NCBI GenBank assembly: GCA_021108275.1
Contig: JAIORD010000028.1
Location: 124,001 to 188,000 of the forward strand
DNA from: Methanococcoides sp.
GTDB taxonomy: Archaea; Halobacteriota; Methanosarcinia; Methanosarcinales; Methanosarcinaceae
DNA length: 64,000 bases
Direction of reading: 5' to 3'
Positions within the stretch are counted from its first letter, which is position 1. Each line of letters starts with the position of its first letter. Under the pieces are notes generated by a model. It was not told the origin of the DNA, did not search any database, and saw only the letters and a list, made by a program, of their open reading frames with translations. The translations under genes and the position numbers were made by a program. Below are positions 1 to 64,000 of this stretch, piece by piece.

Positions 1-2
1 AA

Positions 3-338
3 CACACTCCTTATTCAGGTAACGATGAACTTCTTGAGGCTGCAGCCAATGGTGAAAGTGCTGCCATCCTGGCACTGGACCAGATCGCTTTATTCGCATC
101 AATGGAAATTGCAGCAATGCAGGTCCTGATGAAAGATCACGGTTCATATGGCAAGGTCTTCCTTGCAGGTTCAGTTGGTGAAGTTGACTACGTTGCTGAA
201 AGAATAGGTTCTCATCTTGACCTGAAGCCCGAACTGCTCGGTAAATGGAGTGCTGCCATAGGCTGTGCTGAGATAGCACGTGATATTGCAGGCGGTGTAA
301 GGACCATTCTTGGGCTTGATGTCAATTTTAAGGTATAA
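3..338 (+). CDS. Methanogenesis marker protein 12 (UPF0285), C-terminal part
   Basis: The frame is already open at base 3 and ends with TAA at 338, so only the last 111 residues are present; the start lies outside the window. The visible part begins HTPYSGNDELLEAA and contains the Ala-rich helix ILALDQIALFASMEIAA, then a glycine-rich stretch VFLAGSVGEV. This resembles the end of the UPF0285 / methanogenesis marker 12 family, which has an acetate-kinase-like (ASKHA) fold and occurs only in methanogens; its reaction is not established as far as I know. The internal ATG at 102 is not the true start, because conserved-looking sequence continues upstream of it. The family name is from memory of the motif pattern. 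Confidence 0.65.
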   Translation, partial: HTPYSGNDELLEAAANGESAAILALDQIALFASMEIAAMQVLMKDHGSYGKVFLAGSVGEVDYVAERIGSHLDLKPELLGKWSAAIGCAEIARDIAGGVRTILGLDVNFKV

Positions 339-397
339 GGTCGTTAATGGCCTGAAAATCTCAATTGCCTTTGTTTTTCCCTTTCTTTATTCTTTCC

Positions 398-1189
398 TCA
401 ATATAGTTCTGGTCTGCGATCATCGAAAATTGGTATTGATTTTCTTGTTTTTCTCATAAGGGATGTATCAATTTCCGCTATGATCACACATTCCTCATCC
501 TTTGCACCTGACATTATGTTTCCAAGGGAGTCAATTATCATAGTGCCTCCAAAGAAGGTGGAATTAGGGTCTGAACCGGATCGATTGCAGGCAATGTGGA
601 ATATCTGATTTTCAATGGCACGTGCAGTGGCAAGCGTTCTCCATTGCTGCTCCCTTGGGTTCGGGAACTCGGCAATGGTTATAAGTATGTCAGCTCCTGA
701 AAGACAAAGCTTCCTTGCTATTTCAGGGAACCTTATCTCATAGCATATTTGTAACCCAATTGTCAGGTCCCGTCCTTTAAGATGTATCGGTTCGATGGTA
801 TCTCCTGATGTGAAATATCTTTTTTCCTTTCCGAAAGGATGTGTCTTTGTGTAGGTCCCGACAAGTTCTCCATCTTCCAGGCAAAAGCCCAGATTTGTAT
901 ATGTTTCTCTGTTCTCAGAGCTGTGTTTTTCGATTATGGAGCCTATCATGATGCATTTGTTCTTTTTTGAGAATGCTGCTAGTTCTTCAATTGTGGGATA
1001 TGGACTTGATTCTGATGCCTTCTCAAGGTCTTCATAGCAAAAGCCCGTGGAGAAAACTTCTGGAAGGATGATAATATCAGCACCTTTTGAAACGGCTTCT
1101 TCTGAGAAACGAAGGGCCTTTTCGATGTTCTTTTGTTTATTGCAATGACAAATATCCATCTGTATGGCTGCAATTTTGATTGGTTCCAC
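398..1189 (-). CDS. Carbon-nitrogen hydrolase (nitrilase superfamily)
   Basis: A 263-residue enzyme of usual length for the nitrilase/omega-amidase branch. The catalytic triad is visible: Glu in IILPEVFSTGF (about residue 44), Lys in YTKTHPFGKEK (about residue 115) and the nucleophile Cys in GLQICYEIRFPE (about residue 148). Such enzymes hydrolyse amides such as 2-oxoglutaramate or deaminated glutathione in the cytosol; the exact substrate cannot be read here. The start is GTG, preceded by GAGGC about 7 bases upstream. It converges with the marker-12 gene on its left and diverges from the marker-9 operon on its right, so it is probably transcribed alone. Confidence 0.88.
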   Translation of the reverse strand: MEPIKIAAIQMDICHCNKQKNIEKALRFSEEAVSKGADIIILPEVFSTGFCYEDLEKASESSPYPTIEELAAFSKKNKCIMIGSIIEKHSSENRETYTNLGFCLEDGELVGTYTKTHPFGKEKRYFTSGDTIEPIHLKGRDLTIGLQICYEIRFPEIARKLCLSGADILITIAEFPNPREQQWRTLATARAIENQIFHIACNRSGSDPNSTFFGGTMIIDSLGNIMSGAKDEECVIIAEIDTSLMRKTRKSIPIFDDRRPELY

Positions 1190-1358
1190 TTTATAGCCTC
1201 TTTTTCTGATATTTGATGTTATTATCTGCTAGTAATGTTGGTACTATTATCGGTCCTTTGTCGTCTGTATCTATCTATTTACCTAACGTTACATTAATAT
1301 GTAACTACTTTCTTCTACAGCGCAAGATATACTAAATCATTTGAATGAGGCTATTATT

Positions 1359-2498
1359 GTGAGCGATGAACTTTTTGATCTGCAAGTTGGTTATGTTACT
1401 TTCAGAAACCCCATTGCGCTTGCGCCAATGGCTGGTATCACTGACAGTGCATTTGCCAGCAAAAATGCAAAGAATGCCGGTCTTGCAGTGATCGGTGGTT
1501 ATAATCTGGACAAAGAAACGAATGCATCTGCGGTAAAACTTGTTGAGAGAGGCCGGCATGAGTTCTTATCGGATGCTCCTCTTGAGTTTTTTGAAACTGA
1601 GGTAAATGTTGTCGATACCGTTGGAGCTGTAGGTTTTAATGTAAGGGCTGTAAGCCTTGACCCTCTTCTTAAAGCTGCCAGTATCGTGAAAGCTGCAGGT
1701 GGCATACTTGAGCTTGATGCACATTGCAGGCAGGAGGAAATGGTTTCCATCGGTGTTGGTGAAGCATTGATGAAAGACCTTCCCAGACTTACCGAGTGGA
1801 TAAAAAAGATCAAAGAGACAGGTGTGGTCCTTTCTGTGAAGGTTAGGGCAAACGTTGTCGATGATGTCGCCCTTGCAAGAAGTATTGAGAACGCAGGAGC
1901 AGACATTCTCCATGTCGATGCCATGAAAGAAGGTGCTGGTGCTGACCTTCGTGCCATTTTGCGTATTCGTGATTCTACAAGGCTTTTCCTTATTGGAAAT
2001 AATTCCATTATGGACATTATGGACGCAAGAGACATGTTCTCAAAGGGTGCTGATATGATCTCGGTATCCCGGGGTGTGCTTGAGGATGATGGGTTCATTG
2101 ATTCTCTTGTTGAAGATGCCTGTGCAGTTCAGGAACAGATGGGCTGGTATAATTCTCCCAAACATGTATGTCGTGGCGAAGGTGACCTTAGAGGACTCGC
2201 ATTCTGCTGTTTGCCTGTTAAACAATGTGCAGTGCATGATAAGGCGGCTCAGCTTGGATATAGTCCAAAGGAATTCGCTAACATCAAAATGGAATTTGTA
2301 AAAGGAACCCCTCTCGAATTTGGTGATAGTACATGTTTTGGCAGCCTGGCATGGTGTTGTAAGATCTCAAAACCCTGTTATTTGAGAGACGGTGTTCTCG
2401 ATGTCCTTGACCTTTCTGCTTCGGATTATATGCGGTTGAAAAAGGACCTTGCAACTTATATATTAGATAATGCCAAAAAACCTGTTAATGAACAGTGA
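1359..2498 (+). CDS. Methanogenesis marker 9 protein with dihydrouridine-synthase-like barrel
   Basis: The N-terminal two thirds are a TIM barrel of the tRNA-dihydrouridine synthase/FMN oxidoreductase type (APMAGITDSAF near the start, IGNNSIMD and GADMISVSRG near the phosphate-binding end). The last 100 residues are the Cys-rich methanogenesis marker 9 domain, with Cys in CRGEGDLRG, FCCLPVKQC, STCFG and AWCCKISKPC, which could bind a metal cluster. From family knowledge, this domain is found in all methanogens and its function is unknown. The frame opens with TTG at 1341, but GTG at 1359 has GAGG upstream at a fitting distance and is preferred. It overlaps the next gene by 29 bases and leads a four-gene operon. 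Confidence 0.85.
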   Translation: MSDELFDLQVGYVTFRNPIALAPMAGITDSAFASKNAKNAGLAVIGGYNLDKETNASAVKLVERGRHEFLSDAPLEFFETEVNVVDTVGAVGFNVRAVSLDPLLKAASIVKAAGGILELDAHCRQEEMVSIGVGEALMKDLPRLTEWIKKIKETGVVLSVKVRANVVDDVALARSIENAGADILHVDAMKEGAGADLRAILRIRDSTRLFLIGNNSIMDIMDARDMFSKGADMISVSRGVLEDDGFIDSLVEDACAVQEQMGWYNSPKHVCRGEGDLRGLAFCCLPVKQCAVHDKAAQLGYSPKEFANIKMEFVKGTPLEFGDSTCFGSLAWCCKISKPCYLRDGVLDVLDLSASDYMRLKKDLATYILDNAKKPVNEQ

Positions 2499-3453
2499 TC
2501 AGGGTATGCATTCTATTGATGGTTGTAACAACCGGTCTGTATACTCACATATCGCATGCTGTGCACAGCTGGCAATGATACTTGAGGTTTCCTCATCTCC
2601 AAAGCCGGGTAATATTGACAGGCACCATGACTATGAGGATACCAGGTATGAACATTTTTTGGCATCTGCGGTAAGTATTCATCCCGTTATTGAAGCTGCA
2701 GCAAAAAAAGATGCCCGGGTTGGTGCTCTGCTAAGAAGTGCGGTCTGTCATAGTAATAGCTGGCAGAGCGGTGGGAACACGCATTTTGGGGCATTTCTTC
2801 TCCTTATACCGCTTTCAATGGCTGCCGGTGAGATCCTTGGCAGTGGCAATGATCTCGATATGGATGAGCTCGTTGCCCGTGCTCATGAAATAGTCAGTTC
2901 AACGGATACTGATGATGCTATTAATTTCTATAAGGCGTTCCGTTCAGCAGGGGTGCGTGTGAACGATGTGGATGAGTTCGATCTTCAGGATGATTCATCA
3001 TTTGTATCATTGAGGGAGGAGGGGCTGACTCTCTATGACCTCATGAAGATCTCACAGGGCTACGACCAGATCGCTAATGAATGGGTCAATGGTTTTGGTG
3101 ATTGTGTGAAGTGTGCCCAAATGCTGGATATTTTTATGGGTATGTCCGGGGATGCACCACTGATACCTGATATCAATCATGCAGTTGTTTTTTCATTCCT
3201 GAAGCTGCTCTCTGAAAGACCGGATACGTTCATCAGGACAAAGACCGATGAAAAGACCGCTGAGGAAGTTTCATGGCAGGCGAAATGTATTGTGGACAGG
3301 CTGGAAAGCTCAGGCTACCACATGTCTCCTTTCTGGGATGATGTGGAGGAATTCGATGAACTGCTTTTGGAGAAAGGTTTAAATCCCGGTTCGACAGCAG
3401 ATATCGTCATAGCAGGTTTGTTCATATCTTTACTAGGGGGTTTGAGATTCTAA
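2470..3453 (+). CDS. Triphosphoribosyl-dephospho-CoA synthase (CitG) family protein
   Basis: A 327-residue protein of the CitG/MdcB family. The N-terminal motif SSPKPGNIDRHHDYEDTRYEHFLAS matches the family signature, and SGGNTHFGAFLLLIPLSMAAG is the second conserved block. Bacterial CitG makes the citrate lyase prosthetic-group precursor from ATP and dephospho-CoA. Methanogens have no citrate lyase, so the archaeal relatives probably join phosphoribosyl groups in another cofactor; linkage to DUF447 hints at methanopterin-related chemistry, but that is inference. Its start overlaps marker 9 by 29 bases; ATGs at 2488 and 2506 are alternatives, the last preceded by AGGG. The gene ends by sharing one base with the next start (TAATG). 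Confidence 0.8.
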   Translation: MPKNLLMNSDQGMHSIDGCNNRSVYSHIACCAQLAMILEVSSSPKPGNIDRHHDYEDTRYEHFLASAVSIHPVIEAAAKKDARVGALLRSAVCHSNSWQSGGNTHFGAFLLLIPLSMAAGEILGSGNDLDMDELVARAHEIVSSTDTDDAINFYKAFRSAGVRVNDVDEFDLQDDSSFVSLREEGLTLYDLMKISQGYDQIANEWVNGFGDCVKCAQMLDIFMGMSGDAPLIPDINHAVVFSFLKLLSERPDTFIRTKTDEKTAEEVSWQAKCIVDRLESSGYHMSPFWDDVEEFDELLLEKGLNPGSTADIVIAGLFISLLGGLRF

Positions 3454-4049
3454 TGACTGAATTCGATCTGGATGATTTTGGTATCACTGAGGGTATATCG
3501 GAAGTGATTGTGACTACCTCTAATGGTTGGGAGCCAAATGCAGCTCCAATAGGTATCATAAGGAAAGGCAATGATGTATTTGTAAGACTTTACAAAGGTT
3601 CGCAGACATATGATAATGTAAAAACAGAACGCATACTTGTCGCAAATCTTGTTTATGACCCTCTTATTTTCGTGCGTAGTACTTTTGGGAACCTCGCTGA
3701 ATTGGAGTTTGAAGTTCTTTCCTATGAAGGACTTGGGTTTGCAACTGTCAGGGATTCATTTTGTTGGGTCGTATTCGAATGTGATGAGGTCAAGGAGACT
3801 TCCGAAGCAATAGTTGCAAAGCTCGTTCCAAGGCATGCCCATGCAGGTCCCTGTGTCTTTAATTCGATCAACAGAGGTTTCAATCTCGTGGTAGAGTCCT
3901 GTGTACATGCTACCCGATATGAATTGACAAATGATGAGAAGTATATGAGGCTCATAAAAGCATATTCTATCACCGTCAACAAATGTGGTAGTGAGCTTGA
4001 TAAGGAAGCAATGGCCCTTCTTCTTAAAAGATATGATGAACAGGTGTGA
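3453..4049 (+). CDS. DUF447 family protein (flavin-reductase-like fold)
   Basis: A 198-residue protein of the DUF447 family, recognised by the opening GISEVIVTTSNGWEPNAAPIGIIRKG and RLYKGSQTYDNVKTERILVANLVYDP. The N-terminal half looks like an FMN-binding split barrel. The mid-protein motif AKLVPRHAHAGPCVFNSINRG and the following helix are also typical. No reaction is established. From family knowledge, relatives sit in methanopterin-related gene clusters of archaea and of methylotrophic bacteria, so a role in tetrahydromethanopterin synthesis is a reasonable guess. Translation is coupled to both neighbours: TAATG at its start and a 4-base overlap with the frame of the deaminase at its end. 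Confidence 0.8.
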   Translation: MTEFDLDDFGITEGISEVIVTTSNGWEPNAAPIGIIRKGNDVFVRLYKGSQTYDNVKTERILVANLVYDPLIFVRSTFGNLAELEFEVLSYEGLGFATVRDSFCWVVFECDEVKETSEAIVAKLVPRHAHAGPCVFNSINRGFNLVVESCVHATRYELTNDEKYMRLIKAYSITVNKCGSELDKEAMALLLKRYDEQV

Positions 4050-4051
4050 AC

Positions 4052-4531
4052 ATGTCAGAAGATCCTATGAGCAATTTCATGGATGTTGCTGTAAAAGAAG
4101 CATTAATAGGTATGCGTAACAATGAAGGTGGCCCTTTTGGAGCTGTCATTGTAAAGGACGGTAAAATCATCTCAAAAGGACACAATGAAGTTCTTGGGAC
4201 CAATGATCCGTCTGCTCATGCTGAGATCGTGGCTATCCGTAAGGCATCAGCGGCTCTGGAGGATTTCGATCTGTCGGGTTGTGAGCTCTATGCGACAACA
4301 ATGCCTTGCCCGATGTGTCTTTCAGCTATCATGTGGGCACGTATTGGGAAGCTATACTATTGCACCAGCACAGAGGATGTTGCATCTATAGGCTTTGATG
4401 ATGGTGACATTTATGCAATGTTGAGGGAAGGTGTTGACCCTTCGGTACTTAAAGAAGTGAACCTGGAGTGTGAAGATTGTCACGAACTCCTTAGCGAATG
4501 GTCAAAAAAAACGGATAAGAGGATGTATTGA
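4052..4531 (+). CDS. Nucleoside/guanine deaminase (cytidine deaminase-like)
   Basis: A zinc-dependent deaminase of about 160 residues. The zinc ligands and catalytic Glu are visible as PSAHAEIVAIRKA (HAE) and TTMPCPMCLSAIMWARI (PCPMC). The C-terminal EDCHELLSEW resembles bacterial guanine deaminase and tRNA adenosine deaminase relatives. Nucleobase salvage in the cytosol is the likely role; tRNA editing is less likely, since archaea do not usually make A34 inosine. The frame allows GTG at 4046, overlapping the stop of the previous gene, or ATG at 4052; I prefer the ATG. It is the last gene of the marker-9 operon and converges on the TPR gene. Confidence 0.87.
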   Translation: MSEDPMSNFMDVAVKEALIGMRNNEGGPFGAVIVKDGKIISKGHNEVLGTNDPSAHAEIVAIRKASAALEDFDLSGCELYATTMPCPMCLSAIMWARIGKLYYCTSTEDVASIGFDDGDIYAMLREGVDPSVLKEVNLECEDCHELLSEWSKKTDKRMY

Positions 4532-4546
4532 TCATTCTCTAACATC

Positions 4547-5437
4547 TCAGTTTGAACCGAGCAATTCCTTTGCTTCTTCCTCTCTTCCAAGCTTAAATAG
4601 TAAGTTTGCCTTGTTCTCAAGTGCTGCAGTAAAACCCCTTTCTACTTTGAGTGCATTGCTGTATGCATTCAAAGCATTCTCGTTCTCTCCCATTTCTTCA
4701 AGAGTATTTCCCATGCAGTACCATGCATCGGAAAATGCTGGTTTGATCTCAAGGGCATTGTTGTAAGCTTCAATTGCTTCTTTGTGCTTTCCCAGCTTTT
4801 CAAGGGTGTTGGCCTTACAATACCAAACTCCGGATGCATTTTTCTTGATAGTGGGGTCAGGGTTCGTGTTCAGGAATGAGTAACGTGGGAAATTGAAGTG
4901 CATCATGTCTGCAAATTCTATCGCTTTTTCATAGGACTCAAGAGCTTCTTCAAAACGTTCTAGCTGATAAAGGGTGTTTGCTTTGCAAAACCATGCATCG
5001 GGATATTCCGGTTCCAGGGAAATGGCCTTATCGAGTATCCGGAGTGCTTCTTCATATTGACCGATGTTGAAAAGTATGAACCCTTTGCTGAATATGGGCT
5101 TTATGTCATCGGGCGTTTTTTGTATCGTATCTTCGACTATAGCAAGGGCTTCTTCCTTTTTGTCCAGTTTGAATAGGATGAAACATTTGTTGAATCTGAC
5201 TTCAAGTTCACGTTTCGCAGCATTCTCAGCTTCATCTTCCATATCGTTTTGGAGGAGCTCTTGTCGCAGTTCTTCCCACATGGATGCTGCTTCATCATAT
5301 TTTTCCAGCGCGCCTTCAAATCGCCCGATCTCATGTAGCACATAACCTTTTCCATAGGTGCTTTCAGCGTTCTTGACCATTTGTTTTAGTTTTCTTTTAT
5401 TTGATGCCTGCTGGAACATGTCCTTGATATTATTCAT
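4547..5437 (-). CDS. Tetratricopeptide-repeat protein
   Basis: About seven TPR units fill the protein, each with the W/Y-G-A-P spacing, for example PDAWFCKANTLYQLERFEEAL and SDAWYCMGNTLEEMGENENAL. There is no signal peptide or membrane segment, so it should be a cytosolic protein-protein scaffold. The frame is open to an ATG at 5527, but residues before MNNIKDMF are basic and lack TPR character, so ATG at 5437 is preferred. The start is uncertain because neither has a clear ribosome binding site. Methanosarcinales carry many such proteins and no partner can be read from this one. It is a single gene between convergent and divergent neighbours. Confidence 0.85.
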   Translation of the reverse strand: MNNIKDMFQQASNKRKLKQMVKNAESTYGKGYVLHEIGRFEGALEKYDEAASMWEELRQELLQNDMEDEAENAAKRELEVRFNKCFILFKLDKKEEALAIVEDTIQKTPDDIKPIFSKGFILFNIGQYEEALRILDKAISLEPEYPDAWFCKANTLYQLERFEEALESYEKAIEFADMMHFNFPRYSFLNTNPDPTIKKNASGVWYCKANTLEKLGKHKEAIEAYNNALEIKPAFSDAWYCMGNTLEEMGENENALNAYSNALKVERGFTAALENKANLLFKLGREEEAKELLGSN

Positions 5438-5668
5438 ATATTGAAATATCCGGTGTCCAGTGATATACTTTTTGCAATGGAGTTGGGGTAGTAAGTGCTT
5501 TGACTTATTCTTTACATTTATCCGCATAAGGTCAATTTATTTTAATGTATGAGAAATTTATATAAAATGAACTGTTATTTTGTATGCTCACTCATCAATG
5601 TATAAATATGCCTTTTATCTTATTACTTTATGAGCAATATTAATGAACTGTATTATCTAGCAGTAATT
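5438..5668. other. AT-rich intergenic region between TPR gene and sensor gene
   Basis: Divergent region with no supported gene. It holds TATA-like runs (AAATTTATATAAAATG near 5550-5565) that could serve the TPR gene on the minus strand or the sensor gene on the plus strand. No tRNA or strong hairpin was seen. Confidence 0.4.
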
Positions 5669-8262
5669 ATGGAGTTGATCGCATCAGTGCCAAAAAAACG
5701 AATGTAGGCGGTGCAAAAGTATCTACTATTGATGCGGCATCCCGGGAAGAGGTTTTCAAATCTGTTATAAATTCCAGCCCTGCGATTGTCTTTTTATGGA
5801 GGGTGGAAGTGGGCTGGCCTGTGGATTTCGTTTCCGAGAACATCTCGCAATTCGGGTATGATGCAAAAGATCTGATCTCCGGAAAGTTTCGTTATGTTGA
5901 TATTATCCATCCCGATGATGTTGATCATGTAATATCTGAAACGTCTCTTCATATGGATGATAAAGACCGCAATTTCAACCTCCGATATCGTATTCTAACA
6001 AAGGCCGGGGATATTCGATGGGTCGATGAAAGGACGTCCGCTCATTGTGATGATTCCGGTTCTATCCAGTTCTATCATGGTATCGTTCTGGATATTACTG
6101 AGCAAAGGATGGACGATATTGCTTTGCTTGATGGTGCTCTTGGTATGAACAAAGCGCTTCAGACCGTTATCAATTCCAGTCCGGTAGTTGTATTTCTATG
6201 GAAGGCAGAGAAGGATTGGCCCGTGGAGTTCGTATCGAAGAACATTCATATGTTCGGTTATTCGGTGGAGGATTTCATCTCGGGAAAATTGGTCTATGGT
6301 GATATTGTACATCCTGATGATATTGGCCGTGTTCGTGAAGGTGTTTCCAAGTGTACTGAGGGTGGATATTCTGATTTCTTCCAGGAGTATCGTATCCTCA
6401 CAAAGACTGGAGAAGTGCGCTGGGTCGATGAAAGGACTCAGATACAACACGATCCACTGGGCAATGTGACCTATCTCCAGGGTATCATTCTTGATATCAC
6501 TGGGAGGAAGAAGATAGAGAATGCACTTCATAGTGAAGAAAAACGTATTGAAGCGCTGTTACGTTTGTACCAGATGACGGATGCTTCCATTCAGGATATT
6601 ATTGATTTTGCCAGGGATGAGGTCGTAAGACTGACTAATAGCAAGATCGGATATCTGGCATTCATGAGCGATGATGAAAGTGTCATCACTACTGATTCAT
6701 GGTCTGAGGGTGTTACGAATGAATGTTCTCTGAACAAAAAGAAACTTCAGTCACATGTGGTCGATGTTGGGTTATGGTTTGAATCTCTGAAACAGAGGTT
6801 GCCGATCATAGTAAATGATTATTCAGAAGAGAATCCTTCTAAAAGGGGATATCCTGAAGGGCATATGAAGATCGATCGGTTTTTGAGCGTTCCTATATTT
6901 GAAAGGGACAAGATCGTTGCTCTTGTAGGGCTTGCCAATAAGACTGATAATTATGATCTTTCCGATGTGCGTCAGGTCACACTTCTGATGCAGGGTATGT
7001 GGAGTATTCTCCTTCATAGGGGGGTGGATGAGGAGCTACGCCGTTCTCTTGACATACAGAAGATCCTGGGGGATGTCATTAAGAATAGTCCTGCGGTTGT
7101 CTTCCTTTGGCGCGCTGACCCTGATTGGCCGGTCGAGTTCGTTTCAGAAAATGTGACCCAGTTTGGTTATTCGGTGGATGATTTTATTTCGGGAAGGTTT
7201 GTGTATGCTGATATTGTCCATCCTTATGATCTTGATAGGGTGCAAAAGGAGCTTTCTAAGAGGATAGATGCAGGCTTTATGGATTTTAATCAGGAATATC
7301 GGGTATTGACCAAGTTCGGCGATATACGATGGGTGGATGAAAGAACGTTCATCAAGCACGATGAGGATGGTAATGTGGCTTATATGCAGGGTCTCATTGT
7401 GGATGTTACTGACCGTAAACATTCTGATGATTTTATGCATATGCAATTTGATCTTGATAGTGTTCTAAGTTCTGCGCATAGTCTTGAGGAAACCTTTGAA
7501 CAGATGCTTGAATTCAGCTTAAAGGTCGAGCCGGTGGATTCTGGAAGATTGTATCTTTTTGATGAAGCAACTGGGGATCTGAGGCTTGTGGCGCATAAAG
7601 GTCTTTCAGAGCGTTTTGTGAAGGAAACTTCGGTGTTTGGAAAGAATTCTGTGCAGAACCGTCTTGTGATGACCGGGCAACCGGTTTACAAACATCATTC
7701 GGAGCTTAGTGCCATTACTACTGGTGAGAGCTCCCAGTACGAGGGTTTGCATGCTACCGGTATAATCCCTGTGATACATGATGGGAAGGTCATTGCAGCG
7801 CTTTGCTTATCCTCGCATTCCGAATATGAGATCCCTGCCGATGCACGTAATTCCCTTGAGACCATTGCTACCCAGATCGGAGTGGTCATTTCAAAGATCC
7901 GCTCGGATTCAAATGATTCTAAGAAGTACAATGACCTTCAGTCCCTTGTTGATATGGTGGATGAGATTCTGGTGGTATTGGACATGGATGGGTATGTCCT
8001 CTATTCAAATAAGATGCTTGTAGAAGGTCTGAAACTTTCTGATGAAGATATTTCAGATATGCATTACCTTGAGCTTCATCCTGATGGGGAATGGGATAAT
8101 GTTGATTCTATGCTTTCGAGTGCCCGGGTTGGGGAAAAATTAGTATATGAAACTGTCATGCTGGGTGCGGGTGGTTTTCTGGTCGGGGTCGAAACAAAGC
8201 TTGTCTGTGGTGAATGGTCGGGACAGCCTTGTATTATGGCTTCATCAAGACTTATTGACTGA
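5669..8262 (+). CDS. Multi-PAS/GAF sensor protein without kinase domain, start region out of frame
   Basis: The continuous frame encodes PAS, PAS, GAF, PAS, GAF and a final PAS, but no HisKA or ATPase domain, so it can sense but not phosphorylate by itself. Three PAS units share the pattern SSPAxVFLW...WPVEFVSxNI...FGY and end in VDERT...DIT. The PAS frame is open back to about 5650 with no ATG, GTG or TTG before the first PAS. ATG 5669 and GTG 5687 lie one frame off and would join the PAS frame by a -1 shift at the A7 run 5692-5698. ATG 5803 is in frame but would cut off the first PAS core. Possible explanations are a lost A, a sequencing error, programmed slippage or a non-standard start. 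It is likely cytosolic, since no membrane segment is seen. Confidence 0.75.
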
Positions 8263-8280
8263 TTGGTTTATGGACTGATG

Positions 8281-8316
8281 GATCGGGTTATATTTTCTGT
8301 CCGATTCTTTTATTTT
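8281..8316 (+). terminator. Hairpin plus T-rich tract after sensor gene
   Basis: ATCGG (8282-8286) pairs with CCGAT (8301-8305), followed by TCTTTTATTTT. The stem is short, but its position just after the stop fits a terminator. Confidence 0.45.
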
Positions 8317-8407
8317 AGGACTCGATAAATAGTCTTTATATATGATTATGTAGATAATTGCTTTAAATATTAGATACGATAATGCATCGATTTTTTGGAG
8401 AGTATAA

Positions 8408-9253
8408 ATGAATACAAAATATATAGCCATTTTTTTGGCGGTTATAATGGTCATGTCAATCATGCCTTTTTTCTTCAGTGGAAGCTCGAATGGGGAGACT
8501 GCGGATAATTCGGTTGTGGATGCCGTTGGCTTTGAATCTATTCCTGGTGAACATGTGAATCACGAACTGAACTCCCTTGCTGATGGTCTGGCAGTGACAC
8601 CTGAAGGGGTAGTATTTGCAGAATACGTTGATATTGACAGCATAAAGGATACACCACTTTACCTTATGATGGGTAATACATCACAGTTGGATTCAGTATA
8701 TGGAGTTTCGGTCACTAAGTTGTACTCTGCAGAATATGCTAACCAGCACAGTTTCAATATGCATGAGATAAACCCTGAGGTAATTGCTTTCCCTTATTAT
8801 CTTTCAGAGGAAACGTATAATGGATACTATTTCGCTTCACGTGGTAGCGACCTGTATAATGTAATAGGCAATCCTATGCTCTTTGGTCAGCAGGATCGAT
8901 TGGAGGATGTTCTGGATGTCATGGAAGGCAGTGCTAATGCATCATCTGATTTTAGCAGGGTGATGGAGTTCGTGGAGCCGGGTGCACCTATACAGCAAGT
9001 TATGGTCGTGAATGACGGTTTTGCAGATCAGTATTATCTTGATCTGATGTTCCTTGATGATTCACGTTTGTCCCGTACTACTGTCTATCTTAATCCGACG
9101 GATGGTACTCGCAACAATATAACTGCTTATGCAGCTGAAGGTCTTGATAAGGGTCTGGACTATGATATAGAGTCTCAGGGAGATATTTTGAAGGTGACCG
9201 TTACCTTAGATTCTTCAGATTTCTATACTTTCATGGGTGAACCTGCTTGGTGA
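8408..9253 (+). CDS. Secreted or membrane-anchored protein of unknown function
   Basis: A 281-residue protein I do not recognise. It starts with a hydrophobic segment (YIAIFLAVIMVMSIMPFFFSG, residues about 5-25) that acts as signal peptide or anchor, and the rest is acidic and soluble, so it is exported. There are no Cys residues, repeats or known motifs that I can name. The start ATG has TTGGAGAG about 7 bases upstream, a good ribosome binding site. It stands alone between two T-rich terminators. Its stop codon is inside the stem of the downstream terminator hairpin. Confidence 0.75.
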   Translation: MNTKYIAIFLAVIMVMSIMPFFFSGSSNGETADNSVVDAVGFESIPGEHVNHELNSLADGLAVTPEGVVFAEYVDIDSIKDTPLYLMMGNTSQLDSVYGVSVTKLYSAEYANQHSFNMHEINPEVIAFPYYLSEETYNGYYFASRGSDLYNVIGNPMLFGQQDRLEDVLDVMEGSANASSDFSRVMEFVEPGAPIQQVMVVNDGFADQYYLDLMFLDDSRLSRTTVYLNPTDGTRNNITAYAAEGLDKGLDYDIESQGDILKVTVTLDSSDFYTFMGEPAW

Positions 9254-9281
9254 GCTTGTTCTCACCTCGTTTTTCTTTTTT
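9249..9281 (+). terminator. Terminator overlapping the stop codon of the secreted protein
   Basis: GGTGAG (9249-9254) pairs with CTCACC (9261-9266) over a 6-base loop, then two T runs follow (9270-9281). The TGA stop is within the left stem arm. Confidence 0.7.
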
Positions 9282-9334
9282 ATATTCTGTTTTGCATGTG
9301 TCTTTGGTGAGCTATCAGGCATTTTGGCGCAAGC

Positions 9335-9345
9335 TATATATGTGA
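9335..9345 (+). promoter_or_regulatory. TATA box for the L7Ae operon
   Basis: AAGCTATATATGTG lies about 140 bases before the L7Ae start, after the previous terminator. It is the best TATA element in the gap and would give a leader of roughly 110 bases. Weaker AT-rich alternatives lie closer to the gene. Confidence 0.4.
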
Positions 9346-9478
9346 CTGTGGCGATTCATACCAAATACTTTGGTTGATGCAACATATGCTCATTTGTGAG
9401 TGAATGTGCATTGCTGATGTTAATTACAATGAATAATGACAGACCGCAGATAAGGGCGGTTTCGAAGGAGATATAAAT

Positions 9479-9832
9479 ATGGTTAAATTTGAAGTTCCTG
9501 ACGAATTAGCAGATAAAGCACTTGAAGCAATCGAACTCGCAAGAGACACCGGTAAGGTAAAGAAAGGTACGAACGAAGCAACAAAAGCTATCGAAAGAGG
9601 CATCACAAAGCTTGCGGTAATCGCAGCTGACATTGAGCCATCCGAGATCGTTGCTCACATTCCAGCTCTTTGCGAAGAAAAGAACACACCATACATTTTT
9701 GTAAAACAGCAGAAAGAACTTGGTGCAGCATGTGGAATTGGTGTAGGCTGTGCAGCTGTTGTGATCACTGATGCAGGAAAGGGCAGCGAACTTGTAGAAG
9801 ACGTTGCACAGAAAGTCGCTGCACTCAAATAA
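9479..9832 (+). CDS. rpl7ae: 50S ribosomal protein L7Ae
   Basis: A 117-residue L7Ae of full length. It shows the [26 protein letters not shown] motif of the kink-turn-binding family and the C-terminal [10 protein letters not shown]. In archaea this protein is part of the large ribosomal subunit and also of C/D and H/ACA guide RNPs and RNase P. The start has a strong GGAG 8 bases upstream. It opens the operon L7Ae-S28e-L24e-Ndk, a gene order widely conserved in archaea. Confidence 0.97.
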
Positions 9833-9839
9833 TCATTGA

Positions 9840-10070
<231 letters not shown>

Positions 10071-10075
10071 TGATA

Positions 10076-10264
10076 ATGGAACAGAGAAAATGTTCATTTT
10101 GCGGAGAGTTGCTTGAGCCAGGTACAGGTCTCCTTTTTGCAAAGAGGGACGGATCCACATATTATTTCTGTTCTTCTAAGTGTAAGGGCAACTTCGATCT
10201 TGGAAGACTTCCAAGGCGTACTGTCTGGACAGAACAGGGTAGGATCTACCTTAAGAAAGCATAA
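10076..10264 (+). CDS. rpl24e: 50S ribosomal protein L24e
   Basis: A zinc-ribbon ribosomal protein of 62 residues. Four Cys ligands are visible in [14 protein letters not shown] and [15 protein letters not shown]. Three possible starts exist (GTG 10067, ATG 10070, ATG 10076); ATG 10076 is preferred because the protein family begins with MEQRKCSFC-like sequence and GGTGAT sits just upstream. It overlaps or abuts S28e and is followed closely by Ndk. Confidence 0.96.
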
Positions 10265-10278
10265 TGTGGGTGAATCTG

Positions 10279-10728
10279 ATGGAAAGAACCTATGTTATGG
10301 TCAAACCAGATGGCGTTCAGCGCTGTCTTGTTGGAGATATCGTTTCAAGAATCGAGACAAAAGGTCTTAAGATCGCAGCATTAAGGATGAATGTGATGAC
10401 CGAAGCGGCTGCAAAGGAGCACTACAAAGAGCACTCCGAGAGGCCTTTCTTCGGTTCACTCATATCCTTTGTAACTTCAGGACCATCCGTTTCGATGGTC
10501 ATTGAAGGCAATAACGCGATCAAGATCATGCGTGCGATCAATGGTGCAACAAATCCTATCGATGCATTGCCCGGAACTATCCGTGGCGATCTTGCAGTTG
10601 ATATGGGTCGAAATGTTGTCCATGCATCCGATGCTCCGGAATCAGCAGAGCGTGAGATAGCTCTTCACTTTGAAGAGTCTGAGATCTCCGGCTATCCACG
10701 AGCAGATGATGAATGGTTGTATGAGTGA
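10279..10728 (+). CDS. ndk: Nucleoside diphosphate kinase
   Basis: A 149-residue enzyme that transfers the gamma phosphate from ATP to other NDPs through a phospho-histidine. The family start [15 protein letters not shown], the catalytic segment [18 protein letters not shown] (His in the NxxHASD motif) and the C-terminal W are all present. The frame is open to 10264, but ATG 10279 is chosen because the family begins there and GGTGA precedes it. It ends the L7Ae operon. A large structured terminator follows. Confidence 0.97.
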
Positions 10729-10760
10729 TTCGAAAGGATCAGACATCTGAAAATCGAATA

Positions 10761-10839
10761 ACATTCAGGGAAAGAGGCGATAATTCGGTCCTCTTTCATT
10801 GTTAGTATGTATGTACTAACACTCCTGAATGTTTTTTTT
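10761..10839 (+). terminator. Three-way-junction terminator/leader between ndk and infB
   Basis: An outer stem ACATTCAGG (10761-10769)/CCTGAATGT (10824-10832) encloses two hairpins: GAAAGAGG/CCTCTTTC (10770-10797) and GTTAGTA/TACTAAC (10801-10820). A run of T follows to 10839. All pairs are perfect by eye. It ends about 40 bases before infB, so it may end the ndk transcript, act as an attenuator in the infB leader, or both. Confidence 0.7.
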
Positions 10840-10880
10840 AATATTAATGAATTCAACAGGATTTCAGAGAGAGTTGTGTC

Positions 10881-12656
10881 ATGGTTGTAAAAGATAACTT
10901 ACGAACTCCTATCGTTTGTGTTATGGGGCATGTGGATCACGGCAAGACCTCACTGCTTGACATGATACGTGGAAGTGCAGTTGTATCCGGAGAAGCTGGA
11001 GCTATCACCCAGCACATTGGTGCAACTGAAGTTCCTATAAGTGCTATTGTGGAAAAATGTGGGAATCCAGGTCTACTTGACAAGTTCATGGTTCCTGGAC
11101 TTCTTTTCATTGATACGCCTGGACATCATGCGTTCACTACTTTGAGGAGTCGTGGCGGTGCTCTTGCAGACCTTGCCGTTGTTATCGTTGATATCAATGA
11201 AGGTTTTAAACCACAGACGATCGAGAGCCTGAATATTTTGCAACAGCATAAGACCCCGTTCGTTGTTGTGGCGAACAAGATCGACAAGATCCATGGTTGG
11301 AACCCTCAAAAAGGTGCTCCTTTCATGACGTCTTACAATAAGCAGAGCGAACACGTAAGGGGAAGCCTTGACACCAAGTTCTATGAGGTCGTGGGTGAAC
11401 TGTATAACAATGGTTTCAGTTCCGATCGATATGACCGTGTAAACGATTTCCAGCATAATATCGGTGTTATTCCTATCAGTGCGATCACAGGTGAAGGTAT
11501 TCCTGATCTATTGATGGTTCTGTTGGGACTGGCGCAGAGATTCCTTGAATCGAATCTTCATTATAATGCAGAAGGGCCCGGTGTGGGTACTGTTCTGGAG
11601 GTCAAAGAAGAGCGTGGGCTTGGTACCACCCTTGATCTTATATTGTATGATGGAGTGCTGAAAAAAGGTGATACGATAGTTGTTGGATGTTTGGGTGAAC
11701 CTATACAGACAAAGGTTCGTGCTGTCCTAAAACCACGTGCTCTTTCAGAGATTAATGTTGAAGATAAGTTCAAGCAGGTCAGTAAGGTTACTGCTGCAGT
11801 TGGTGTTAAGATCTCAGCTCCTCATCTCGATGGTGCATTATCCGGAGGGTCAGTTAGGGTAGCTACTGCTGAAACACTGGATGCTGTTGTTGAAGAGGTG
11901 CGTAATGAGGTCGAAGATGTCCAGATCGATACCGATCAGAGCGGTATAACCATTAAAGCTGATACAATTGGCTCTCTTGAAGCTCTTGTGAACGAACTTA
12001 AAAAGGAAGATATCCCTATTCGCAAAGCAGATGTGGGTGATATTTCCAACAGGGACATTATGGAAGCTTTCGCTATCGAAGATCCATTCCATTCTGTTAT
12101 TGTAGGTTTCAATGTCAATATTCTTCCTGATGCCAAAGAAAAAGTACAATCTACTGGCGTCAAGGTGTTCATGAACGATGTCATCTACCGTTTGATAGAT
12201 GACTATAGGGATTGGGTAAAGGAACAGCGGGCTATATCCGAAAAGGCCGTTTCCGAGACAATTGTCAAACCCGCTATGTTCACTATTATGCCTGACTGTG
12301 TGTTCAGACAGAGCAAACCTGCTGTTGTAGGTGTACGGGTAATAGGTGGTACCATCAAGACGAAGGTCGATGTTACGACAGGCGATGGTACTGTAGTGGG
12401 AATTGTAAAAGGCTTGCAATCCCGAGGCGAGAACGTAAGTGTTGCTACTATCGGTATGGAGGTTGCTATGTCTATCGAAGGCCCTACAGTGGGCAGACAG
12501 ATAAACGAAGGCGATATTCTCCATGCGAACATACCTGAAAGGCATGCTAAGATACTTGAGCACGAACTTTACGATTCACTTTCGGCAGACGAATTAGAAG
12601 CACTTGACTCCTTCTTGGATATAAAAAGAAGGGATAACCCATTCTGGGCGAAATGA
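10881..12656 (+). CDS. infB: Translation initiation factor aIF5B (IF-2 family)
   Basis: A 591-residue GTPase, the normal length for archaeal aIF5B, which joins ribosomal subunits with Met-tRNAi. G1 is GHVDHGKTSLLD, the Ile-Thr switch is AGAITQHIGATEVP, G3 is DTPGHHAF and G4 is ANKIDKIHGW. Domains II and IV and the C-terminal helical tail (HELYDSLSADELEALDSF) follow in order. No intein interrupts the G1 or G3 sites, where archaeal infB inteins sometimes occur. It follows the ribosomal operon and precedes S6e, a common archaeal layout. Confidence 0.97.
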   Translation: MVVKDNLRTPIVCVMGHVDHGKTSLLDMIRGSAVVSGEAGAITQHIGATEVPISAIVEKCGNPGLLDKFMVPGLLFIDTPGHHAFTTLRSRGGALADLAVVIVDINEGFKPQTIESLNILQQHKTPFVVVANKIDKIHGWNPQKGAPFMTSYNKQSEHVRGSLDTKFYEVVGELYNNGFSSDRYDRVNDFQHNIGVIPISAITGEGIPDLLMVLLGLAQRFLESNLHYNAEGPGVGTVLEVKEERGLGTTLDLILYDGVLKKGDTIVVGCLGEPIQTKVRAVLKPRALSEINVEDKFKQVSKVTAAVGVKISAPHLDGALSGGSVRVATAETLDAVVEEVRNEVEDVQIDTDQSGITIKADTIGSLEALVNELKKEDIPIRKADVGDISNRDIMEAFAIEDPFHSVIVGFNVNILPDAKEKVQSTGVKVFMNDVIYRLIDDYRDWVKEQRAISEKAVSETIVKPAMFTIMPDCVFRQSKPAVVGVRVIGGTIKTKVDVTTGDGTVVGIVKGLQSRGENVSVATIGMEVAMSIEGPTVGRQINEGDILHANIPERHAKILEHELYDSLSADELEALDSFLDIKRRDNPFWAK

Positions 12657-12677
12657 TCGATGGATACAAAATAAATA

Positions 12678-12716
12678 CCTGTAATTATAATACAGGCTTA
12701 AGCTAACTTTAAATAC
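12678..12716 (+). promoter_or_regulatory. Hairpin after infB and TATA box for S6e
   Basis: CCTGTA/TACAGG (12678-12696) forms a hairpin with a 7-base loop but no T run. CTTTAAATAC (12707-12716) is a TATA box about 30 bases before the S6e ATG, which gives a very short leader. Confidence 0.55.
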
Positions 12717-12746
12717 GAATTTATTCAAACATATTGGAGGCAAATC

Positions 12747-13154
12747 ATGGCAGATTTTAAAATTGTAGTTTCAGATCCAAAAACAAAGACCTACCAGTTC
12801 GACATTACTGGGGCTGAAGCAAACCAGTTCATTGGAAGATCTATTGGTCAGACAGTAGATGGCGCAACAGTAGGTCTGGATGGTTACACACTAACCATTA
12901 CAGGCGGTACCGATAACAGTGGTTTCGTAATGAGCCCAACCCTTCCAGGTCCAAAGAGGCAAAAGGTCCTCATTGCAAATGGTGTAGGATATTCAGCAGT
13001 AGCAAAAGGCGTACGCCGAAGGAAATTCCTTCGTGGAAGCGAGATCGCTCCTGACATTACTCAGATCAACACCAAAGTTACAGGATACTCTGACAAGACC
13101 ATTGAAGACATCCTCGGTGGCGGTTCAGAAGACGTTGAAGCATCAGCAGAGTGA
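12747..13154 (+). CDS. rps6e: 30S ribosomal protein S6e
   Basis: A 135-residue archaeal S6e of usual size. The opening ADFKIVVSDPKTKTYQ, the mid segment FVMSPTLPGPKRQKVL and GVRRRKFLRGSEIAPDITQIN are family signatures. It belongs to the small ribosomal subunit. The start has TTGGAGG about 7 bases upstream and its own TATA box. The stop codon is within the stem of its terminator. Confidence 0.97.
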   Translation: MADFKIVVSDPKTKTYQFDITGAEANQFIGRSIGQTVDGATVGLDGYTLTITGGTDNSGFVMSPTLPGPKRQKVLIANGVGYSAVAKGVRRRKFLRGSEIAPDITQINTKVTGYSDKTIEDILGGGSEDVEASAE

Positions 13155-13188
13155 TATTCGTCACTCTCCTTTTTAATTCTTTTTTTTA
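13148..13188 (+). terminator. Terminator overlapping the S6e stop codon
   Basis: AGAGTGA (13148-13154) pairs with TCACTCT (13161-13167) over a 6-base loop, followed by CCTTTTT and a longer T run. The TGA stop is in the left arm. Confidence 0.75.
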
Positions 13189-13209
13189 ATTAATTTTATT
13201 TACCTTGTA

Positions 13210-14487
13210 TTATTTTGATCTTGTATATTTTGGTGAGTCCAGCCCAACATCGATGAGTGCTTTCTTCTTGACGAGGTTATCTATGAATTTTTTAGCTCCT
13301 CTCAAGTTAAGCCCGGAATGTTCCATAACATCATTGAGGTCAAAGTATTCTTCATCTTCAATGAGTTGATCCACGATCTGTGTCAGTTTGGTCGGGGCAC
13401 CATTTGTGGAATGCCAGAATACGAATTTCCGGTTATTTTCATCAGTTTCATTGTATACAAGATCGTCTTCCACCAGATCGTAGATGAAAAATCCCAGTCT
13501 CTGATGTGAATATGTCCTTGCCCAGTCCTTTATACTTTGATCCCATGAACTGCTGATAAAACACAGACTCATGTATTGGTTTTGTTCGATGGTACTTGCT
13601 TTTGCCTGTATCATCTCGATGATATCTCTCTTGTCGTCTATGGATTTCCAGTAGTTATCGACAATAAGCATTGGAGTTTTGAACTTTCCTTCCTTTATGG
13701 AGCCACGAGCACTTCTTTTTGAAAGTTCGACCTTCCATTGCTTGTCTGCAATGTATTCTCCATCATAAGAGACCTCTGGAGGCTGTTTCTCAAATTTTTC
13801 CTCCAGGATATTTATGTAACTGTAAAGTTTTGAAAGGGTCTCAGTATCAAGCTCATCTTTTTTAGTATGGGCCTGGGAGTCAGAGGGGACTGATGTTTCA
13901 TCTTCAACATCATCAGTTGAGCTAGTTTTGATCTCGGAGGGGAAAGTTTCAGACATTTCAGTTTTGTCTTCTGCAGGGGCTTTTTCCTCAGCTTCCTTCT
14001 GCTCTTTCTCTCTTATTTCCCTTTCTTCTCTTTCAGCTTGCTTTTTACTTCCGATCCTGTTCTCGTATTCGCTCAGGTTCCTGTTTGTAAGCTCGATCCT
14101 GTGGCTAAATCCCATGTCCATTCTGTCCACAAGGTCACTGATGGCAAAGACATCGACATTCCCACCGGTAGCAAGGACATTCTCCACTTCCTGAAGCAGC
14201 AACGTAGGGGTTTCTACGAATCTTTCTTCATTCTCATAGAACTCATCAATGTTGCCGTTATGACTTCCGAAGGAGTCAAGTTCTTTTTTTTCTGCTTCTG
14301 ATGTCAGTCCTGTTATCCTCGTCCGAAGCTGTCGAAGTTGTGAAGTAGTGGCTGAATCCTTTTGTTGATATGTCTTCTGGATCAGTTTTTCGATGCGTGA
14401 ATGCGTGCTCTTCAGGAGCTCATGCACTTTTTTCCTGTTCTCTTCCTGCAATGTTGTGGGGTGGGATTCCAGATCCATATCGTTCAC
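13210..14487 (-). CDS. Coiled-coil and winged-helix protein of the ESCRT-like cluster
   Basis: A 425-residue protein I cannot name. Residues 1-160 are predicted helical coiled coil, 150-220 are low-complexity Glu/Lys/Ser, 220-250 another helix, 255-350 an alpha/beta domain (FKTPMLIVDNYW, YMSLCFISSSWD, RLGFFIYDLVEDDLVYN), and the last 70 residues look like a winged helix (YFDLNDVMEHSGLNLRGAKKFIDNLVKKKALIDVG). The alpha/beta part recalls restriction-endonuclease-like folds, but I see no certain active site. In ESCRT systems, winged-helix proteins (ESCRT-II, CdvB tail) link the filaments, so an adaptor role is possible. It starts 9 bases after the AAA gene stop, as the last gene of that operon. 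Confidence 0.75.
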   Translation of the reverse strand: MNDMDLESHPTTLQEENRKKVHELLKSTHSRIEKLIQKTYQQKDSATTSQLRQLRTRITGLTSEAEKKELDSFGSHNGNIDEFYENEERFVETPTLLLQEVENVLATGGNVDVFAISDLVDRMDMGFSHRIELTNRNLSEYENRIGSKKQAEREEREIREKEQKEAEEKAPAEDKTEMSETFPSEIKTSSTDDVEDETSVPSDSQAHTKKDELDTETLSKLYSYINILEEKFEKQPPEVSYDGEYIADKQWKVELSKRSARGSIKEGKFKTPMLIVDNYWKSIDDKRDIIEMIQAKASTIEQNQYMSLCFISSSWDQSIKDWARTYSHQRLGFFIYDLVEDDLVYNETDENNRKFVFWHSTNGAPTKLTQIVDQLIEDEEYFDLNDVMEHSGLNLRGAKKFIDNLVKKKALIDVGLDSPKYTRSK

Positions 14488-14496
14488 TCTCTGTTA

Positions 14497-15645
14497 TTAG
14501 TGGAATAGCTCTCTAAAGACTTCTTCTTCGCCAGTTTTCTTTATTTCACGTTTTGCTTCGGAATACCAGCTGGTGATCGAAGGTTTCCTTTGCTCCAGTA
14601 CTTTGATGAAATCATCCATCTTTATCTTCCGGGGTTCTGCACCACGTAGTGCCTCTCCAAGGGGAATGTCAGCGGCTTCTTTGCAAATAGCTGAAATATC
14701 TGCTCCTGAATATGATCCGGTCATCTCTGCCAGTTTCTCCACGTTGATATCATCATCCATCGGCCTTTTCTTCAGGTTGATCTTAAAGATGGCACTTCTT
14801 GCAGGAAGGTCCGGTTCCGGCACGAAAACGAGTTTACTAAAGCGTCCCGGTCTGCGAAGTGCCGGGTCTATGGCCCAGGGTTCGTTGGTCGCAGCAAGGA
14901 CTAAGAGATTATCATCGGCGGTATCCACTCCATCCATCTGAGCAAGCAGTTCATTGACCACTCTTTTGGCATAGCCTTCAGCTTCACTTCGCCTGCCTCC
15001 TATGGAGTCTATCTCGTCAAAAAAGATGATGGCTTTCTCACATTCCCTTGCAGTGTCAAAGACCTTCTTTATGTTCTTTTCAGAAGCACCCACCCATTTG
15101 CTTACAATACTGCTTGTTTTGACACTAATGAAATCTGCACCACATTCCTTTGCAGCGGCCTTTGCCATCATTGTCTTTCCACAACCGGGGGGCCCATGCA
15201 GGAGTATTCCTTCGCCAGCTTTCTGGCCATACATTTGGTATAGTTCCTTATGAGTGAATGGGTATATTATGGCCTTTCTGATATCCTCTTTAACAGACTC
15301 GAGGCCTCCAATGTCCGAAAATCCGATATCGGGCTTTTCTGTCATTATAAGGTCATCTTTTGATAGTGATGATTCATCAGTATCTTCCTTTGTAGCCGTG
15401 CCTGAGCCGGAATACTGGACGCCTGATCTTTTGAATGACTGTGCCTTTGCAAAAAGGTGTTCTGCAAGGTCACGCTGTGTATTCTTATCGGTTTTGTCAG
15501 TTGAGAGTTTCGAAGCTTCGTTGTAGAGCTTTGCAGATCTTAGATATAGTTCCCTTGCTCTCTCTTTTTCATTCTCTTCTTCCAATGTCTTAGCAGCTTT
15601 TGCATAGCCTCTTGCCTGTGCTGCCAGTGAACTTGCAGATCCCAG
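14497..15645 (-). CDS. Vps4-type AAA ATPase with MIT-like N-terminal domain
   Basis: A single AAA module of the Vps4/katanin (CdvC) class. Walker A is GPPGCGKT, Walker B IIFFDEID, the pore loop SKWVGASEKN resembles Vps4, and the arginine fingers are in LRRPGRF; GSYSGADISAICKEA is sensor 2. An N-terminal helical region (about residues 1-75) resembles an MIT domain, which binds ESCRT-III tails. The first standard start in frame is TTG 15585, but the helical repeat continues upstream (ARGYAKAAKT). The frame is open back to a TAA at 15658-15660 with no ATG, GTG or TTG. GGGGGTG lies 5 bases before CTG 15645, the start given here with low certainty. It follows the ESCRT-III-like gene by about 40 bases. 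Confidence 0.85.
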   Translation of the reverse strand: MGSASSLAAQARGYAKAAKTLEEENEKERARELYLRSAKLYNEASKLSTDKTDKNTQRDLAEHLFAKAQSFKRSGVQYSGSGTATKEDTDESSLSKDDLIMTEKPDIGFSDIGGLESVKEDIRKAIIYPFTHKELYQMYGQKAGEGILLHGPPGCGKTMMAKAAAKECGADFISVKTSSIVSKWVGASEKNIKKVFDTARECEKAIIFFDEIDSIGGRRSEAEGYAKRVVNELLAQMDGVDTADDNLLVLAATNEPWAIDPALRRPGRFSKLVFVPEPDLPARSAIFKINLKKRPMDDDINVEKLAEMTGSYSGADISAICKEAADIPLGEALRGAEPRKIKMDDFIKVLEQRKPSITSWYSEAKREIKKTGEEEVFRELFH

Positions 15646-15687
15646 ATTTGCACCCCCTTATCTGTAGGTCAGTATGGTCCTGTTAGA

Positions 15688-16257
15688 TCACTCTGACTCA
15701 GCCATCTCTTCATCGATCTTCTTTGATAGCTCATCTTTGGATGATATATCAGTGCTAAGTTCTGCTAATAGCTCTGATCGAAGTGAGTCTTGCATATCAC
15801 TAAGCTCTGTGCCACCGTTCATAGCCGCATCCATTGAGGATGTCATGAGGTTGGTAGCAGTATTCACTTTCTCCATGGATGTGCGGATGTTGGTAATAGC
15901 TCCCTCGAGCTTTGTTGTGTCAAAACCAAGCTGCTTTTGCCATTTACCGAGATTTTCCCCGATCTCAACAACCTCTTTAAGTCCACTTTCCATCTCCATT
16001 ACGTCGGTCATGGACTGTGCCATTTCGACCATACTTCCAATGGTATTGACCTGGCCTTCTATCATCGAGTATCTGCGAGATGCTACCCTGAAATCCCTGT
16101 CATTCCCATCTGAAAGGGCATCTTTGGCTTGTGTACGTGCCTGTTGTCTTTTCTTGTTGAGCTCTTTCTCACGTGCTGTCAATCTCTGTTCGGACATCGA
16201 TAGCTTTGTTTTCAGTTCATCAGGTGATACCTTTTTGAATGGATTAGCGAATCCCAT
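15688..16257 (-). CDS. ESCRT-III/Snf7- or PspA-like coiled-coil protein
   Basis: A 189-residue, all-helical, highly charged protein. A short N-terminal segment (GFANPFKK) is followed by a basic helical hairpin (residues 12-75), a Met-rich helix (VNTIGSMVEMAQSMTDVMEME) and an acidic tail with SELLAELSTDIS that loosely recalls a MIT-interacting motif. Length, basic-to-acidic layout and the neighbouring Vps4-type ATPase fit the Snf7/CdvB fold; PspA is the related alternative. These proteins polymerise on membranes. The start ATG at 16257 shares one base with the stop of the small RHH gene (TAATG) and has GGAGGAG upstream. The longer frame to 16302 lies inside that gene. Family assignment is by pattern, not by search. 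Confidence 0.65.
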   Translation of the reverse strand: MGFANPFKKVSPDELKTKLSMSEQRLTAREKELNKKRQQARTQAKDALSDGNDRDFRVASRRYSMIEGQVNTIGSMVEMAQSMTDVMEMESGLKEVVEIGENLGKWQKQLGFDTTKLEGAITNIRTSMEKVNTATNLMTSSMDAAMNGGTELSDMQDSLRSELLAELSTDISSKDELSKKIDEEMAESE

Positions 16258-16412
16258 TATATCTCCTCCTCCATTTTCTTTTGTTTGGCATACCTTATAC
16301 ATATTTTCAATGCTTCGGACATGTTTATAGCAACTCCTTTTTCAACAAGATCTTGTAGATATTGTTTACTATCTTCTGAGACCCTTGCACTTACAGGATA
16401 CGAGCGACCCAT
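16257..16412 (-). CDS. Small 51-residue ribbon-helix-helix-like protein
   Basis: A 51-residue frame starting ATG at 16412 with GAGGAG 5 bases upstream, a strong ribosome binding site. It reads MGRSYPVSARVSEDSKQYLQ and then DLVEKGVAINMSEALKICI, the pattern of a short beta strand and two helices of the RHH (Arc/CopG/NikR) DNA-binding fold, where VSARVSEDSK would be the strand. Its stop overlaps the start of the ESCRT-III-like gene, so they are translationally coupled. It is the first gene of the minus-strand operon and faces the divergent SPFH gene, so it is a candidate regulator of both. Confidence 0.7.
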   Translation of the reverse strand: MGRSYPVSARVSEDSKQYLQDLVEKGVAINMSEALKICIRYAKQKKMEEEI

Positions 16413-16597
16413 TTTATCTCCTCTTGTTTAGTTATTTTAATTAGATATATCTATTATTTTTGTTGATCTCTCGTCTATTGTTCTATCAAAGAGATCAACG
16501 GATATGTATGCCTATGTATACAATGGAAAACATTATATATAATATTTGTTCAATGTTACTCTATAGCATATTCCCTGAGGATGGAGGTATTGGAACT

Positions 16598-17884
16598 ATG
16601 GCGTTCAAATGGAAGAAGGAACTTGATGATATTGCACGTGTTATCCCTAAGAAGAATGTAAAAGGTTTCTTCAGTAAGTCTATTACTCTCTCACCTAATG
16701 AGAAAGCTGTCATGATAAAGAATGGTGTAGTTGAAGACATCATCGACAGTGGAAAAATGAAAGTTGGTGGCTTGCTAAAACCAGGAACTTTGCGTAAGGA
16801 TGTGGATATCGCTCTTATTGACACTTCTTTTAAGGAGCTGAGGTGGGAGGTTCCCGGTCTATGGACTCGTGATGATCAGGAAGTTGGATGTGGGGGTATC
16901 CTGAGGTTCACCATAAACGATCCAAAAAAGTTCTTCAATATGATATTCTCCTATACGGTTCCGGAGAAGAACGGTGAAAGAAATCTCTCTATCTTCAATA
17001 TTTACGATCGCCTTGAAAGTGAGACAATAACCCGTGTCCTTGAACCGGAAGTTCATGGGGAGGATATTGAATCCCTTTATGGTAACCGTGATCTTCAGCT
17101 AAGGATGGAAAATGAGCTTGAAATGCAGCTTAAAGACACTCTTTTGCTGTGGGGGATCGAGCTTGTAAAATACACTTGCGAGTGGGATTTTGGCAACTAT
17201 GCCGTTGTCAGAAAGGAGCGCAGTGGATTTCAGGTTAGCGAGGAGCTTAAGGAAATGTCTGTCCTTGAAAAGGAAGGCGACCTTGATCGGGAAAGTCGTA
17301 TAAATGTTGCAGCCACACGAGCTGGCTTTGCAGAAGAAACAGTGCGTTCATCTCATTACAGGACAGAAGAGGAAAAAGATGCTCTCCACAGGTCAAAGAT
17401 ATCACAGATCGAGACCGAAGCTGATGCTGCCGAAGCTAAACAGGCAATTGAGACTTTTTCTGATTGGAAACAGACCAAAACCGGATCCAAAAGGGCTGAA
17501 CTTGAACTTGATGAGGATATGACCGACCGTCAGCATTCCCGGGACATGGAGTACATGGGTAATGTTATGGAAAAAGGCGGTTCAGATGTCGCAAAGGTCA
17601 TTGCACAGGGCAGGGAGTTCCAGAATATGTCTCCTGAGCAGCTTGAAGCCCTTGCCAAAATGAAAGAAGCTGAGAACATTGCAAAAGAGGACAAGGTCCG
17701 TTTCATGATGGATGTTGAGGACCGTGAGCGCGATGATTCATATCGCAGGAAGGAACTTGATGCTGAAATGATGGGTGCTGCACAGGCCCGCAGAACTCCG
17801 GGTGTCAAGAAATGCCCTGGTTGTGGTACTACAGTCCCTGCAGAAGCACATTTCTGTGGTCAGTGCGGGACAAAGCTTGAGTGA
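16598..17884 (+). CDS. SPFH (band 7) domain protein with C-terminal zinc ribbon
   Basis: A 428-residue protein. ATG 16598 has GGAGGT 9 bases upstream; the longer frame to 16460 looks spurious. Residues about 25-215 form an SPFH/virion-core-like domain (SPNEKAVMIKNGVVEDI, LIDTSFKELRWEVPGLWTRD, RFTINDPKKFFNMIF). Residues 215-400 are a long charged coiled coil. The end is a zinc ribbon (KKCPGCGTT and HFCGQCGTKLE). This layout matches bacterial YdjI, which works with a PspA homologue and a zinc-ribbon membrane protein (YdjFGHI of Bacillus). No signal peptide is seen, so it acts at the inner face of the membrane. It diverges from the ESCRT-like operon. Confidence 0.85.
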   Translation: MAFKWKKELDDIARVIPKKNVKGFFSKSITLSPNEKAVMIKNGVVEDIIDSGKMKVGGLLKPGTLRKDVDIALIDTSFKELRWEVPGLWTRDDQEVGCGGILRFTINDPKKFFNMIFSYTVPEKNGERNLSIFNIYDRLESETITRVLEPEVHGEDIESLYGNRDLQLRMENELEMQLKDTLLLWGIELVKYTCEWDFGNYAVVRKERSGFQVSEELKEMSVLEKEGDLDRESRINVAATRAGFAEETVRSSHYRTEEEKDALHRSKISQIETEADAAEAKQAIETFSDWKQTKTGSKRAELELDEDMTDRQHSRDMEYMGNVMEKGGSDVAKVIAQGREFQNMSPEQLEALAKMKEAENIAKEDKVRFMMDVEDRERDDSYRRKELDAEMMGAAQARRTPGVKKCPGCGTTVPAEAHFCGQCGTKLE

Positions 17885-18025
17885 ACTCAATGTAGGGGTA
17901 AAAATTCACTTTTAAAACAAATATTCCTCTAAAATCAATATGCATTATCTGTATAGCTTTGCCCCGGAAAGAACTAATAGCGATCAAACTTAACATAATA
18001 TGATAGTTTCCACAGGTGTCCGATC

Positions 18026-19837
18026 TTGATAGAAAAACACGTAAAAATATTGATATTATTATCCTTTTTAGTCCTGGCATTATCCGTTACTGGCAGTGCT
18101 TCATCAACTCTGGACTATGAGGTTGCCTTCTCTGATGGGGACTCCTTCTGGCTGGAAGAAGGATATGTTCTCAATATAATCGATATTAATCCATACAATA
18201 ACTATGCTCAAATATCTATGACATGGAACGGCCATGAAGTCTACAATGACTTCTACTATGAGGGAGATTATTTCTATTACGACGACGGCCTTATTTCTCT
18301 GGAATTTGGTATAGTAGACATCTATTCGGAATCATATTTTGACTATATGAATATTGATGACCTTTATATATATTATAAAGAATTCCCACAGGGTTCCATA
18401 GTGCTCTATTCCATCCCGATGGACTATAATGTCTATCTAGATAGTTATTATCAGGCCACAAGTGATGGATACACTCTGATAGAATTAAGTGGTCTGGAAC
18501 CTGGTTATCATGCAGTTACCCTGGAATCTTCAGTATATGATGATATGGAGGCAAGTTTCTACGTTTCATCAGGAGAGGTCCAGTACTATTCTGTCTCTGA
18601 CTTTAGCAGGTCTTCATCTGCTGCTACTGACAGGATAGATCCCACATATACTGACGATTCCGCCAACAGTGACAATGGTGCTGGTGTTGTTATTCTTATT
18701 CTTTCTTTCATCTTTGTAGTGCTATTCTTAAGAGGCATAATTAAAGCACGAAGGCGGAACAAGAAATCTGAACGATCTGGTGCTGGTAGTTTTGGAGCTA
18801 GCCCATCAGCAAAGAGTGATCGTTCCTCAAAGACTGCTACTAAGCCTAAACCTAAATCTAAACCTAAGCATGAGCCTGTCCCTGAAACAATTACTGAACC
18901 TGAAAAAGGTCCATCCATGCCCATGGGAGCCGGTGTCGGAAAAGCACCATCTTCACCTTTGAAGGAAAGTAGTTCTATTGTGGTAAAATATGCTTTTAAT
19001 TACCGGGGTGCTCTTCTCCAATACAAGGTAAAGGTGGAGAATCACACTTCTGAACCTATAGGGGATATCAAGATCTCTCTTTTCGTACCTGATGTTTTCC
19101 TTTTGAAAGAAGCTGAGAAAACAATGTCTATGCTTGAACCCGGTGAAGGAAAGACGGTTACCTTTGAGATCCGCCCGACTGGTGAATGTGGTGACTGTAA
19201 GATATCTGCAGCTATTGATTATTATGACTATAACACGAAGAAGCGTAAGCATGTTGATCTTGAAGGCAAGATGGTAAGCATAGTTTGTCCTGTACTTCGG
19301 GTCAGGCAGATCGATGAACCTTCCTGGAGGTCGGTGGTCAGTACTCTCATTTCAGCAGAAGAGGATTCCAAGGACCTTGAGATCCCTGCAGAGAACCTGT
19401 TCGATATTGCTACCCGGGTTCTCAAGGACATGAACATGTACATGATCGAGCCAGAGATCACATCAACACCTCGCCTTTTTACGGGTGTTGCAAGGTTCTA
19501 TGCTGAAGGTGTTAGTGGGTTGAAGTATGCATCATATGTCGAAGTTGTAGGCAAGAGTCGATCACGCCTTATATTAAGGGCATGGGCGGAAAAAGAGGAT
19601 GCACTTGCCGGTTTCTATCATAAGATGCTGGAAGATATCGAAAAGAGGACAGATATCAAACTTTTCGTTGATGAGGGTTCTGCACAATACAATATAAGCA
19701 CTACCAATATTAATGATAGCCTTATCCAGCGCTCTACTATAGGTTCGGAATCTGAAGCCCGAAAGTGTTCCGTTTGCGGAAAAGAAGTAAAGGAGAATGC
19801 AAAGTTCTGTGAAGAATGTGGGGGAAAGCTGGACTGA
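18026..19837 (+). CDS. Membrane protein with PEGA-like ectodomain and C-terminal zinc ribbon
   Basis: A 603-residue protein starting with TTG, with GGTG 7 bases upstream. Residues 1-28 are a signal peptide (ILILLSFLVLALSVTGSAS). An exported Tyr/Asp-rich part follows with a PEGA-like unit (SIPMDYNVYLDSYYQATSDGY). A membrane segment at about 218-240 (GVVILILSFIFVVLFLRGII) is followed by basic residues, placing the rest in the cytosol: a Lys-Pro linker, a beta domain (about 320-420), an alpha/beta domain, and a zinc ribbon (RKCSVCGKEVKENAKFCEECGGKLD). Its zinc ribbon resembles that of the SPFH protein just upstream, and the two probably act together, like YdjG and YdjI. Confidence 0.8.
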   Translation: MIEKHVKILILLSFLVLALSVTGSASSTLDYEVAFSDGDSFWLEEGYVLNIIDINPYNNYAQISMTWNGHEVYNDFYYEGDYFYYDDGLISLEFGIVDIYSESYFDYMNIDDLYIYYKEFPQGSIVLYSIPMDYNVYLDSYYQATSDGYTLIELSGLEPGYHAVTLESSVYDDMEASFYVSSGEVQYYSVSDFSRSSSAATDRIDPTYTDDSANSDNGAGVVILILSFIFVVLFLRGIIKARRRNKKSERSGAGSFGASPSAKSDRSSKTATKPKPKSKPKHEPVPETITEPEKGPSMPMGAGVGKAPSSPLKESSSIVVKYAFNYRGALLQYKVKVENHTSEPIGDIKISLFVPDVFLLKEAEKTMSMLEPGEGKTVTFEIRPTGECGDCKISAAIDYYDYNTKKRKHVDLEGKMVSIVCPVLRVRQIDEPSWRSVVSTLISAEEDSKDLEIPAENLFDIATRVLKDMNMYMIEPEITSTPRLFTGVARFYAEGVSGLKYASYVEVVGKSRSRLILRAWAEKEDALAGFYHKMLEDIEKRTDIKLFVDEGSAQYNISTTNINDSLIQRSTIGSESEARKCSVCGKEVKENAKFCEECGGKLD

Positions 19838-19841
19838 ACAG

Positions 19842-19883
19842 GCAGACTATTTATGGTCTGCAAATAGTCTTCCCTTATTTTTT
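19842..19883 (+). terminator. Terminator with two alternative stems
   Basis: AGACTATTT (19844-19852) pairs with AAATAGTCT (19862-19870), followed by TCCCTTATTTTTT. A competing stem GCAGAC/GTCTGC (19842-19861) uses part of the same bases. Confidence 0.7.
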
Positions 19884-19940
19884 CGTTTTCCCACTGAAAA
19901 AACATATAACTTATGCATTTGTTTCTTAGATATAGTTTGC

Positions 19941-19950
19941 TTTATATATT
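19941..19950 (+). promoter_or_regulatory. TATA box for the DUF4389-like gene
   Basis: TTTATATATT lies about 35 bases before the ATG at 19985, a fitting distance for an archaeal promoter with a short leader. Confidence 0.55.
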
Positions 19951-19984
19951 TAATAATTTAAAAAAGTAGTTCGGTGTCAGAATA

Positions 19985-20341
19985 ATGGATCAGAAAAGAA
20001 TGAATGAGCTTTTTGTATGGAACAAAAAAGCTTCCCGTCTGGAATTGTTCGTAAGGATATTCTACAGTATACCTGTTGCGATCGTTCTATCTCTTTATAG
20101 TTTTCTAATGACCTTTTGTTTTCTCCTGCAGTTGCCTTTTATTTTGGTACTCGGAAGAAGACTTGAAATTCTGAACAAGGTCGTAAAAGGCTATTTGGAA
20201 TACTATACCCAAATTGCAGGTTATTTCTATATGACTACCGATGAACGTCCTGGTATCCTACCAAAGGATATTTCTATCTTTGAAAAGCAACTTTATTATG
20301 ATCACAATACGGTCGAAATATTTGATATGGATGAAAAATGA
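19985..20341 (+). CDS. Small membrane protein, DUF4389-like
   Basis: A 118-residue protein with a hydrophobic double segment (FYSIPVAIVLSLYSFLMTFCFLLQLPFILVLG, about residues 28-60) followed by RRLEILNKVVKGYLEYYTQIAGYFYMTTDERPGILP. This last part matches the DUF4389 pattern (GR followed by an amphipathic helix and a TDxRP motif). Function is unknown. GGTG lies 10 bases before the ATG. It sits directly after the zinc-ribbon membrane protein but behind a terminator and its own TATA box, so it is a separate unit that may still be linked in function to the membrane cluster. Confidence 0.75.
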   Translation: MDQKRMNELFVWNKKASRLELFVRIFYSIPVAIVLSLYSFLMTFCFLLQLPFILVLGRRLEILNKVVKGYLEYYTQIAGYFYMTTDERPGILPKDISIFEKQLYYDHNTVEIFDMDEK

Positions 20342-20404
20342 TCGTCCTAACCAAATAAAAAAGTGATAATCTATTTCATAAACGATATTAATGAAGGGGG
20401 TAGC

Positions 20405-20797
20405 ATGCAGAATAGTTATGTAGGCGAAGTAGGCGATGGAAATTGGGAAAAGGAAATCGAAAAGGAACCAAAACCTGTTCTGGTAATGTTCTATCTGACA
20501 ACATGTTCACATTGCAAAGCGATAGAACCTTACTTCAGGGAGTTTGCAGAGGCATACAAAGATTCATGTAAATTCTTCAAGGTCAATGCTGAAATTAATC
20601 CCTGGGTCTCAGAAAGATATGGTGTGGAGGGGACTCCCACGTTTGTGTTCATGTGTGCCGGTAAAATGATACGGGGCATGGCAGGTGTTTCCCATCCTTC
20701 TGAACTTAAAAGGAACATTGAGGATTTCCTGAAGAACGGTTCAGTGTGTGCTGCTAATGTCACATCGCTTAAGTACGACATGTCACTGTACGGCTGA
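20405..20797 (+). CDS. Thioredoxin-fold protein (CxxC)
   Basis: A 130-residue thioredoxin-like protein. The active site is TTCSHCKA (CSHC rather than the classical CGPC), followed by the conserved cis-proline segment VEGTPTFVFMCAGK. Two further Cys (FMCAG and SVCAANV) lie near the C-terminus. The frame is open to 20363, but ATG 20405 has GGGGGT 5 bases upstream and begins a normal thioredoxin. No signal peptide is present, so it works in the cytosol. It starts 63 bases after the DUF4389-like gene and may be cotranscribed with it. Confidence 0.88.
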   Translation: MQNSYVGEVGDGNWEKEIEKEPKPVLVMFYLTTCSHCKAIEPYFREFAEAYKDSCKFFKVNAEINPWVSERYGVEGTPTFVFMCAGKMIRGMAGVSHPSELKRNIEDFLKNGSVCAANVTSLKYDMSLYG

Positions 20798-20829
20798 CCA
20801 CTTATTCACTGCTCTCTTCTTTTTATTTT

Positions 20830-23094
20830 TCATTTATTAACAGGAATCGTAAAGGTGAAAGTGCTGCCTTCGTTCATCTCGCTTTCCACCCATATTTCTC
20901 CACCGTGCAACTCAACCAGTTTTTTCACAAGAGCAAGACCAAGACCTGTACCTTCTTGTTCTTTTGTGGCAAAGTCTCCGACCTGTATGAATGGTTTGAA
21001 AACTTCATCGAGATGGTTCTTTGAGATCCCGGTCCCGGTATCTTCAACATTGACATACAGTTTCTTGTTCATTGACCATGCATTGATGGTAACATTCCCC
21101 TCTTCAGGTGTGAACTTAATAGCATTGCTTACAAGATTGTACATTATCTGTTTGAACATTGTCTTGTCAGCATTTGTAGTAATGACATTATCAGTAATGT
21201 TGTGGGATAAATTTATTCTCTTTTTGTTAGCAAGGGGTAAAAGGATAGAGGTCGTATCTTCGATCATTTCATTGAGCTCGAAATCTTCGCTTCGCAAGTG
21301 CATCTTTCCAGCTTCTATCTTCGAAATATCAAGTACATTATTGATAAGAGTCAGCAGGTGTTTTCCGCTGATCAAAACATTACCGACATACTTGGTCTGT
21401 TTTTCATTAAGTTTGCCGAACATCTCTGTTTTCAACAGATCTGAAAATCCAATTATCGCATTAAGGGGTGTCCTTAGTTCATGGCTCATGTTCGCCACAA
21501 AATCACTTTTAGATTTATTTGCTGCGTCTGCTTCCATCATTAAGTTTATCATTGCATCCTCTGCATTCCTTTTGTCAGTAATGTCAATAATAAGTCCTCT
21601 CAGATGGTCAACATTCCCTTCACTGTCGTGCAATACGGTCGTCCTTTCATTGACCCATCTTGACTCTCCGTCACCGGTTATGATCTTGTACTCGAGATTC
21701 ACGGAATGGGAATCACCATTGTATAGCTTTTGAAATTCTACTTCAACATTCCTTTTGCTGTCCGGATGAATAATGTCATCATAATTGAGATGCCCCTCAA
21801 TGAACTCATGAGCCTCATATCCAAAATTACTGATATTATCCGAAATGATCTCTACTGGCCACCCTTCCTGTGCCTTCCATTTGAATACGATGACAGGACT
21901 GCTTTCAACCACTTTCTTCAATTCATCATTAAGCTCGTTCGATCTTTGTAATGCATCAAGTATATCGTTCAAACCCTCTGGTATATCCTTAAAATCGACT
22001 TCTATATCGGTATTTGCTCGCTTGTTAAACGATCCTTTAAGGGCAGTATCTGATATGTCTTTAAAGTCATCGACTATATTTTTGATAGGTTTTGTTATTC
22101 TTTGTGCAGAAAAGACCGCAATAGTTCCCATAAAAAGAATTGCGGTTGCAGATATGGCCACCAATATATTCTGCATGGCTGTAACACCTGCATACATTTC
22201 CTCTTTTGGAACTACGACCAGCATGGAAAAATTACCAGTTCTGACCGGTTCATAGAAAACGATAGCTTCCTTATCTGTTACATGATCGATCATCTCGATA
22301 TGACCTTCTTTGCCATTTTCGATATCTTTTGCCATTTTCAGTATTTCTGGCTCTTCGAAATCGTAGAGTGTCTTTGATCCGATCCATTCTTTAACTGGGT
22401 GGGATATGAACAGTCCGGTATTACTAACAGTGAATGCATAGCCTGAATCTAATATTTTGATTTTCGATATTTCCTCATCGATGTAGTTCAGAGAAACATC
22501 TGCACCACCAATGCCAATAAATTCTCCATCGATCATAATGGGTGAAACATAGCTTACAATAAATTCTCCCTGATAAAAGTAGGGTTCTGTGAGCACATCC
22601 ATTTTTCGTTCTTTTGGTAACTGGTAGTAGTCAAGGGAATCATAATGTACAAGAGGTTCGAGGAAGATCTCTCCGCCTATCCGGTTCCAGTATGGGAGTA
22701 CTCGACCTGTTTCATCGTGAAATTTCGTATTTGCATATGCAGAATCATTTAGGTCAAACGCGTTAGGTTCGAACCCTGCATAGGCTCCTAAAATATTTGG
22801 ATTATCTACCAATGTCTGTTTGATAATGCCATTGACAATTTCTCTATCTCCCTGTCTGTACCCTTTCATTGAGCTGGCAATACCCCTGGCAATTGCCATA
22901 TTGGCCCGCATATCTGCATCAAAATGAGCGGCATGATTTTCCGTAAGAGAAACAGCTTCTTTGTATATCAATTCTTCATGTTGTTCAGTTGTTGTAGAAA
23001 TGATCAGGGAAGTAGTGAATGCCATGACTAGGATGATACCGATTACTATATACAATAATATTTTTAAATCCAATGGCACATCTTTAAAGTTCAT
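20830..23094 (-). CDS. Membrane histidine kinase with Cache, PAS, HisKA and HATPase domains
   Basis: A 754-residue sensor kinase. TM1 is at 12-32 and TM2 at about 305-325, and the outside part between them is a double-Cache domain (QTLVDNPNILGAYAGFEPN, GEFIVSYVSPIM, IGIGGADVSLNYI) that would bind a small ligand. A HAMP-like helix, a PAS unit of the WPVEIISDNISNFGY type, HisKA (NMSHELRTPLNAIIGF, phospho-His) and HATPase (NAIKFT, DTGTGIS, GTGLGLAL) follow. No response regulator gene is near. It is transcribed alone, converging with the thioredoxin gene. Confidence 0.93.
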   Translation of the reverse strand: MNFKDVPLDLKILLYIVIGIILVMAFTTSLIISTTTEQHEELIYKEAVSLTENHAAHFDADMRANMAIARGIASSMKGYRQGDREIVNGIIKQTLVDNPNILGAYAGFEPNAFDLNDSAYANTKFHDETGRVLPYWNRIGGEIFLEPLVHYDSLDYYQLPKERKMDVLTEPYFYQGEFIVSYVSPIMIDGEFIGIGGADVSLNYIDEEISKIKILDSGYAFTVSNTGLFISHPVKEWIGSKTLYDFEEPEILKMAKDIENGKEGHIEMIDHVTDKEAIVFYEPVRTGNFSMLVVVPKEEMYAGVTAMQNILVAISATAILFMGTIAVFSAQRITKPIKNIVDDFKDISDTALKGSFNKRANTDIEVDFKDIPEGLNDILDALQRSNELNDELKKVVESSPVIVFKWKAQEGWPVEIISDNISNFGYEAHEFIEGHLNYDDIIHPDSKRNVEVEFQKLYNGDSHSVNLEYKIITGDGESRWVNERTTVLHDSEGNVDHLRGLIIDITDKRNAEDAMINLMMEADAANKSKSDFVANMSHELRTPLNAIIGFSDLLKTEMFGKLNEKQTKYVGNVLISGKHLLTLINNVLDISKIEAGKMHLRSEDFELNEMIEDTTSILLPLANKKRINLSHNITDNVITTNADKTMFKQIMYNLVSNAIKFTPEEGNVTINAWSMNKKLYVNVEDTGTGISKNHLDEVFKPFIQVGDFATKEQEGTGLGLALVKKLVELHGGEIWVESEMNEGSTFTFTIPVNK

Positions 23095-23250
23095 TCATTA
23101 TCCCTTTCTTTAAAAATACAGTATTTTAGTATAAGTGATAATTAAGTTTAATTTCTTTTATATACCCTGTCTTCATAAGGGTGATATTTATGAGGCGTTG
23201 TGTATAATAGTTATAAGGTTAAATTATTTATGGTTATTTTTTTAATAAAA

Positions 23251-23277
23251 ACAGAAAAGGGGGAGCTTTTAGCTCCC
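23251..23277 (-). terminator. Terminator after the acyl-CoA synthetase gene
   Basis: On the minus strand GGGAGCT/AGCTCCC (23261-23277) forms a perfect 7-base-pair stem, followed by CCTTTTCTGTTTTT. It lies 20 bases after the stop. Confidence 0.75.
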
Positions 23278-23298
23278 TATATGCCGTGATATGGTCGG

Positions 23299-24936
23299 TC
23301 AGTTTTGTTTCATCAACTCGACAGCCATTTCCCTAAGCTTGAACTTCTGAACTTTTCCGCTTGCTGTAAGTGGATATTCATCTACAATGAAGATGTGTTT
23401 TGGCACTTTATAGCGTGCTATCTTTGTGATGCTGAAATCCCTGATATCTTCCGGTGTGAGCTTTGAATCTTCATTGAGTACAACGAAAGCCCCTACTATC
23501 TCACCGTATTTCTCATCAGGGATGCCAATTACCTGGGCATCTTTAATTCCTTCGATGGTGTAAAGGAATTCCTCTATCTCTCTTGGGTAGATATTTTCTC
23601 CGCCACGGATGATCATATCCTTTATCCTTCCGGTAATGCGGTAGTAACCTTCCTCGTCAACGGTAGCGAGATCTCCGCTGTGCAGCCATCCATCCTTGTC
23701 GATGGCCTTCTCTGTCATCTCAGGCATCTTGTAGTAGCCTTTCATGACATTGTAACCACGACAGCATATCTCTCCCTGCTCATTCGGTCCTACTTTCTCG
23801 CCGGTCTCAGGGTCCACTATCTTTACCTCTATATGTTCCATTGATGTTCCTACCGTGCTCACACGGCGTTCGATGGGATCATCTGTACTTGTCTGGGTAA
23901 ATACCGGAGAAGCTTCTGTGAGGCCATAAGCTATGGTAATGTCCTTGCAGTTCATTTCGTTGATAACTTTTTTCATGGCTTCTATCGGGCATGGGGACCC
24001 TGCCATGATGCCTGTTCTCAATGAGGACATGTCGAACATTTCGAACATCGGGTGTGAGAACTCTGCAATGAACATCGTGGGTACTCCATAAAGAGCAGTA
24101 CATTTTTCTTTCTGTACAGCTGCAAGCACCAGAAGTGGGTCGAAGAGTTCTATCATTACAAGCGTTCCGCCGTGGGTGAGGGTTGCGAGAACTCCAAGTA
24201 CTATTCCAAAACAATGGAACAATGGAACAGGAAGGCATAATCTGTCTTCCTCTGTGAACTTTTGCCTTTCTCCGATGTAATATCCGTTGTTAAGGATATT
24301 CTCGTGTGTCAGCATAACACCTTTCGGGAATCCTGTGGTTCCTGATGTGTATTGCATGTTGATGACATCTTTGCAGTTCAGTGTTCCCTTGAGGCGGTCA
24401 AGTTCTTCTCTGTCGGAATACTTTCCAAGCAGAAGCATTTCTGTTGTGTTGTACATTCCTCTGTGCTTTTCCTGGCCGATAAAGATAACACTTTCAAGTT
24501 TTGGGTACTCTTTACTTTTAAGGTTCCCTCGTTTACATGACCTTAGTTCAGGTACCAGCTCATAGACTGTTTCCACATAGTCAACGTCCCTGAACCTGTC
24601 AACGATGGCAAGTACCTTCATATCCGATTGTTTCATTACATATGCAAGTTCGTGGCTCTTGTATGCAGTATTTACGGTAACGAGCACCGCTCCGATCTTT
24701 GCTGTTGCAAAAAGGAAGGTCAGCCAGTCAGGCACATTTCGTGCCCATATACCAACGTGATCGCCTTTTGTGATGCCTATGGATATGAGTCCTTTTGCAA
24801 GATCATCGACCCTGTCATTGAATTCACTGTATGAGAATCGTAAGTTCCGATCAGGATAGACTATAAAGTCCCTGTTCGGAGCCTTTCTTACCTGTTCTTC
24901 AAAGAACTCTCCAATGGTAGCTTTAGTAAATGGCAT
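23299..24936 (-). CDS. AMP-forming acyl-CoA synthetase
   Basis: A 545-residue member of the ANL (acyl-CoA ligase) family at full length. The phosphate-binding loop [18 protein letters not shown], the segment [12 protein letters not shown], the hinge [36 protein letters not shown] and the catalytic lysine in [13 protein letters not shown] are present. It activates a carboxylic acid with ATP and CoA; the sequence looks closest to medium- or branched-chain acyl ligases, but the substrate is not certain. It is the last gene of an operon with a thioesterase and a cupin regulator, 22 bases after the thioesterase. Confidence 0.93.
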
Positions 24937-24958
24937 TGATATCAGATCCTTTTTAATT

Positions 24959-25372
24959 TTATTCGTTTTTATCTTCAGGGATCAGGTGCTCTGCCAAAGC
25001 TTCCTTTATGTCCTCTGGTAAAGGCTTTGACCTCTTGTTGACAAAATCATAGCACACCAGCACAGCGTCTCCTTTTGTCCTAAGTTCTCCTCTTTGCCAG
25101 GCTTCGTGATGCAACGTAAAGGATTTGTTCCCTAATCTTTTTACATATGTCCTTATCTCCACATCGCCATTGAAGAATATCTCACCGAGGAAATCAAAAT
25201 CGATCCTTGCCATTATCAGTCCCCATTTCTCATGACTCAGGTCGAGATCTGGCTCGAACATACGGAATATCGGGTTCCTTGCCAGTTCGAACCATTCGGG
25301 AAGGACTGTATTGTTAACATGTCCCAGGCCATCGATATTGCCGAATCTTGGGGTAACAGTAGTAACGAACAT
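24959..25372 (-). CDS. Acyl-CoA thioesterase (4-hydroxybenzoyl-CoA thioesterase-like, hotdog fold)
   Basis: A 137-residue hotdog-fold protein with the motif [24 protein letters not shown], in which Asp in NIDxxGHVNN is the usual catalytic residue. The family hydrolyses acyl-CoA to the free acid and CoA. ATG 25372 has GGAGGAG upstream; the longer frame to 25462 runs into the regulator gene and is not the gene. It lies between the regulator (10-base gap) and the acyl-CoA ligase, so thioester formation and hydrolysis are encoded together. Confidence 0.9.
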
Positions 25373-25382
25373 TTCTCCTCCT

Positions 25383-25961
25383 TTAGAGTGGGGTATAGAC
25401 AACTGCCAGTATCTTTGATTCCTTTCCTGCTGCATGTAGGTCATGCGGAACGATAGAATCATAGTAGATGCTGTCGCCCTTTGTCAGGGTGTGCTTATCC
25501 TTGCCATAGGATACTTCGATATCTCCCTCGAGCACATAAATGAACTCTTCACCTTCGTGGGATGACAATACTGGCTCATTTACATCTTTGCAGGGGTGGA
25601 CATCTATGATGAAGGGCTCCATATGTCTGTCCTGCTTATCAGCAGCAAGTGAGCAAAAATCAAGTGCGCTTTCTTCACAGGATGCACATTTACCTGAAAA
25701 GCGGACAACGTTCTTTGTTTCTCCATTACGGTTTATCCTGGGACCTTTTTGTGGTGTGTCGTCAAGGAATGTCCCAAGGCGCACTCCGAGGGCACGTGCG
25801 ATCTTCAAAAGAGGTGTTAATGACGGGATGAGCTCTCCCGCTTCAAGCTTTTCTATCAGTTCCACATTGCTCTGACTTTCATTTGCCAGTTCTTCCACTG
25901 TCATATCACGGTCTTCACGGAACTGGCGGATCTTTTCTCCAACACTGTTTTTTTCAGTCAA
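25383..25961 (-). CDS. XRE-family transcriptional regulator with cupin sensor domain
   Basis: A 192-residue protein. Residues 8-65 are a helix-turn-helix of the XRE class ([22 protein letters not shown] and [21 protein letters not shown]). The C-terminal cupin ([52 protein letters not shown]) would bind a small ligand. The middle contains two pairs of Cys (KCASCEES and DFCSL). It is first in an operon with a thioesterase and an acyl-CoA ligase, so it probably regulates them in response to an acyl or aromatic compound. AAAAAGAGGTGAAATG places a strong site before the ATG. Confidence 0.92.
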
Positions 25962-26104
25962 TTCATTTCACCTCTTTTTGCATATATGTACATCAAATAA
26001 TGATCAAAAGGGTTTTTGAATTGGTATTGCAACTTAAATAGATATCTGCGTTACTGTGTGGCTACCTTTATAATTCTTGAAAACAAAATATGAGTGTGAG
26101 GAAA

Positions 26105-26563
26105 ATGAACAATAAAATGCTAATATTATTGTTGGCGACCATGTGTATTTTTGCAGCAGGCTGCATAGGTGACAGTGGCGATGATGATGGGGAGACCAAT
26201 GTATCAGATGATGTTATCTCCGGAGATATTCCGGATGAAGATATTTCTGAAAATGTCTCTGAAGATATTTCTGAAAATGTCTCTGAAGAAATGATCGAGC
26301 CAAGGATATATTCTATTACGCTTGATAATTATTTGTCACGACCTGCTTTACTTGAAATCAATAAAGAGGATACCGTTTATTGGAACAATCGGCAGAATAG
26401 CGGTGATCGGAAACGGTTCACTCTTGTCAGTGAAGATGGGTTGTGGGAGAACCATACCATAAATTATGGAGTACCTTTCAATTATACCTTCACTGAAGAA
26501 GGAACATACAATTACAGCATTCTCGGCCAGCCAAGAATGGATGGTACCGTTATTGTTAAATGA
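26105..26563 (+). CDS. Lipoprotein with cupredoxin-like domain
   Basis: A 152-residue exported protein. The signal peptide ends in a lipobox (CIFAAGCIG), so Cys about 20 would carry the lipid. An acidic linker contains a direct repeat (DISENVSE twice, from two 24-base copies at about 26237-26285). The C-terminal 85 residues have the plastocyanin-like pattern PALLEINKEDTVYWNNRQNSGDRKRFTLVSED and YTFTEEGTYNYSILGQPRMDGTVIV. The usual copper ligands are not all present (no Cys near the end), so copper binding is doubtful. ATG 26105 is preferred over 26090 because of GTGAGG before it. Confidence 0.8.
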   Translation: MNNKMLILLLATMCIFAAGCIGDSGDDDGETNVSDDVISGDIPDEDISENVSEDISENVSEEMIEPRIYSITLDNYLSRPALLEINKEDTVYWNNRQNSGDRKRFTLVSEDGLWENHTINYGVPFNYTFTEEGTYNYSILGQPRMDGTVIVK

Positions 26564-26587
26564 TGTTGTTCTGTTACACGTTCCAAT

Positions 26588-27754
26588 ATGCAAATGTTGA
26601 GCACTAAGGTCACAGAGGGTAGTACTACAGTCTCTGTGCCGGTTCCTCCAGAAGGGGTTCCATTCCCACCTTCTGAAGCACCGGTTTTCTACAATCCTCA
26701 TATGGAATTGAATCGGGATATCTCGGTTGCAGCAACCTCAGCTTGTGCTAAGCGTATTCTTCTCAAAAAGGATATGGAGCTCAAGGATATTACTTATCTT
26801 GATGCGATGTCTGCATCAGGTATCAGGGGATTGAGGATTGCCAATGAGGTGGGCATCACTTCTATTTTGAACGACTGGAGTGATGATGCTCACGAACTCA
26901 TTCTTGAGAACATTGAACTTGCGGAGGTTTCCGATATTGCGGAAGCTACTTGCAAGAATGCCAATGTACTGATGCACGAGAGGCGTTTCAATATAGTTGA
27001 TCTCGATCCTTTTGGAACCCCGGCTCCTTATCTTGATGCGGCTACAAGGTCGGCAGTTCATTTTTTAGAGGTTACTGCGACAGACACAGCTCCGCTTTGT
27101 GGTGCTCATTTTAATTCAGGGATGAGAAAATATGCTGCAGTGCCATTGAACAATGAATTTCACAGTGAGATGGGTGTCCGCATCCTTCTTGGCAAGATCG
27201 CGAGAGAACTTGCCACACATGACAAAGGTATGACCCCCTTGCTCTCTCACGCTACAAGGCACTATGTGCGCACTTATCTTCAGGTTAAAAAAGGTGCTAA
27301 ACAGGCTGATAAAGCGCTTAAGGAACTTGGCTTCCTCTCCCATTGCGAGCACTGTGGTCACAGAGAGGTATCTCACGGAATGGCCATATCGATAAGTTCT
27401 CATTGTAGCTCTTGTGAAAAAGATGTCTATATCGCAGGTCCTCTGTGGTTAGGACAATTACATGAAACCCAGTATTGTGATGAGGTTCTCCTGGAGATCG
27501 AAGACAGACCTCTTGGAACGAAAGAGCAGGCAAAGAAGCTTGTCCTGGCATGCAGAGATGAACTGGATATTCCTTTCTTCTATGACCAGCATGTCATTTG
27601 TAAGATGATAGGTGTCTCCGCACCTGCAATGGAGCTGTTCATTACAGCTCTCAGGGATACAGGGGCCAACGTCTCAAGGACACATTTTACCGGGATCTCG
27701 TTCAAGACCGATGCAATGATCGAAACTATCAAAGATGTCTTAAGGGGACTTTAA
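26588..27754 (+). CDS. trm1: tRNA (guanine-26, N2)-dimethyltransferase Trm1
   Basis: A 388-residue SAM-dependent enzyme that makes m2(2)G26 in tRNA, at full archaeal length. The SAM fold shows [18 protein letters not shown], and the catalytic motif is [18 protein letters not shown]. The C-terminal part has a zinc-type pair of pairs, CEHCGH and CSSCEKD. The start ATG at 26588 lies 25 bases after the lipoprotein gene, without a strong site. The family is nearly universal in archaea and eukaryotes. Confidence 0.95.
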
Positions 27755-27886
27755 CCCTGACCTTTGACCTTTTTAGTATGGGCTGAGCTTTATTTATGTA
27801 TTATAGAAAGTAATATATATCAAATTAGATAATGTTATGTTGACTAAAATCTATTATTAATTTTATATATTTATGAGGGTATTTGC

Positions 27887-28465
27887 ATGCCAAAAACAAG
27901 TCCTGAATATTTGTTCCTTCAAGAGAAACCAACACTTGCCTTGCTTGCGATATGGTTCTATGGTAGGACCTATGGTTCCGTTATTACAAAAGAGATCAAT
28001 TCAACATTTGCCCACACGACCAAGATCCTTTCAAGAATGGAGGAAGACAGACTTGTTCAATTTTCATTTGAGGGGCGTATCAAATATGTCGAGTTGACGG
28101 AAAAAGGTGTCAATGTCGTATCGATCCTTAAGGATCTCATAATTTCTCTTGATGGTGAGCTTCCTGATGAATATGATGTCGAAGATCGCCATGAAGTAAG
28201 TGGATCGGAACTCGATACAGCTTCTGCTGAGATACTTGATATGGTCAAAAAGTTACGCCTTAAAATAGAGGGTATCTATAAAGAACTTATAGACTCAGGC
28301 GCTGATGCGGATACTATCAAGAGGAAGCTTGGGCCATTCAGTCGTGATATGGCAATGATGGGTGATATGATCGATTCTTCAGAAACACCTGTGGCTGGTG
28401 AGGTCATCAAGGCTTATGACACTACAAGGGATGTCTTTTCTTCCCTTCTGAACAAAAACGGTTAA
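27887..28465 (+). CDS. Winged-helix transcriptional regulator with helical C-terminus
   Basis: A 192-residue protein. The first 90 residues look like a MarR-like winged helix (PTLALLAIWFYGRTYGSVITKEINSTFAHTTKILSRMEEDRLVQFS, then the wing RIKYVELTEKG). Residues 100-190 are helical (EILDMVKKLRLKIEGIYKEL) and may form the dimer interface. No ligand can be suggested. It is preceded by GAGGGT and by several TATA-like runs (27811-27820 and 27861-27870). The next gene starts 24 bases after its stop, so the two are probably cotranscribed. Confidence 0.85.
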   Translation: MPKTSPEYLFLQEKPTLALLAIWFYGRTYGSVITKEINSTFAHTTKILSRMEEDRLVQFSFEGRIKYVELTEKGVNVVSILKDLIISLDGELPDEYDVEDRHEVSGSELDTASAEILDMVKKLRLKIEGIYKELIDSGADADTIKRKLGPFSRDMAMMGDMIDSSETPVAGEVIKAYDTTRDVFSSLLNKNG

Positions 28466-28489
28466 ATGCTTGCTATTCAATGAGTACCC

Positions 28490-29179
28490 ATGGAAACCGC
28501 AATTTTGACCATCAAGATCTACGGCAATGTAGAACGTGCATTGAGCTCTGCTTCCTTTATGCTGGAAAATGAATTGAAAGACATCGATGCGAAAGCTGAG
28601 GTATCACTGGGTCCGGAGGGATGGCTTCAGGTATCTGCTACCGGAGATGATGGTGAGTTCGCTATTAATTTCCTTAAGGAAAAGTTCGGCACTCCGGTGA
28701 CCTATGTAGATGATAAAGCAGTTTATAGAGGCTTCATTTCTTCCATTGATGAGGATGGCATAACTGTAGATATCGGTATCAGTTTAAAGATCAAGTCTTC
28801 TGAGCTCAGTGTTCTTGGAGCCGGCACTAGTCAGCAGATAGCATCAAGGTTTGGTCTTATACCTCACCTGCCTGTATATATCAGGGTATTAAAGCAGGAA
28901 GATGGTACGTTCGCTTCTTTTACGAAGAAGCAGGTTGATCTTTTCTGGAGCTGGAAGAAATTGCCAACTGACCGTCTGACCGTGAATTCAGTTACACGTT
29001 CCGAACTTAAGAGTGCTATTAAGAAAAAAGGGCATGGCAGGGATGTTTATGGCATTGAAAGGCTTGGTCTGCTTGAGAATCTGGTGGTATGCCGTGAGAA
29101 AACGGATGGCCCGGGTATCGTGGCAGAGATAGGTCCTTTGCTGAATGCAGAAATTGGCGTTATCAAAGGAACTCGTTAA
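28490..29179 (+). CDS. DUF2110 family protein
   Basis: A 229-residue archaeal conserved protein that I assign to DUF2110 by pattern: TILTIKIYGNVERAL at the start, the central ISSIDEDGITVDIGISL barrel-like segment, and GHGRDVYGIERLGLLENLVVCREKTDGPGIVAEIGPLL. The central part recalls an S1/PNPase-type OB fold, so RNA binding is conceivable, but no function is established. The gene lies just downstream of the winged-helix regulator and is followed by a clear terminator. Confidence 0.8.
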   Translation: METAILTIKIYGNVERALSSASFMLENELKDIDAKAEVSLGPEGWLQVSATGDDGEFAINFLKEKFGTPVTYVDDKAVYRGFISSIDEDGITVDIGISLKIKSSELSVLGAGTSQQIASRFGLIPHLPVYIRVLKQEDGTFASFTKKQVDLFWSWKKLPTDRLTVNSVTRSELKSAIKKKGHGRDVYGIERLGLLENLVVCREKTDGPGIVAEIGPLLNAEIGVIKGTR

Positions 29180-29188
29180 GTTGATTGA

Positions 29189-29232
29189 CAGACAAGTCCC
29201 TTTGGTGATCTTGTCTGATCTTACCCTTTTTT
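29189..29232 (+). terminator. Terminator after the DUF2110 gene
   Basis: CAGACAAG (29189-29196) pairs with CTTGTCTG (29210-29217), an 8-base-pair stem, followed by ATCTTACCCTTTTTT. Confidence 0.75.
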
Positions 29233-29318
29233 ACCTTCTCTCTAAAATGGTCTTCTAATAGGTATAATGAATAGCTTGCAGTTTCATTCCTATGCATTGA
29301 GTATATTTGCAAGGGCAG

Positions 29319-30053
29319 TTATTGCATAACAAAGAGGCAGTGTCCATAACCTGTTCCACAACATTCTGTTTCCACGATGTTGCATTGCAGGTTCAGTCTA
29401 TTTAGGATAATTCCCTGAAGTATGCCTTCATTAAAAGAGCATAATGTCTGGCCTATGTTCTTTGTACCTTCGCAGATAAAACTGTCCTTTATATTGATAA
29501 TGAGGGCATCATGGGATACAATGGTGAGTTTGCCCATTTTGTGCCTTTGCCAGTAATCCGCAACTTCCTCGAACAATCCTTCGATATCAGTCGAAGTGAA
29601 TGTTTCTGCGATCTTCATTCCTATATCCTGTCCGATATTTTCCATTATTGGCGTGTGGTTGAATCCCTGTGCCTGAAAACCGCTTTGTACTGTCTGGAAT
29701 ATTGATCTGAGAAGCTTTCCTTCACTATCGAAGCTCGAGGTAAACTCTTCCAGGTTCTTTTTGTAATGGTCGAATACTGGTTTTTGTGAGCATGCGGCAT
29801 ATTGTGAGCACATGACATATGTCTTTTTACGCCTGTCATCAGGGTCCACATGTTCTTCAAGTAAATGGTTTGCCTTTAGATCCTTCAGGTGTACGGAGAT
29901 TGTTGATTTTGCTTTTCCTGTATGCTTTACGATATCATCAAAAGATTGTGCATTCTCGTGCAATAACTCCATTATTTGAAGCTTGACCGGACCGTCAATG
30001 GCAATAATACCATTTAGGGTTGAAAATAGTGCAGTTTGTCCATCAGGCTCCAT
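29319..30053 (-). CDS. ArsR-type regulator with C-terminal V4R domain
   Basis: A 244-residue regulator. Residues 1-75 are an ArsR-type winged helix (DGPVKLQIMELLHENAQSFDDIVKHTGKAKSTISVHLKDLK). The C-terminal 150 residues look like a V4R (4-vinyl reductase) domain, ending with ETECCGTGYGHCLFVMQ, in which Cys residues may bind metal or a hydrophobic ligand. ATG 30053 is preferred over the TTG 30062, since a TATA box then lies about 25-30 bases upstream. A 16-base palindrome next to the TATA box suggests autoregulation. It is a single gene, divergent from taw2. Confidence 0.88.
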   Translation of the reverse strand: MEPDGQTALFSTLNGIIAIDGPVKLQIMELLHENAQSFDDIVKHTGKAKSTISVHLKDLKANHLLEEHVDPDDRRKKTYVMCSQYAACSQKPVFDHYKKNLEEFTSSFDSEGKLLRSIFQTVQSGFQAQGFNHTPIMENIGQDIGMKIAETFTSTDIEGLFEEVADYWQRHKMGKLTIVSHDALIINIKDSFICEGTKNIGQTLCSFNEGILQGIILNRLNLQCNIVETECCGTGYGHCLFVMQ

Positions 30054-30076
30054 ATAGAACAATTAAAATATAAAAT

Positions 30077-30101
30077 ATATAAACGTTCGCTATGTAACGA
30101 A
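30077..30101 (-). promoter_or_regulatory. TATA box and palindromic operator of the ArsR/V4R gene
   Basis: TTTATATA (minus strand, 30084-30077) lies about 24-31 bases before the ATG, which suggests a leaderless transcript. Immediately upstream is TTCGCTATGTAACGAA (30086-30101), a palindrome of form TTCGnTAnnTAnCGAA that overlaps the expected BRE site. Confidence 0.6.
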
Positions 30102-30276
30102 TCATAAAGCCTCAATTTGCACTGATTTTTAAGGCAACCTAAATGGATTTTATCACAGTGGCTAACAATTTTAACTCAGTTGGGAATTATTATCGGCTTT
30201 TCGAGTAATTTTCAACTATTCTTTCCAATTTTGACCGTTAGTTTATTTTTACTTTAGTGCAGATTCAGACCGTTCT

Positions 30277-31290
30277 ATGAAATCTGTTGTTGTACCCATT
30301 GGATCAGTTGAAGCTGTAAGGGCTGAATTTGTAGAGTTGAATGTGTTGGATAGGTCCCGGAAGATATTGGTAGTTGGTTCACTGGAAGGCAGGATGGCTG
30401 AAATTCCCATTCTTCGTGATGTGTCCGGTTTCACTGTTGTGGAACAAAGCAGCCCGGAATTCTATCGGTCAACTGCTTCATTGAAAGAGCATCTAAGAGG
30501 TATTATTCCTGATGAACTGATTCAATACGTTCCTTCGGGCTGGCAGTTGATAGGTGATGTCATAATAACCCATATTCCTGCTGAGATTCGAAATTACAGA
30601 AAAAAGATCGCGGAAAAACTTCTTTTGATGAATCCTCGATGTAATTGTGTTGTGCAGGACCTTGGAATAAAAGGACCTTTCAGGGAACCTGAGCGTGAGA
30701 TTATTATTGGTGACAAGACAGAGACCATACAGAAGGAGAACGGTTGCCTTTTTAAGATCGATGTGATGAAGTTGATGTTCTCAAAGGGCAACCTTGCTGA
30801 AAAAAGACGAATGAGTAAGCTTGGAAAGGATGATGTAGTAGTAGATATGTTCGCAGGTATCGGATACTTTTCCATTCCTATGGCAGTACACGGAAAGCCT
30901 AAAAAGGTCTATTCCATCGAACTGAATCCTGTCTCATACAGCTATCTGCTTGAGAACATAAGGCTGAACCATCAGGAAGATGTCATTGAAGCTATCAATG
31001 GAAATTGCAAGGTTGTGACGCCTGTGGGCATTGCCGACCGTGTGATCATGGGATATGTGGGCACCACTCATGAGTATCTCCAGCAGGGGATATCTGCTAT
31101 CAAGAAAGAGGGCGGTACTCTGCATTATCACGAGACTACGCCTGAATGTCTTGTCTTTGACCGTCCCATACAGAGAATAAAGGATGCAGCAGCAACTCTT
31201 GGAAGGGATGTTGAGATCATTGGATGCTATCACATCAAAAAATATTCGCCAGGCGTATGGCATGTTGTTGTGGATGCATTTATCAAATGA
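30277..31290 (+). CDS. taw2: tRNA wybutosine-synthesis aminocarboxypropyltransferase Taw2
   Basis: A 337-residue enzyme of the Trm5/TYW2 family. The SAM-binding core is VVVDMFAGIGYFSIPMAVHGKPKKVYSIELNP, preceded by the family segment CNCVVQDLGIKGPFREPE, and followed by DRVIMGYVGTTHEYL. The motif after the SAM site (GYVGT rather than the Trm5 NLP) points to Taw2, which adds the aminocarboxypropyl group of SAM to 4-demethylwyosine-37 of tRNA-Phe. The N-terminus is shorter than in eukaryotic TYW2, as expected. It diverges from the ArsR/V4R gene. Confidence 0.9.
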   Translation: MKSVVVPIGSVEAVRAEFVELNVLDRSRKILVVGSLEGRMAEIPILRDVSGFTVVEQSSPEFYRSTASLKEHLRGIIPDELIQYVPSGWQLIGDVIITHIPAEIRNYRKKIAEKLLLMNPRCNCVVQDLGIKGPFREPEREIIIGDKTETIQKENGCLFKIDVMKLMFSKGNLAEKRRMSKLGKDDVVVDMFAGIGYFSIPMAVHGKPKKVYSIELNPVSYSYLLENIRLNHQEDVIEAINGNCKVVTPVGIADRVIMGYVGTTHEYLQQGISAIKKEGGTLHYHETTPECLVFDRPIQRIKDAAATLGRDVEIIGCYHIKKYSPGVWHVVVDAFIK

Positions 31291-31396
31291 ATTGTAACCT
31301 CATTCTATGGATCAATGATGGATCATAGCAATGCAAAATGAGCACTAAAAAAGAAAAATAATGTAGATGCTTAATTCTCTGATATTTTTTTCTAAT

Positions 31397-31870
31397 TCAA
31401 GCTTTCAATGTTTTGATCGATAGGTCAGAATTAATGATGTGATCGAATTCTATCGGTCCTATCCAGCATTGGTTCTCAAAGGCTGACTGGAAACAGACTC
31501 CGATGGTAGTTCTATTTTCCGTGTTCTCAAATACTTTTTCAATTGTGGTCTTCATGTCATTGATGTCTATCCCCATCTTTGGCATGGAAAGTCCGCCAAG
31601 AAGGACAATAGTGTCTGCATGGAAGTCTATATTATCTCCGATCTGCATCCCAAATGGTGTTTTGATGATCTCCCTTGCTTCCTCGGGTCTGGTCTCTGGA
31701 ATAAAACCTATCTCTATCTGGCTGTCACGTATGACGTATGCCATAAGTTCTGCAAAAGGTGTACAGAATCCGGCTGTGCCAATGAACATAATTTTGTTTG
31801 AGTCCTTGACAAGCTTTCTAAAAGATGTTAAAAGACCGCCGACTCCACTGGAATTATCTATTGTTTCCAT
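31397..31870 (-). CDS. DUF2124 family protein
   Basis: A 157-residue protein of the methanogen-centred DUF2124 family, recognised by KIMFIGTAGFCTPFAELMAYVIRD and TIVLLGGLSMPKMGIDI. The pattern of beta strands and glycine turns suggests a Rossmann-like alpha/beta fold. No function is known to me. It lies 60 bases downstream of mch on the same strand and may be cotranscribed with it, but the site before its ATG (TTTTGGAGGATAAATG) is strong and independent. Confidence 0.85.
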   Translation of the reverse strand: METIDNSSGVGGLLTSFRKLVKDSNKIMFIGTAGFCTPFAELMAYVIRDSQIEIGFIPETRPEEAREIIKTPFGMQIGDNIDFHADTIVLLGGLSMPKMGIDINDMKTTIEKVFENTENRTTIGVCFQSAFENQCWIGPIEFDHIINSDLSIKTLKA

Positions 31871-31929
31871 TTATCCTCCAAAAAAAGAAATATCGCAGCC
31901 ATAAATGATGGCTGCATTCTGAATTATAC

Positions 31930-32892
31930 TTATACGCTCTTGATGCCGAATGATTCGAGCAGAATGCCAGGGTTGATGCGACCGCTGGTGAATGACTTCT
32001 TTGACTTGAGGTCGTTGATGGTGATCTTTGCAGGTGCGAACATTCCTGCGTCAACCTTGAAGAAGTCGAATCCTGCTTCCTTGAATGTTGTGTAGAATGG
32101 CTTACCAAAGTCCCTTGATGTTGAGGATGGTGCTTTCTTAACGAAATCTTCGAGCTCTTCTGCATTTCCGTCTTCTACGGTGTAGTATGTTTCACCACAG
32201 TAGATGATACAGTCGTTGGTAGATCCCATGCATTTAGTATCGTCGCCTACGATAGGTGCAATAGGCGCAACACCGAATCCACTCTTGATCTTGTTGATGT
32301 CATATCCAATGGATTCGAGTTTGTGGATACCTGTTTCAACAACCCTTGCGGAGATCTGTACAGATCCTGCAATTGATGAGGTTGGTGCAACAGCAATGTA
32401 AACGTTCTGTGGCTCTACACTGCAATGTTTTGCAATGTACTCGACGATCTCCTCGGTTGGAAGTTTGTCGGATTCCATTACAAGGACCGCTGCATCAGCC
32501 TCGTCTTTGTATCCGATCTCTTCATAGAGCTCTTTTGGTTTAAGTCCGAGACCCCTTGCAGGACCTGATCCCATTCCAAAGTAGTCGCCGACTGCAATTC
32601 TCCAGCCTGCATACTGTGATGCCATACATGCGATGGTAGGATGGTCGGTAGCGATCTGAATTGCAGGTACTGCTAATCCATCGAGATCTACCTTTGTGTA
32701 GCTGATCTCAGCAAGGTCTGCGAGGCAGAGGCGTGAGAGATACATACCTGCATCGTAACCGCCTTCGGTGTTCACACCACAGTCGATGATGGTTGCGCCG
32801 TTCTCAAGCACTTTTGATTCTATCTTTACATCTTCTTCCCAGTCTAACATCTCATCGATGATCGCTAGTCCTTTTTCATTGACACTTATCAT
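31930..32892 (-). CDS. mch: Methenyltetrahydromethanopterin cyclohydrolase
   Basis: A 320-residue methanogenesis enzyme that interconverts formyl-H4MPT and methenyl-H4MPT. The family segments [45 protein letters not shown] and the C-terminal [14 protein letters not shown]-like end are present, at standard length. ATG 32892 is preferred to the GTG 32901 because GAGTGAT precedes it. The leader (32893-33000) contains repeated GTGCCG/CGGCAC elements. It acts in the cytosol between Ftr and Mtd in both the oxidative and reductive branches. Confidence 0.96.
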
Positions 32893-32995
32893 GGTTATCA
32901 CTCATTATTATTGGTGTCTTTGATTAGCTCGGGGAGAATATAAAAGTGCCGATTGCACGAAGCTAGGCCAGATCGTGCCGAAGAGAGCTAAAATT

Positions 32996-33027
32996 TAAAA
33001 AAGGGAATCCGGGCAGTTCAACTGCCC
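32996..33027 (-). terminator. Terminator of the small winged-helix gene
   Basis: On the minus strand GGGCAG/CTGCCC (33011-33027) forms a 6-base-pair stem with a 5-base loop, followed by CGGATTCCC and TTTTTT (about 33002-32997). Confidence 0.7.
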
Positions 33028-33051
33028 TGAGAAAGGCCTGATGGTGTGTAT

Positions 33052-33369
33052 TTATTTGTCCTTATGGCCCTTGATAGAGGCCAGCATGTCAACGCCACTA
33101 TCCGTCAATCTGAAAAGATCTTCCTTGACCACAACGATATTAGCATTTTTCAAAAAGTCCATGTGATACTTTAATGTATTATCATCGGTTTCCACTTCAG
33201 CCTTTATGTCAGCTTCCGCTTTACCGAATACACCAATAGATGTTACGATCTGTCTTCTTATTGGGTGGGATGCAGCTTTGTCAAGCATTTCGTGTTCCAT
33301 CCTTACTCTGTCTCCCTCTGAAGGTTTCTGCATTATAATATCATCAAGTTCATCGTAGTCATCTTCCAT
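33052..33369 (-). CDS. Small winged-helix regulator
   Basis: A 105-residue protein. After an acidic N-terminus (DDYDELDDI) comes an ArsR-like winged helix: SHPIRRQIVTSIGVFGKAEADIKAEVETDDNTLKYHMDFLKNANIVVVKEDLFRLTDSG. ATG 33369 is preferred because GAGGCG lies 6 bases upstream; the longer frame to 33423 has no site. No ligand domain is present, so it probably acts through protein partners or as a simple repressor. It stands alone upstream of mch, separated by a terminator. Confidence 0.88.
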   Translation of the reverse strand: MEDDYDELDDIIMQKPSEGDRVRMEHEMLDKAASHPIRRQIVTSIGVFGKAEADIKAEVETDDNTLKYHMDFLKNANIVVVKEDLFRLTDSGVDMLASIKGHKDK

Positions 33370-33503
33370 TATATTCGCCTCTTTTGTTGTGTATTTGAGT
33401 ATGTGTCCATAACGATTAATCATTTATATTCATATCGGTAACTTCAAACTGATCTGTTTTTCATCGTTTGATACTGTTTATTCCTTGTTTGGTATATATG
33501 GCC

Positions 33504-34133
33504 TTATTTGTTCGGTTTACTGATAAAGAGCCTGAATATATCGAAAAATGTCATATTATTGTCTTCGACAACATTTGCTCCTCCGGCTTCGATATTGCTT
33601 CTTGTGTTCCTATTGACATTGAACCCGAAGAATCCGCTTGTTATCGGGTTCATCAGCTCTTCCATAAATGCAATTATTCGGTACTTGCTGCGAACATGTT
33701 CCAGATTGATTATCTTACCTTCAGGTTTGCAGACCCTTACGCATTCTTCCACTCCTCTTACAGGATCTGGCACCGAACAAAGTACAAATGTCATTACAAC
33801 TGAATCAAACGCATTGTCCTTGAAGGCAAGATGCTGGGCATCCATTACCACCATTTCCACATCTGCTTTTGCTGCTCTTCCCTTAGCTTTTCCCATCATT
33901 CCAGGTGAAAGATCGATAGCTACCATTTGAGCATTTTCAGGATAGTGATCAAAGTTCTTACCTGTGCCTAACCCGACTTCAAGACATCTTCCTTCAACTT
34001 TTGAGAAAACGACCTTACGCCATTTTTTGAAAGCAATATGCTCCATTACCCATTCAAAAAGATCATAGACATGTGAATAGCGGTTATATTTCCGGAGTGT
34101 ATCTTTTGTTGTGTTCAATCCCTTTTTCCCCAT
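33504..34133 (-). CDS. SAM-dependent methyltransferase (UbiE-like)
   Basis: A 209-residue class I methyltransferase. Motif I is CLEVGLGTGKNFDHYP, the acidic end of beta 2 is MVAIDLSPGMM, and motif II/III is DSVVMTFVLCSVPDPVRGVEECVRVCKPEGKIINLEHV. Similar to UbiE/phosphatidylethanolamine methyltransferase enzymes, so a lipid or quinone-like substrate is possible, but it cannot be fixed. The C-terminal part NPITSGFFGFNVNRNT fits the phospholipid-methyltransferase-like subgroup. It is a single gene. Confidence 0.88.
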   Translation of the reverse strand: MGKKGLNTTKDTLRKYNRYSHVYDLFEWVMEHIAFKKWRKVVFSKVEGRCLEVGLGTGKNFDHYPENAQMVAIDLSPGMMGKAKGRAAKADVEMVVMDAQHLAFKDNAFDSVVMTFVLCSVPDPVRGVEECVRVCKPEGKIINLEHVRSKYRIIAFMEELMNPITSGFFGFNVNRNTRSNIEAGGANVVEDNNMTFFDIFRLFISKPNK

Positions 34134-34257
34134 ATAAGTTCTGTCTGTTTAATATATGTAATTTTTTCATAGGTGGTTGCAGGGCACGTGGGTTACAAGT
34201 CACACCATGAAAAGTTATTTTATGTATCAACATCAATTCTTATTTGGGGTTATTGTG

Positions 34258-34920
34258 ATGAAAATGATCGGTATCTTTGTCATCTTGTGCTTGTTCATAT
34301 CAATTTCAGGCTGTACTTATTCAGATACAGGTGGGGATGATGTTGTTACATACGGGGATGAAGTGGAAACTCTTGAATTTCAGGAGATCGAGCTTACTCC
34401 TATAAGTGAGCAGAGAAACAATGCTATCAAAGGAACACAAAGGATAATTGAGGATACTTATCTGTTGAACATCAATGGTATGGTCGATGAACCATTGGAA
34501 CTGACCTATGAACAGATCACTTCTTATCCGAACGTTTCAAAGGTGGTCGATCTCAATTGCGTTGAAGGTTGGGACTTTACTGGAAAATGGACCGGTGTGC
34601 CAGTTGCTACATTACTTGATGAGGCAGGTGTACAGGAAGGAGCAACAACAGTTATTTTTTATTCAGCAGATGGATACTCTACAGCCCTTGATCTGGACTA
34701 TCTTATCGACAACAACATAATTCTCGCTTACCGGCTCAATGATGTAACCCTTCCTCAAGACCGGGGTTTCCCGCTTCAGCTTGTTGCTGAAAGCAAATAC
34801 GGTTACAAGTGGGCAAAATGGATAACCGGCATTGAGGTTATTAATGAACCATATGAGGGGTACTGGGAAAGCAGGGGATATAACAATAATGCAGATTACG
34901 GTGGTCCACGATTTGGGTGA
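34258..34920 (+). CDS. Molybdopterin-dependent oxidoreductase-like lipoprotein (sulfite oxidase fold)
   Basis: A 220-residue exported protein. A lipobox (LFISISGCTY) follows the hydrophobic start. The rest matches the small sulfite-oxidase-fold family (PF00174): TYLLNINGMVDEPLELTYEQI, the invariant Cys in VVDLNCVEGWDFTGKWTGVPV (Mo ligand), YSADGYSTALDLDYL, and the end SKYGYKWAKWITGIEVINEPYEGYWESRGY. It is likely anchored outside the cell and oxidises or reduces an unknown substrate. ATG 34258 is chosen because it begins the signal peptide. No electron-transfer partner is next to it. Confidence 0.88.
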   Translation: MKMIGIFVILCLFISISGCTYSDTGGDDVVTYGDEVETLEFQEIELTPISEQRNNAIKGTQRIIEDTYLLNINGMVDEPLELTYEQITSYPNVSKVVDLNCVEGWDFTGKWTGVPVATLLDEAGVQEGATTVIFYSADGYSTALDLDYLIDNNIILAYRLNDVTLPQDRGFPLQLVAESKYGYKWAKWITGIEVINEPYEGYWESRGYNNNADYGGPRFG

Positions 34921-34994
34921 TCTGGTTATATTTCCATGATTATGCTGACAATGTGGTAACTTTCGGTTTATCTCACCGTCAGATACGTCAAATA

Positions 34995-37895
34995 TTAATC
35001 ATAGGCTATTATCTCAGGATCATTTGGTAAAGTAAATCCAAATTCACTTCCTTTTCCAACTTCGGTCTCAACCCAAACTTCGCCTCCCTGCATTTCCACA
35101 AACTTTTTGACAATGGTGAGGCCGAGGCCAATACCCCCATATTCCCGTGTACGTGATGAATCGATCTGGACAAATGGTCTAAATAGTTTCTTCATATCCT
35201 CGGATAAGATCCCAATGCCATTATCTTTTACAAAAAATGAAATATTATCTTCAGAGGTTCGGGATTCGATAGTCACAAAACCTCCTCGTTCTGTGAACTT
35301 GATGGCATTGCTTATCAGATTGTAGAGTATCTGCTTGAGCTTTGTTCGGTCTGCTTTTATAATAGGCTTTCTGATGTCGATATTGAATTTAAGTTCAATA
35401 TCCTTCTTTGAAGACAAAGGTACTATTGAAGTCTCTATTTCTTCAATTAATCTGGTCAAAATGAATTCTTCTATTTTCAACTCCATCTTTCCGCTTTCTA
35501 CCTTTGAGAAATCCAATAACGCATTGATCAGTACCAAAAGCTGCTTCCCATTTGCAGAAACATTATTAATGTAGCGTTTCTGAGTTTCGTTCAATGTGCC
35601 AGATTTTTCAGTGTACAGTACATCTGAGAAACCAATGACCGAATTAAGAGGTGTTCTTAGCTCATGGCTCATATTTGCGATAAATTCGGATTTAGCCCGA
35701 TTAGCATCTTCAGCAGCAATTTTAGCATTGATCATTGCGTCTTCTGCTTGCTTCCGCTCGGTCAGGTTTCTGGAAGTGGAGAGGACAGCTGTTTTTCCAT
35801 CATACTCAATGACACTGTTGCTTAGTTCTATAGGTACAAGAGTGCCGTCTTTGCAAAGAGCTATGCTTTCAAATATAGCACGTTTTCCTTTTTGTAATTG
35901 CCTTATATTATCAGCTAATCTTGCTGCTTTTTCAGGAGAATCCAAGTCCATCACTGACATACTCAGCATTTCATCTCTGCTATAACCAGTGAATTCACAA
36001 GCAACTTCGTTCACTTCCAGGATGATGCCGTCAAAATCGTATATTAGGGTTGGATCATTAGAATTGTTAAAAAATGTTCTGAACTTCTGTTCAGATATTT
36101 GCAAAGCAGTTTCTATCTGCTTCCGTTCAGTGATGTCATTCATCGACACTACTGCTCCGAGTGGATTCCCTTTGGTATCGGTCAGTTTGCGTCCAGTGGC
36201 AATTAGCGTGTGAGGTGCAAGTCCTTTCATTGCGATGACCATCTCCTGGCTGGACACATCTTCACCCTTCCACGCCCGTATCAGTGGGTTACGCTCAAGC
36301 GTCAGCGGCGTTTTGCCATCCGGCTCGTGCAGGCTGTAGTGGTTCGCCCACTCCTCCGCCGGGATCGGTTCAATAGGGAAGCCATGGAGTGCGCATATGG
36401 CCCGGTTGAAATACGTCAGTGTCCCCTTCTGATCGCAGGCTACGATGCCATTTGCGATACAGTCCAGTACCGCCTCTTGGAACATCAGGCGTTCCTCCAG
36501 TTCTTCTTCCACCTTCTTGCGCGAGGTAATGTTGGTTAAAGAACCAACGATAGCTACGGTTTTTCCATCTTTTACGATAGGTGTTTCGTTTACCTCTGCC
36601 CAGATATTTCGCCCTTTCTTTCCTGCAACTTCCATTTGGTATGATGGCTGTTTTTTTCCGGTTTTGATCGCTTTTTCTGTAAGCACAAATCCTTCTTTGT
36701 TGACTGGATTATCGGTGGCGATTTTGCTCCATCTGACCATGGCTTCCTCGGGTTCGCATTGAAGGAACTCACGGCACTGAGGGCTAAGATATGTTAATTC
36801 GTGTTCCGGTGTATGTGAATAGAAGAGATTAGTGCTATTCTCCACGATGTTGCGCAGTTTTTCTTCACTATCTCGCATTGCATCCTCTGCTTGCTTGCGC
36901 TCGAGACTAGTTCCTATTATATGGGACACCATACCAAGAATGGAAATATCTTCTTCTTCCCACTCTCTAGTATTTTGAACATTGTCCAATCCGATAAATC
37001 CGATAAGTTCATTATCCCTGTTCAGAGGCAAGACTAGCAATGATCGGATTGCTTGCATCTCCAGGATCTCTTTTTCAGCTGATGCTTCTTCGGGTAATGC
37101 TGAGACATCTTTAATATGGATCGATTCACCATTGTGGAGTTTGTTCATCCACCAGGGGAACATATCTACGGGGAGGTCTTGAAGGTTCTCTTTGTGGGCT
37201 TCCACACCTTCCGGACAATACTCATGGGTGTTGTCCATCTGAGTTCCATTGTCACGGATCAGAAATACGTAACTTCTGCTACTTCCACACAAGTTACAAA
37301 TTTTCTCCAGTGTAAAATCTATGTTAAGATCAATATCTTTATTGGAGATGAACATCGAAGAAGTGTGCGATACTACCTTTTCTATCTCAAGTTTCCGTTT
37401 GATGATCTCATTTGTCCTTTTGATCTCTGATATATCATCCACGACCAATGAGACATTTGGACCATTTTCACCTTGTATCAGGATCGTTGAAATAAAAAAA
37501 TGAATTGGTACGGGAAGACCATTGGTTACTATATCCAATTCACCTTCCTTTTTATAAATGTTCTCTCCAGTCTTAAAAGTGTGCAGTATGGATCTTCGGA
37601 TAACACAATCTAGACATTCTATGTTTTTCCCGCATCCTTCACCTGAAAATGAATTTATACATTGAAATATTTCGCCACCAAGAAGACCAACACAATCCTT
37701 TTTATCCTTCCCCAATTTAACAGTGGCAGCTCGATTTACATTTTTAATTATTCCGTCCTCATCGATAAGGACCATGATAAAAGGTAGATCATCAAAAATA
37801 GAATTTAAGATCCCAGAATCAACGGTCGATTCAGTTTGAGCTTTACAATATCCTTCCAAAGCTAAATCGCTCCGAATGTCTTCCGTTCCATCCAT
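34995..37895 (-). CDS. Large cytosolic multi-sensor histidine kinase
   Basis: A 966-residue protein with no membrane segment. The order is PAS (1-160, with a Cys cluster FQCINSFSGEGCGKNIECLDC), GAF (170-340), PAS (340-460), a PAS about residues 460-590 whose DNA is GC-rich, PAS (595-715), HisKA (NMSHELRTPLNSVIGF) and HATPase (NAIKFT, DNGIGI, GIGLGLTIVKK). The Cys cluster of the first PAS could bind a cofactor or metal, and the GAF could bind a small ligand. No response regulator is nearby. The foreign-looking PAS is described separately. Confidence 0.92.
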   Translation of the reverse strand: MDGTEDIRSDLALEGYCKAQTESTVDSGILNSIFDDLPFIMVLIDEDGIIKNVNRAATVKLGKDKKDCVGLLGGEIFQCINSFSGEGCGKNIECLDCVIRRSILHTFKTGENIYKKEGELDIVTNGLPVPIHFFISTILIQGENGPNVSLVVDDISEIKRTNEIIKRKLEIEKVVSHTSSMFISNKDIDLNIDFTLEKICNLCGSSRSYVFLIRDNGTQMDNTHEYCPEGVEAHKENLQDLPVDMFPWWMNKLHNGESIHIKDVSALPEEASAEKEILEMQAIRSLLVLPLNRDNELIGFIGLDNVQNTREWEEEDISILGMVSHIIGTSLERKQAEDAMRDSEEKLRNIVENSTNLFYSHTPEHELTYLSPQCREFLQCEPEEAMVRWSKIATDNPVNKEGFVLTEKAIKTGKKQPSYQMEVAGKKGRNIWAEVNETPIVKDGKTVAIVGSLTNITSRKKVEEELEERLMFQEAVLDCIANGIVACDQKGTLTYFNRAICALHGFPIEPIPAEEWANHYSLHEPDGKTPLTLERNPLIRAWKGEDVSSQEMVIAMKGLAPHTLIATGRKLTDTKGNPLGAVVSMNDITERKQIETALQISEQKFRTFFNNSNDPTLIYDFDGIILEVNEVACEFTGYSRDEMLSMSVMDLDSPEKAARLADNIRQLQKGKRAIFESIALCKDGTLVPIELSNSVIEYDGKTAVLSTSRNLTERKQAEDAMINAKIAAEDANRAKSEFIANMSHELRTPLNSVIGFSDVLYTEKSGTLNETQKRYINNVSANGKQLLVLINALLDFSKVESGKMELKIEEFILTRLIEEIETSIVPLSSKKDIELKFNIDIRKPIIKADRTKLKQILYNLISNAIKFTERGGFVTIESRTSEDNISFFVKDNGIGILSEDMKKLFRPFVQIDSSRTREYGGIGLGLTIVKKFVEMQGGEVWVETEVGKGSEFGFTLPNDPEIIAYD

Positions 37896-38107
37896 ATTCG
37901 GTTATATTCCTCAATTTCTCATGTATAATATCGATTATCTTTTAATATTTATCATATATATTATTTGTTATATTTCATTGTGCAATTAGATACATTTTGT
38001 GACCAACAAAGAAGTTAAGGGGCGTTTTTTCATAAAAATAAACTACGCATGTATCCACAAAAATTGAAATACTACCACTGCCATAGTTGTAAGTAGCAGG
38101 GGTATCA

Positions 38108-39169
38108 ATGTCAAAAATCTTCAAAAGATCAACTAAAGCAGGTCTTCCACCAGGGTCTCTTATCCATATCGGTGAGATGAAGGAAGAAAGGGTCAGATTT
38201 ACTATTTTTGATTACGATGAAGATCACTTCTCGGAAGTGAAAATGAAAACTGTAGAGGAATGTTTTCATTCTAAGGATGAAAATACAGTTTCATGGGTCA
38301 ACATAGATGGTATACACCAGGTTGATGTCATAGAGAAGATCGGAACACATTTTGGCTTAAATACTCTTGTGCTGGAAGATATACTTAATACGGATCAGCG
38401 TCCGAAATTAGAGGATTTTGAAAATTACATATACGTTGTAATGAAAATGCTCTCTTTTGATGAAGAAGTGAATAAAATAACAACAGAGCAGGTTAGTTTT
38501 ATCTTAGCACCAAAGTTGGTCTTATCTTTCCAGGAGAGGATCGGGGATACTTTTGATCCGGTCAGGGAGAGGCTGAGGACATCAAAGGGTCGCATAAGGA
38601 AGATGGATGCAGACTATCTTGCTTATGCGTTAATAGATTCCATTGTCGATAACTACTTCATCATACTCGAAAAGATTGGGGATAAAATTGACTCTATAGA
38701 AGAAGAACTGGTGACAGATCCAACGCCAGATACCTTGCAGATGATCCATGAACTGAAAAGAGAACTGATAACTCTTAAAAGATCGATTTGGCCACTAAGG
38801 GAGATCCTAAGTAGACTAGGGTCGATGGAATCCATGCTTATAATGGAATCCACAAAAGTATATCTTAGAGATGTGCATGACCACATAATTCAGATAATCG
38901 ATACAATAGAGACGTATAAAGAGATGCTTTCCGGAATGCTGGACATATACCTCTCAAGTTTGAGCAATAAAATGAATGAGGTAATGAAAGTTCTGACATT
39001 GGTTGCCACGATATTCATACCCCTGACATTTATAGCTGGGGTATATGGAATGAATTTTCAGCATATGCCCGAACTTGCCTGGAAGTGGAGCTATCCAGTG
39101 GTGTGGATCGTCATGATCTCGGTGTCAATGTCGATGGTCCTTTATTTTAAAAGGATGAAATGGCTATAA
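38108..39169 (+). CDS. corA: CorA-type magnesium/cobalt transporter
   Basis: A 353-residue CorA of usual length. The cytosolic funnel domain (residues 1-290) has VNIDGIHQVDVIEKIGTHFGLNTLVLEDILNTDQRPKLEDFENYIYVVMKM. Two C-terminal membrane segments follow, with the diagnostic YGMNF after the first (FIPLTFIAGVYGMNF). It would be a homopentamer carrying Mg2+ or Co2+ into the cell. CAGGGG lies 6 bases before the ATG. It is a single gene. Confidence 0.96.
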   Translation: MSKIFKRSTKAGLPPGSLIHIGEMKEERVRFTIFDYDEDHFSEVKMKTVEECFHSKDENTVSWVNIDGIHQVDVIEKIGTHFGLNTLVLEDILNTDQRPKLEDFENYIYVVMKMLSFDEEVNKITTEQVSFILAPKLVLSFQERIGDTFDPVRERLRTSKGRIRKMDADYLAYALIDSIVDNYFIILEKIGDKIDSIEEELVTDPTPDTLQMIHELKRELITLKRSIWPLREILSRLGSMESMLIMESTKVYLRDVHDHIIQIIDTIETYKEMLSGMLDIYLSSLSNKMNEVMKVLTLVATIFIPLTFIAGVYGMNFQHMPELAWKWSYPVVWIVMISVSMSMVLYFKRMKWL

Positions 39170-39245
39170 GATAGGAACTATTCTATGATCAATGGTTCTG
39201 GATCCTTATTTAAGCATCATCCGAGGATAAATCAGTTCATATTTC

Positions 39246-39830
39246 TTATTTCCAGTACCCTTCGACATATGATTCTGTTTGCTGGATGTATGGGGTAACA
39301 TATCGAAGTAAAAATGGAACTATCACGATAGTGGCTACAACATTTCCCATGAACCATTGTTCAAAGGTTAGGAAAATTTCCTCATAAGGGACGACTCCAT
39401 TGATGGCTAACATATAGCTTCCCCAGAATGCACCTATTAGGTTGTTCAGAAATACCCCGAAAATTAGAAAATAAACAAAATCTCTTCTTGTTTTTAGGCG
39501 GATGTTTACTTTAAAATAAGTGAATGCAACAAGCGGGATCATCACCTGCCATAGGTCTGCAATGGACCATATAATGTTCAGCGAGGTTGGCATATCTGCA
39601 AGAATACCTGCTCCTACAATACAACCAAGATAAGCTGCCAGTGCACCCCACATCCCATAACATAGGGCAAACACTATCATAAAAGCTACTGCGAAGTACA
39701 TGCTGGACACGCCTGTTGAAGGGGATAATGGGAAATTTACAACTGCGAACCTTGAGAGGAGTGAATTTACCAATGTCACAAAAAGGAAGATGTTCAGGTA
39801 CATTGAAGCAGATTCTATATCTCGTTGCAT
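39246..39830 (-). CDS. Integral membrane protein, MASE1-like
   Basis: A 194-residue protein with about six membrane segments. SSMYFAVAFMIVFALCYGMWGALAAYLG and FLNNLIGAFWGSYMLAI, then EQWFMGNVVATIVIVPFLLRYVTP, recall the MASE1 sensory membrane domain, in which a Trp-rich segment and a GD/GN-VV...P motif end the domain. An ECF-transporter-like S component is the alternative. It ends with a short cytosolic tail and no kinase. The gene diverges from the histidine kinase at 40003, so the two may be a split sensor and kinase. The spacer is about 170 bases. Confidence 0.65.
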   Translation of the reverse strand: MQRDIESASMYLNIFLFVTLVNSLLSRFAVVNFPLSPSTGVSSMYFAVAFMIVFALCYGMWGALAAYLGCIVGAGILADMPTSLNIIWSIADLWQVMIPLVAFTYFKVNIRLKTRRDFVYFLIFGVFLNNLIGAFWGSYMLAINGVVPYEEIFLTFEQWFMGNVVATIVIVPFLLRYVTPYIQQTESYVEGYWK

Positions 39831-39942
39831 TCTGATTCTTCCCTTTCTGGACCGGTACTTGGTTTATGTGCCAATAAATCTTTTATAATGTTGGCAGTGT
39901 ACTATCCTTTTATATTATGCATTTCTTATTATTCAGTACACA

Positions 39943-39952
39943 TTATATAAAG
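39943..39952 (+). promoter_or_regulatory. TATA box of histidine kinase gene
   Basis: TTATATAAAG lies about 50 bases before the kinase ATG and is the strongest TATA element in the divergent gap. Confidence 0.55.
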
Positions 39953-40002
39953 CCTTTCTATAAATCAATTTATATCAATTTTAGTATATTGGGAGTCGTA
40001 AA

Positions 40003-41406
40003 ATGAGGGGGGAATATGAGGATGAAGATCCGCTTCGAATAAAAGAGTGGTTCAAACGTTCCTATTCTGTTCCTGTCACAATAGTCCTATTTTTCTTATT
40101 ATTTCTTTATCCTGCATGGCTTTATGTCATCGATTGGTTTCAATATATAATTGTCAATGGCTTGTCTTCAGCGGACCTTTCCTTTATCAAAGCCCTTTCC
40201 TTTATACTGGTCCTCATGTCTGCTAATATCTCTTACATGGTACTGAGTAAGAACGTTAGTCTCTCAAGGACAATTGAAAAGCAGGATATAGAGCTGCAAA
40301 TTAACGATAATAAATTCCGTAAATTCATAGATGATATACCCAATGTCGCAATTCAGGGGTTCGATATTCATCTCATTGTTCATTACTGGAACAGTGCCAG
40401 TGAAAAGATGTATGGATATTCCAAGGAAGAAGCGATCGGTCAAAAGATGACTGATCTCGTAGTTACCACTGATAATGGCAAAGAACTGTCTGAGATGATC
40501 AATTCAGCCATAGCCGATCCAAAATTTGAACGATTTAATGAAACTACTTTTGTGACAAAGAGCAAAAGGAGTATCCCGGTACTTTCCAGTTATTCAAATG
40601 TTCTGTTACCAGGAACCCAGTTGAGCATATTTTCCATGGAGATCGATCTAACTGAAAGAAAAATGATGGAGGAAGATCTCATAATCTCAAAGGATATGGC
40701 AGAAGCTTCGAATATTGCTAAAAGCAAATTCCTTGCAAATGTGAGCCATGAGCTCAGGACACCACTGAACTCTATTATAGGTTTCTCCGATCTGCTTGCT
40801 AACGGATATACTGGACATTTGGATGAAAAACAGGTGAAATATGCAGAGAATATCTCTGCAAGCGGCAAACATTTGCTTAGTCTTATCAATGACATTTTAG
40901 ATATTTCAAAAGCAGAAGCTGGCAAGATGGAACTCCATTATGAAAAAGTTAATTTAAGACTATTGCTTTTAGAGATATCGGAGTTCATGCGTGTATCTGC
41001 CAGTCGCAAAGGAATAACGATCAGTACTATGATAGAACCTGATGTAGGTATTGTTGAAGTCGATACTGGTAAACTCAAGCAGATACTCTACAATCTGGTA
41101 GGTAATGCCATCAAATTCTCCAACGAGAATGGGGTCATAACTATAAAGGCCCTTATAGATAAGGGATTTTTGGAAATTGAAGTTGAAGATAGTGGCATCG
41201 GGATAAAGGAAGAAGATATGGACAAGCTTTTCAAGCCATTTAGCCAGATCAACTCCTTTTCCCAAAAACAACATTCAGGAACTGGCTTAGGTCTTTCACT
41301 GGTGAAAAAGCTAGTTGAGCTCCATGGGGGGAAGACCTGGGTCAGAAGCGAATACGGAAAGTTCAGCATATTTGGTTTTTCTATTCCAATTGTAAGGATC
41401 AAATAA
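40003..41406 (+). CDS. Membrane histidine kinase with PAS domain
   Basis: A 467-residue kinase. Two membrane segments (about 24-46 and 60-80) with almost no outside loop are followed by a PAS domain (DIPNVAIQGFDIHLIVHYWNSASEKMYGYSKEEAIG). HisKA is NVSHELRTPLNSIIGF and HATPase has NAIKFS, DSGIGI and GTGLGLSLVKKLVELHGG. The short outside loop means it may sense within the membrane or through a partner, possibly the MASE1-like protein encoded divergently. GGGAG lies 9 bases before the ATG. No receiver domain is present. Confidence 0.93.
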   Translation: MRGEYEDEDPLRIKEWFKRSYSVPVTIVLFFLLFLYPAWLYVIDWFQYIIVNGLSSADLSFIKALSFILVLMSANISYMVLSKNVSLSRTIEKQDIELQINDNKFRKFIDDIPNVAIQGFDIHLIVHYWNSASEKMYGYSKEEAIGQKMTDLVVTTDNGKELSEMINSAIADPKFERFNETTFVTKSKRSIPVLSSYSNVLLPGTQLSIFSMEIDLTERKMMEEDLIISKDMAEASNIAKSKFLANVSHELRTPLNSIIGFSDLLANGYTGHLDEKQVKYAENISASGKHLLSLINDILDISKAEAGKMELHYEKVNLRLLLLEISEFMRVSASRKGITISTMIEPDVGIVEVDTGKLKQILYNLVGNAIKFSNENGVITIKALIDKGFLEIEVEDSGIGIKEEDMDKLFKPFSQINSFSQKQHSGTGLGLSLVKKLVELHGGKTWVRSEYGKFSIFGFSIPIVRIK

Positions 41407-41562
41407 TATGTGTTTTCATTTGGTCGACTTTTAATCTATTTCTCTTTTCTAGTTCTCATAGATCACTGTTGAGATCTGATGTGAAGACAGCACTACTATG
41501 CGAAGATATAACATCCCCTACGTCATTAAAGACCCAAATTCATATTCAGGAACAGATGAACA

Positions 41563-42033
41563 ATGCCAGGCGGAAAAACACATGACACGATAAACATTGC
41601 AGTGCTGATAGTTTTACTGGCAGGCATTTTCTATCTTACTATGTGGAATGTAAATGAGCTGGCTGTCCGATATCTGGATATTTACACGATAGCGGTCTTT
41701 TCCATATCCTACCTATTTGCAACATTCTTCCTTAGCCCGGACCTCGATATAGAAAGCAAGCCCTACAAGAGATGGAAGATGTTCAGGATACTCTGGTGGC
41801 CTTACAAGGTCATATTCAAACACAGGGGTCTCTCCCATAATCCTGTTATAGGACCCCTGTCCATAGTGATCAACCTTGCATTGATAGTAGCCGTATTGCT
41901 GCTGCTTATGGGCGTTGAGCTGCACCAGGGACACTCAAGGTTTATTGTAGTAGCCACAATAGGGATGGTTCTGTCAATGGAGGTCCATATAATATCGGAT
42001 TTCTTGGTCTCAAAAATGAAAAGTATTTTTTGA
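41563..42033 (+). CDS. DUF2227-type membrane metal-binding protein
   Basis: A 156-residue membrane protein with about four segments. It carries the histidine/aspartate motifs GGKTHDTINI, FFLSPDLDIESKPYKRWK and FKHRGLSHNPVIGP, which are typical of the DUF2227 family of predicted metal-binding membrane hydrolases. VHIISDFLVSKMKSIF near the end has another conserved His/Asp. The function is unknown; related membrane hydrolases act on lipids. It is a single gene with a weak site before the ATG. Confidence 0.85.
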   Translation: MPGGKTHDTINIAVLIVLLAGIFYLTMWNVNELAVRYLDIYTIAVFSISYLFATFFLSPDLDIESKPYKRWKMFRILWWPYKVIFKHRGLSHNPVIGPLSIVINLALIVAVLLLLMGVELHQGHSRFIVVATIGMVLSMEVHIISDFLVSKMKSIF

Positions 42034-42141
42034 GAATACAGTTATTCTCATCGTCTATGACATGTAGCTATTCGCTATTCACCATCTTTCAATTCATTTT
42101 TTTGGTCATTCTGCCAAATAATATTCCTTTGATCATGGTGA

Positions 42142-42600
42142 TTAATATTTCTCAAAGTATTCTCGATTTGTCCACAAACCAATGATCCCTAAAAGCGAAG
42201 GTACAGTCCATAGAAAAATGGCTATGGCCACTGTTTCCGGATAAGTCGTCCATCTCTCAAATGCAAATACGAGTGGAAAATAGACGCCTATGGAAAACTC
42301 CATCAATCCCGCAGCAAAACCAAATAACCTTTTTCTTAAGATACCGACGAGAGCCACAATTCCTAAAGGCATTGCCCATAGCATATCGGCTAATGCTACG
42401 CTCCAGCTCTCATGAGCCCAAGCACGTTCTGCAGTATCACCAGTGAAACGATCATTCTGGAATCCAAGGTCCACAGCAATATCCCAATTGATAAGTGAAT
42501 AGGCTTGCATGAACCAAGCCAAAAACAGAGGTAGGAGTGCAATTATGGCAATCCAGACGCCCAATGGAAATCTACCGATGCTTTTGTTCAGCATGTTCAT
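42142..42600 (-). CDS. Integral membrane protein of unknown function (pair member 1)
   Basis: A 152-residue protein with four predicted membrane segments (about 12-34, 68-88, 96-115, 122-142) and a soluble loop with GFQNDRFTGDTAERAWAHE between the first two. I do not recognise a family. The gene is 65 bases downstream of another small four-segment protein on the same strand, and the two are probably cotranscribed. GAACGAAAGGTGAACA before its ATG provides a ribosome binding site. There are no Cys or His clusters that suggest cofactor binding. Confidence 0.75.
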   Translation of the reverse strand: MNMLNKSIGRFPLGVWIAIIALLPLFLAWFMQAYSLINWDIAVDLGFQNDRFTGDTAERAWAHESWSVALADMLWAMPLGIVALVGILRKRLFGFAAGLMEFSIGVYFPLVFAFERWTTYPETVAIAIFLWTVPSLLGIIGLWTNREYFEKY

Positions 42601-42665
42601 TGTTTGTTCACCTTTCGTTCTTCAAAGTTCTCAATATTTGTTTGTTGGATGTGGTGTTCTTTTTT

Positions 42666-43121
42666 TCAGAATTGTATGTCAGCCAATCGTAGCAAAGCAT
42701 AGGCAACGACAGCTATTCCCCAATACACGAAAAAACCCCATACATATGTATAATATGCCAGTGGTCCGCACGATGGATACACATATTCACGCTCAGAAAA
42801 CCACAGCACAATGCTGATGTAAACCGAAACGACTCCCGATCCTGCCCACAAAACATAGCCCCATATCTGGCTTTGCAGTACGCCGATACTCCCAACTGCC
42901 AACAGTGGCAGCCAGATCACCAGATCAGCCCAAGCGAGTCCGTTAGCTGTGCGGAAGTGTGTCTTATCGCGCCAGTCCTCTCCTTTTCCGATAATTATGT
43001 CCTTTGATCTCTGGCTATGGGGCCGAAATACCATCTGGATCTGGGCGTATAGTATGGGCAGAAAGATAAAGAACACTCCGAATATCACGAGTACCCATGT
43101 GATGAGTGTTGGTTCAAGCAT
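42666..43121 (-). CDS. Integral membrane protein of unknown function (pair member 2)
   Basis: A 151-residue protein with four predicted membrane segments (about 8-28, 63-83, 87-108, 122-145). A basic loop (FRPHSQRSKDIIIGKGEDWRDKTHFRT) follows the first segment. I do not recognise a family. Its size and layout match the downstream gene at 42142, though their sequences look only loosely alike. GGGGAATTCCAAATG gives a weak-to-moderate site before the ATG. Its promoter is probably in the AT-rich stretch 43140-43215. Confidence 0.75.
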   Translation of the reverse strand: MLEPTLITWVLVIFGVFFIFLPILYAQIQMVFRPHSQRSKDIIIGKGEDWRDKTHFRTANGLAWADLVIWLPLLAVGSIGVLQSQIWGYVLWAGSGVVSVYISIVLWFSEREYVYPSCGPLAYYTYVWGFFVYWGIAVVAYALLRLADIQF

Positions 43122-43248
43122 TTGGAATTCCCCTTAAATTAGATCATTATTTTCAAAATTTTGTTCTTGCTAGTTATTACTTTTGTACAGATAGCAATTA
43201 ATTTTATTATCTAATTTTTAGTTTGGTCACAATCTTTATGCTCCAACA

Positions 43249-43359
43249 ATGTTCGCACCCGAAGGAGAAGTGCCTGTAACAGTAATGAGCATTTTAAGTT
43301 TGAGTTTCTATATAATATTCGCAGCCTTGGCTTGGTGGAGCGAGAAAAAGAAAAAATGA
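43249..43359 (+). CDS. Possible 36-residue single-pass membrane protein
   Basis: A short frame reads MFAPEGEVPV and continues with TVMSILSLSFYIIFAALAWW, then a tail SEKKKK. The pattern of a short outside part, one hydrophobic helix with aromatic end and a Lys tail is that of small accessory subunits of transporters. No clear ribosome binding site lies upstream, and the neighbours are not transporters, so the call is tentative. Confidence 0.4.
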   Translation: MFAPEGEVPVTVMSILSLSFYIIFAALAWWSEKKKK

Positions 43360-43410
43360 TGGAATAATGAAAAGCTTGTTTGATCCCGTTTGATGTGATC
43401 ATTAAGTTGA

Positions 43411-44052
43411 TCAGAGAATTCCAAGCAGCTTTGAGACCTTTAGAGCTATGTTTGCCATAAAGAAGGTAATGTTATTAACGACCCCCACAGGCTCTATGAC
43501 AATATCAGCAGCGTCATAAGCATCTAAGAATGTATCCGCAGGCTGTTTAGATTCCATTATACTTCTGATCGTATCTTCATTTGATATTACCACGACTGTC
43601 GGATCTATTTCAGAACTCAGGCCTACTACAGATTGTAGTATTATCCTTGCATCCAGGGATGTGACAGCTCCACTATCATCAACATCGACATTTGCGTCTT
43701 CTTCCATCTTCCCGGTAGACATCTTCAGTGCACACAGGGAATCCACAGCACTTAGATAACCATCTCCATTGCAGTCACCCTTTTCAGCTTCAATCTTGAT
43801 TCCCACTTTATGGAATTCTACAACCGTGGCATCCTTTGTAACCACTTTTAGTTCTAGTGCACTTCCATCATTTAGCTCTATAATACCATAGATCTCTTCA
43901 TTTCCAAGAAGACTATTTACAAGACTCGGGACTTTATCTACATTCTGATTATATGCCACGACCCTCTGATTCATATCGTCAAATAGGTCTGCTGATGCTG
44001 GGTTTACCAAAAATATAAAAAGTAGAAATGAGATAATGATGATCTTCTTCAT
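43411..44052 (-). CDS. Secreted dockerin-domain protein
   Basis: A 213-residue exported protein with a signal peptide (IIIISFLLFIFLVNPASA). A type I-like dockerin lies at about residues 95-145: two EF-hand-like repeats, DCNGDGYLSAVDSLCALKMSTGK and NVDVDDSGAVTSLDARIILQ. It has no cohesin. The N-terminal region (LFDDMNQRVVAYNQNVDKVPSLVNSLL) and C-terminal region are unknown. It would bind cohesins of the proteins encoded upstream. It is the last gene of the four-gene operon, 12 bases after the cohesin-anchor gene. Confidence 0.85.
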   Translation of the reverse strand: MKKIIIISFLLFIFLVNPASADLFDDMNQRVVAYNQNVDKVPSLVNSLLGNEEIYGIIELNDGSALELKVVTKDATVVEFHKVGIKIEAEKGDCNGDGYLSAVDSLCALKMSTGKMEEDANVDVDDSGAVTSLDARIILQSVVGLSSEIDPTVVVISNEDTIRSIMESKQPADTFLDAYDAADIVIEPVGVVNNITFFMANIALKVSKLLGIL

Positions 44053-44064
44053 TTCTACACCCCC

Positions 44065-44607
44065 TTACCTTCTTCTCTTGACAACGAACAGAGCCATGAC
44101 GATTGCTGCCATTGTCATCAACAACATGCTTCCATAACCTGCACTTTCTGAAGCTTTCTCGGTAACACTGAGGGTTCCGTCAATGGTGGGAGAAATAACT
44201 TCAACAAGATCAGTATTGTGAACTGATACATCACTCAGGGTCAGGGTACTGGATGAGCCGACCGCACCGAGCACCTTAAATGATACGACTGCGACCGCAC
44301 CATCACCAGTTATGCCGGAAGAGTCTGCCAGTGCAATTATGACCTCTCCTTCATTACCTGTATTGGACTCGAGATATGCATTTCCACCAAGTTCACCGGC
44401 CTCTACGCCCACAGCCTGTAGAACTGCTGGATCATACATCAGGGAAATATCCATACTTCCCACATCTGTAGCTCCTTCAAGGTTGATAGGAACCTCCACT
44501 ATACCCCCGGATGCACCTGTTGTGTCGCTCAGACTAACGGTCAGACCCTGTGCCGATGCAAGAGATACAAGACACAACAAACTAACTAACAATAACATTC
44601 TTTTCAT
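44065..44607 (-). CDS. Membrane-anchored cohesin-domain protein
   Basis: A 180-residue protein. After the signal peptide (LLLVSLLCLVSLASAQ) comes one cohesin domain: LTVSLSDTTGASGGIVEVPINLEGATDVGSMDISLMYDPAVLQAVGV, GEVIIALADSSGITGDGAVAVVSFKV. The C-terminus is a single membrane helix followed by KRRR, so the cohesin would be displayed on the cell surface. ATG 44607 has GGGAGTGAT upstream; the longer frame to 44643 only overlaps the previous gene end. It lies within the cohesin/dockerin operon and could tether dockerin proteins to the cell. Confidence 0.88.
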   Translation of the reverse strand: MKRMLLLVSLLCLVSLASAQGLTVSLSDTTGASGGIVEVPINLEGATDVGSMDISLMYDPAVLQAVGVEAGELGGNAYLESNTGNEGEVIIALADSSGITGDGAVAVVSFKVLGAVGSSSTLTLSDVSVHNTDLVEVISPTIDGTLSVTEKASESAGYGSMLLMTMAAIVMALFVVKRRR

Positions 44608-44642
44608 GACATCACTCCCTATTTTCATTATTACTATTTCCA

Positions 44643-46625
44643 TTATTTACTTTCTACGACTATTTTCAAAATCAGCCTGGCATCAATTGATGTAACACTC
44701 CCGTCTTCGTTCACATCCATGGACGGATGTTCCGGTATCTTTCCAACAGCCATCTGAAGCGCATAAAGAGCATCAAGGGCTGTAAGTTCACCACCATCAC
44801 CGGCAGCGTCCCCTTTACTACCCCCCAGGCTTATGACTGTAAATATTCCATTTCTGACAGGAATCGTGATTGTTGCCATGTCCTCTGCCATATTTGCAGA
44901 CAGGAACACAATATCCAAGGGAGAAGATGAACCTTCAGACCCAATCACATCGAATTTGACGTAAGCGATCGAACCATCACCACCGAATCCATCTTGGTCA
45001 GCAAGACTTATCTTAATCGTCCCATCGATAATATTGTAATCGAAAAGAGAATCACCTGCTAAACTTCCTTTTATCACCTCATTGGCATCTAGTACAGAGG
45101 AATCATATTGCAGTTCAATATCCATATTTCCGATATTTTCCTTTATTCCATTCAATGTTAAAGGAATCTGTACGCTGCTATCAACCGGTTTGCTGCGGGA
45201 CTCGAATACCAAGCCTGAAACTGCTGCAAAACCACGTGCTGTTCCAAACGGAGAACGCGCCCACCACATATCATGCAAATCAAGGTCGAAAGATTCAGGG
45301 TCAGAAGGAACACCACTTAGTTCACAAATAGTTCTTTCTCCGGCACTAACAGAGACAGTTTTCTTGAGATCGTTGTCTGAAACCCCAACCACACCATTAA
45401 AGATATAGAAGATGGAGGTTCCATCATCCCCCACATGCACCTCAAACATTGTGCCTTTGACACTTCCTTTTGCTGAAGGGGTGGTAACCTCGAAAGGCGG
45501 GTCAACAACATTACTCAAAATGTCACCCTTTTCAAGGGAGATGGACCTGCTATCAGAGTCAACCTGCACACTTGTTCCAGGACTAAGCATTACATTTGAC
45601 CCATCAGTATATTTTATGATGGCATTTCCTGGTGAGGAGATTTTGGATGTCCCTATACGATCCTTGTCAGATATCTTCGACAAATCTCCTTCAACCACTT
45701 CATTTTCATTTACCGTCACTTTCCCGGATTTTACCCCTAGGGATGTCTCAGAAACTTCTTCATCAACAGTAAAATAAATATAATCCTCAGCAACTCCCCC
45801 CCTGCCATCATAGACCTTTACTATAAGCTGATAAAGAGCATTCCCGATTACGGGTTTACTGCGTGACCAACTCTGGTCTGGTGGCAAATCTAAATATATC
45901 TTCAGGTTACGGTCATACCACTTATAGGTCAATTTATCGCCATCTTTATCCTCTGCTTCGGCAACAACAGTGACGACATCACCAGGTTTTGGATCCTTGG
46001 GGAAATATGTAAGTGTAATAGTCGGCGGACGGTTTATCGGAGATTTCTGAGCTCCTATTACACCTGCTGCACATCTTTCCATTTGATAGAAAAGGTCCAA
46101 TGCCTCCTGTTTATCTAGAGAATCGGTATTAATTACTACCACATAATTAGATTGATAAAGGAATCCAGAGACAGTAAAAACTCGTTCACCGTCTGAAAGA
46201 ATCCTATTAGTCATATATACGAATCTACCTGGACTGTTCTGGACTAATGTTTTATCAGGATACTTTATAGCGAAATCCTTTGTGGTTAATGCCTTCTCCC
46301 AGTAACCAGTTTCATCATCAAACTTTTTTGCTGCGTTTCCAGGAATATTAAAAGCAAATAGCATAAACGCTGCATATGGCCTGAAAGCTTTCCCTCTCGT
46401 GTAACTGCATGAAAGCAGACTGTAATCGGGATAGGAATATGAGTCACCAGAAGATAATTGCATCCCCAACCCAGGACACTCAGGACATTTTACGGATTTT
46501 ATTAAAGAGGGATCTAGAGGCGGCATATCTTCTGGAGATTCAGCGGGTTCATCTGGTTCCCCCGAAACAATCCCGGCTGATGCAATGAGGAATATGAGTA
46601 AGATAATTCCTCGAATAGTCAACAT
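44643..46625 (-). CDS. Secreted FecR, cohesin and dockerin protein
   Basis: A 660-residue exported protein. Order: signal peptide, an unknown domain (residues about 45-195, with Cys in KCPECPG), an Ig/PKD-like unit (RPPTITLTYFPKDPKPGDVVTV), a FecR domain (about 300-430, GNAIIKYTDGSNVMLSPGTSVQV and PFEVTTPSAKGSVKGTMFEVH), a cohesin (about 470-600) and a C-terminal dockerin with two repeats (GELTALDALYALQMAVGKIP and DGSVTSIDARLILK). Cohesin and dockerin closely resemble those of the 812-residue neighbour. Carrying both on one chain would allow chains to link to each other. Confidence 0.9.
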   Translation of the reverse strand: MLTIRGIILLIFLIASAGIVSGEPDEPAESPEDMPPLDPSLIKSVKCPECPGLGMQLSSGDSYSYPDYSLLSCSYTRGKAFRPYAAFMLFAFNIPGNAAKKFDDETGYWEKALTTKDFAIKYPDKTLVQNSPGRFVYMTNRILSDGERVFTVSGFLYQSNYVVVINTDSLDKQEALDLFYQMERCAAGVIGAQKSPINRPPTITLTYFPKDPKPGDVVTVVAEAEDKDGDKLTYKWYDRNLKIYLDLPPDQSWSRSKPVIGNALYQLIVKVYDGRGGVAEDYIYFTVDEEVSETSLGVKSGKVTVNENEVVEGDLSKISDKDRIGTSKISSPGNAIIKYTDGSNVMLSPGTSVQVDSDSRSISLEKGDILSNVVDPPFEVTTPSAKGSVKGTMFEVHVGDDGTSIFYIFNGVVGVSDNDLKKTVSVSAGERTICELSGVPSDPESFDLDLHDMWWARSPFGTARGFAAVSGLVFESRSKPVDSSVQIPLTLNGIKENIGNMDIELQYDSSVLDANEVIKGSLAGDSLFDYNIIDGTIKISLADQDGFGGDGSIAYVKFDVIGSEGSSSPLDIVFLSANMAEDMATITIPVRNGIFTVISLGGSKGDAAGDGGELTALDALYALQMAVGKIPEHPSMDVNEDGSVTSIDARLILKIVVESK

Positions 46626-46656
46626 TCTGCATTACCTCCCAAAGAAGTAACCATCT

Positions 46657-49095
46657 TCATTCCTCTAACCTGGCAGACATTTTCAGTATCTGCCTTGCAT
46701 CAATTGATGTTACACTTCCATCTCCATTCACATCCATAGCCAGATCTTCCGGTATCTTTCCCACAGCCATCTGGAGTGCATACAGGGCATCCAGAGCTGT
46801 AAGTTCACCACCGTCACCTTCAGCATCTCCTTTGCTTTCCTCCAGACTGATCACCTTGAATACTCCGTCCTTTGCAGGAATTTTGACGGGTGACAGATCT
46901 GCCCTGTTCGCAGACAGAGATACAATATCAAGAGCGGTGGATGAGCCTTCAGCTCCGACCACATCGAATCTTACGTGAGCAACAGAGCCATCACCGGAGA
47001 ATCCGTCCTTATCAGCGAAACTGATCTTGATCGTACCGTCAATGATATTGTAATCGAACAGTGAATCGCTTGATAAACTACCTTTAACAACTTCAGTAGC
47101 TACAAGGACAGAAGAATCATATCTCAGGGTCATATCCATATTTCCGAGATTCTCCCGTACTCCATACAATGTCAGAGGGATCTGGACACTGCTTCCGGTT
47201 GCCTTGCTACGGGATTCAAAGGTCAGGCCATTGAACCTGTCAATTACAGGTTCCGGAGAAGAGGGTGGTGTAGGACTCGGAACCGTTGATCCCTGACGAA
47301 TGGAGTTGATCTCACTTTGTGAAAGAGCAACATTATAGATCCTCACCTCATCAATGATGCCTGAGATATAGCCTCCATAAGACGGATTGGAAGCAATATT
47401 GGTATAATCCCAGCCTTTACTCAGTTTGCCTTTTTCTTGATACACCTTATCATTTACGTACAGTGTCACAGTTTCAGCATCCTGGTCATAAACCGCTGCC
47501 AGGAAAGTCCATTCCCCGGTTGTGACAGGATGGAATCCTAAAACACCACCCGAACCACTAAAGGCAGACCAGCCAGCTCCCCCGCCACGAGTGTCGAAAC
47601 CTATCGTACGATCAAAACCACCATTATCATGTGAAATGATGGTTCTCGCAACATCTGCCTGAGCCCAGGCAACCATGGTCAGTTGTGGCATATTATCCGG
47701 ATTAATGTTAACCGGTGACCGCACGTAATCATTCGTTCCGTCAAAGCTCAATGCCTGATTCCTTACTCCGGATACAAAGACTGCACCATTGTTGGTTCCA
47801 TGGTTATTGTTGCCTGAATAATCTCTTACATCACCATCAAAAGGATAGTAGGCAACAAGACCCCTCTCAGAAATGGGTGTTGGGGTTGGAGTAGGTGTTG
47901 GACCTGGAACTGTTGCTCCCTGACGAATGGAGTTGATCTCGCTTTGTGAAAGAGCAACATTATAGATCCTCACCTCATCAATGATGCCTGAGAAATAGCC
48001 TCCATAAGAAGGATTGGAAGCAATATTGGTATAATCCCAGCCGTTACTCAGTTTGCCTTTTTCTTCATATACCTTATCATTTACGTAGAGTTTCACAGTT
48101 TCAGTATCCTGGTCATAAACCGCTGCCAGGAAAGTCCATTCTCCGGTTGTGACAGGAGAGAATCCTAAAACAGCCCCTGTACCACTAAAGGCAGACCAAC
48201 CAGCTCCCCCGCCACGAGTGTCGAAACCTATCGTACGATCATAACCCCCGTTATCATGTGAAATAACGGTTCTCGATTCAGCATCAGACTGAACCCAGGC
48301 AACCATGGTCAGTTGTGGCATATTATCCGGATTGATGTTAACAGGTGAACGAACGTAATCATTCGTTCCATCAAAGCTCAGTGCCTGATTCCTAACTCCG
48401 GATACAAAGACTGCACCATTGTTGGTTCCATGGTTATTGTTGCCGGAATAATCTCTTGTATCACCATCAAAAGGATAGTAGGCAACAAGACCCCTCTCAG
48501 AAATAGGTGTTGGGCTCGGAGTAGGAGTTGGACCTGGAGTTGGGCTCACCGGCGATGGATCCATCAGACCAAAGAAAAAGATGGTCACATGATCCTCGCC
48601 TTCAAGAGAACCAATCATTCCCATATTTTCCACCCTGATGGTGTGGATACCTCTATCCAGGCCGGATATCTCCAAATACTTGACAAATGCACCACCTGGA
48701 TAGGCGCCATCACTTCCGTAAGTATTTCCGGTCCATACCTCTGTGCCATCAACAAGAACACGTGCCCAGCCATCGTTGGTGTCACCCCAGAACTGGACAC
48801 CTACTGTGGTCGTTTCAACGGTCGTCTTTGCTTCGACCCAGTTACCCTGATCCAACAACGCGATCCACTGATTATATCGCCAGATCGAACCGCTAGTTGT
48901 GATCTGGAACTCGGATGGAGGTGTAACATATGCCGTATTGGCAAAGGCTACGACATCTGGTGGAGCTGCTGAATCAAGAGCATTTCCATCATACAATACA
49001 GCGTTCACTTCTGCAGATGCAACTGTCATAGACAATGACAAAACTGCTAAAGAAATGAAAAGAACATACAATAACCTCTTTGTGGTATTTTTCAT
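46657..49095 (-). CDS. Secreted protein with two LamG domains, cohesin and dockerin
   Basis: An 812-residue exported protein. Order: signal peptide, a beta-sandwich (30-180), a Pro/Thr linker, LamG/concanavalin domain 1 (about 205-395, GLVAYYPFDGDTRDYSGNNNHG), a second Pro/Thr linker, LamG domain 2 (about 412-603, nearly identical), a third linker, a cohesin (about 620-750) and a dockerin (about 757-812, ALDALYALQMAVGKIP and GDGSVTSIDARQILK). LamG domains often bind sugars. It is the first gene of the operon. The LamG copies lie 627 bases apart in the DNA and are very alike, which suggests recent duplication. Confidence 0.9.
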   Translation of the reverse strand: MKNTTKRLLYVLFISLAVLSLSMTVASAEVNAVLYDGNALDSAAPPDVVAFANTAYVTPPSEFQITTSGSIWRYNQWIALLDQGNWVEAKTTVETTTVGVQFWGDTNDGWARVLVDGTEVWTGNTYGSDGAYPGGAFVKYLEISGLDRGIHTIRVENMGMIGSLEGEDHVTIFFFGLMDPSPVSPTPGPTPTPSPTPISERGLVAYYPFDGDTRDYSGNNNHGTNNGAVFVSGVRNQALSFDGTNDYVRSPVNINPDNMPQLTMVAWVQSDAESRTVISHDNGGYDRTIGFDTRGGGAGWSAFSGTGAVLGFSPVTTGEWTFLAAVYDQDTETVKLYVNDKVYEEKGKLSNGWDYTNIASNPSYGGYFSGIIDEVRIYNVALSQSEINSIRQGATVPGPTPTPTPTPISERGLVAYYPFDGDVRDYSGNNNHGTNNGAVFVSGVRNQALSFDGTNDYVRSPVNINPDNMPQLTMVAWAQADVARTIISHDNGGFDRTIGFDTRGGGAGWSAFSGSGGVLGFHPVTTGEWTFLAAVYDQDAETVTLYVNDKVYQEKGKLSKGWDYTNIASNPSYGGYISGIIDEVRIYNVALSQSEINSIRQGSTVPSPTPPSSPEPVIDRFNGLTFESRSKATGSSVQIPLTLYGVRENLGNMDMTLRYDSSVLVATEVVKGSLSSDSLFDYNIIDGTIKISFADKDGFSGDGSVAHVRFDVVGAEGSSTALDIVSLSANRADLSPVKIPAKDGVFKVISLEESKGDAEGDGGELTALDALYALQMAVGKIPEDLAMDVNGDGSVTSIDARQILKMSARLEE
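47294..48520 (-). repeat. Tandem duplication of the LamG unit (627-base period)
   Basis: The stretch beginning TGACGAATGGAGTTGATCTC at 47294 recurs at 47921, and the two units stay nearly identical at DNA level over most of 600 bases. Copies differ at scattered positions, mostly third bases. Confidence 0.85.
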
Positions 49096-49474
49096 ATTTT
49101 GTCCCCCACGAACAAATATTTTTTTACATTGGAACGTTTGTGATTACTAATTATTAAAAAGAACCCTCTGACCATTAGGGGAATAATGATATAAATCCAG
49201 GGTAAATGTCAAATTCAAATTATAACTACTTTGACACCGTAACCACAGATTCTGCTTTATTTAGAGACGTTACTAAAAGTGGACATCTTACAATCAAGCC
49301 TTTAATCGTCTTGAGAACTTCAATGGACAAGGCATGTGGGCAAATTTTACCTCTAAAAAAGTTATAAAATATCTTTATCGCAATATTGAAATTAAAGATC
49401 AACAATGAGTGCTATCTGATGTGTTATCCTCTTCGCTCATAGCAGACAGATGAATTTTGATCTTAGGTGGTAGT
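49096..49474. other. Intergenic region without a supported gene
   Basis: Divergent gap between the cohesin operon and the acetyltransferase gene. A 53-residue frame (49206-49367, plus) has AGGG before its ATG but no recognisable protein character. TATA-like runs occur near 49360-49375. No tRNA, repeat or strong hairpin was seen. Confidence 0.4.
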
Positions 49475-50014
49475 ATGAACGATCGGCTTGATGTATTACA
49501 AGCAAATTTGTCACATGTAAGCTTTCTTTCTGAATTCGGAAAAGAATCCTTTATAGATGCATATAAGGTAACTCTTCCTATGGATGAACTTAGAACTTAT
49601 GTGGAAGAAGCCTTCTCGGAAGAAAGAATCAAGCATGAGGTTGAAAGCTCTGAATCCATCTATTTGATCTGTAAAAATGCAAAGGGTGTAATATGTGGTT
49701 ATGCAAAATATGTAGATTCTGAAATGCCAGATGACTTAGTACATGATAGAGTAATAGAGTTGCAACGTCTTTATGTTCAGAATGAATGTAGGGGAAAAGG
49801 AGTTGGGAGGCTTCTATCCAGGTATGGAGAATCTATCTCTCAGCAAAAAGGATTCAAAGCTATATGGTTACGTGTGTGGGATGGCAACACTACTGCTCAA
49901 CAAATTTATTTGAAATGGGGATACACATTTTGCAGTGAAGAAGCATACCAGGTAGGACAGGAAAAACGAAAAGTATTGATTATGATGAAGCACATTCAAG
50001 CAAGTTCCGATTGA
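49475..50014 (+). CDS. GNAT-family N-acetyltransferase
   Basis: A 179-residue acetyltransferase. Motif A is ELQRLYVQNECRGKGVGRLLSRYGE (Q/RxxGxG/A for acetyl-CoA), preceded by ICGYAKYVDSE and followed by KAIWLRVWDGNTTAQQIYLKWGYTF. The fold is complete. The substrate is unknown; the closest family is small-molecule or ribosomal-protein acetyltransferases. ATG 49475 is chosen over 49457 because AGGTGGT precedes it. The gene stands alone. Confidence 0.9.
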   Translation: MNDRLDVLQANLSHVSFLSEFGKESFIDAYKVTLPMDELRTYVEEAFSEERIKHEVESSESIYLICKNAKGVICGYAKYVDSEMPDDLVHDRVIELQRLYVQNECRGKGVGRLLSRYGESISQQKGFKAIWLRVWDGNTTAQQIYLKWGYTFCSEEAYQVGQEKRKVLIMMKHIQASSD

Positions 50015-50109
50015 CATCATCTGTCAGTTCATTATTCTAAGGGTACTTTCCATATGTTTTGATGATGGCAGGGTCATTGTATTGAACAAGTATGTCAGAG
50101 AAAATGAAT

Positions 50110-50493
50110 TTAATTTCTTAACAAATAACCTGCAGCAAAAACAATAAAACCAATTACTCCAAGCCCAAGTAAAAATAGAAAGGTTTTTCTTTTTAATTCC
50201 TCTTCTTCTTTTGTCAGAGGTCTCAATTCATCCTCATGTTTCTTTTCCCATGCAGAACCAATAGCAAATCCTATTGCAACTACGATGGGGATGCCTATGG
50301 AAACGTTATCCATAATAATTCCAAAGGGGATTCCGAGTGGGATACCTATTGCTAAACCTTTGTTCAAGTAATATCCTTTTGGATGTTTCCCTGTCTTGTT
50401 GTAGATATCCTGTTGAACTTTCATCGATCTGTAAGCAATAAAGCCTCCTAATATGATCATGACAAAAATAATCAGCATTATCCAGGGAACCAT
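50110..50493 (-). CDS. Small membrane protein of unknown function
   Basis: A protein of about 127 residues. It has an N-terminal membrane helix (WIMLIIFVMIILGGFIAY), a short basic loop, two further hydrophobic segments (GLAIGIPLGIPFGIIM and IGIPIVVAIGFAIGSAW) and a C-terminal helix (TFLFLLGLGVIGFIVFAAGYLL). ATG 50493 begins directly before the first helix; the frame also extends to ATG 50583, with extra residues of no membrane or signal character. No family is recognised. It diverges from the gene at 50664. Confidence 0.65.
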   Translation of the reverse strand: MVPWIMLIIFVMIILGGFIAYRSMKVQQDIYNKTGKHPKGYYLNKGLAIGIPLGIPFGIIMDNVSIGIPIVVAIGFAIGSAWEKKHEDELRPLTKEEEELKRKTFLFLLGLGVIGFIVFAAGYLLRN

Positions 50494-50663
50494 GTAAACA
50501 CATTCTTTATGAAATGAATATAAGAACATTTCTTCATTAACAAAGTAAAAACATGAGGCATGGTGTTGAGTTTGATAATTCATTCATTCTCAATGTTCAT
50601 GTGAAGGAGATATTTGGGATGTGGGTAACAAAGCTTTTACTTTGATATGACTAACTTAATGGT

Positions 50664-51098
50664 ATGAATTACAAACACACTCAAACAGGATATTTTATAA
50701 TAGTTGTCTCACTTGCACTTGTTTTACTTTTTGGATTTATTTTATCAACAACAGGGTTTGAACCAGTCGTTTTTGCCATTATGTTGCTCAGTGTGCTAAT
50801 CTTAATTTCTTTTACAACACTTAACGTAATGATCAATGAAAACTACCTAAGAATAAAGTTTGGTTATGGGATATTTCGGAAGAGTTTTCCGCTTAGTGAG
50901 ATCGTTTCAGCAAGAACTGTAAGGAATCATTGGTATTATGGCTGGGGGATAAGATTATGGCTATGGCCTAAAATATTGATCTTCAATGTTTCTGGTCTTG
51001 ATGCAGTTGAGATCAGTATGGAAAACGGTAAAATATACAGGATAGGTACAGATGAACCCAAAGAACTGGAAAGTGCGATCTTGCAGGCTGTTAGATAA
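50664..51098 (+). CDS. Membrane protein with PH-like domain
   Basis: A 144-residue protein with two membrane helices (about 10-30 and 35-55) followed by a beta-rich domain: VMINENYLRIKFGYGIFRKSFPLSEIVSARTVRN, WGIRLWLWPKILIFNVSGLDAVEISMENGKIYRIGTDEP. This layout fits the bacterial PH-domain membrane protein family (DUF304/bPH-like). The function is unknown. The gene diverges from the small membrane gene at 50493, with an intergenic space of about 170 bases. Confidence 0.75.
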   Translation: MNYKHTQTGYFIIVVSLALVLLFGFILSTTGFEPVVFAIMLLSVLILISFTTLNVMINENYLRIKFGYGIFRKSFPLSEIVSARTVRNHWYYGWGIRLWLWPKILIFNVSGLDAVEISMENGKIYRIGTDEPKELESAILQAVR

Positions 51099-51181
51099 TT
51101 TTTCCTGTATTCTTGCAAATGTATATCCTTAAAAAAGATCAGCTAGCCAAAGCTGGCCAGCAATGCTTATCCATATAAATT

Positions 51182-51521
51182 TTAACAAACTCCCTGAGAT
51201 GCAAGCAGTTTCTGTATATCTGCCTTAGAGCTTTCAACGAAAACGCCTCTTGTGCCTAAGATAACCATGGTCCAATCGCCACCCTGTACATCCAGTTATG
51301 TTGAGGTGTCCAGTTCATCTTGTAGAGCTCTGAGTAGGCAGTGGCCAGAGTATCGAACATAGTGTTCACAGCTTCGCAGAACTTAGCTGTCATCTGCACC
51401 ATCTCTTCAGGCATTCCGGTCTTGGATTTATAGTTCACAAGCTTTCCTTCAGGACTGAAGATACCAGCTGCCATGACTCCGTCAAGTTCTAGAAGCTCCT
51501 CTTACGATCGATTGCATTCAT
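51182..51521 (-). pseudogene. DUF2173 family gene broken by two frameshifts
   Basis: Three frames together encode a full DUF2173-type protein. Frame one gives MNAIDRK from ATG 51521. Frame two gives EELLELDGVMAAGIFSPEGK through MNWTPQHNWMY. Frame three gives GGDWTMVILGTRGVFVESS to a TAA at 51182. The total length of 340 bases is two short of a multiple of three that would give 113 residues, the expected size. The missing bases fall near AAGAGG (about 51501) and AGGGTGG (about 51278). Both breaks are single-base deletions next to short homopolymers, so either decay or sequencing error is possible. Confidence 0.8.
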
Positions 51522-51812
51522 TTCTTTTCATATTATATCCCCTTATTTAATTGAGATGATTTCCACTTCCTCAATTTTTATAGGGGTATCTTACTGCATA
51601 TAAGTATTCAGTTGTATATCTTATTAAAACAAACATGCAAAAAAGTGACTTGAATTTATACCTTACTTGTTAGGTGGGGTTTAAGGTCCGAATCTTCAAA
51701 TAGCTCCAACTTGCACCTCTAAAAACAAAAATCAAAGAAAAGCCAAAAATCATTATCGAGCAATCAACCATTCTAATTTTATGTAATTTTTCTTGAGTTT
51801 GTTTTTTGGCCG

Positions 51813-51920
51813 TTATACAATATGCACGATCATCCATTCAGCCCATATTGTAGCTAGGATTATGATCAAACCTACAAAACCATCTGTTAAAGTTTCTCTG
51901 CTTATATTTTCCATTGCCAT
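51813..51920 (-). CDS. Small 35-residue membrane protein
   Basis: ATG 51920 is preceded by GAGGAGGTCTATA, a near-perfect archaeal ribosome binding site (GGAGGT 6 bases upstream). The frame encodes MAMENISRETLTDGF followed by a hydrophobic helix VGLIIILATIWAEWMIVHIV and TAA. It would be a single-pass membrane peptide with an acidic N-terminus. I do not recognise a family. The strength of the site, in a region without other genes, is the main support. A longer frame on the other strand (51793-52026) begins with TTG, has no ribosome site and is disfavoured. Confidence 0.65.
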   Translation of the reverse strand: MAMENISRETLTDGFVGLIIILATIWAEWMIVHIV

Positions 51921-52314
51921 TATAGACCTCCTCGTTTTACAAAATCACTTGTTCACATATATAAATGCCTTGACCACAGTGTGCGTAATTGTGGCCATCT
52001 ATATGTTACAAGTTGAACTTGAGTAGACACGACAATCTTTCAGCATTTAATCGAATCTATAAAAAAGAATTATCCCTCAAGTTTTCACAAAATCCAAATG
52101 CTGCCTATTGGGACAGTACATATCCATTTTTATACGCTGGATGAGATCACAGCAGTAAACAGCAACCACTCCAAATTATTCCTTCAGCACCCGACACAGC
52201 TCGCATATCGTGATGCTGTCATAACCGTGTTCACATAGTTGTTGCAGTAGAAATACTGCAATCTCTTTCTTAGATCGTCTCTTCCACTTCGATGTTCTCG
52301 ACCAGATCACTAAT
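51921..52314. other. Intergenic region without a supported gene
   Basis: Between the 35-residue protein and the membrane protein at 52315. The minus strand holds a 63-residue frame (52176-52367) that overlaps the end of that gene and lacks a start site. No tRNA, hairpin terminator or repeat stands out. Confidence 0.4.
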
Positions 52315-53376
52315 TCAATAAAGCTCCTCACTGATCTGCTGCATGTCAAACACAGGAATTTCCACATCAGAATACCATTGCTGCAGGAATGTGAGCATGT
52401 GATATTTCATGAAGACACTTGCAGGCAGGGCAATAAATGCAAGCAAAAATATGAAGAATATCAGCTCGATCAAAATTACTGGTGCAATGATCATCCAGAC
52501 AATGCTATCTGATCCTGGTAGAATTGCTGAAAGGGCAAAATAAAGAAGCATGTCTGCGAACAAGATGAGAAGACCTACTGCAACCATTACTATCAACAAA
52601 ATGATAGCTACTGCAATTCCAACAGCAAGACCAAGCACTATCCTGCCAAACCAATAAAGAACGATTTGCTTCCAGTCTCTCCTGAACTGTCTGAATACAT
52701 TGGAAAATGCGCGGAAAATACCGGACTCTGTGTAAATGGCTACAGGTATTGACAGGTTGATAAATGAACTAATGATTCCGCCAACTATTGCTGTCACCAT
52801 AATTATGCCAATTAGCAGGAATATTAAGGAAATAATATTACTCACTATAACGTCTGCAAAACTTTCACCCGAAGAACCTATCAACGGTAGCACAAAGGGA
52901 AGGGCCATAACTGCAATGACGGCAAGCAAAAGAATGCCTGTCAATATCTTGAATACGAACAGTTCCAATCCTTTCCTCAGGTATCTGTGGGAATATTCCC
53001 AGAACCTGACATCATTGCTTACGAGGGATTCGACAAATACAAATTCCATGACACTGGAAACGTAGGTGAAGAACAAGATCAGGACAAATATGAGAATTAT
53101 TATCCCAATGATCAATCCCATACCTGGAGCAGTAGGGATCTGATCAACAAAACCTCTGAAAGCATCGGTGAAGCTGTCAGTTGCACCTGACTCAGGAAGA
53201 TTGTAACTATCAGATGAATAATTATTTCCACCACCATTGAAATTGCTTCCAGCACCGCCGATAAGCATAACGATAATGACAAGTTTCATCCACTTCCAGA
53301 AATCAAAAGGCTCAAAAAGGCATTTTTTTGTTCGTCCAAATGCCTTGTCCAGAGCGTCTACTACATACCACGTCAT
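52315..53376 (-). CDS. Polytopic membrane protein (DUF7544-like)
   Basis: A 353-residue protein with about six membrane segments. It opens MTWYVVDALDKAFGRTKKCLFEPFDFWKWMKL, which recalls an archaeal membrane family (DUF4013/DUF7544-like), followed by a Gly/Asn-rich loop (GGAGSNFNGGGNNY). The core has FRQFRRDWKQIVLYWFGRIVLGL and the end a cytosolic segment FLQQWYSDVEIPVFD. Function is unknown; no transporter motif is visible. It appears to be transcribed alone, with a T-rich upstream region at 53377-53420. Confidence 0.7.
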   Translation of the reverse strand: MTWYVVDALDKAFGRTKKCLFEPFDFWKWMKLVIIVMLIGGAGSNFNGGGNNYSSDSYNLPESGATDSFTDAFRGFVDQIPTAPGMGLIIGIIILIFVLILFFTYVSSVMEFVFVESLVSNDVRFWEYSHRYLRKGLELFVFKILTGILLLAVIAVMALPFVLPLIGSSGESFADVIVSNIISLIFLLIGIIMVTAIVGGIISSFINLSIPVAIYTESGIFRAFSNVFRQFRRDWKQIVLYWFGRIVLGLAVGIAVAIILLIVMVAVGLLILFADMLLYFALSAILPGSDSIVWMIIAPVILIELIFFIFLLAFIALPASVFMKYHMLTFLQQWYSDVEIPVFDMQQISEELY

Positions 53377-53532
53377 AAAAATAAATAGAGACTGTTATGA
53401 TAAATAATTTATGATGTATTATTCTACAAAGTAGAGATGCTTTCTATCAGGTCAATAAATGTCCTATTCAATTTTTATTTACTCGCCGTTGTTCTCTTCA
53501 ATAATCGGTTTCATTCAACTATGTCCCTCACG

Positions 53533-53745
53533 TTAAAGGGTATAGTCACGAACTGCTGTAATAGGTTGATCCTGGACCAGTTGAACTTGCACGATCTCGT
53601 CAGACAATTCAACTTCCGAAGTTGTACCAGTTTCTGCACTGGATACTTCGTTCACTGGCGCTTCGGCTGCAACGTCTGTGCATCCAATTGCAGTCATAGA
53701 TGCTAATATTAGTAAAAGTGCAATTATTTTATAGATTATTTTCAT
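53533..53745 (-). CDS. Small lipoprotein
   Basis: A 70-residue exported protein. The hydrophobic start (IIYKIIALLLILASMTAIGC) ends in a lipobox with Cys at about residue 22. The rest is acidic and short (VAAEAPVNEVSSAETGTTSEVELSDE) and ends with PITAVRDYTL. It looks like the start of a longer extracellular protein, but the next reading frames show no continuation, so it may be a genuine short lipoprotein or a truncated gene. GGGGTACAAC precedes the ATG. No function is known. Confidence 0.65.
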   Translation of the reverse strand: MKIIYKIIALLLILASMTAIGCTDVAAEAPVNEVSSAETGTTSEVELSDEIVQVQLVQDQPITAVRDYTL

Positions 53746-54006
53746 GTTGTACCCCTTTGATTATAATTCTTAATTTGATATGTGGAATGCTATATTATAA
53801 AATAGAATTGTAACTATATATAAAAATTCGGTTTTGTAATTGCATTTTAATGATGAAGATTAAAACAGATGATTTTCTATATTCAATAATCTACCTCGCA
53901 GACTGACTAAATACAAGTGCTTTCTGTAGCATTTTGCATTACATTACGCAAAATACCAAGAATCATTTACTTTGAATGTCATAAGGCAAAAAGGAGAGTA
54001 TTTACA

Positions 54007-54489
54007 ATGGATCCTATAATTGATAAAAATACGACATTACTAATCGTTGGAACATTTCCTTCACAAATTTCCCGGGATGCAAATCAATACTATGGAAATC
54101 CTAGAAATCAGTTCTGGAAACTGATGGGTAAAATACTTGCAATCGATTTGCAAGATTCAAATTACGATGGCAGAATTCAATTTTTGCATGATTATCAAAT
54201 TGGATTGTGGGATACTTTGAAAGATTGTGAGATAACTGGAAGTTCAGATAGCAGTATCCGTAATGAAGAATACAATGACTTTTCTCAACTAACCTCTATC
54301 AAAAAAATAATCTGCAATGGGAAAAAGGCAGAGAAATACATTAAGCACTGTAATGTACCAACCAATGTTGATATTTTAGTTGTTCCATCTTCAAGTCCAG
54401 CAAGGGCTATGAAAATTTCGGATAAATCTGAAATGTGGAAAGAAGTAATTGGTACAGTAGAAAAACGGTCATGTTTAGGGAATATTTAA
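54007..54489 (+). CDS. DNA deoxyinosine/uracil glycosylase (UDG family 6-like)
   Basis: A 160-residue enzyme with the uracil-DNA glycosylase fold. The motif TTLLIVGTFPSQISRDANQYYGNPRNQFW is characteristic of the hypoxanthine-DNA glycosylase group (family 6), and VVPSSSPARAM is the second active-site loop. It would remove deaminated bases in base-excision repair. ATG 54007 has GGAGAG upstream; the longer frame to 53917 lacks support. The protein is complete. It stands alone just upstream of the convergent tRNA-Ser gene. Confidence 0.87.
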   Translation: MDPIIDKNTTLLIVGTFPSQISRDANQYYGNPRNQFWKLMGKILAIDLQDSNYDGRIQFLHDYQIGLWDTLKDCEITGSSDSSIRNEEYNDFSQLTSIKKIICNGKKAEKYIKHCNVPTNVDILVVPSSSPARAMKISDKSEMWKEVIGTVEKRSCLGNI

Positions 54490-54535
54490 ACTAAACAATC
54501 GCATAGTAAAAATGTAATTTTAAAAGAAGTGTGGA

Positions 54536-54621
54536 CGCTGAGGAAGAGATTCGAACTCTTGCAGCGCGTTAGCACTACCGGTTTTCAAGACCGGCGCCGT
54601 AGTCCACTTGGCTACCTCAGC
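54536..54621 (-). tRNA. trnS: tRNA-Ser (UGA)
   Basis: The minus strand folds into a full class II tRNA: acceptor GCTGAGG/CCTCAGC with discriminator G, anticodon arm CCGGT-CTTGAAA-ACCGG with anticodon TGA, a long variable arm (about TAGTGCTAACGCGCTGC) and a T arm AAGAG-TTCGAAT-CTCTT. CCA is not encoded. No intron is present. Confidence 0.97.
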
Positions 54622-54710
54622 AAATGAATGATTCCTAAATAGTCTTTTCAGCTATAAGGCTTTTGCTTTGAAATGAATATAAAAGTTTTAAAGAAAGGAT
54701 GTGAAGAGGA

Positions 54711-55433
54711 TTACTCTTCACTTTCTGTAACTTCTTCTTCGGTTGCTTCTTCAACAACAGGTGTAGGCATCTGAACTGGGTATGATTCTATGTAGCTTAC
54801 TTTTTCGAGACCAAGGTGCTCGATAAGTTCGCTTGCTACTCTTCCCTTTGCCATTAACCAGCGCTGGTTGAATGAAAGCATTGCAGGGACCTCAATGGAT
54901 ACTTTGTTGTCCTCGATAGCAACCTCTAGGTCAGGAACACCTGTATAGAGTGCAAGGAGACCTTTTACTTTCTCGATAGGCTCTTCGATCTTCTCGTCAA
55001 TGGAGTATTCGTAGTGGATGTCCTTTCCTGCGAGAGGGTGGTTGAAATCGACGCGTACTCTGCGGCCGATGACCTTTACAACAGTACCTCTTTTGTCGTC
55101 AAGCTCAACGTTCATGCCAGGGTATGCTTTCTGGTCCTTGAACTTTGTCAGGGAAATGTTCTCCACAAGTTTTGGGTCATGGTCGCCAAAACCTTTCTCA
55201 GGTGTAATGATTACTGTGCCTGAATAGCCGACCTCTTTACCTGGAAAGTCTTCATCAAGACCTATAATGGTGTGTCCTGCGCCTACGATAACAACATCTC
55301 CACCGTACATACCGCGTGGGTTGTGGATCTCGTTTGCCTTTGCAAGCTCTTCGTCGGTCGTATCAAAGATCTGGTCTCCACCGAACTTTCCGGTGTATGA
55401 TACTTTAATGATATCTCCTTTTTCTATTGCCAA
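54711..55433 (-). CDS. FKBP-type peptidyl-prolyl isomerase (SlyD-like)
   Basis: A 240-residue enzyme. The FKBP core (IEKGDIIKVSYTGKFGGDQIFDTT, GHTIIGLDEDFPGKEVG) contains an insert-in-flap domain (YSGTVIITPEKGFGDHDPKL...RRVRVDFNHPLAGKDIHYE), as in archaeal long FKBPs. A C-terminal domain of about 100 residues precedes an acidic tail (VVEEATEEEVTESEE). It acts as a cytosolic folding helper. The start is TTG 55433 (AIEKGD begins the family); TTG 55442 is an alternative. It is transcribed alone, 90 bases after the tRNA. Confidence 0.93.
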   Translation of the reverse strand: MAIEKGDIIKVSYTGKFGGDQIFDTTDEELAKANEIHNPRGMYGGDVVIVGAGHTIIGLDEDFPGKEVGYSGTVIITPEKGFGDHDPKLVENISLTKFKDQKAYPGMNVELDDKRGTVVKVIGRRVRVDFNHPLAGKDIHYEYSIDEKIEEPIEKVKGLLALYTGVPDLEVAIEDNKVSIEVPAMLSFNQRWLMAKGRVASELIEHLGLEKVSYIESYPVQMPTPVVEEATEEEVTESEE

Positions 55434-55442
55434 GATGATCAA

Positions 55443-55814
55443 CTCGATTGGATTTTATTAATTCAATTAATATCTATAGGGAATTCCTTCTCGGTATACT
55501 CTTTTGTCTTTAATAAGTTTTTGGGACAAATCGATAATTATTGGATGATCGGTGATATGGTCCGTCAGGCTTCCGTGTTCTTAGTATCGAACATGCTATA
55601 AAAGGGAGTAAACTCTATATGTCATTAAATTAAACTTTTATTAACATTCAGCTTTTATAATTTCTATGCCATTTAAAAAATGTACGACACAGTATGACAT
55701 TTTTTAAAACTATTCGCAAATATTTATAATAAGCTATTAAAAATATGTATATTTATATATAGGATGGCATATATTTTACATTAAGTCTGGTATCTGGCCA
55801 AGGGATGAGTTCAT
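55443..55814. other. Divergent regulatory region with a 12-base inverted repeat
   Basis: No gene is supported here. The gap separates the FKBP gene (minus) and a histidine kinase (plus). TTTAAAAAATGT (55672-55683) and ACATTTTTTAAA (55697-55708) form a perfect inverted repeat with a 13-base spacer. TATA-like runs lie at 55745-55765, about 55 bases before the kinase ATG. Confidence 0.6.
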
Positions 55815-57482
55815 ATGAATGATGAACACGAAATGTTTAATGGGACGGATGGTCTTCAATCTGAATTGCGTCAGTCCCTTAAAGAAATAAAGCTATCGGC
55901 CGAAACGAAAATACGGTTGGAATCTGTCATTAACAAGAGCCCTGCTGTTGTATTTTTCTGGAGTTCGGAGGAAGGACGCCCGGTCGAATTCGTGAGCGAG
56001 AACATTGAAAGGTTCGGCTACTCAAAAGAAGACCTTGTTTCCGGCACATTACTTTACGACAGTATCATACACCCAGATGATCGTGATGGTGTAAATGGTA
56101 TGATCTCTGAGGCTGTCAATGCCGGACTGGATGAATTCAGTTGTGAATACCGGGTCGTAACAGAATCCAATGATGTAAAATGGGTATATGAAACGACAGT
56201 GGTCCATCGAACAAATGATTCAAATGTCGACCATTTCTACGGTATCATTTTTGATATAACCGGTCGAAAACGTGCTGAACAATCCGTCGTGGACCATGAA
56301 CGTGATATCTCTGTCCTTTATTCTGCTGTAACACTTGCATCTGGATCACTGGATATCGATGAAATGCTCTCTGAGGTTTTGATGGAGCTTGGTAATCTTT
56401 TCGAGATCGAAGCCGGTGGTATCTACATAATAGATCATGATCTGCATGAAGCAAAGCTCAGGACGAACATAGGCATTGGTAATGTGCTTGCATCTACAAT
56501 CCACTATTCTCAGGATGAGGATATGTTCAAGAACGTGACGAACCTGCCTAAGAACACTATTGTTTCGGATGAGCTCATACGTCAGGATTCCCGCTTTATA
56601 ACAAAAACAAATCTAACTTTCTATCTTTATTCGAGGGACAAGGTTGTAGGTTTTGTCCTTCTGGTACTTCCAGCTGGCTATCCTCTATCTGAGAAGAACC
56701 TTCAGGTTCTTGAGCATGTGGGAAAACATATTGGTATCGCTATTGAGAACGCCCAATTGTTCGAAAAGACACAAAAAGCCTATGATGAGCTAAGGTCACT
56801 TGAAAATCTCAAGAACGAGTTCTTTGCGAACCTAAGCCATGAGCTTAAAACGCCCATGATATCCATCAAAGGCTTCAGCGAACTTCTTGGTGATGGGAAA
56901 TTTGGTCCTCTGAACCCCGAACAAAGCAAAGCGAACGATGCTGTTGTGCGCAATGCGGAACGATTGAAGGACCTCATCGATTCATTACTTTATATGTGCA
57001 TGGAAAGGGAGGGCAAATACAAGTATGAGTTCACAGCCCTTCCTATCAAGAGACTAATTATCAATTCCATCGAAAAGGCACGTGCTCAGGCCGGCAGCAA
57101 CAACATCCTCTTCAGAGGGGATATTCCTGACAATATGCCGGATATCTATGGCGATGAAGAAAGGCTGACGACTGCATTGAACAATATTATGGACAATTCT
57201 GTCAAATTCATGTCTGAGGGAGAAGTCGTTGTCTCGGTACAGGATGAGGCTGACTATATTCATCTTCGTATCAAGGACAATGGTATCGGAATTCCCAGGG
57301 ACAAGGTCGATAAGGTCTTTGACAGCTTCTATCAGGTGGATGGTTCCCTTACTCGAATGTACGGTGGGACGGGTATTGGTTTGAACGTCTCAAAAAGGAT
57401 AATTGATGTACACAATGGTAAGATCTGGTTGAAGAGTCTGGAAGGGTTTGGCACGACGGTCCATATACTGTTGCCAAAATAA
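55815..57482 (+). CDS. Cytosolic histidine kinase with PAS and GAF domains
   Basis: A 555-residue kinase without membrane segments. PAS (about 38-165; SPAVVFFWSSEEGRPVEFVSENIERFGY) is followed by GAF (175-320; FEIEAGGIYIIDHDLHEAKLRTNIGIGN), HisKA (NLSHELKTPMISIKGF) and HATPase (NSVKFM, DNGIGI, GTGIGLNVSKRII). Its PAS is of the same expanded type as in the sensor at 5669 and the kinase at 20830. The start has only a weak site (AAGGGATGAG, about 10 bases upstream). No response regulator follows. Confidence 0.93.
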   Translation: MNDEHEMFNGTDGLQSELRQSLKEIKLSAETKIRLESVINKSPAVVFFWSSEEGRPVEFVSENIERFGYSKEDLVSGTLLYDSIIHPDDRDGVNGMISEAVNAGLDEFSCEYRVVTESNDVKWVYETTVVHRTNDSNVDHFYGIIFDITGRKRAEQSVVDHERDISVLYSAVTLASGSLDIDEMLSEVLMELGNLFEIEAGGIYIIDHDLHEAKLRTNIGIGNVLASTIHYSQDEDMFKNVTNLPKNTIVSDELIRQDSRFITKTNLTFYLYSRDKVVGFVLLVLPAGYPLSEKNLQVLEHVGKHIGIAIENAQLFEKTQKAYDELRSLENLKNEFFANLSHELKTPMISIKGFSELLGDGKFGPLNPEQSKANDAVVRNAERLKDLIDSLLYMCMEREGKYKYEFTALPIKRLIINSIEKARAQAGSNNILFRGDIPDNMPDIYGDEERLTTALNNIMDNSVKFMSEGEVVVSVQDEADYIHLRIKDNGIGIPRDKVDKVFDSFYQVDGSLTRMYGGTGIGLNVSKRIIDVHNGKIWLKSLEGFGTTVHILLPK

Positions 57483-57650
57483 TTTTACTCTTTTTGCTAC
57501 TCTTAGTTTTTTAGTTTTCTATTTGAATAATTTTTGTATCGACCTTTCTTTCTGTTTTCACTCCCCTTTATTTTATCGTCTCTCTTCTTTTCACTTTTCC
57601 ACTATCTTTTCTTCCTTTCGTCTTTCCTTTTCTTTTTTGTAAGCCATTAT
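57483..57650 (+). terminator. Long polypyrimidine tract after the kinase gene
   Basis: From about 57530 to 57640 the plus strand is almost entirely T and C, with many T4-T6 runs but no hairpin. Archaeal termination uses T-rich tracts in the non-template strand, so this is probably an extended terminator. It is much longer than needed. Confidence 0.55.
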
Positions 57651-57735
57651 TTTAGCCTCGATTATATGTCTGAAATAACCGGAAGTAATATATGTACAGT
57701 TGATTATTACTCGTTAGCAGGCAGAGGTAGTAGAT

Positions 57736-59238
57736 ATGGTCAAAAAAACAATACATGAGATCAATGGCAGGATTCGTGACGGTAGTGTCAATGTAGTGAC
57801 TGCTGAAGAAATGGTAGATATCGTGGGCGAGTTAGGTGCAGAAGGTGCAGCAAAGGAAGTTGATGTCGTAACTACCGGTACTTTCGGAGCCATGTGTTCT
57901 TCCGGTGTATGGCTGAATTTTGGTCATTCGGAGCCTCCTATCAGAATAAACAAGCTCTGGCTCAATGATGTTGAAGCTTATTCCGGTGTCGCCGCGGTCG
58001 ATGCGTACATAGGGGCCACACAGGCATCCCGTTCCAAAGGACTGGAATATGGCGGTGCTCATGTCATAGAAGATCTAATTCGTGGCAGGTCCATCGATGT
58101 CCATGGAACATCTTCTGGAACAGACTGCTATCCTCGAAAGGTTATCGATACCACCATTAACATCTATGATCTGAATCAGGCTATCATGCTGAATCCTCGT
58201 AATTCATATCAAAAATACAACGCTGCTACTAACAGTACCAATCATACTCTGAACACCTATATGGGTACTCTACTGCCTAATCACGGCAATGTGACCTACT
58301 CTGGTGCGGGGGTGCTTTCTCCAATGCACAATGACCCAAACTATGAGACCATAGGCACAGGCACGCGTATCTTCCTTGGTGGTACCCAGGGCTACATCGT
58401 AGGTGAAGGTACACAACACTCTCCGGAATCAGGGTTTGGAACCCTCATGCTTAAAGGTGATCTCAAGGAGATGAGTTCCGAATACATACGTGCTGCCAGT
58501 TTTGAGGGATATGGAACTTCCCTTTATGTCGGAATGGGTATTCCTATACCGGTGCTTAATGAGGATATTGCAAAAGCTACTGCTATAACAGATGACGATA
58601 TCGTTACAAACCTTCTTGATTATGGCATTCCCAGCAGCAATCGTCCTTCTATTAGGTCTGTCACTTATGGCGAATTGCGTTCCGGTTCGATAGATGTCAA
58701 TGGTAAGGAAGTAACGACTTCATCTCTCTCAAGTTTCAAGAAGTCCCGACAGATCGCCAATGAACTTAAAGATTGGATAAAAGCCGGTGAGTTCTTTGTC
58801 AGCATGCCTGTGGAACGTCTTCCAAGGGATACTGCATGCAACTCGATGAAACTATCCAGTGTGAATCCTCTTGTGGGGGATATTATGACTTCGGACGTTA
58901 GTATCATCCAGGCAGAGGCAAGCTTCAACGATGCTGCAAAAACCATCATGGATAAACAATTCAGCCATCTTCCTGTGGTCGATAAGAATAATTCCCTTGT
59001 GGGTATCGTGACCGCATGGGACATTTCCAAAGCTGTCGCAAAAGCAGAATATGATCTTGTTAAAGATATCATGACAAAAGACGTGGTGACCACAAGCCCC
59101 GATGAAGCAATAGACATTGCGGCTTTCAAACTTGACAGCAACAGTGTTTCTGCACTACCTGTCATCGATGCAAAGAAACAAGTGGTTGGTATAATCACAA
59201 GTGATGATATCAGCAAATTGCTCGCAAGGAGGCAATAA
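57736..59238 (+). CDS. L-aspartate semialdehyde sulfurtransferase, DUF39 plus CBS (homocysteine synthesis)
   Basis: A 500-residue protein. Residues 1-370 are DUF39 (HcyBio): TTGTFGAMCSSGVWLNFGHSEPP with the key Cys, GGAHVIEDLIRG, SSGTDCYPRK, GTRIFLGGTQGYIVGEGTQHSP. Residues 385-500 are two CBS domains (VGDIMTSDVSIIQAEASF, VKDIMTKDVVTTSPDEAI). In methanogens lacking the usual pathway, DUF39 with a NIL-ferredoxin converts aspartate semialdehyde and sulfide to homocysteine; the gene here is the MA1821 type. The CBS pair may sense an adenosyl compound. GAGGT precedes the ATG. It leads a three-gene operon. Confidence 0.93.
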   Translation: MVKKTIHEINGRIRDGSVNVVTAEEMVDIVGELGAEGAAKEVDVVTTGTFGAMCSSGVWLNFGHSEPPIRINKLWLNDVEAYSGVAAVDAYIGATQASRSKGLEYGGAHVIEDLIRGRSIDVHGTSSGTDCYPRKVIDTTINIYDLNQAIMLNPRNSYQKYNAATNSTNHTLNTYMGTLLPNHGNVTYSGAGVLSPMHNDPNYETIGTGTRIFLGGTQGYIVGEGTQHSPESGFGTLMLKGDLKEMSSEYIRAASFEGYGTSLYVGMGIPIPVLNEDIAKATAITDDDIVTNLLDYGIPSSNRPSIRSVTYGELRSGSIDVNGKEVTTSSLSSFKKSRQIANELKDWIKAGEFFVSMPVERLPRDTACNSMKLSSVNPLVGDIMTSDVSIIQAEASFNDAAKTIMDKQFSHLPVVDKNNSLVGIVTAWDISKAVAKAEYDLVKDIMTKDVVTTSPDEAIDIAAFKLDSNSVSALPVIDAKKQVVGIITSDDISKLLARRQ

Positions 59239-59240
59239 AG

Positions 59241-59627
59241 ATGAAGATAAAGATAAGCATTGAATCTTCCATTGTTACAAAACCGATATTAGCGGAGGCT
59301 ATTGTCGAAACAGGTGCTCTTCTGAACATTTCACAGGCACACTTTGACAATACTCATGGTGAGGTCGTAGCTGATATTCCTTCTGAACAGTTCGGGCATA
59401 TAAGGGATTCTCTTGTGAAGAAAGGTGCCGAAGTCGTAGTTCTTGATACTCCCATCAGCAGGGATGAGGAAGAATGTGTGGAATGTGGTGCATGTGTATC
59501 TGTTTGTCCTGTGGGGGTATTTTCCCTTGCTGATGACTGGAGTCTGGAGGTCGATCCTGACAAGTGCATACAGTGTGGTACCTGTCTGACCATGTGTCCG
59601 CACAATGCTCTGGTTCTCGGGCAGTGA
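59241..59627 (+). CDS. NIL-domain ferredoxin of homocysteine synthesis
   Basis: A 128-residue protein with a NIL domain (residues 1-70; KIKISIESSIVTKPILAEAIVETGALLNISQAHFD) and two 4Fe-4S clusters (ECVECGACVSVCPVGVF and DKCIQCGTCLTMCPHNAL). It is the MA1822-type partner of the DUF39 enzyme and would supply electrons for sulfide transfer. The start lies 3 bases after the previous stop, with GGAGGCAATAAAG inside the upstream coding sequence. The pair is translationally coupled. Confidence 0.94.
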   Translation: MKIKISIESSIVTKPILAEAIVETGALLNISQAHFDNTHGEVVADIPSEQFGHIRDSLVKKGAEVVVLDTPISRDEEECVECGACVSVCPVGVFSLADDWSLEVDPDKCIQCGTCLTMCPHNALVLGQ

Positions 59628-59636
59628 TAGTTGAAC

Positions 59637-60350
59637 ATGAAAGAACATTTCCAGTTAAAGGAAACTATCGTAACGATAGTTGCAGATGATCAGTCCTATA
59701 TCGAGGTGGCGAAGGATGCCATAGCCGTACACCGGCTGGAGCTTGAGGACTACATCTGCTCTGATCCTTATTTTAAAGTAACTCTTGAACCTTACGAATG
59801 TTCAAGTGATGCACCTGAAGTTGTCAAAAGGCTCGTTGCTGCTGGCAATTCCGTTGGCATCGGTCCCATGTCCGCAGTTGCGGGTACGATAGCGTCACTT
59901 GCAGTTGGATCAATGATCGATGCCGGTGCAACTTCTGCAATTGTCGATAATGGGGGGGATATTGCGGTTATCAACGACAGGCCTATAGTTATAGGGATAT
60001 ATGCCGGTCAGTCCTCTATAAGGAACATTGGGTTCACACTCGAGCCTTCTGACCACATTCGTGGTATATGCACATCATCCGGCACAGTTGGTCCCTCTAT
60101 TAACTTCGGGTGTGCAGATGCTGCTGTGGTCTTTTCAGATGATGTCGCTTTGGCGGATTCAGCAGCTACCGAACTGTCCAATGCAACAGGCATCGGACAT
60201 GATGGCGTAGAAAGGGCGTTCGATGCTATAAGTTCTATTCCTGGCATCGATGGTGCGGTCGTTATACAGGGTGATCACATGGGTATGTGGGGTATAATTC
60301 CGCAGATCACACGTGCTGATGTGCAGTATGAGTGTATCACAAAGGGCTGA
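59637..60350 (+). CDS. UPF0280 family protein (ApbE-like)
   Basis: A 237-residue protein of the UPF0280/COG2122 family. The N-terminal part ([22 protein letters not shown]) precedes a Gly-rich core [41 protein letters not shown], like the FAD-dependent ApbE fold. It often lies with DUF39 and NIL-ferredoxin genes and is a third component of homocysteine synthesis by comparative genomics; its exact reaction is unknown. The frame begins with TTG 59631, but ATG 59637 is preferred. It is the last gene of the operon. Confidence 0.9.
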
Positions 60351-60377
60351 ATCTAAAAAAGAGTTTTGAAAAATGTT

Positions 60378-60404
60378 TGGCAGTACCTTTTGGTCTGCCA
60401 TTTT
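60378..60404. terminator. Bidirectional terminator between UPF0280 and AIM24 genes
   Basis: TGGCAG (60378-60383) pairs with CTGCCA (60395-60400), flanked by A-rich and T-rich runs on both sides, so it can end transcription from both convergent genes. Confidence 0.6.
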
Positions 60405-60417
60405 AAAAATAATATGT

Positions 60418-61113
60418 TTAAGCTACTGGCTGCTGGAAAGGTATCTCTTCATAAGGCTGGATCACAACAAATCCTTCTCCTTTGAAGGCCATCTGTATAC
60501 TTTCACCACTTGAACGTCCGACCAATGATTTTAGTGATATATCTGTTTTAAGGTCGGGGGTAAGGTTGCCAGACCATGCAACTGTGGCGTTAGGGTCGGT
60601 AAATACTGGTGTGTCCTTTGTAACTCTGAGTGTGACAGGGTCGTAATGTGTGGTTATGGCAACCATTCCGGTACCTTCGAGCTTTACATTAAAAAGTCCG
60701 CCTGCCATTATGCCGGTTACCTTTTTCATAAGCTTGATGTCCCATCCTATGCTTTCCTCGAATGCCAGAAGATCGTTACCGTTAACGAATATTGCTTCAT
60801 TATCAAGGTTGATTATGGATATCTTCTTTCCTGCATCTGCAAGATATACTTTACCTTGTCCTTCTGCTTTTGTGAGGCTGATACCTTCTCCTGTGACAGC
60901 TTTCTTCAAAAGTTTGCCGACCCCGTGTTCCAGTACGCCTTCTCTTGTGAATTTCACATTACCAAGGTATGCTACCATTGAACCCCTTTTGGTCCAGACG
61001 CGGCCATTAAGGTTAAGTTCGAGCATCCTGTCGCGCTCAAGTTCGAATAAACCTTCTCCTTTGTCCTTCTGTCCGGTTTCAGCTATGAATTCTTCTATTG
61101 AATATCTTTGCAT
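60418..61113 (-). CDS. AIM24 family protein
   Basis: A 231-residue beta-rich protein of the AIM24/TIGR00266 family. The repeats of the pattern [75 protein letters not shown] are typical. The C-terminal end is [21 protein letters not shown]. Its biochemical role is unknown; in eukaryotes a relative is mitochondrial. There is no signal peptide, so it is cytosolic or membrane-peripheral. It converges on the homocysteine operon and diverges from ftsZ. Confidence 0.92.
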
Positions 61114-61648
61114 TTTATCATGTCCTCTAAAATATAAAATGTAGTTAATTTCTATTATTCTTCTCTATGTTTAATAAAGTTTCTTGGTACGTATTTACTG
61201 ATTAATATTATTATATTTCAAGGGCTTATATATCGACAATCCCAGAACTTGAATATGGGACAATTTGGAAAATCGATTGCAGTACTGTCCAAGTGCTTTC
61301 CGACAATTGTCGATAAGCTTATATATTAACATTTATGAATACTATATCTGAAGATAATCTAATGGAGACAGTTCGGGCGGACGTAGGTCTGTCAGATATA
61401 TTTCTATATTGGATGAGATCTGAAAACAAGAGAAGGCGATGATCGATAGAATAATACCGGTTGATCCGGTAGTGTTTGAGCTTTTCGATCAAATTCCAGC
61501 CTGATCTGACCATCTGCTTACAACACGGATGGTGCCAGGAAAACCTGGCAAGAGAGTATAAAAATCAATTCATATTAATTTAATTAGGTCAATGCGCAGT
61601 AGAGCGCATAATTTGCACTAGAATGCAAATCCAAGAGAGGGGATGAAC
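61114..61648 (+). promoter_or_regulatory. ftsZ promoter region and long structured leader
   Basis: A 535-base gap. CTTATATAT (61225-61233) and GCTTATATATT (61317-61327) are TATA boxes; the second would give a leader of about 300 bases. CGACAATTGTCG (61301-61312) is a perfect palindrome next to it, and another CGACAAT half-site follows the first TATA. The leader has stems GATCGA/TCGATC enclosing TACCGG/CCGGTA (61441-61491), CCATC/GATGG (61510-61532), TGCCAGG/CCTGGCA (61533-61550), ATGCGC/GCGCAT (61592-61609) and ATTTGCA/TGCAAAT (61611-61630). A separate small RNA in the same stretch is possible. Confidence 0.65.
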
Positions 61649-62833
61649 ATGCAGTCTATAGTACAGGAAGCACTAAAACACACAGAGAAAGAGAGAGAGT
61701 ACAGGCAGTCAATCACAGAAGACGACAAATTCGAAGGCTTTGGTATGCCTAGGATAACCATCGTTGGTTGTGGCGGTGCAGGTAACAATACTATCAATCG
61801 CTTATACAATATCGGCATTGAAGGTGCAGAGACTATTGCTATCAATACTGACAAGCAACATCTGGACCATATTCGTGCTGACAAGAAGATCCTCGTCGGT
61901 AAGACTCTTACAAGGGGTCTTGGAGCAGGTGGATATCCTGAGGTTGGCGCCAAGGCTGCAGAACTCGCACGTGGCACTCTTGAAGAGATATTCAAAGAGA
62001 GCGATCTTGTTTTCATTACCGCTGGAATGGGTGGCGGAACCGGTACTGGTGTTGCACCAGTTGTTGCAGAGATCGCAAAGGAGCAGGGAGCTATCGTTGT
62101 TGGTATGGTCTCCAGTCCTTTCAGGGTAGAGCGTGCACGTACCGTCAAGGCTGAAGAAGGTCTCGATGCATTCCGCAGTGCAGCTGACACAGTGATCGTT
62201 CTTGATAATAACAGGCTTCTGGACTATGTTCCAAACCTTCCTATAGAGCAGGCATTCTCTGTAATGGACCAGCTTATCGCTGAGACCGTTAAGGGTATTA
62301 CTGAAACTATCACTCAGCCATCCCTCATCAATCTCGATTACGCTGATATCAGGGCTATCATGGGCTGTGGCGGCGTTGCGGTCATGCTTGTTGGTGACAG
62401 CAAGAACCAGGACAAGAGTACTGATGTTGTTCGCACAGCACTTAACCACCCACTTCTCGATGTTGATTACAGAGGCGCTACAGGAAGTCTTGTGCACATC
62501 ACAGGTGGTCCTGACCTCAGCTTGAAGGAAGCAGAAGAGATCGCAGCATCCCTGACATACGAACTTTCGTCGGATGCAAACGTTATCTGGGGCGCACGTA
62601 TAAGGGATGACTACGAAGGAAAGGTGCGTGTCCTGGCTATTATGACAGGTGTTCAGTCTCCACAGGTCCTCGGCTCACAGTCCCAGGGCGGTATGGTCGA
62701 GAACGTTGCTACGAACACAAGCTCACACTCAAAGCCAAACTTTACTCGTGCAGAGCGAGGTCGCCGCACAGTTGTCGAACCTATGGGTTCAAAGGCATCC
62801 TTTGGCGGTTCAATTATAGATATAATTCAGTAA
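61649..62833 (+). CDS. ftsZ: Cell division protein FtsZ
   Basis: A 394-residue tubulin-like GTPase. The nucleotide-binding start is [17 protein letters not shown], the tubulin signature is [17 protein letters not shown], and [15 protein letters not shown] is the T7-loop region. The N-terminal extension ([21 protein letters not shown]) is typical of archaeal FtsZ1. The C-terminus carries a flexible Ser-rich stretch and a conserved last segment ([10 protein letters not shown]). ATG 61649 is preferred to ATG 61643 because GGGG lies a proper distance before it. It forms the division ring; the leader may control its amount. Confidence 0.97.
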
Positions 62834-62938
62834 TGTCATGCGTTGGTCGGAATGGATATTTCCGATCAACATATACTTTTTTAATCTTCAATCAAGTTCT
62901 ATGGATATTCTTTTTTACGATGCCGGGAATCTAAATCC

Positions 62939-64000
62939 ATGAAAGTTCTGATTGCTACGGGCAGACTTGCGGAAAGGACCGTAAGGCATTCAGTAGGTGA
63001 TAATGCTGATGTTCTTGTACTCGATGTTGACGTTGCCGCATTTATAACTCCTCATAGATTGCTGTCTGCTATTAAAGAGCAAAAGGGGATATATGACGTT
63101 ATATTAGTCCCGGGGCTTGCGTCCGGTGATTTTTCCATGGTGGCAAAAGAACTTGGGTGGAAGGTATTTCTTGGCCCCAAACATGCTTATGATATTGGTA
63201 GTGTGCTCAAGTTCGTTGATGAGATCGATCTCTCACTTGAGGTGCCTGCATGTGAACTTCTTTCTGATATCTGGAGGGAACTTGCCCTTGAAACACTTGT
63301 GGAACTGGAAAACAATGCCGATATGCTTGCAATGATCGGTGACGTGAAGCTTGGTGGCAGCTCCCGAATGAAGGTCATGGCAGAGATAGTTGATGCAACT
63401 GGGTTCGAAGAAGACGCTTTATCGCTAAAAGTTATTGAATTTATCAGAAAGGGTGCGGATATCATTGACCTGGGAGCTTCGTTGACGTCATCTGTCGAAG
63501 ATGTCAGGAAGGCAGTCCGTGTGGCTCGTAAGGTCTCGACGGTTCCTGTTAGCATTGATACTCTTGAACCCGATCTATTAAAAGCTGCAATGGACGAGGG
63601 TATCGATCTGGTGCTTAGTCTTAATTCCAGCAATCTCGATATTGTAGGGAAGGATGTGGCTAAAGCAGGAGTCACTGCGGTGGTAATTCCAGATACCGGG
63701 AATAGCTTTGAAAGTCTTGTGCATAACATCCAGGCAGCAAGGGATGCTGGCATTGAGAGTATAATTGCCGACCCCGTGCTTGATCCCATCGGACATGGGT
63801 TCGTCGATTCGATCGTCAGGTATGCACGTTTTCATGAGGAGTATCCGGAGATCCCTGTCTTCTTCGGTGCGGGCAATGTGACCGAACTCATCGATGCCGA
63901 TTCTGTTGGCGTGAATGCCACTCTTTGCGGACTTGCAGCAGATGTTGGCTCCTGCATCTTGTTCACTCCGGAGTTCAGTGAGAAGACGAGAGGTTCTATT
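62939..64000 (+). CDS. Dihydropteroate-synthase-like protein, cut by window end
   Basis: The frame is open from ATG 62939 to the window end without a stop, giving 354 residues so far. After a Rossmann-like N-terminal domain (MKVLIATGRLAERTVRHSVG, about 160 residues), a TIM-barrel DHPS core appears: MAEIVDATGFEEDALSLKVIEFIRKGADIIDLGASL, VPVSIDTLEPDLLKAAMDEGIDLVLSLN, IIADPVLDPIGHGF, FFGAGNVTELIDADSVGVNATL. It matches the methanogen DHPS-like family (TIGR00284), probably linked to methanopterin synthesis, which joins a pterin to an aniline ribose. The gene starts 105 bases after ftsZ. Confidence 0.88.
   Translation, partial: MKVLIATGRLAERTVRHSVGDNADVLVLDVDVAAFITPHRLLSAIKEQKGIYDVILVPGLASGDFSMVAKELGWKVFLGPKHAYDIGSVLKFVDEIDLSLEVPACELLSDIWRELALETLVELENNADMLAMIGDVKLGGSSRMKVMAEIVDATGFEEDALSLKVIEFIRKGADIIDLGASLTSSVEDVRKAVRVARKVSTVPVSIDTLEPDLLKAAMDEGIDLVLSLNSSNLDIVGKDVAKAGVTAVVIPDTGNSFESLVHNIQAARDAGIESIIADPVLDPIGHGFVDSIVRYARFHEEYPEIPVFFGAGNVTELIDADSVGVNATLCGLAADVGSCILFTPEFSEKTRGSI

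Follow-up and report, generated by a model that had tools for sequence, protein, structure and literature searches.

A candidate archaeal ESCRT membrane-remodelling locus of the Meth_adaptin kind in Methanococcoides sp.

The window, by which we mean the whole 64,000-nucleotide stretch of Methanococcoides sp. DNA analysed here, derives from a 2.67-Mb genome (G000). It holds a gene cluster flanked by the genes for translation initiation factor IF-2 (10881–12656) and ribosomal protein S6e (rpS6e; 12747–13154). Four co-directional genes on the minus strand encode a ribbon-helix-helix (RHH) protein, an ESCRT-III-like protein, a Vps4-type AAA ATPase and a winged-helix protein. Diverging from them on the plus strand are an SPFH/zinc-ribbon gene and, behind it, a gene for a receptor-like protein with PEGA, transmembrane and zinc-ribbon parts. 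The features are as follows.

13210–14487, minus strand: winged-helix/coiled-coil protein, 425 residues (AF2 model, Foldseek; aligned from 24 loci)
14497–15645, minus strand: Vps4-type single-AAA ATPase with an N-terminal MIT domain at about 15406–15642 (AAA, CdvC model, MIT, tree)
15688–16257, minus strand: ESCRT-III-like protein, 189 residues (Pfam Snf7 in the family, AF2, Foldseek)
16257–16412, minus strand: RHH protein (CopG-type), 51 residues, first gene of the operon (conservation, Pfam RHH_1 in family members)
16515–16531, plus strand: candidate RHH operator, TGTATACAATGGAAAAC (palindrome across loci, exact site once per genome)
16534–16542, plus strand: TATA box in the divergent promoter stretch, TATATATAA (kept in 27 of the 28 intergenic regions)
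16598–17884, plus strand: SPFH/band-7 protein with a C-terminal zinc ribbon (Band_7, Zn_Ribbon_1)
18026–19837, plus strand: receptor-like type I membrane protein (PEGA, Alpha_adaptinC2, zinc ribbon, transmembrane segment, tail alignment)

All genes named in the original prediction are present on the strands it gave; two of the starts in the gene list that accompanied it required revision. The SPFH gene most likely begins at the ATG at 16598 and not at 16460, since most homologues align from there, near residue 47 of the listed frame. The listed TTG (15585) is not the upstream limit of the AAA reading frame, which runs on to about 15645; translation probably starts at the CTG at 15643–15645, which follows a GGGGGTG ribosome site. 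The RHH stop and the ESCRT-III start overlap as TAATG, so that translation of the two genes is probably coupled.

The ATPase carries Walker A (GPPGCGKT) and Walker B (FFDEIDS) motifs and a Vps4-like SKWVG pore loop, of a kind typical of Vps4. It matches the AAA profile (E=3.4e-44) and the CdvC model (E=1.6e-71). The residues upstream of the TTG at 15585 supply the first helix and so complete the MIT domain; Pfam MIT matches all 18 homologous N termini (best 1.6e-6; window copy alone, E 0.089). An MIT profile run against the PDB returned calpain-7, an MIT-domain protein, below significance. A maximum-likelihood tree built from 65 AAA domains places the ATPase with the single-AAA ATPases of genomes G379, G004 and G411 (99/90), in a clade outside those of Cdc48 D1 and D2. 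The best pairwise phmmer scores against the PDB are with p97/Cdc48 D2. A p97 D2 relationship was nevertheless rejected, because a pairwise score does not define a clade and the tree places the protein outside both D1 and D2. The MIT matches and the tree bear out the proposed Vps4-type ATPase with an MIT-like N terminus.

The assignment of the 189-residue protein draws on family profiles and on structure prediction. Pfam Snf7 matches 17 of 18 family members (best E 2.7e-4); against the window copy the match spans 161 of 171 model positions at E 0.024 and falls under the cut-off (15.0 bits versus 27.3). This profile is known to miss divergent archaeal ESCRT-III proteins; those of L183 and L185, for example, score nothing. 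The AF2 model (pLDDT 73, from a shallow alignment of 18 rows) comprises a long helical hairpin (residues 12–50 and 53–109), a third helix (115–147) and, at the C terminus, two short helices. In a Foldseek search of the PDB, CdvB of S. islandicus is the top match (E 6.6e-3, probability 1.00); Asgard ESCRT-IIIB, CHMP1B, CHMP2A–CHMP3 and the Snf7 core also rank high, and Vipp1 lower. The hairpin core resembles those of Snf7, CdvB and CHMP proteins, the target-normalized TM score to the Snf7 core being 0.72–0.81 for this modest model. No PDB match to the model reaches E 0.001, and the coiled coils of IncA and BAR domains are interspersed among the matches; the ESCRT-III call is therefore based on rank and probability and not on a decisive E-value. 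An ESCRT-III profile run against PDB sequences gave chance matches and no ESCRT-III, and hhalign of the family against the ESCRT-III-like proteins of G004 and G411 yielded a probability of 6%, the profiles being very shallow. No PspA-family Pfam match was obtained for the protein. On the predicted fold, we consider it very probably ESCRT-III-like. The ESCRT-III call of the original prediction for 15688–16257 hence survives the fold comparison with a CdvB/Snf7-type match, and the proposed ESCRT-III/Vps4-type core is supported by the Foldseek ranks, the MIT domain and the AAA tree. An identical ESCRT-III-like protein is encoded by a Methanococcoides MAG, and the match in G097 is likewise 100%.

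The 425-residue protein has no Pfam match. Its AF2 model (pLDDT 83) begins with a helical bundle, followed by a variable acidic linker of low confidence, a coiled coil and an alpha/beta core, and ends in a winged helix; the protein was aligned from 24 loci. Foldseek supports the winged-helix part only (Zalpha, Rio2 and RPC39). Both elements claimed for this protein are thus found, the winged helix by Foldseek and the coiled coil in the model.

On the divergent strand, the SPFH protein matches Band_7 (E=2.6e-5) and Zn_Ribbon_1 (4.6e-6), both over the cut-off, as expected for the SPFH/zinc-ribbon partner first proposed. The receptor-like protein is built from a signal-like segment (residues 8–26), a PEGA ectodomain, a transmembrane helix (221–239), basic residues, an adaptin-appendage-like (Ig) region (about 315–560) and a zinc ribbon. 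Profile matches are 2e-5 for PEGA, 0.0072 for Alpha_adaptinC2 and 3.4e-6 for the zinc ribbon; Alpha_adaptinC2 reaches 2.5e-4 in relatives, a match that is weak on sequence alone. By the positive-inside rule, the basic residues behind the transmembrane helix would place the tail in the cytosol. The PEGA, transmembrane and zinc-ribbon parts had been recognized from the start; the appendage-like tail had been missed, and it is the diagnostic part of the ESCRT clade discussed below.

The receptor belongs to a family defined by this tail. Among 19 tail-bearing proteins, the tails align in 171 of 171 pairs (median identity 57%) and the N-terminal parts in only 45 of 171. The ectodomains range from PEGA only, through S-layer plus four PEGA, PQQ propeller plus PEGA and PPC/GOLD/PEGA, to CARDB/PEGA. 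A second tail-bearing copy, with three PEGA domains, lies elsewhere in the source genome (G000:C6:97940-98866). The ectodomains may therefore be exchangeable recognition domains on a single adaptor tail. Tails occur also in Methanoperedens-type genomes with neither a detectable ESCRT-III of the Meth_adaptin-locus family nor MIT-Vps4, and may thus not be confined to ESCRT systems.

The RHH gene heads the operon in every locus examined, with 71–94% conservation. The small protein had been called RHH-like; Pfam RHH_1 bears this out in 14 of 21 members (best 4.4e-5), with no Pfam match to the window copy alone. Between the divergent units lies a candidate operator, made of the near-palindrome aTGTATACAa and an adjoining BRE-like GGAAAAC. 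The element at 16515–16531 contains TGTATACA, and the intergenic arrangement reads TGTATACAATRG-AAAAC-NN-TATATATAA. The palindrome is kept in 25 of 27 distinct loci. Of 28 intergenic regions, 27 have the TATA box, most commonly 60–70 bp ahead of the SPFH start. The exact 17-mer occurs once per genome, only between the divergent units, in all nine genomes with the system, and is absent from both genomes without it. When up to two mismatches are allowed, further sites turn up about as often as with the reversed control pattern. The single exact occurrence per genome led us to reject the site as the box of a genome-wide regulator. Judged from sequence, a dedicated RHH-operator switch would be the simplest reading of gene and candidate site together; the site may be partly conserved as core promoter.

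Conservation of the neighbourhood far exceeds chance. The arrangement of RHH, ESCRT-III and Vps4 opposite SPFH, usually with the receptor too, recurs in 20 loci from three families; it is broken only by contig ends and in a few loci that are rearranged. In a set of 118 good genomes from the order, 28 have both ESCRT-III and the winged-helix protein, 7 have one without the other and 83 have neither (Fisher p = 1.4e-19, uncorrected for shared ancestry). The original prediction was to fall if neither a matching fold nor a conserved gene neighbourhood turned up, and it survives this check. Matches to the system came from 38 of the 186 genomes surveyed in the order, one of these matches (G019) being weak and chance-like; the genera include Methanococcoides, Methanolobus, Methanomethylovorans and Methanoperedens. 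It is found in 5 of 11 genomes of the window's own genus, one of the six others being only 76% complete. The chromosomal site beside infB and rpS6e is shared by the window's genus, Methanolobus-type genomes and G106. As a strict claim, an invention of Methanosarcinales only was rejected, because G379, from another family of the phylum, has an MIT-Vps4 at 53% identity with an ESCRT-III piece adjoining.

Loss of the system is visible in two distinct deletion scars in sister species. In G099, about 4.5 kb is missing from within Vps4 to within the receptor, joined at the direct repeat GTTGATCTT, and the winged-helix gene is intact despite the ESCRT deletion. In G096, whose assembly is fragmented, a different deletion fuses the winged-helix gene to the receptor. 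A further genome without ESCRT-III (G095) retains a tail gene bearing several stops. Patchy presence and repeated deletion indicate that the system is dispensable, which argues against an essential role in division. A reading frame for FtsZ with its GGGTGTG motif lies at 61622–62830 of the window, confirming the proposed coexistence and arguing against a main division role. Hence vesicle formation or membrane repair, as the original prediction had it, remains the more likely role.

Mixing ESCRT and SPFH components has a precedent: Makarova et al. 2024 (mBio, PMC10936438) define a "Meth_adaptin" clade of archaeal ESCRT systems, propose sorting or vesicle formation for it in FtsZ-dividing cells and draw the comparison with YdjI and PspA. 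The window shares with this clade an MIT-bearing Vps4-family ATPase outside Cdc48, ESCRT-III directly upstream of Vps4 (the order RHH-ESCRT-III-Vps4 holds in nearly all loci), an SPFH protein recognized by its Band_7 and Zn_Ribbon_1 matches (coiled coil plus zinc ribbon in the clade), an adaptin-appendage protein with a zinc ribbon, and an FtsZ-dividing host. The clade also includes GOLD and ProX-like proteins. The window's genome gave no GOLD match at E<=0.1 for a GOLD-TM-appendage protein, no ProX-like (OpuAC) protein is found among the genes of the locus, and the window receptor differs in its PEGA ectodomain. A GOLD protein is described in clade neighbourhoods and is not required everywhere (PMC10936438), so we claim membership without it and regard the window as a reduced Meth_adaptin member headed by an RHH gene. 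The G147 locus, whose Vps4 is 65% identical to that of the window and whose gene order is shared, has an OpuAC fusion (2.3e-70) and a GOLD-appendage fusion (1.8e-5) as described for Meth_adaptin and, by these genes, fits the published exemplar of the clade; the window's receptor tail matches its GOLD-appendage protein at E=5.3e-6. The winged-helix protein has the part order of arCOG09748 of the Main-clade archaeal ESCRT systems (helical N terminus, coiled coil, core, winged helix), whereas no kinase/phosphatase or arCOG08177-type gene of those systems was recognized at the window locus.

We therefore read the locus as a membrane-remodelling ESCRT system of archaea, one of the Meth_adaptin kind already published, to which, working as set out here, we give a probability of roughly 0.78. 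The ectodomain of the one-pass receptor would bind something extracellular or in the S-layer. The adaptin-appendage/zinc-ribbon tail, the SPFH scaffold and the winged-helix protein would then gather the receptor into a membrane patch and recruit ESCRT-III. Once polymerized on the membrane, ESCRT-III would be contacted by the MIT domain, then remodelled and removed by the Vps4 ATPase, so that a vesicle is pinched off or the membrane sealed. As the first product of the operon, coupled to ESCRT-III, the RHH protein would bind the single intergenic site and hold both units low until they are needed.

The chief rival is a system for membrane repair or envelope stress like Bacillus YdjFGHI-PspA, in which the SPFH/zinc-ribbon protein anchors the coiled-coil protein at sites of damage and the ATPase recycles it, with neither vesicles nor cargo. 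An SPFH protein with a C-terminal zinc ribbon does adjoin a protein of the PspA/ESCRT-III superfamily in both cases, the main text of PMC10936438 cites a need for YdjI in placing PspA at the membrane, and a dedicated repressor-type candidate site fits a stress response. However, the window has an MIT-Vps4 partner, a winged-helix protein and an adaptin-tail receptor, with no PspA-family or TPM-domain match, and its structural list is headed by CdvB/ESCRT-III rather than Vipp1/PspA. Moreover, ectodomains that change while the adaptin-like tail stays constant suggest that cargo is recognized, not damage. We regard this explanation as unlikely, while giving it real weight.

That patchy distribution and repeated deletion could also mark a module tied to a virus or mobile element, serving defence or egress and not cell physiology, is improbable given the constant chromosomal site beside infB and rpS6e in several groups; no mobility gene was recognized among the neighbouring proteins scanned. 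The CdvC model match and the CdvB-like predicted fold recall CdvABC and a system aiding cell division. This we find the least credible reading, since FtsZ lies in the same window, a receptor and SPFH protein are present, and the system is absent from many species of the same genus and family and has been lost by deletion.

The Meth_adaptin reading can be taken a step further. One regulated ESCRT machine might serve interchangeable cargo receptors through their common tail, under the switch of an RHH repressor and a single operator; we hold this tentatively, at somewhat less than even odds. If true, a methanogen that divides by FtsZ would sort cargo through adaptor tails, much as eukaryotic cargo receptors do. 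The main text of PMC10936438, supplements aside, makes no mention of an RHH/CopG gene and operator, and we did not find there the candidate operon-specific RHH switch, the modular receptor-tail family or the visible loss events.

Named Methanolobus strains carry the system, and since it appears dispensable and regulated, deleting or inducing it would probably not be lethal. Specific, cheap predictions beyond the main text of the published catalogue follow from the receptor-tail family and from the single conserved candidate operator. Euryarchaeal systems beside FtsZ are the natural test of whether ESCRT arose for sorting or for division.

Most of the ESCRT operon has been removed in two sister species of the window's genus (G099 and G096), each by a different deletion junction:

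L057:8280-8325, G099 deletion junction, located on the direct repeat GTTGATCTT
L068:1100-1145, G096 deletion junction

In two relatives' loci (L043:10081-13419 and L037:11954-15027), additional genes lie between those for Vps4 and the wH protein. These encode TM/zinc-ribbon proteins and a HEAT-repeat/zinc-ribbon protein, the latter also matching adaptin N-terminal repeats, and are absent from the window. After the window's receptor gene come genes for a DUF4389 protein and a thioredoxin (19985-20797); a DUF4389 gene is also found near the cluster in locus L036 but not in most loci. The original prediction's FtsZ in the window is borne out by an open reading frame with a GGGTGTG motif:

61622-62830, forward strand, FtsZ

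The window's genome encodes a second receptor, distant from the ESCRT operon:

L052:6687-8867 (G000:C6:97940-98866), receptor with three PEGA domains, a TM and an adaptin/zinc-ribbon tail as in the window receptor

Receptors bearing this tail, one to several per genome, also occur in the Methanoperedens-type genomes G048, G043, G051, G059, G060 and G067, four of them at one locus (L059; G048:C335), including one with a PQQ propeller and one with GOLD. Neither ESCRT-III of the window family nor MIT-Vps4 was found in these six genomes.

An SPFH-zinc-ribbon protein adjoins a wH protein in G346 (L187:2112-5477), with neither Vps4 nor ESCRT-III near the pair, which is possibly the same module in an ESCRT-less version.

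What the first reader, a model, noticed from the sequence alone, without database searches (positions are those of the whole stretch)
43411..49095. Archaeal cohesin/dockerin operon encoding a possible cell-surface scaffold
Four consecutive genes encode LamG2-cohesin-dockerin, FecR-cohesin-dockerin, membrane-anchored cohesin and dockerin-only proteins. Two chains carry both partners, so they could chain together, and the anchored cohesin could fix the end to the membrane. Cohesins and dockerins are known outside cellulosomes, including some archaea, but a compact self-contained set in a methanogen is striking; no enzymes are present, so it may serve adhesion or envelope structure.
Basis: partly seen in the sequence, partly recalled or inferred. 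Interest (0 to 1): 0.82.

Follow-up and report, generated by a model that had tools for sequence, protein, structure and literature searches.

The report
Archaeal cohesin–dockerin surface-assembly cassette
A methane-producing archaeon carries a compact, repeatedly conserved set of secreted proteins that can plug into one another and into a membrane-anchored socket; relatives of the parts are known from Archaeoglobus, but the conserved three-part kit, and a plug spliced into the middle of another domain, appear undescribed.

Summary
In detail: four contiguous minus-strand genes at 43411-49095 encode LamG2-Coh-Doc, FecR-Coh-Doc, a membrane-anchored cohesin and a dockerin protein. The genus is Methanococcoides.

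One label is wrong. The 'dockerin-only' protein is a small secreted domain, widespread without a dockerin in Methanosarcinaceae, with a dockerin inserted in its middle.

The set is a conserved cassette. X-Coh-Doc (1-3 copies), then membrane cohesin, then dockerin-bearing cap, recurs in this order in about 20 loci from Methanosarcinaceae to Archaeoglobaceae. The same genome has a second copy. In Archaeoglobaceae the cap has the same domain, but its dockerin sits at the N-terminus.

Archaeoglobus fulgidus AF2375/AF2376 is the two-gene version. Its membrane-type cohesin is published to bind the dockerin of its X-Coh-Doc, which supports anchored chaining by homology.

Most likely mechanism: a membrane-anchored cohesin tethers secreted bivalent Coh-Doc linkers that display variable lectin-like, FecR or beta-propeller domains, and monovalent cap proteins fill cohesin sites. 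Which cohesin the cap binds, and what the structure does, are unproven.

Verdict: new variant of a known kind (non-cellulosomal archaeal cohesin-dockerin), moderately interesting.

The parts
46657..49095 (-). Gene 1: LamG2-Coh-Doc, 812 aa: signal peptide, N-terminal jelly-roll-like module, two LamG modules, cohesin, dockerin
47920..48504 (-). LamG module 1 (aa 198-392)
   Evidence: Laminin_G_3 E=3.7e-32 over two stretches; 92% identical to module 2
47293..47874 (-). LamG module 2 (aa 408-601), recent tandem duplicate
46843..47232 (-). Cohesin (CohX class) of gene 1
   Evidence: PF00963 E=9.8e-15
46663..46836 (-). Dockerin (DocX class) of gene 1; Ca loop 1 degenerate (13 residues), loop 2 canonical
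44643..46625 (-). Gene 2: FecR-Coh-Doc, 660 aa (unassigned N-terminal domain, Ig/PKD-like stretch, FecR, cohesin, dockerin)
45411..45626 (-). FecR domain (aa 334-405)
   Evidence: PF04773 E=7e-9
44826..45218 (-). Cohesin (CohX class) of gene 2
   Evidence: PF00963 E=1.7e-13; best PDB match 2XDH E=1.2e-16; Foldseek 2XDH E=1.5e-14, TMt 0.86
44646..44819 (-). Dockerin (DocX class) of gene 2; Ca loop 1 degenerate, loop 2 canonical
44065..44643 (-). Gene 3: membrane-anchored cohesin (CohTM), 192 aa as called, probably 180 aa starting near 44607
   Evidence: PF00963 E=2.5e-18; homologue lengths
44158..44559 (-). Cohesin domain of gene 3
44071..44145 (-). C-terminal hydrophobic helix followed by RRR (membrane anchor)
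   Evidence: hydropathy; PGF-CTERM-like tail in the A. fulgidus homologue
43411..44052 (-). Gene 4: cap protein, 213 aa: small secreted domain interrupted by a dockerin
43795..43992 (-). N-terminal half of the host domain
   Evidence: aligns with dockerin-free paralogues
43615..43788 (-). Inserted dockerin with two canonical Ca loops
   Evidence: PF00404 E=2.4e-4
43414..43614 (-). C-terminal half of the host domain

Best explanation
A four-gene member of a conserved archaeal cohesin-dockerin surface-assembly cassette. Gene 3 is a socket (cohesin) fixed in the cytoplasmic membrane. Genes 1 and 2 are secreted bivalent linkers: the C-terminal dockerin plugs into the anchored cohesin or into the cohesin of another linker, while their own cohesin stays free, so that short membrane-tethered chains display lectin-like (LamG), FecR or, in paralogues, beta-propeller domains. 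Gene 4 is a monovalent dockerin protein that fills a cohesin and so ends or caps the assembly, or occupies the anchor, displaying its own small domain (possibly SCP2-like). Shown here: gene content, order, conservation and domain architecture. Supported by published binding in the homologous A. fulgidus operon: anchored-type cohesin with linker dockerin. Inferred: chaining, capping, the cap's partner, and a role in surface adhesion or glycan/envelope binding.
For: Order X-Coh-Doc -> CohTM -> cap is invariant: 11 of 11 dockerin-bearing caps that were found by their host domain alone sit directly downstream of a CohTM; the same order in Archaeoglobaceae and in G206. Second copy in the same genome. 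Number of linkers varies 1-3 while one anchor and one cap are kept (two anchors in METP1). Only CohTM has a C-terminal membrane segment. A. fulgidus AF2375/AF2376 = L120 (contig of 2,178,400 bp; domain boundaries as in PMC9705933) and AfuCoh76 binds AfuDoc75. Window CohX is closest to the AF2375 cohesin crystal structure 2XDH by sequence and by fold. Coh-Doc tandem is predicted as two modules with a low-confidence linker (pLDDT 83, residues 140-148 under 50, pTM 0.66), so nothing speaks for self-closure. Distance-matrix partial correlations link CohTM with the cap dockerin (0.47-0.51), more than with the cap's host domain (0.20-0.31), and do not link CohX with the cap dockerin.
Against: No complex was modelled and no binding was measured for these proteins. 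First Ca loop of both linker dockerins is degenerate. Recognition residues of the two dockerin classes are similar, so partner specificity is unresolved; coevolution values rest on 12-17 loci and are confounded by gene linkage. The cassette is patchy (strong X-Coh-Doc hits in 3 of 11 Methanococcoides genomes), so any role is accessory. No expression data.
Confidence: 0.6

Rival explanations
1. Defined 1:1:1 complex rather than chains: DocX occupies CohTM, and the cap dockerin occupies CohX; no polymer forms.
For: The minimal cassette is one linker, one anchor, one cap (L017, L054, L058, L062). CohX and CohTM differ at a dockerin-facing position (N versus S before M-D).
Against: CohX shows no co-variation with the cap dockerin; several loci have 2-3 linkers; A. 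fulgidus has no cap.
Confidence: 0.2
2. CohTM is a docking hub for alternative secreted passengers: linkers and cap compete for the same anchor, and CohX is a minor or self-binding site. The role is display of interchangeable sensor or lectin heads rather than scaffold building.
For: Cap dockerin co-varies with CohTM; AF2376 cohesin binds the AF2375 dockerin; X regions vary widely (LamG, FecR, PD40, FG-GAP, none).
Against: CohX is present in all 40 chains classified as linkers (partly by definition of the class) and its sequence is well conserved, which argues that it is used.
Confidence: 0.3
3. Vestigial or ordinary secreted modular proteins with degenerate, non-functional cohesin and dockerin modules.
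For: Linker dockerins have one degenerate calcium loop and fall below Pfam's cut-off; patchy distribution.
Against: Strict conservation of order and modules across distant families; intact second loops; fully canonical cap dockerin; measured binding in A. fulgidus.
Confidence: 0.08

Closest known systems
Archaeoglobus fulgidus AF2375/AF2376 non-cellulosomal cohesin-dockerin proteins (PDB 2XDH)
   Same: Same gene order and classes: X-Coh-Doc followed by a membrane-type cohesin; nearest solved cohesin
   Different: A. fulgidus has a PD40-propeller X domain, one linker and no cap gene; the window has two linkers with LamG and FecR heads and a dockerin-interrupted cap
ANME cohesin/dockerin proteins (Chadwick et al. 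2022, PMC9012536; PMC5244752)
   Same: Archaeal, secreted, non-cellulolytic, some scaffold-like; the ANME-1 contig L071 carries an X-Coh-Doc + CohTM pair of this very type
   Different: ANME systems described there have many proteins and scaffoldins with up to five cohesins; the passages found do not describe this three-part cassette or the interrupted cap
Clostridial cellulosome (type I cohesin-dockerin, e.g. 1OHZ)
   Same: Cohesin fold and paired-loop dockerin; anchor / adaptor / dockerin-bearing parts as a logic
   Different: No enzymes, no cellulose-binding module, no multi-cohesin scaffoldin; anchor is a single transmembrane helix
SCP2 / Alkyl_sulf_C superfamily
   Same: Cap host domain gives a weak colinear profile match above reversed and unrelated controls
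   Different: Probability only 4-20%; not detected by Pfam or PDB profile searches

Membership tests
Non-cellulosomal archaeal cohesin-dockerin system (AF2375/AF2376 type) | X-Coh-Doc gene directly followed by a single-cohesin, C-terminally anchored gene | tested here: met
Non-cellulosomal archaeal cohesin-dockerin system (AF2375/AF2376 type) | Cohesin homologous to 2XDH | tested here: met
   phmmer E=1.2e-16; Foldseek TMt 0.86
Non-cellulosomal archaeal cohesin-dockerin system (AF2375/AF2376 type) | Cohesin and dockerin of the set bind each other | not testable with these tools
   shown for AfuCoh76-AfuDoc75 only (PMC9705933)
Cellulosome | Dockerin-bearing carbohydrate-active enzymes | tested here: not met
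   no enzyme domain in the four proteins at E<=1 apart from weak cross-hits to LamG
Cellulosome | Scaffoldin with several cohesins | tested here: not met
   one cohesin per protein
Type I dockerin | Two 12-residue calcium loops with D1, N/D3, D/N/S5, D12, each followed by a helix | tested here: inconclusive
   cap: both met; linkers: loop 2 met, loop 1 degenerate; two helices predicted
SCP2-like domain (cap host) | Significant profile or fold match to SCP2 | tested here: inconclusive
   hhalign score 24.5 (P 20%) versus controls <=17; the structure model failed (pLDDT 41.5)

The most novel reading that the evidence does not exclude
A phylum-wide archaeal plug-and-socket surface assembly kit of fixed logic (one membrane socket, interchangeable plug-and-socket linkers, one plug-only cap), in which the plug was joined to the same small, possibly lipid-binding domain in two different ways: inserted in its middle in Methanosarcinales, N-terminal in Archaeoglobaceae. 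Chain length or anchor occupancy would be set by competition between linker and cap.
Probability: 0.35. Interest if true: 0.75.

Novelty: new variant of a known kind. Interest (0 to 1): 0.55.

Why it matters
It turns the long-standing oddity of cohesins and dockerins in a non-cellulolytic archaeon (A. fulgidus) into a conserved, compact, enzyme-free kit with defined parts that can be expressed and tested as a 3 x 3 binding matrix. If the chain-and-cap logic holds, it would be a simple non-covalent way for methanogens and their relatives to build changeable surface displays, and a source of orthogonal archaeal Coh-Doc pairs.

Tried and rejected
Structure of the cap (AF2, 5 sequences) failed: pLDDT 41.5, not used for fold search. 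Profile search of the host domain against PDB and Pfam found nothing credible. SCP2 identity tested by hhalign: suggestive only; an earlier run with wrong settings and mis-cut sequences was discarded. Toxin_R_bind_N hit on the LamG protein (E 2.7e-7) rejected as a cross-hit of the lectin fold (Laminin_G_3 E 3.7e-32). First genome-contig scan found no relatives (patterns from the signal peptide). Genomic neighbours of dockerin-free host paralogues (next to DNA polymerase II large subunit and carboxylase genes) gave no functional hint. Flanks of the cassettes differ between genomes, so neighbours do not inform function. The two dockerins of contig C33 were set aside as likely contamination (transposase, GC 47-49% against about 42%). 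Papers on the A. fulgidus cohesins by Voronov-Goldman 2011 and the review by Peer 2009 are not held; from memory (not checked) both A. fulgidus cohesins bind its single dockerin. The complex could not be predicted: no multi-chain folding and no coordinates here.

Full report
OBSERVATION. Four ORFs lie head to tail on the minus strand at exactly the coordinates given. Pfam finds cohesins in three (E 2.5e-18, 1.7e-13, 9.8e-15), two Laminin_G_3 stretches, one FecR domain and dockerins slightly below Pfam's cut-off; the dockerins are firmly supported by profiles built from the paralogous sets. All four have an N-terminal signal-like segment, and only the 192-aa cohesin has a C-terminal hydrophobic helix followed by RRR. 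The window lies in a 2.67-Mb genome in 60 contigs. So the organism is a Methanococcoides.

THE FOURTH GENE IS NOT DOCKERIN-ONLY. A search of 185 genomes of the order with the 213-aa protein and its C17 paralogue gave two kinds of match: full-length matches in 11 places, and many 150-170-aa proteins matching positions 1-84 and 147-213 with nothing between. Alignment shows the dockerin sitting in the middle of that small secreted domain. In Archaeoglobaceae the corresponding protein has signal peptide, dockerin, then the same domain uninterrupted. The domain has no Pfam or NCBIfam family. A profile comparison with SCP2 domains scores above reversed and unrelated controls (24.5 against at most 17; positive control SCP2 versus Alkyl_sulf_C 33.6), but the probability is only 20%, so SCP2-like is a lead, not a finding.

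CONSERVED CASSETTE. The same genome holds a second set on contig C17 in the same order: beta-propeller-like X-Coh-Doc (596 aa; the propeller is read by eye, Pfam calls none), CohTM (183 aa), cap (213 aa; 57% identical to the window's). Of the 11 dockerin-bearing caps found by host domain alone, all 11 lie directly downstream of a CohTM, itself downstream of one to three X-Coh-Doc genes. One exception in arrangement only: METP1 has two CohTM genes. The order also holds in G206 (another family of the phylum) and in several Archaeoglobaceae. An ANME-1 (Methanophagales) contig has X-Coh-Doc plus CohTM without a cap; its X region contains a stretch that by eye resembles FecR, though Pfam did not call it. 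Flanking genes differ between genomes, X-Coh-Doc of this type is strong in only 13 of 185 genomes of the order and 3 of 11 of the genus, and ANME-1/G206 sequences nest among Methanosarcinaceae in the tree. In G090, a Methanococcoides without a match to the X-Coh-Doc profile (76% complete), the flanks are about 1.0 kb apart instead of 6.3 kb. So it is an accessory, probably transferred cassette.

KNOWN RELATIVE. The phylum search led to a genome of one 2,178,400-base contig (L120), which by length and by the published domain boundaries is A. fulgidus: a 506-aa PD40-Coh-Doc protein and a 190-aa CohTM. These are AF2375 and AF2376, whose modules AfuCoh76 (anchored type) and AfuDoc75 (linker dockerin) bind strongly and specifically (PMC9705933). 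The AF2375 cohesin matches the crystal structure 2XDH, which is the best match of the window's CohX by sequence (E=1.2e-16) and of its model by fold. This is the strongest support for anchored docking, but by homology only.

CALCIUM AND SPECIFICITY. The cap dockerin has two canonical loops. The window's linker dockerins have a canonical second loop and a first loop one residue too long without the position-3 Asn/Asp; this variant occurs in a minority of linkers. Recognition positions before the loop's last Asp read A-L / S-I in linkers and A-V / S-L in the cap, i.e. the same general code (sequence; positions recalled from cellulosome dockerins). The two cohesin classes keep the M-D pair of strand 3, with N before it in CohX and S in CohTM. 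Distance-matrix partial correlations favour CohTM with cap dockerin and CohX with its own DocX, and show none for CohX with cap dockerin; this is weak, since linked genes share history.

MECHANISM. Shown: parts, order, anchoring segment, conservation. By homology: linker dockerin binds anchored cohesin. Inferred: linker-linker chaining, capping, display of variable heads (LamG, FecR, jelly-roll, in relatives PD40 or FG-GAP propellers). The Coh-Doc tandem is predicted as a well-folded cohesin plus a dockerin joined by a low-confidence stretch that includes the degenerate loop. Function as adhesion or envelope structure is plausible from the lectin-like heads but untested.

NOVELTY. Archaeal non-cellulosomal cohesins and dockerins are known (A. 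fulgidus; ANME, PMC9012536, PMC5244752). I found no description of the three-gene cassette or of a dockerin inserted inside another domain (open-licence papers only). Hence: new variant of a known kind.

Noticed in passing
L019:3035-7219 (contig C10 of the same genome): A 1394-aa disaggregatase-type beta-helix protein (PF06848, PF08480) with PKD, CBM9, cohesin and dockerin, followed by a truncated near-identical copy at 7395-9134 and a fragment at 10058-10333.
   Followed up: partly
L022:2351-7574 (contig C4): A second, different cohesin/dockerin set: beta-helix-PKD-CBM9-dockerin (1002 aa), a small Coh-Doc adaptor (219 aa) and a cohesin protein ending in a hydrophobic segment (345 aa), with a different dockerin recognition pair (IL instead of AL).
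   Followed up: partly
L020:4554-5672 (contig C3, next to a proline-tRNA ligase gene): Secreted protein of a cohesin and a CAP (cysteine-rich secretory protein) domain.
   Followed up: no
L023:1-9000 (contig C33): Short contig with two dockerin proteins, a REP-type transposase and higher GC (47-49%); probably a bacterial contaminant of the assembly.
   Followed up: partly
43235-43351 in the window versus L164:1797-2462: The window keeps only the last ~117 bp of a membrane-protein gene that is longer in G090 and intact in G097 (L054:8950-9579), right beside the cassette.
   Followed up: partly
L071:153-3126 (Methanophagales, ANME-1): X-Coh-Doc plus membrane cohesin of the methanogen type in an ANME-1 contig, nested among Methanosarcinaceae sequences: probable transfer.
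   Followed up: partly
48504-47293, minus strand: The two LamG modules are 92% identical with Pro/Thr-rich linkers: a recent internal duplication; G097 also carries two copies.
   Followed up: yes
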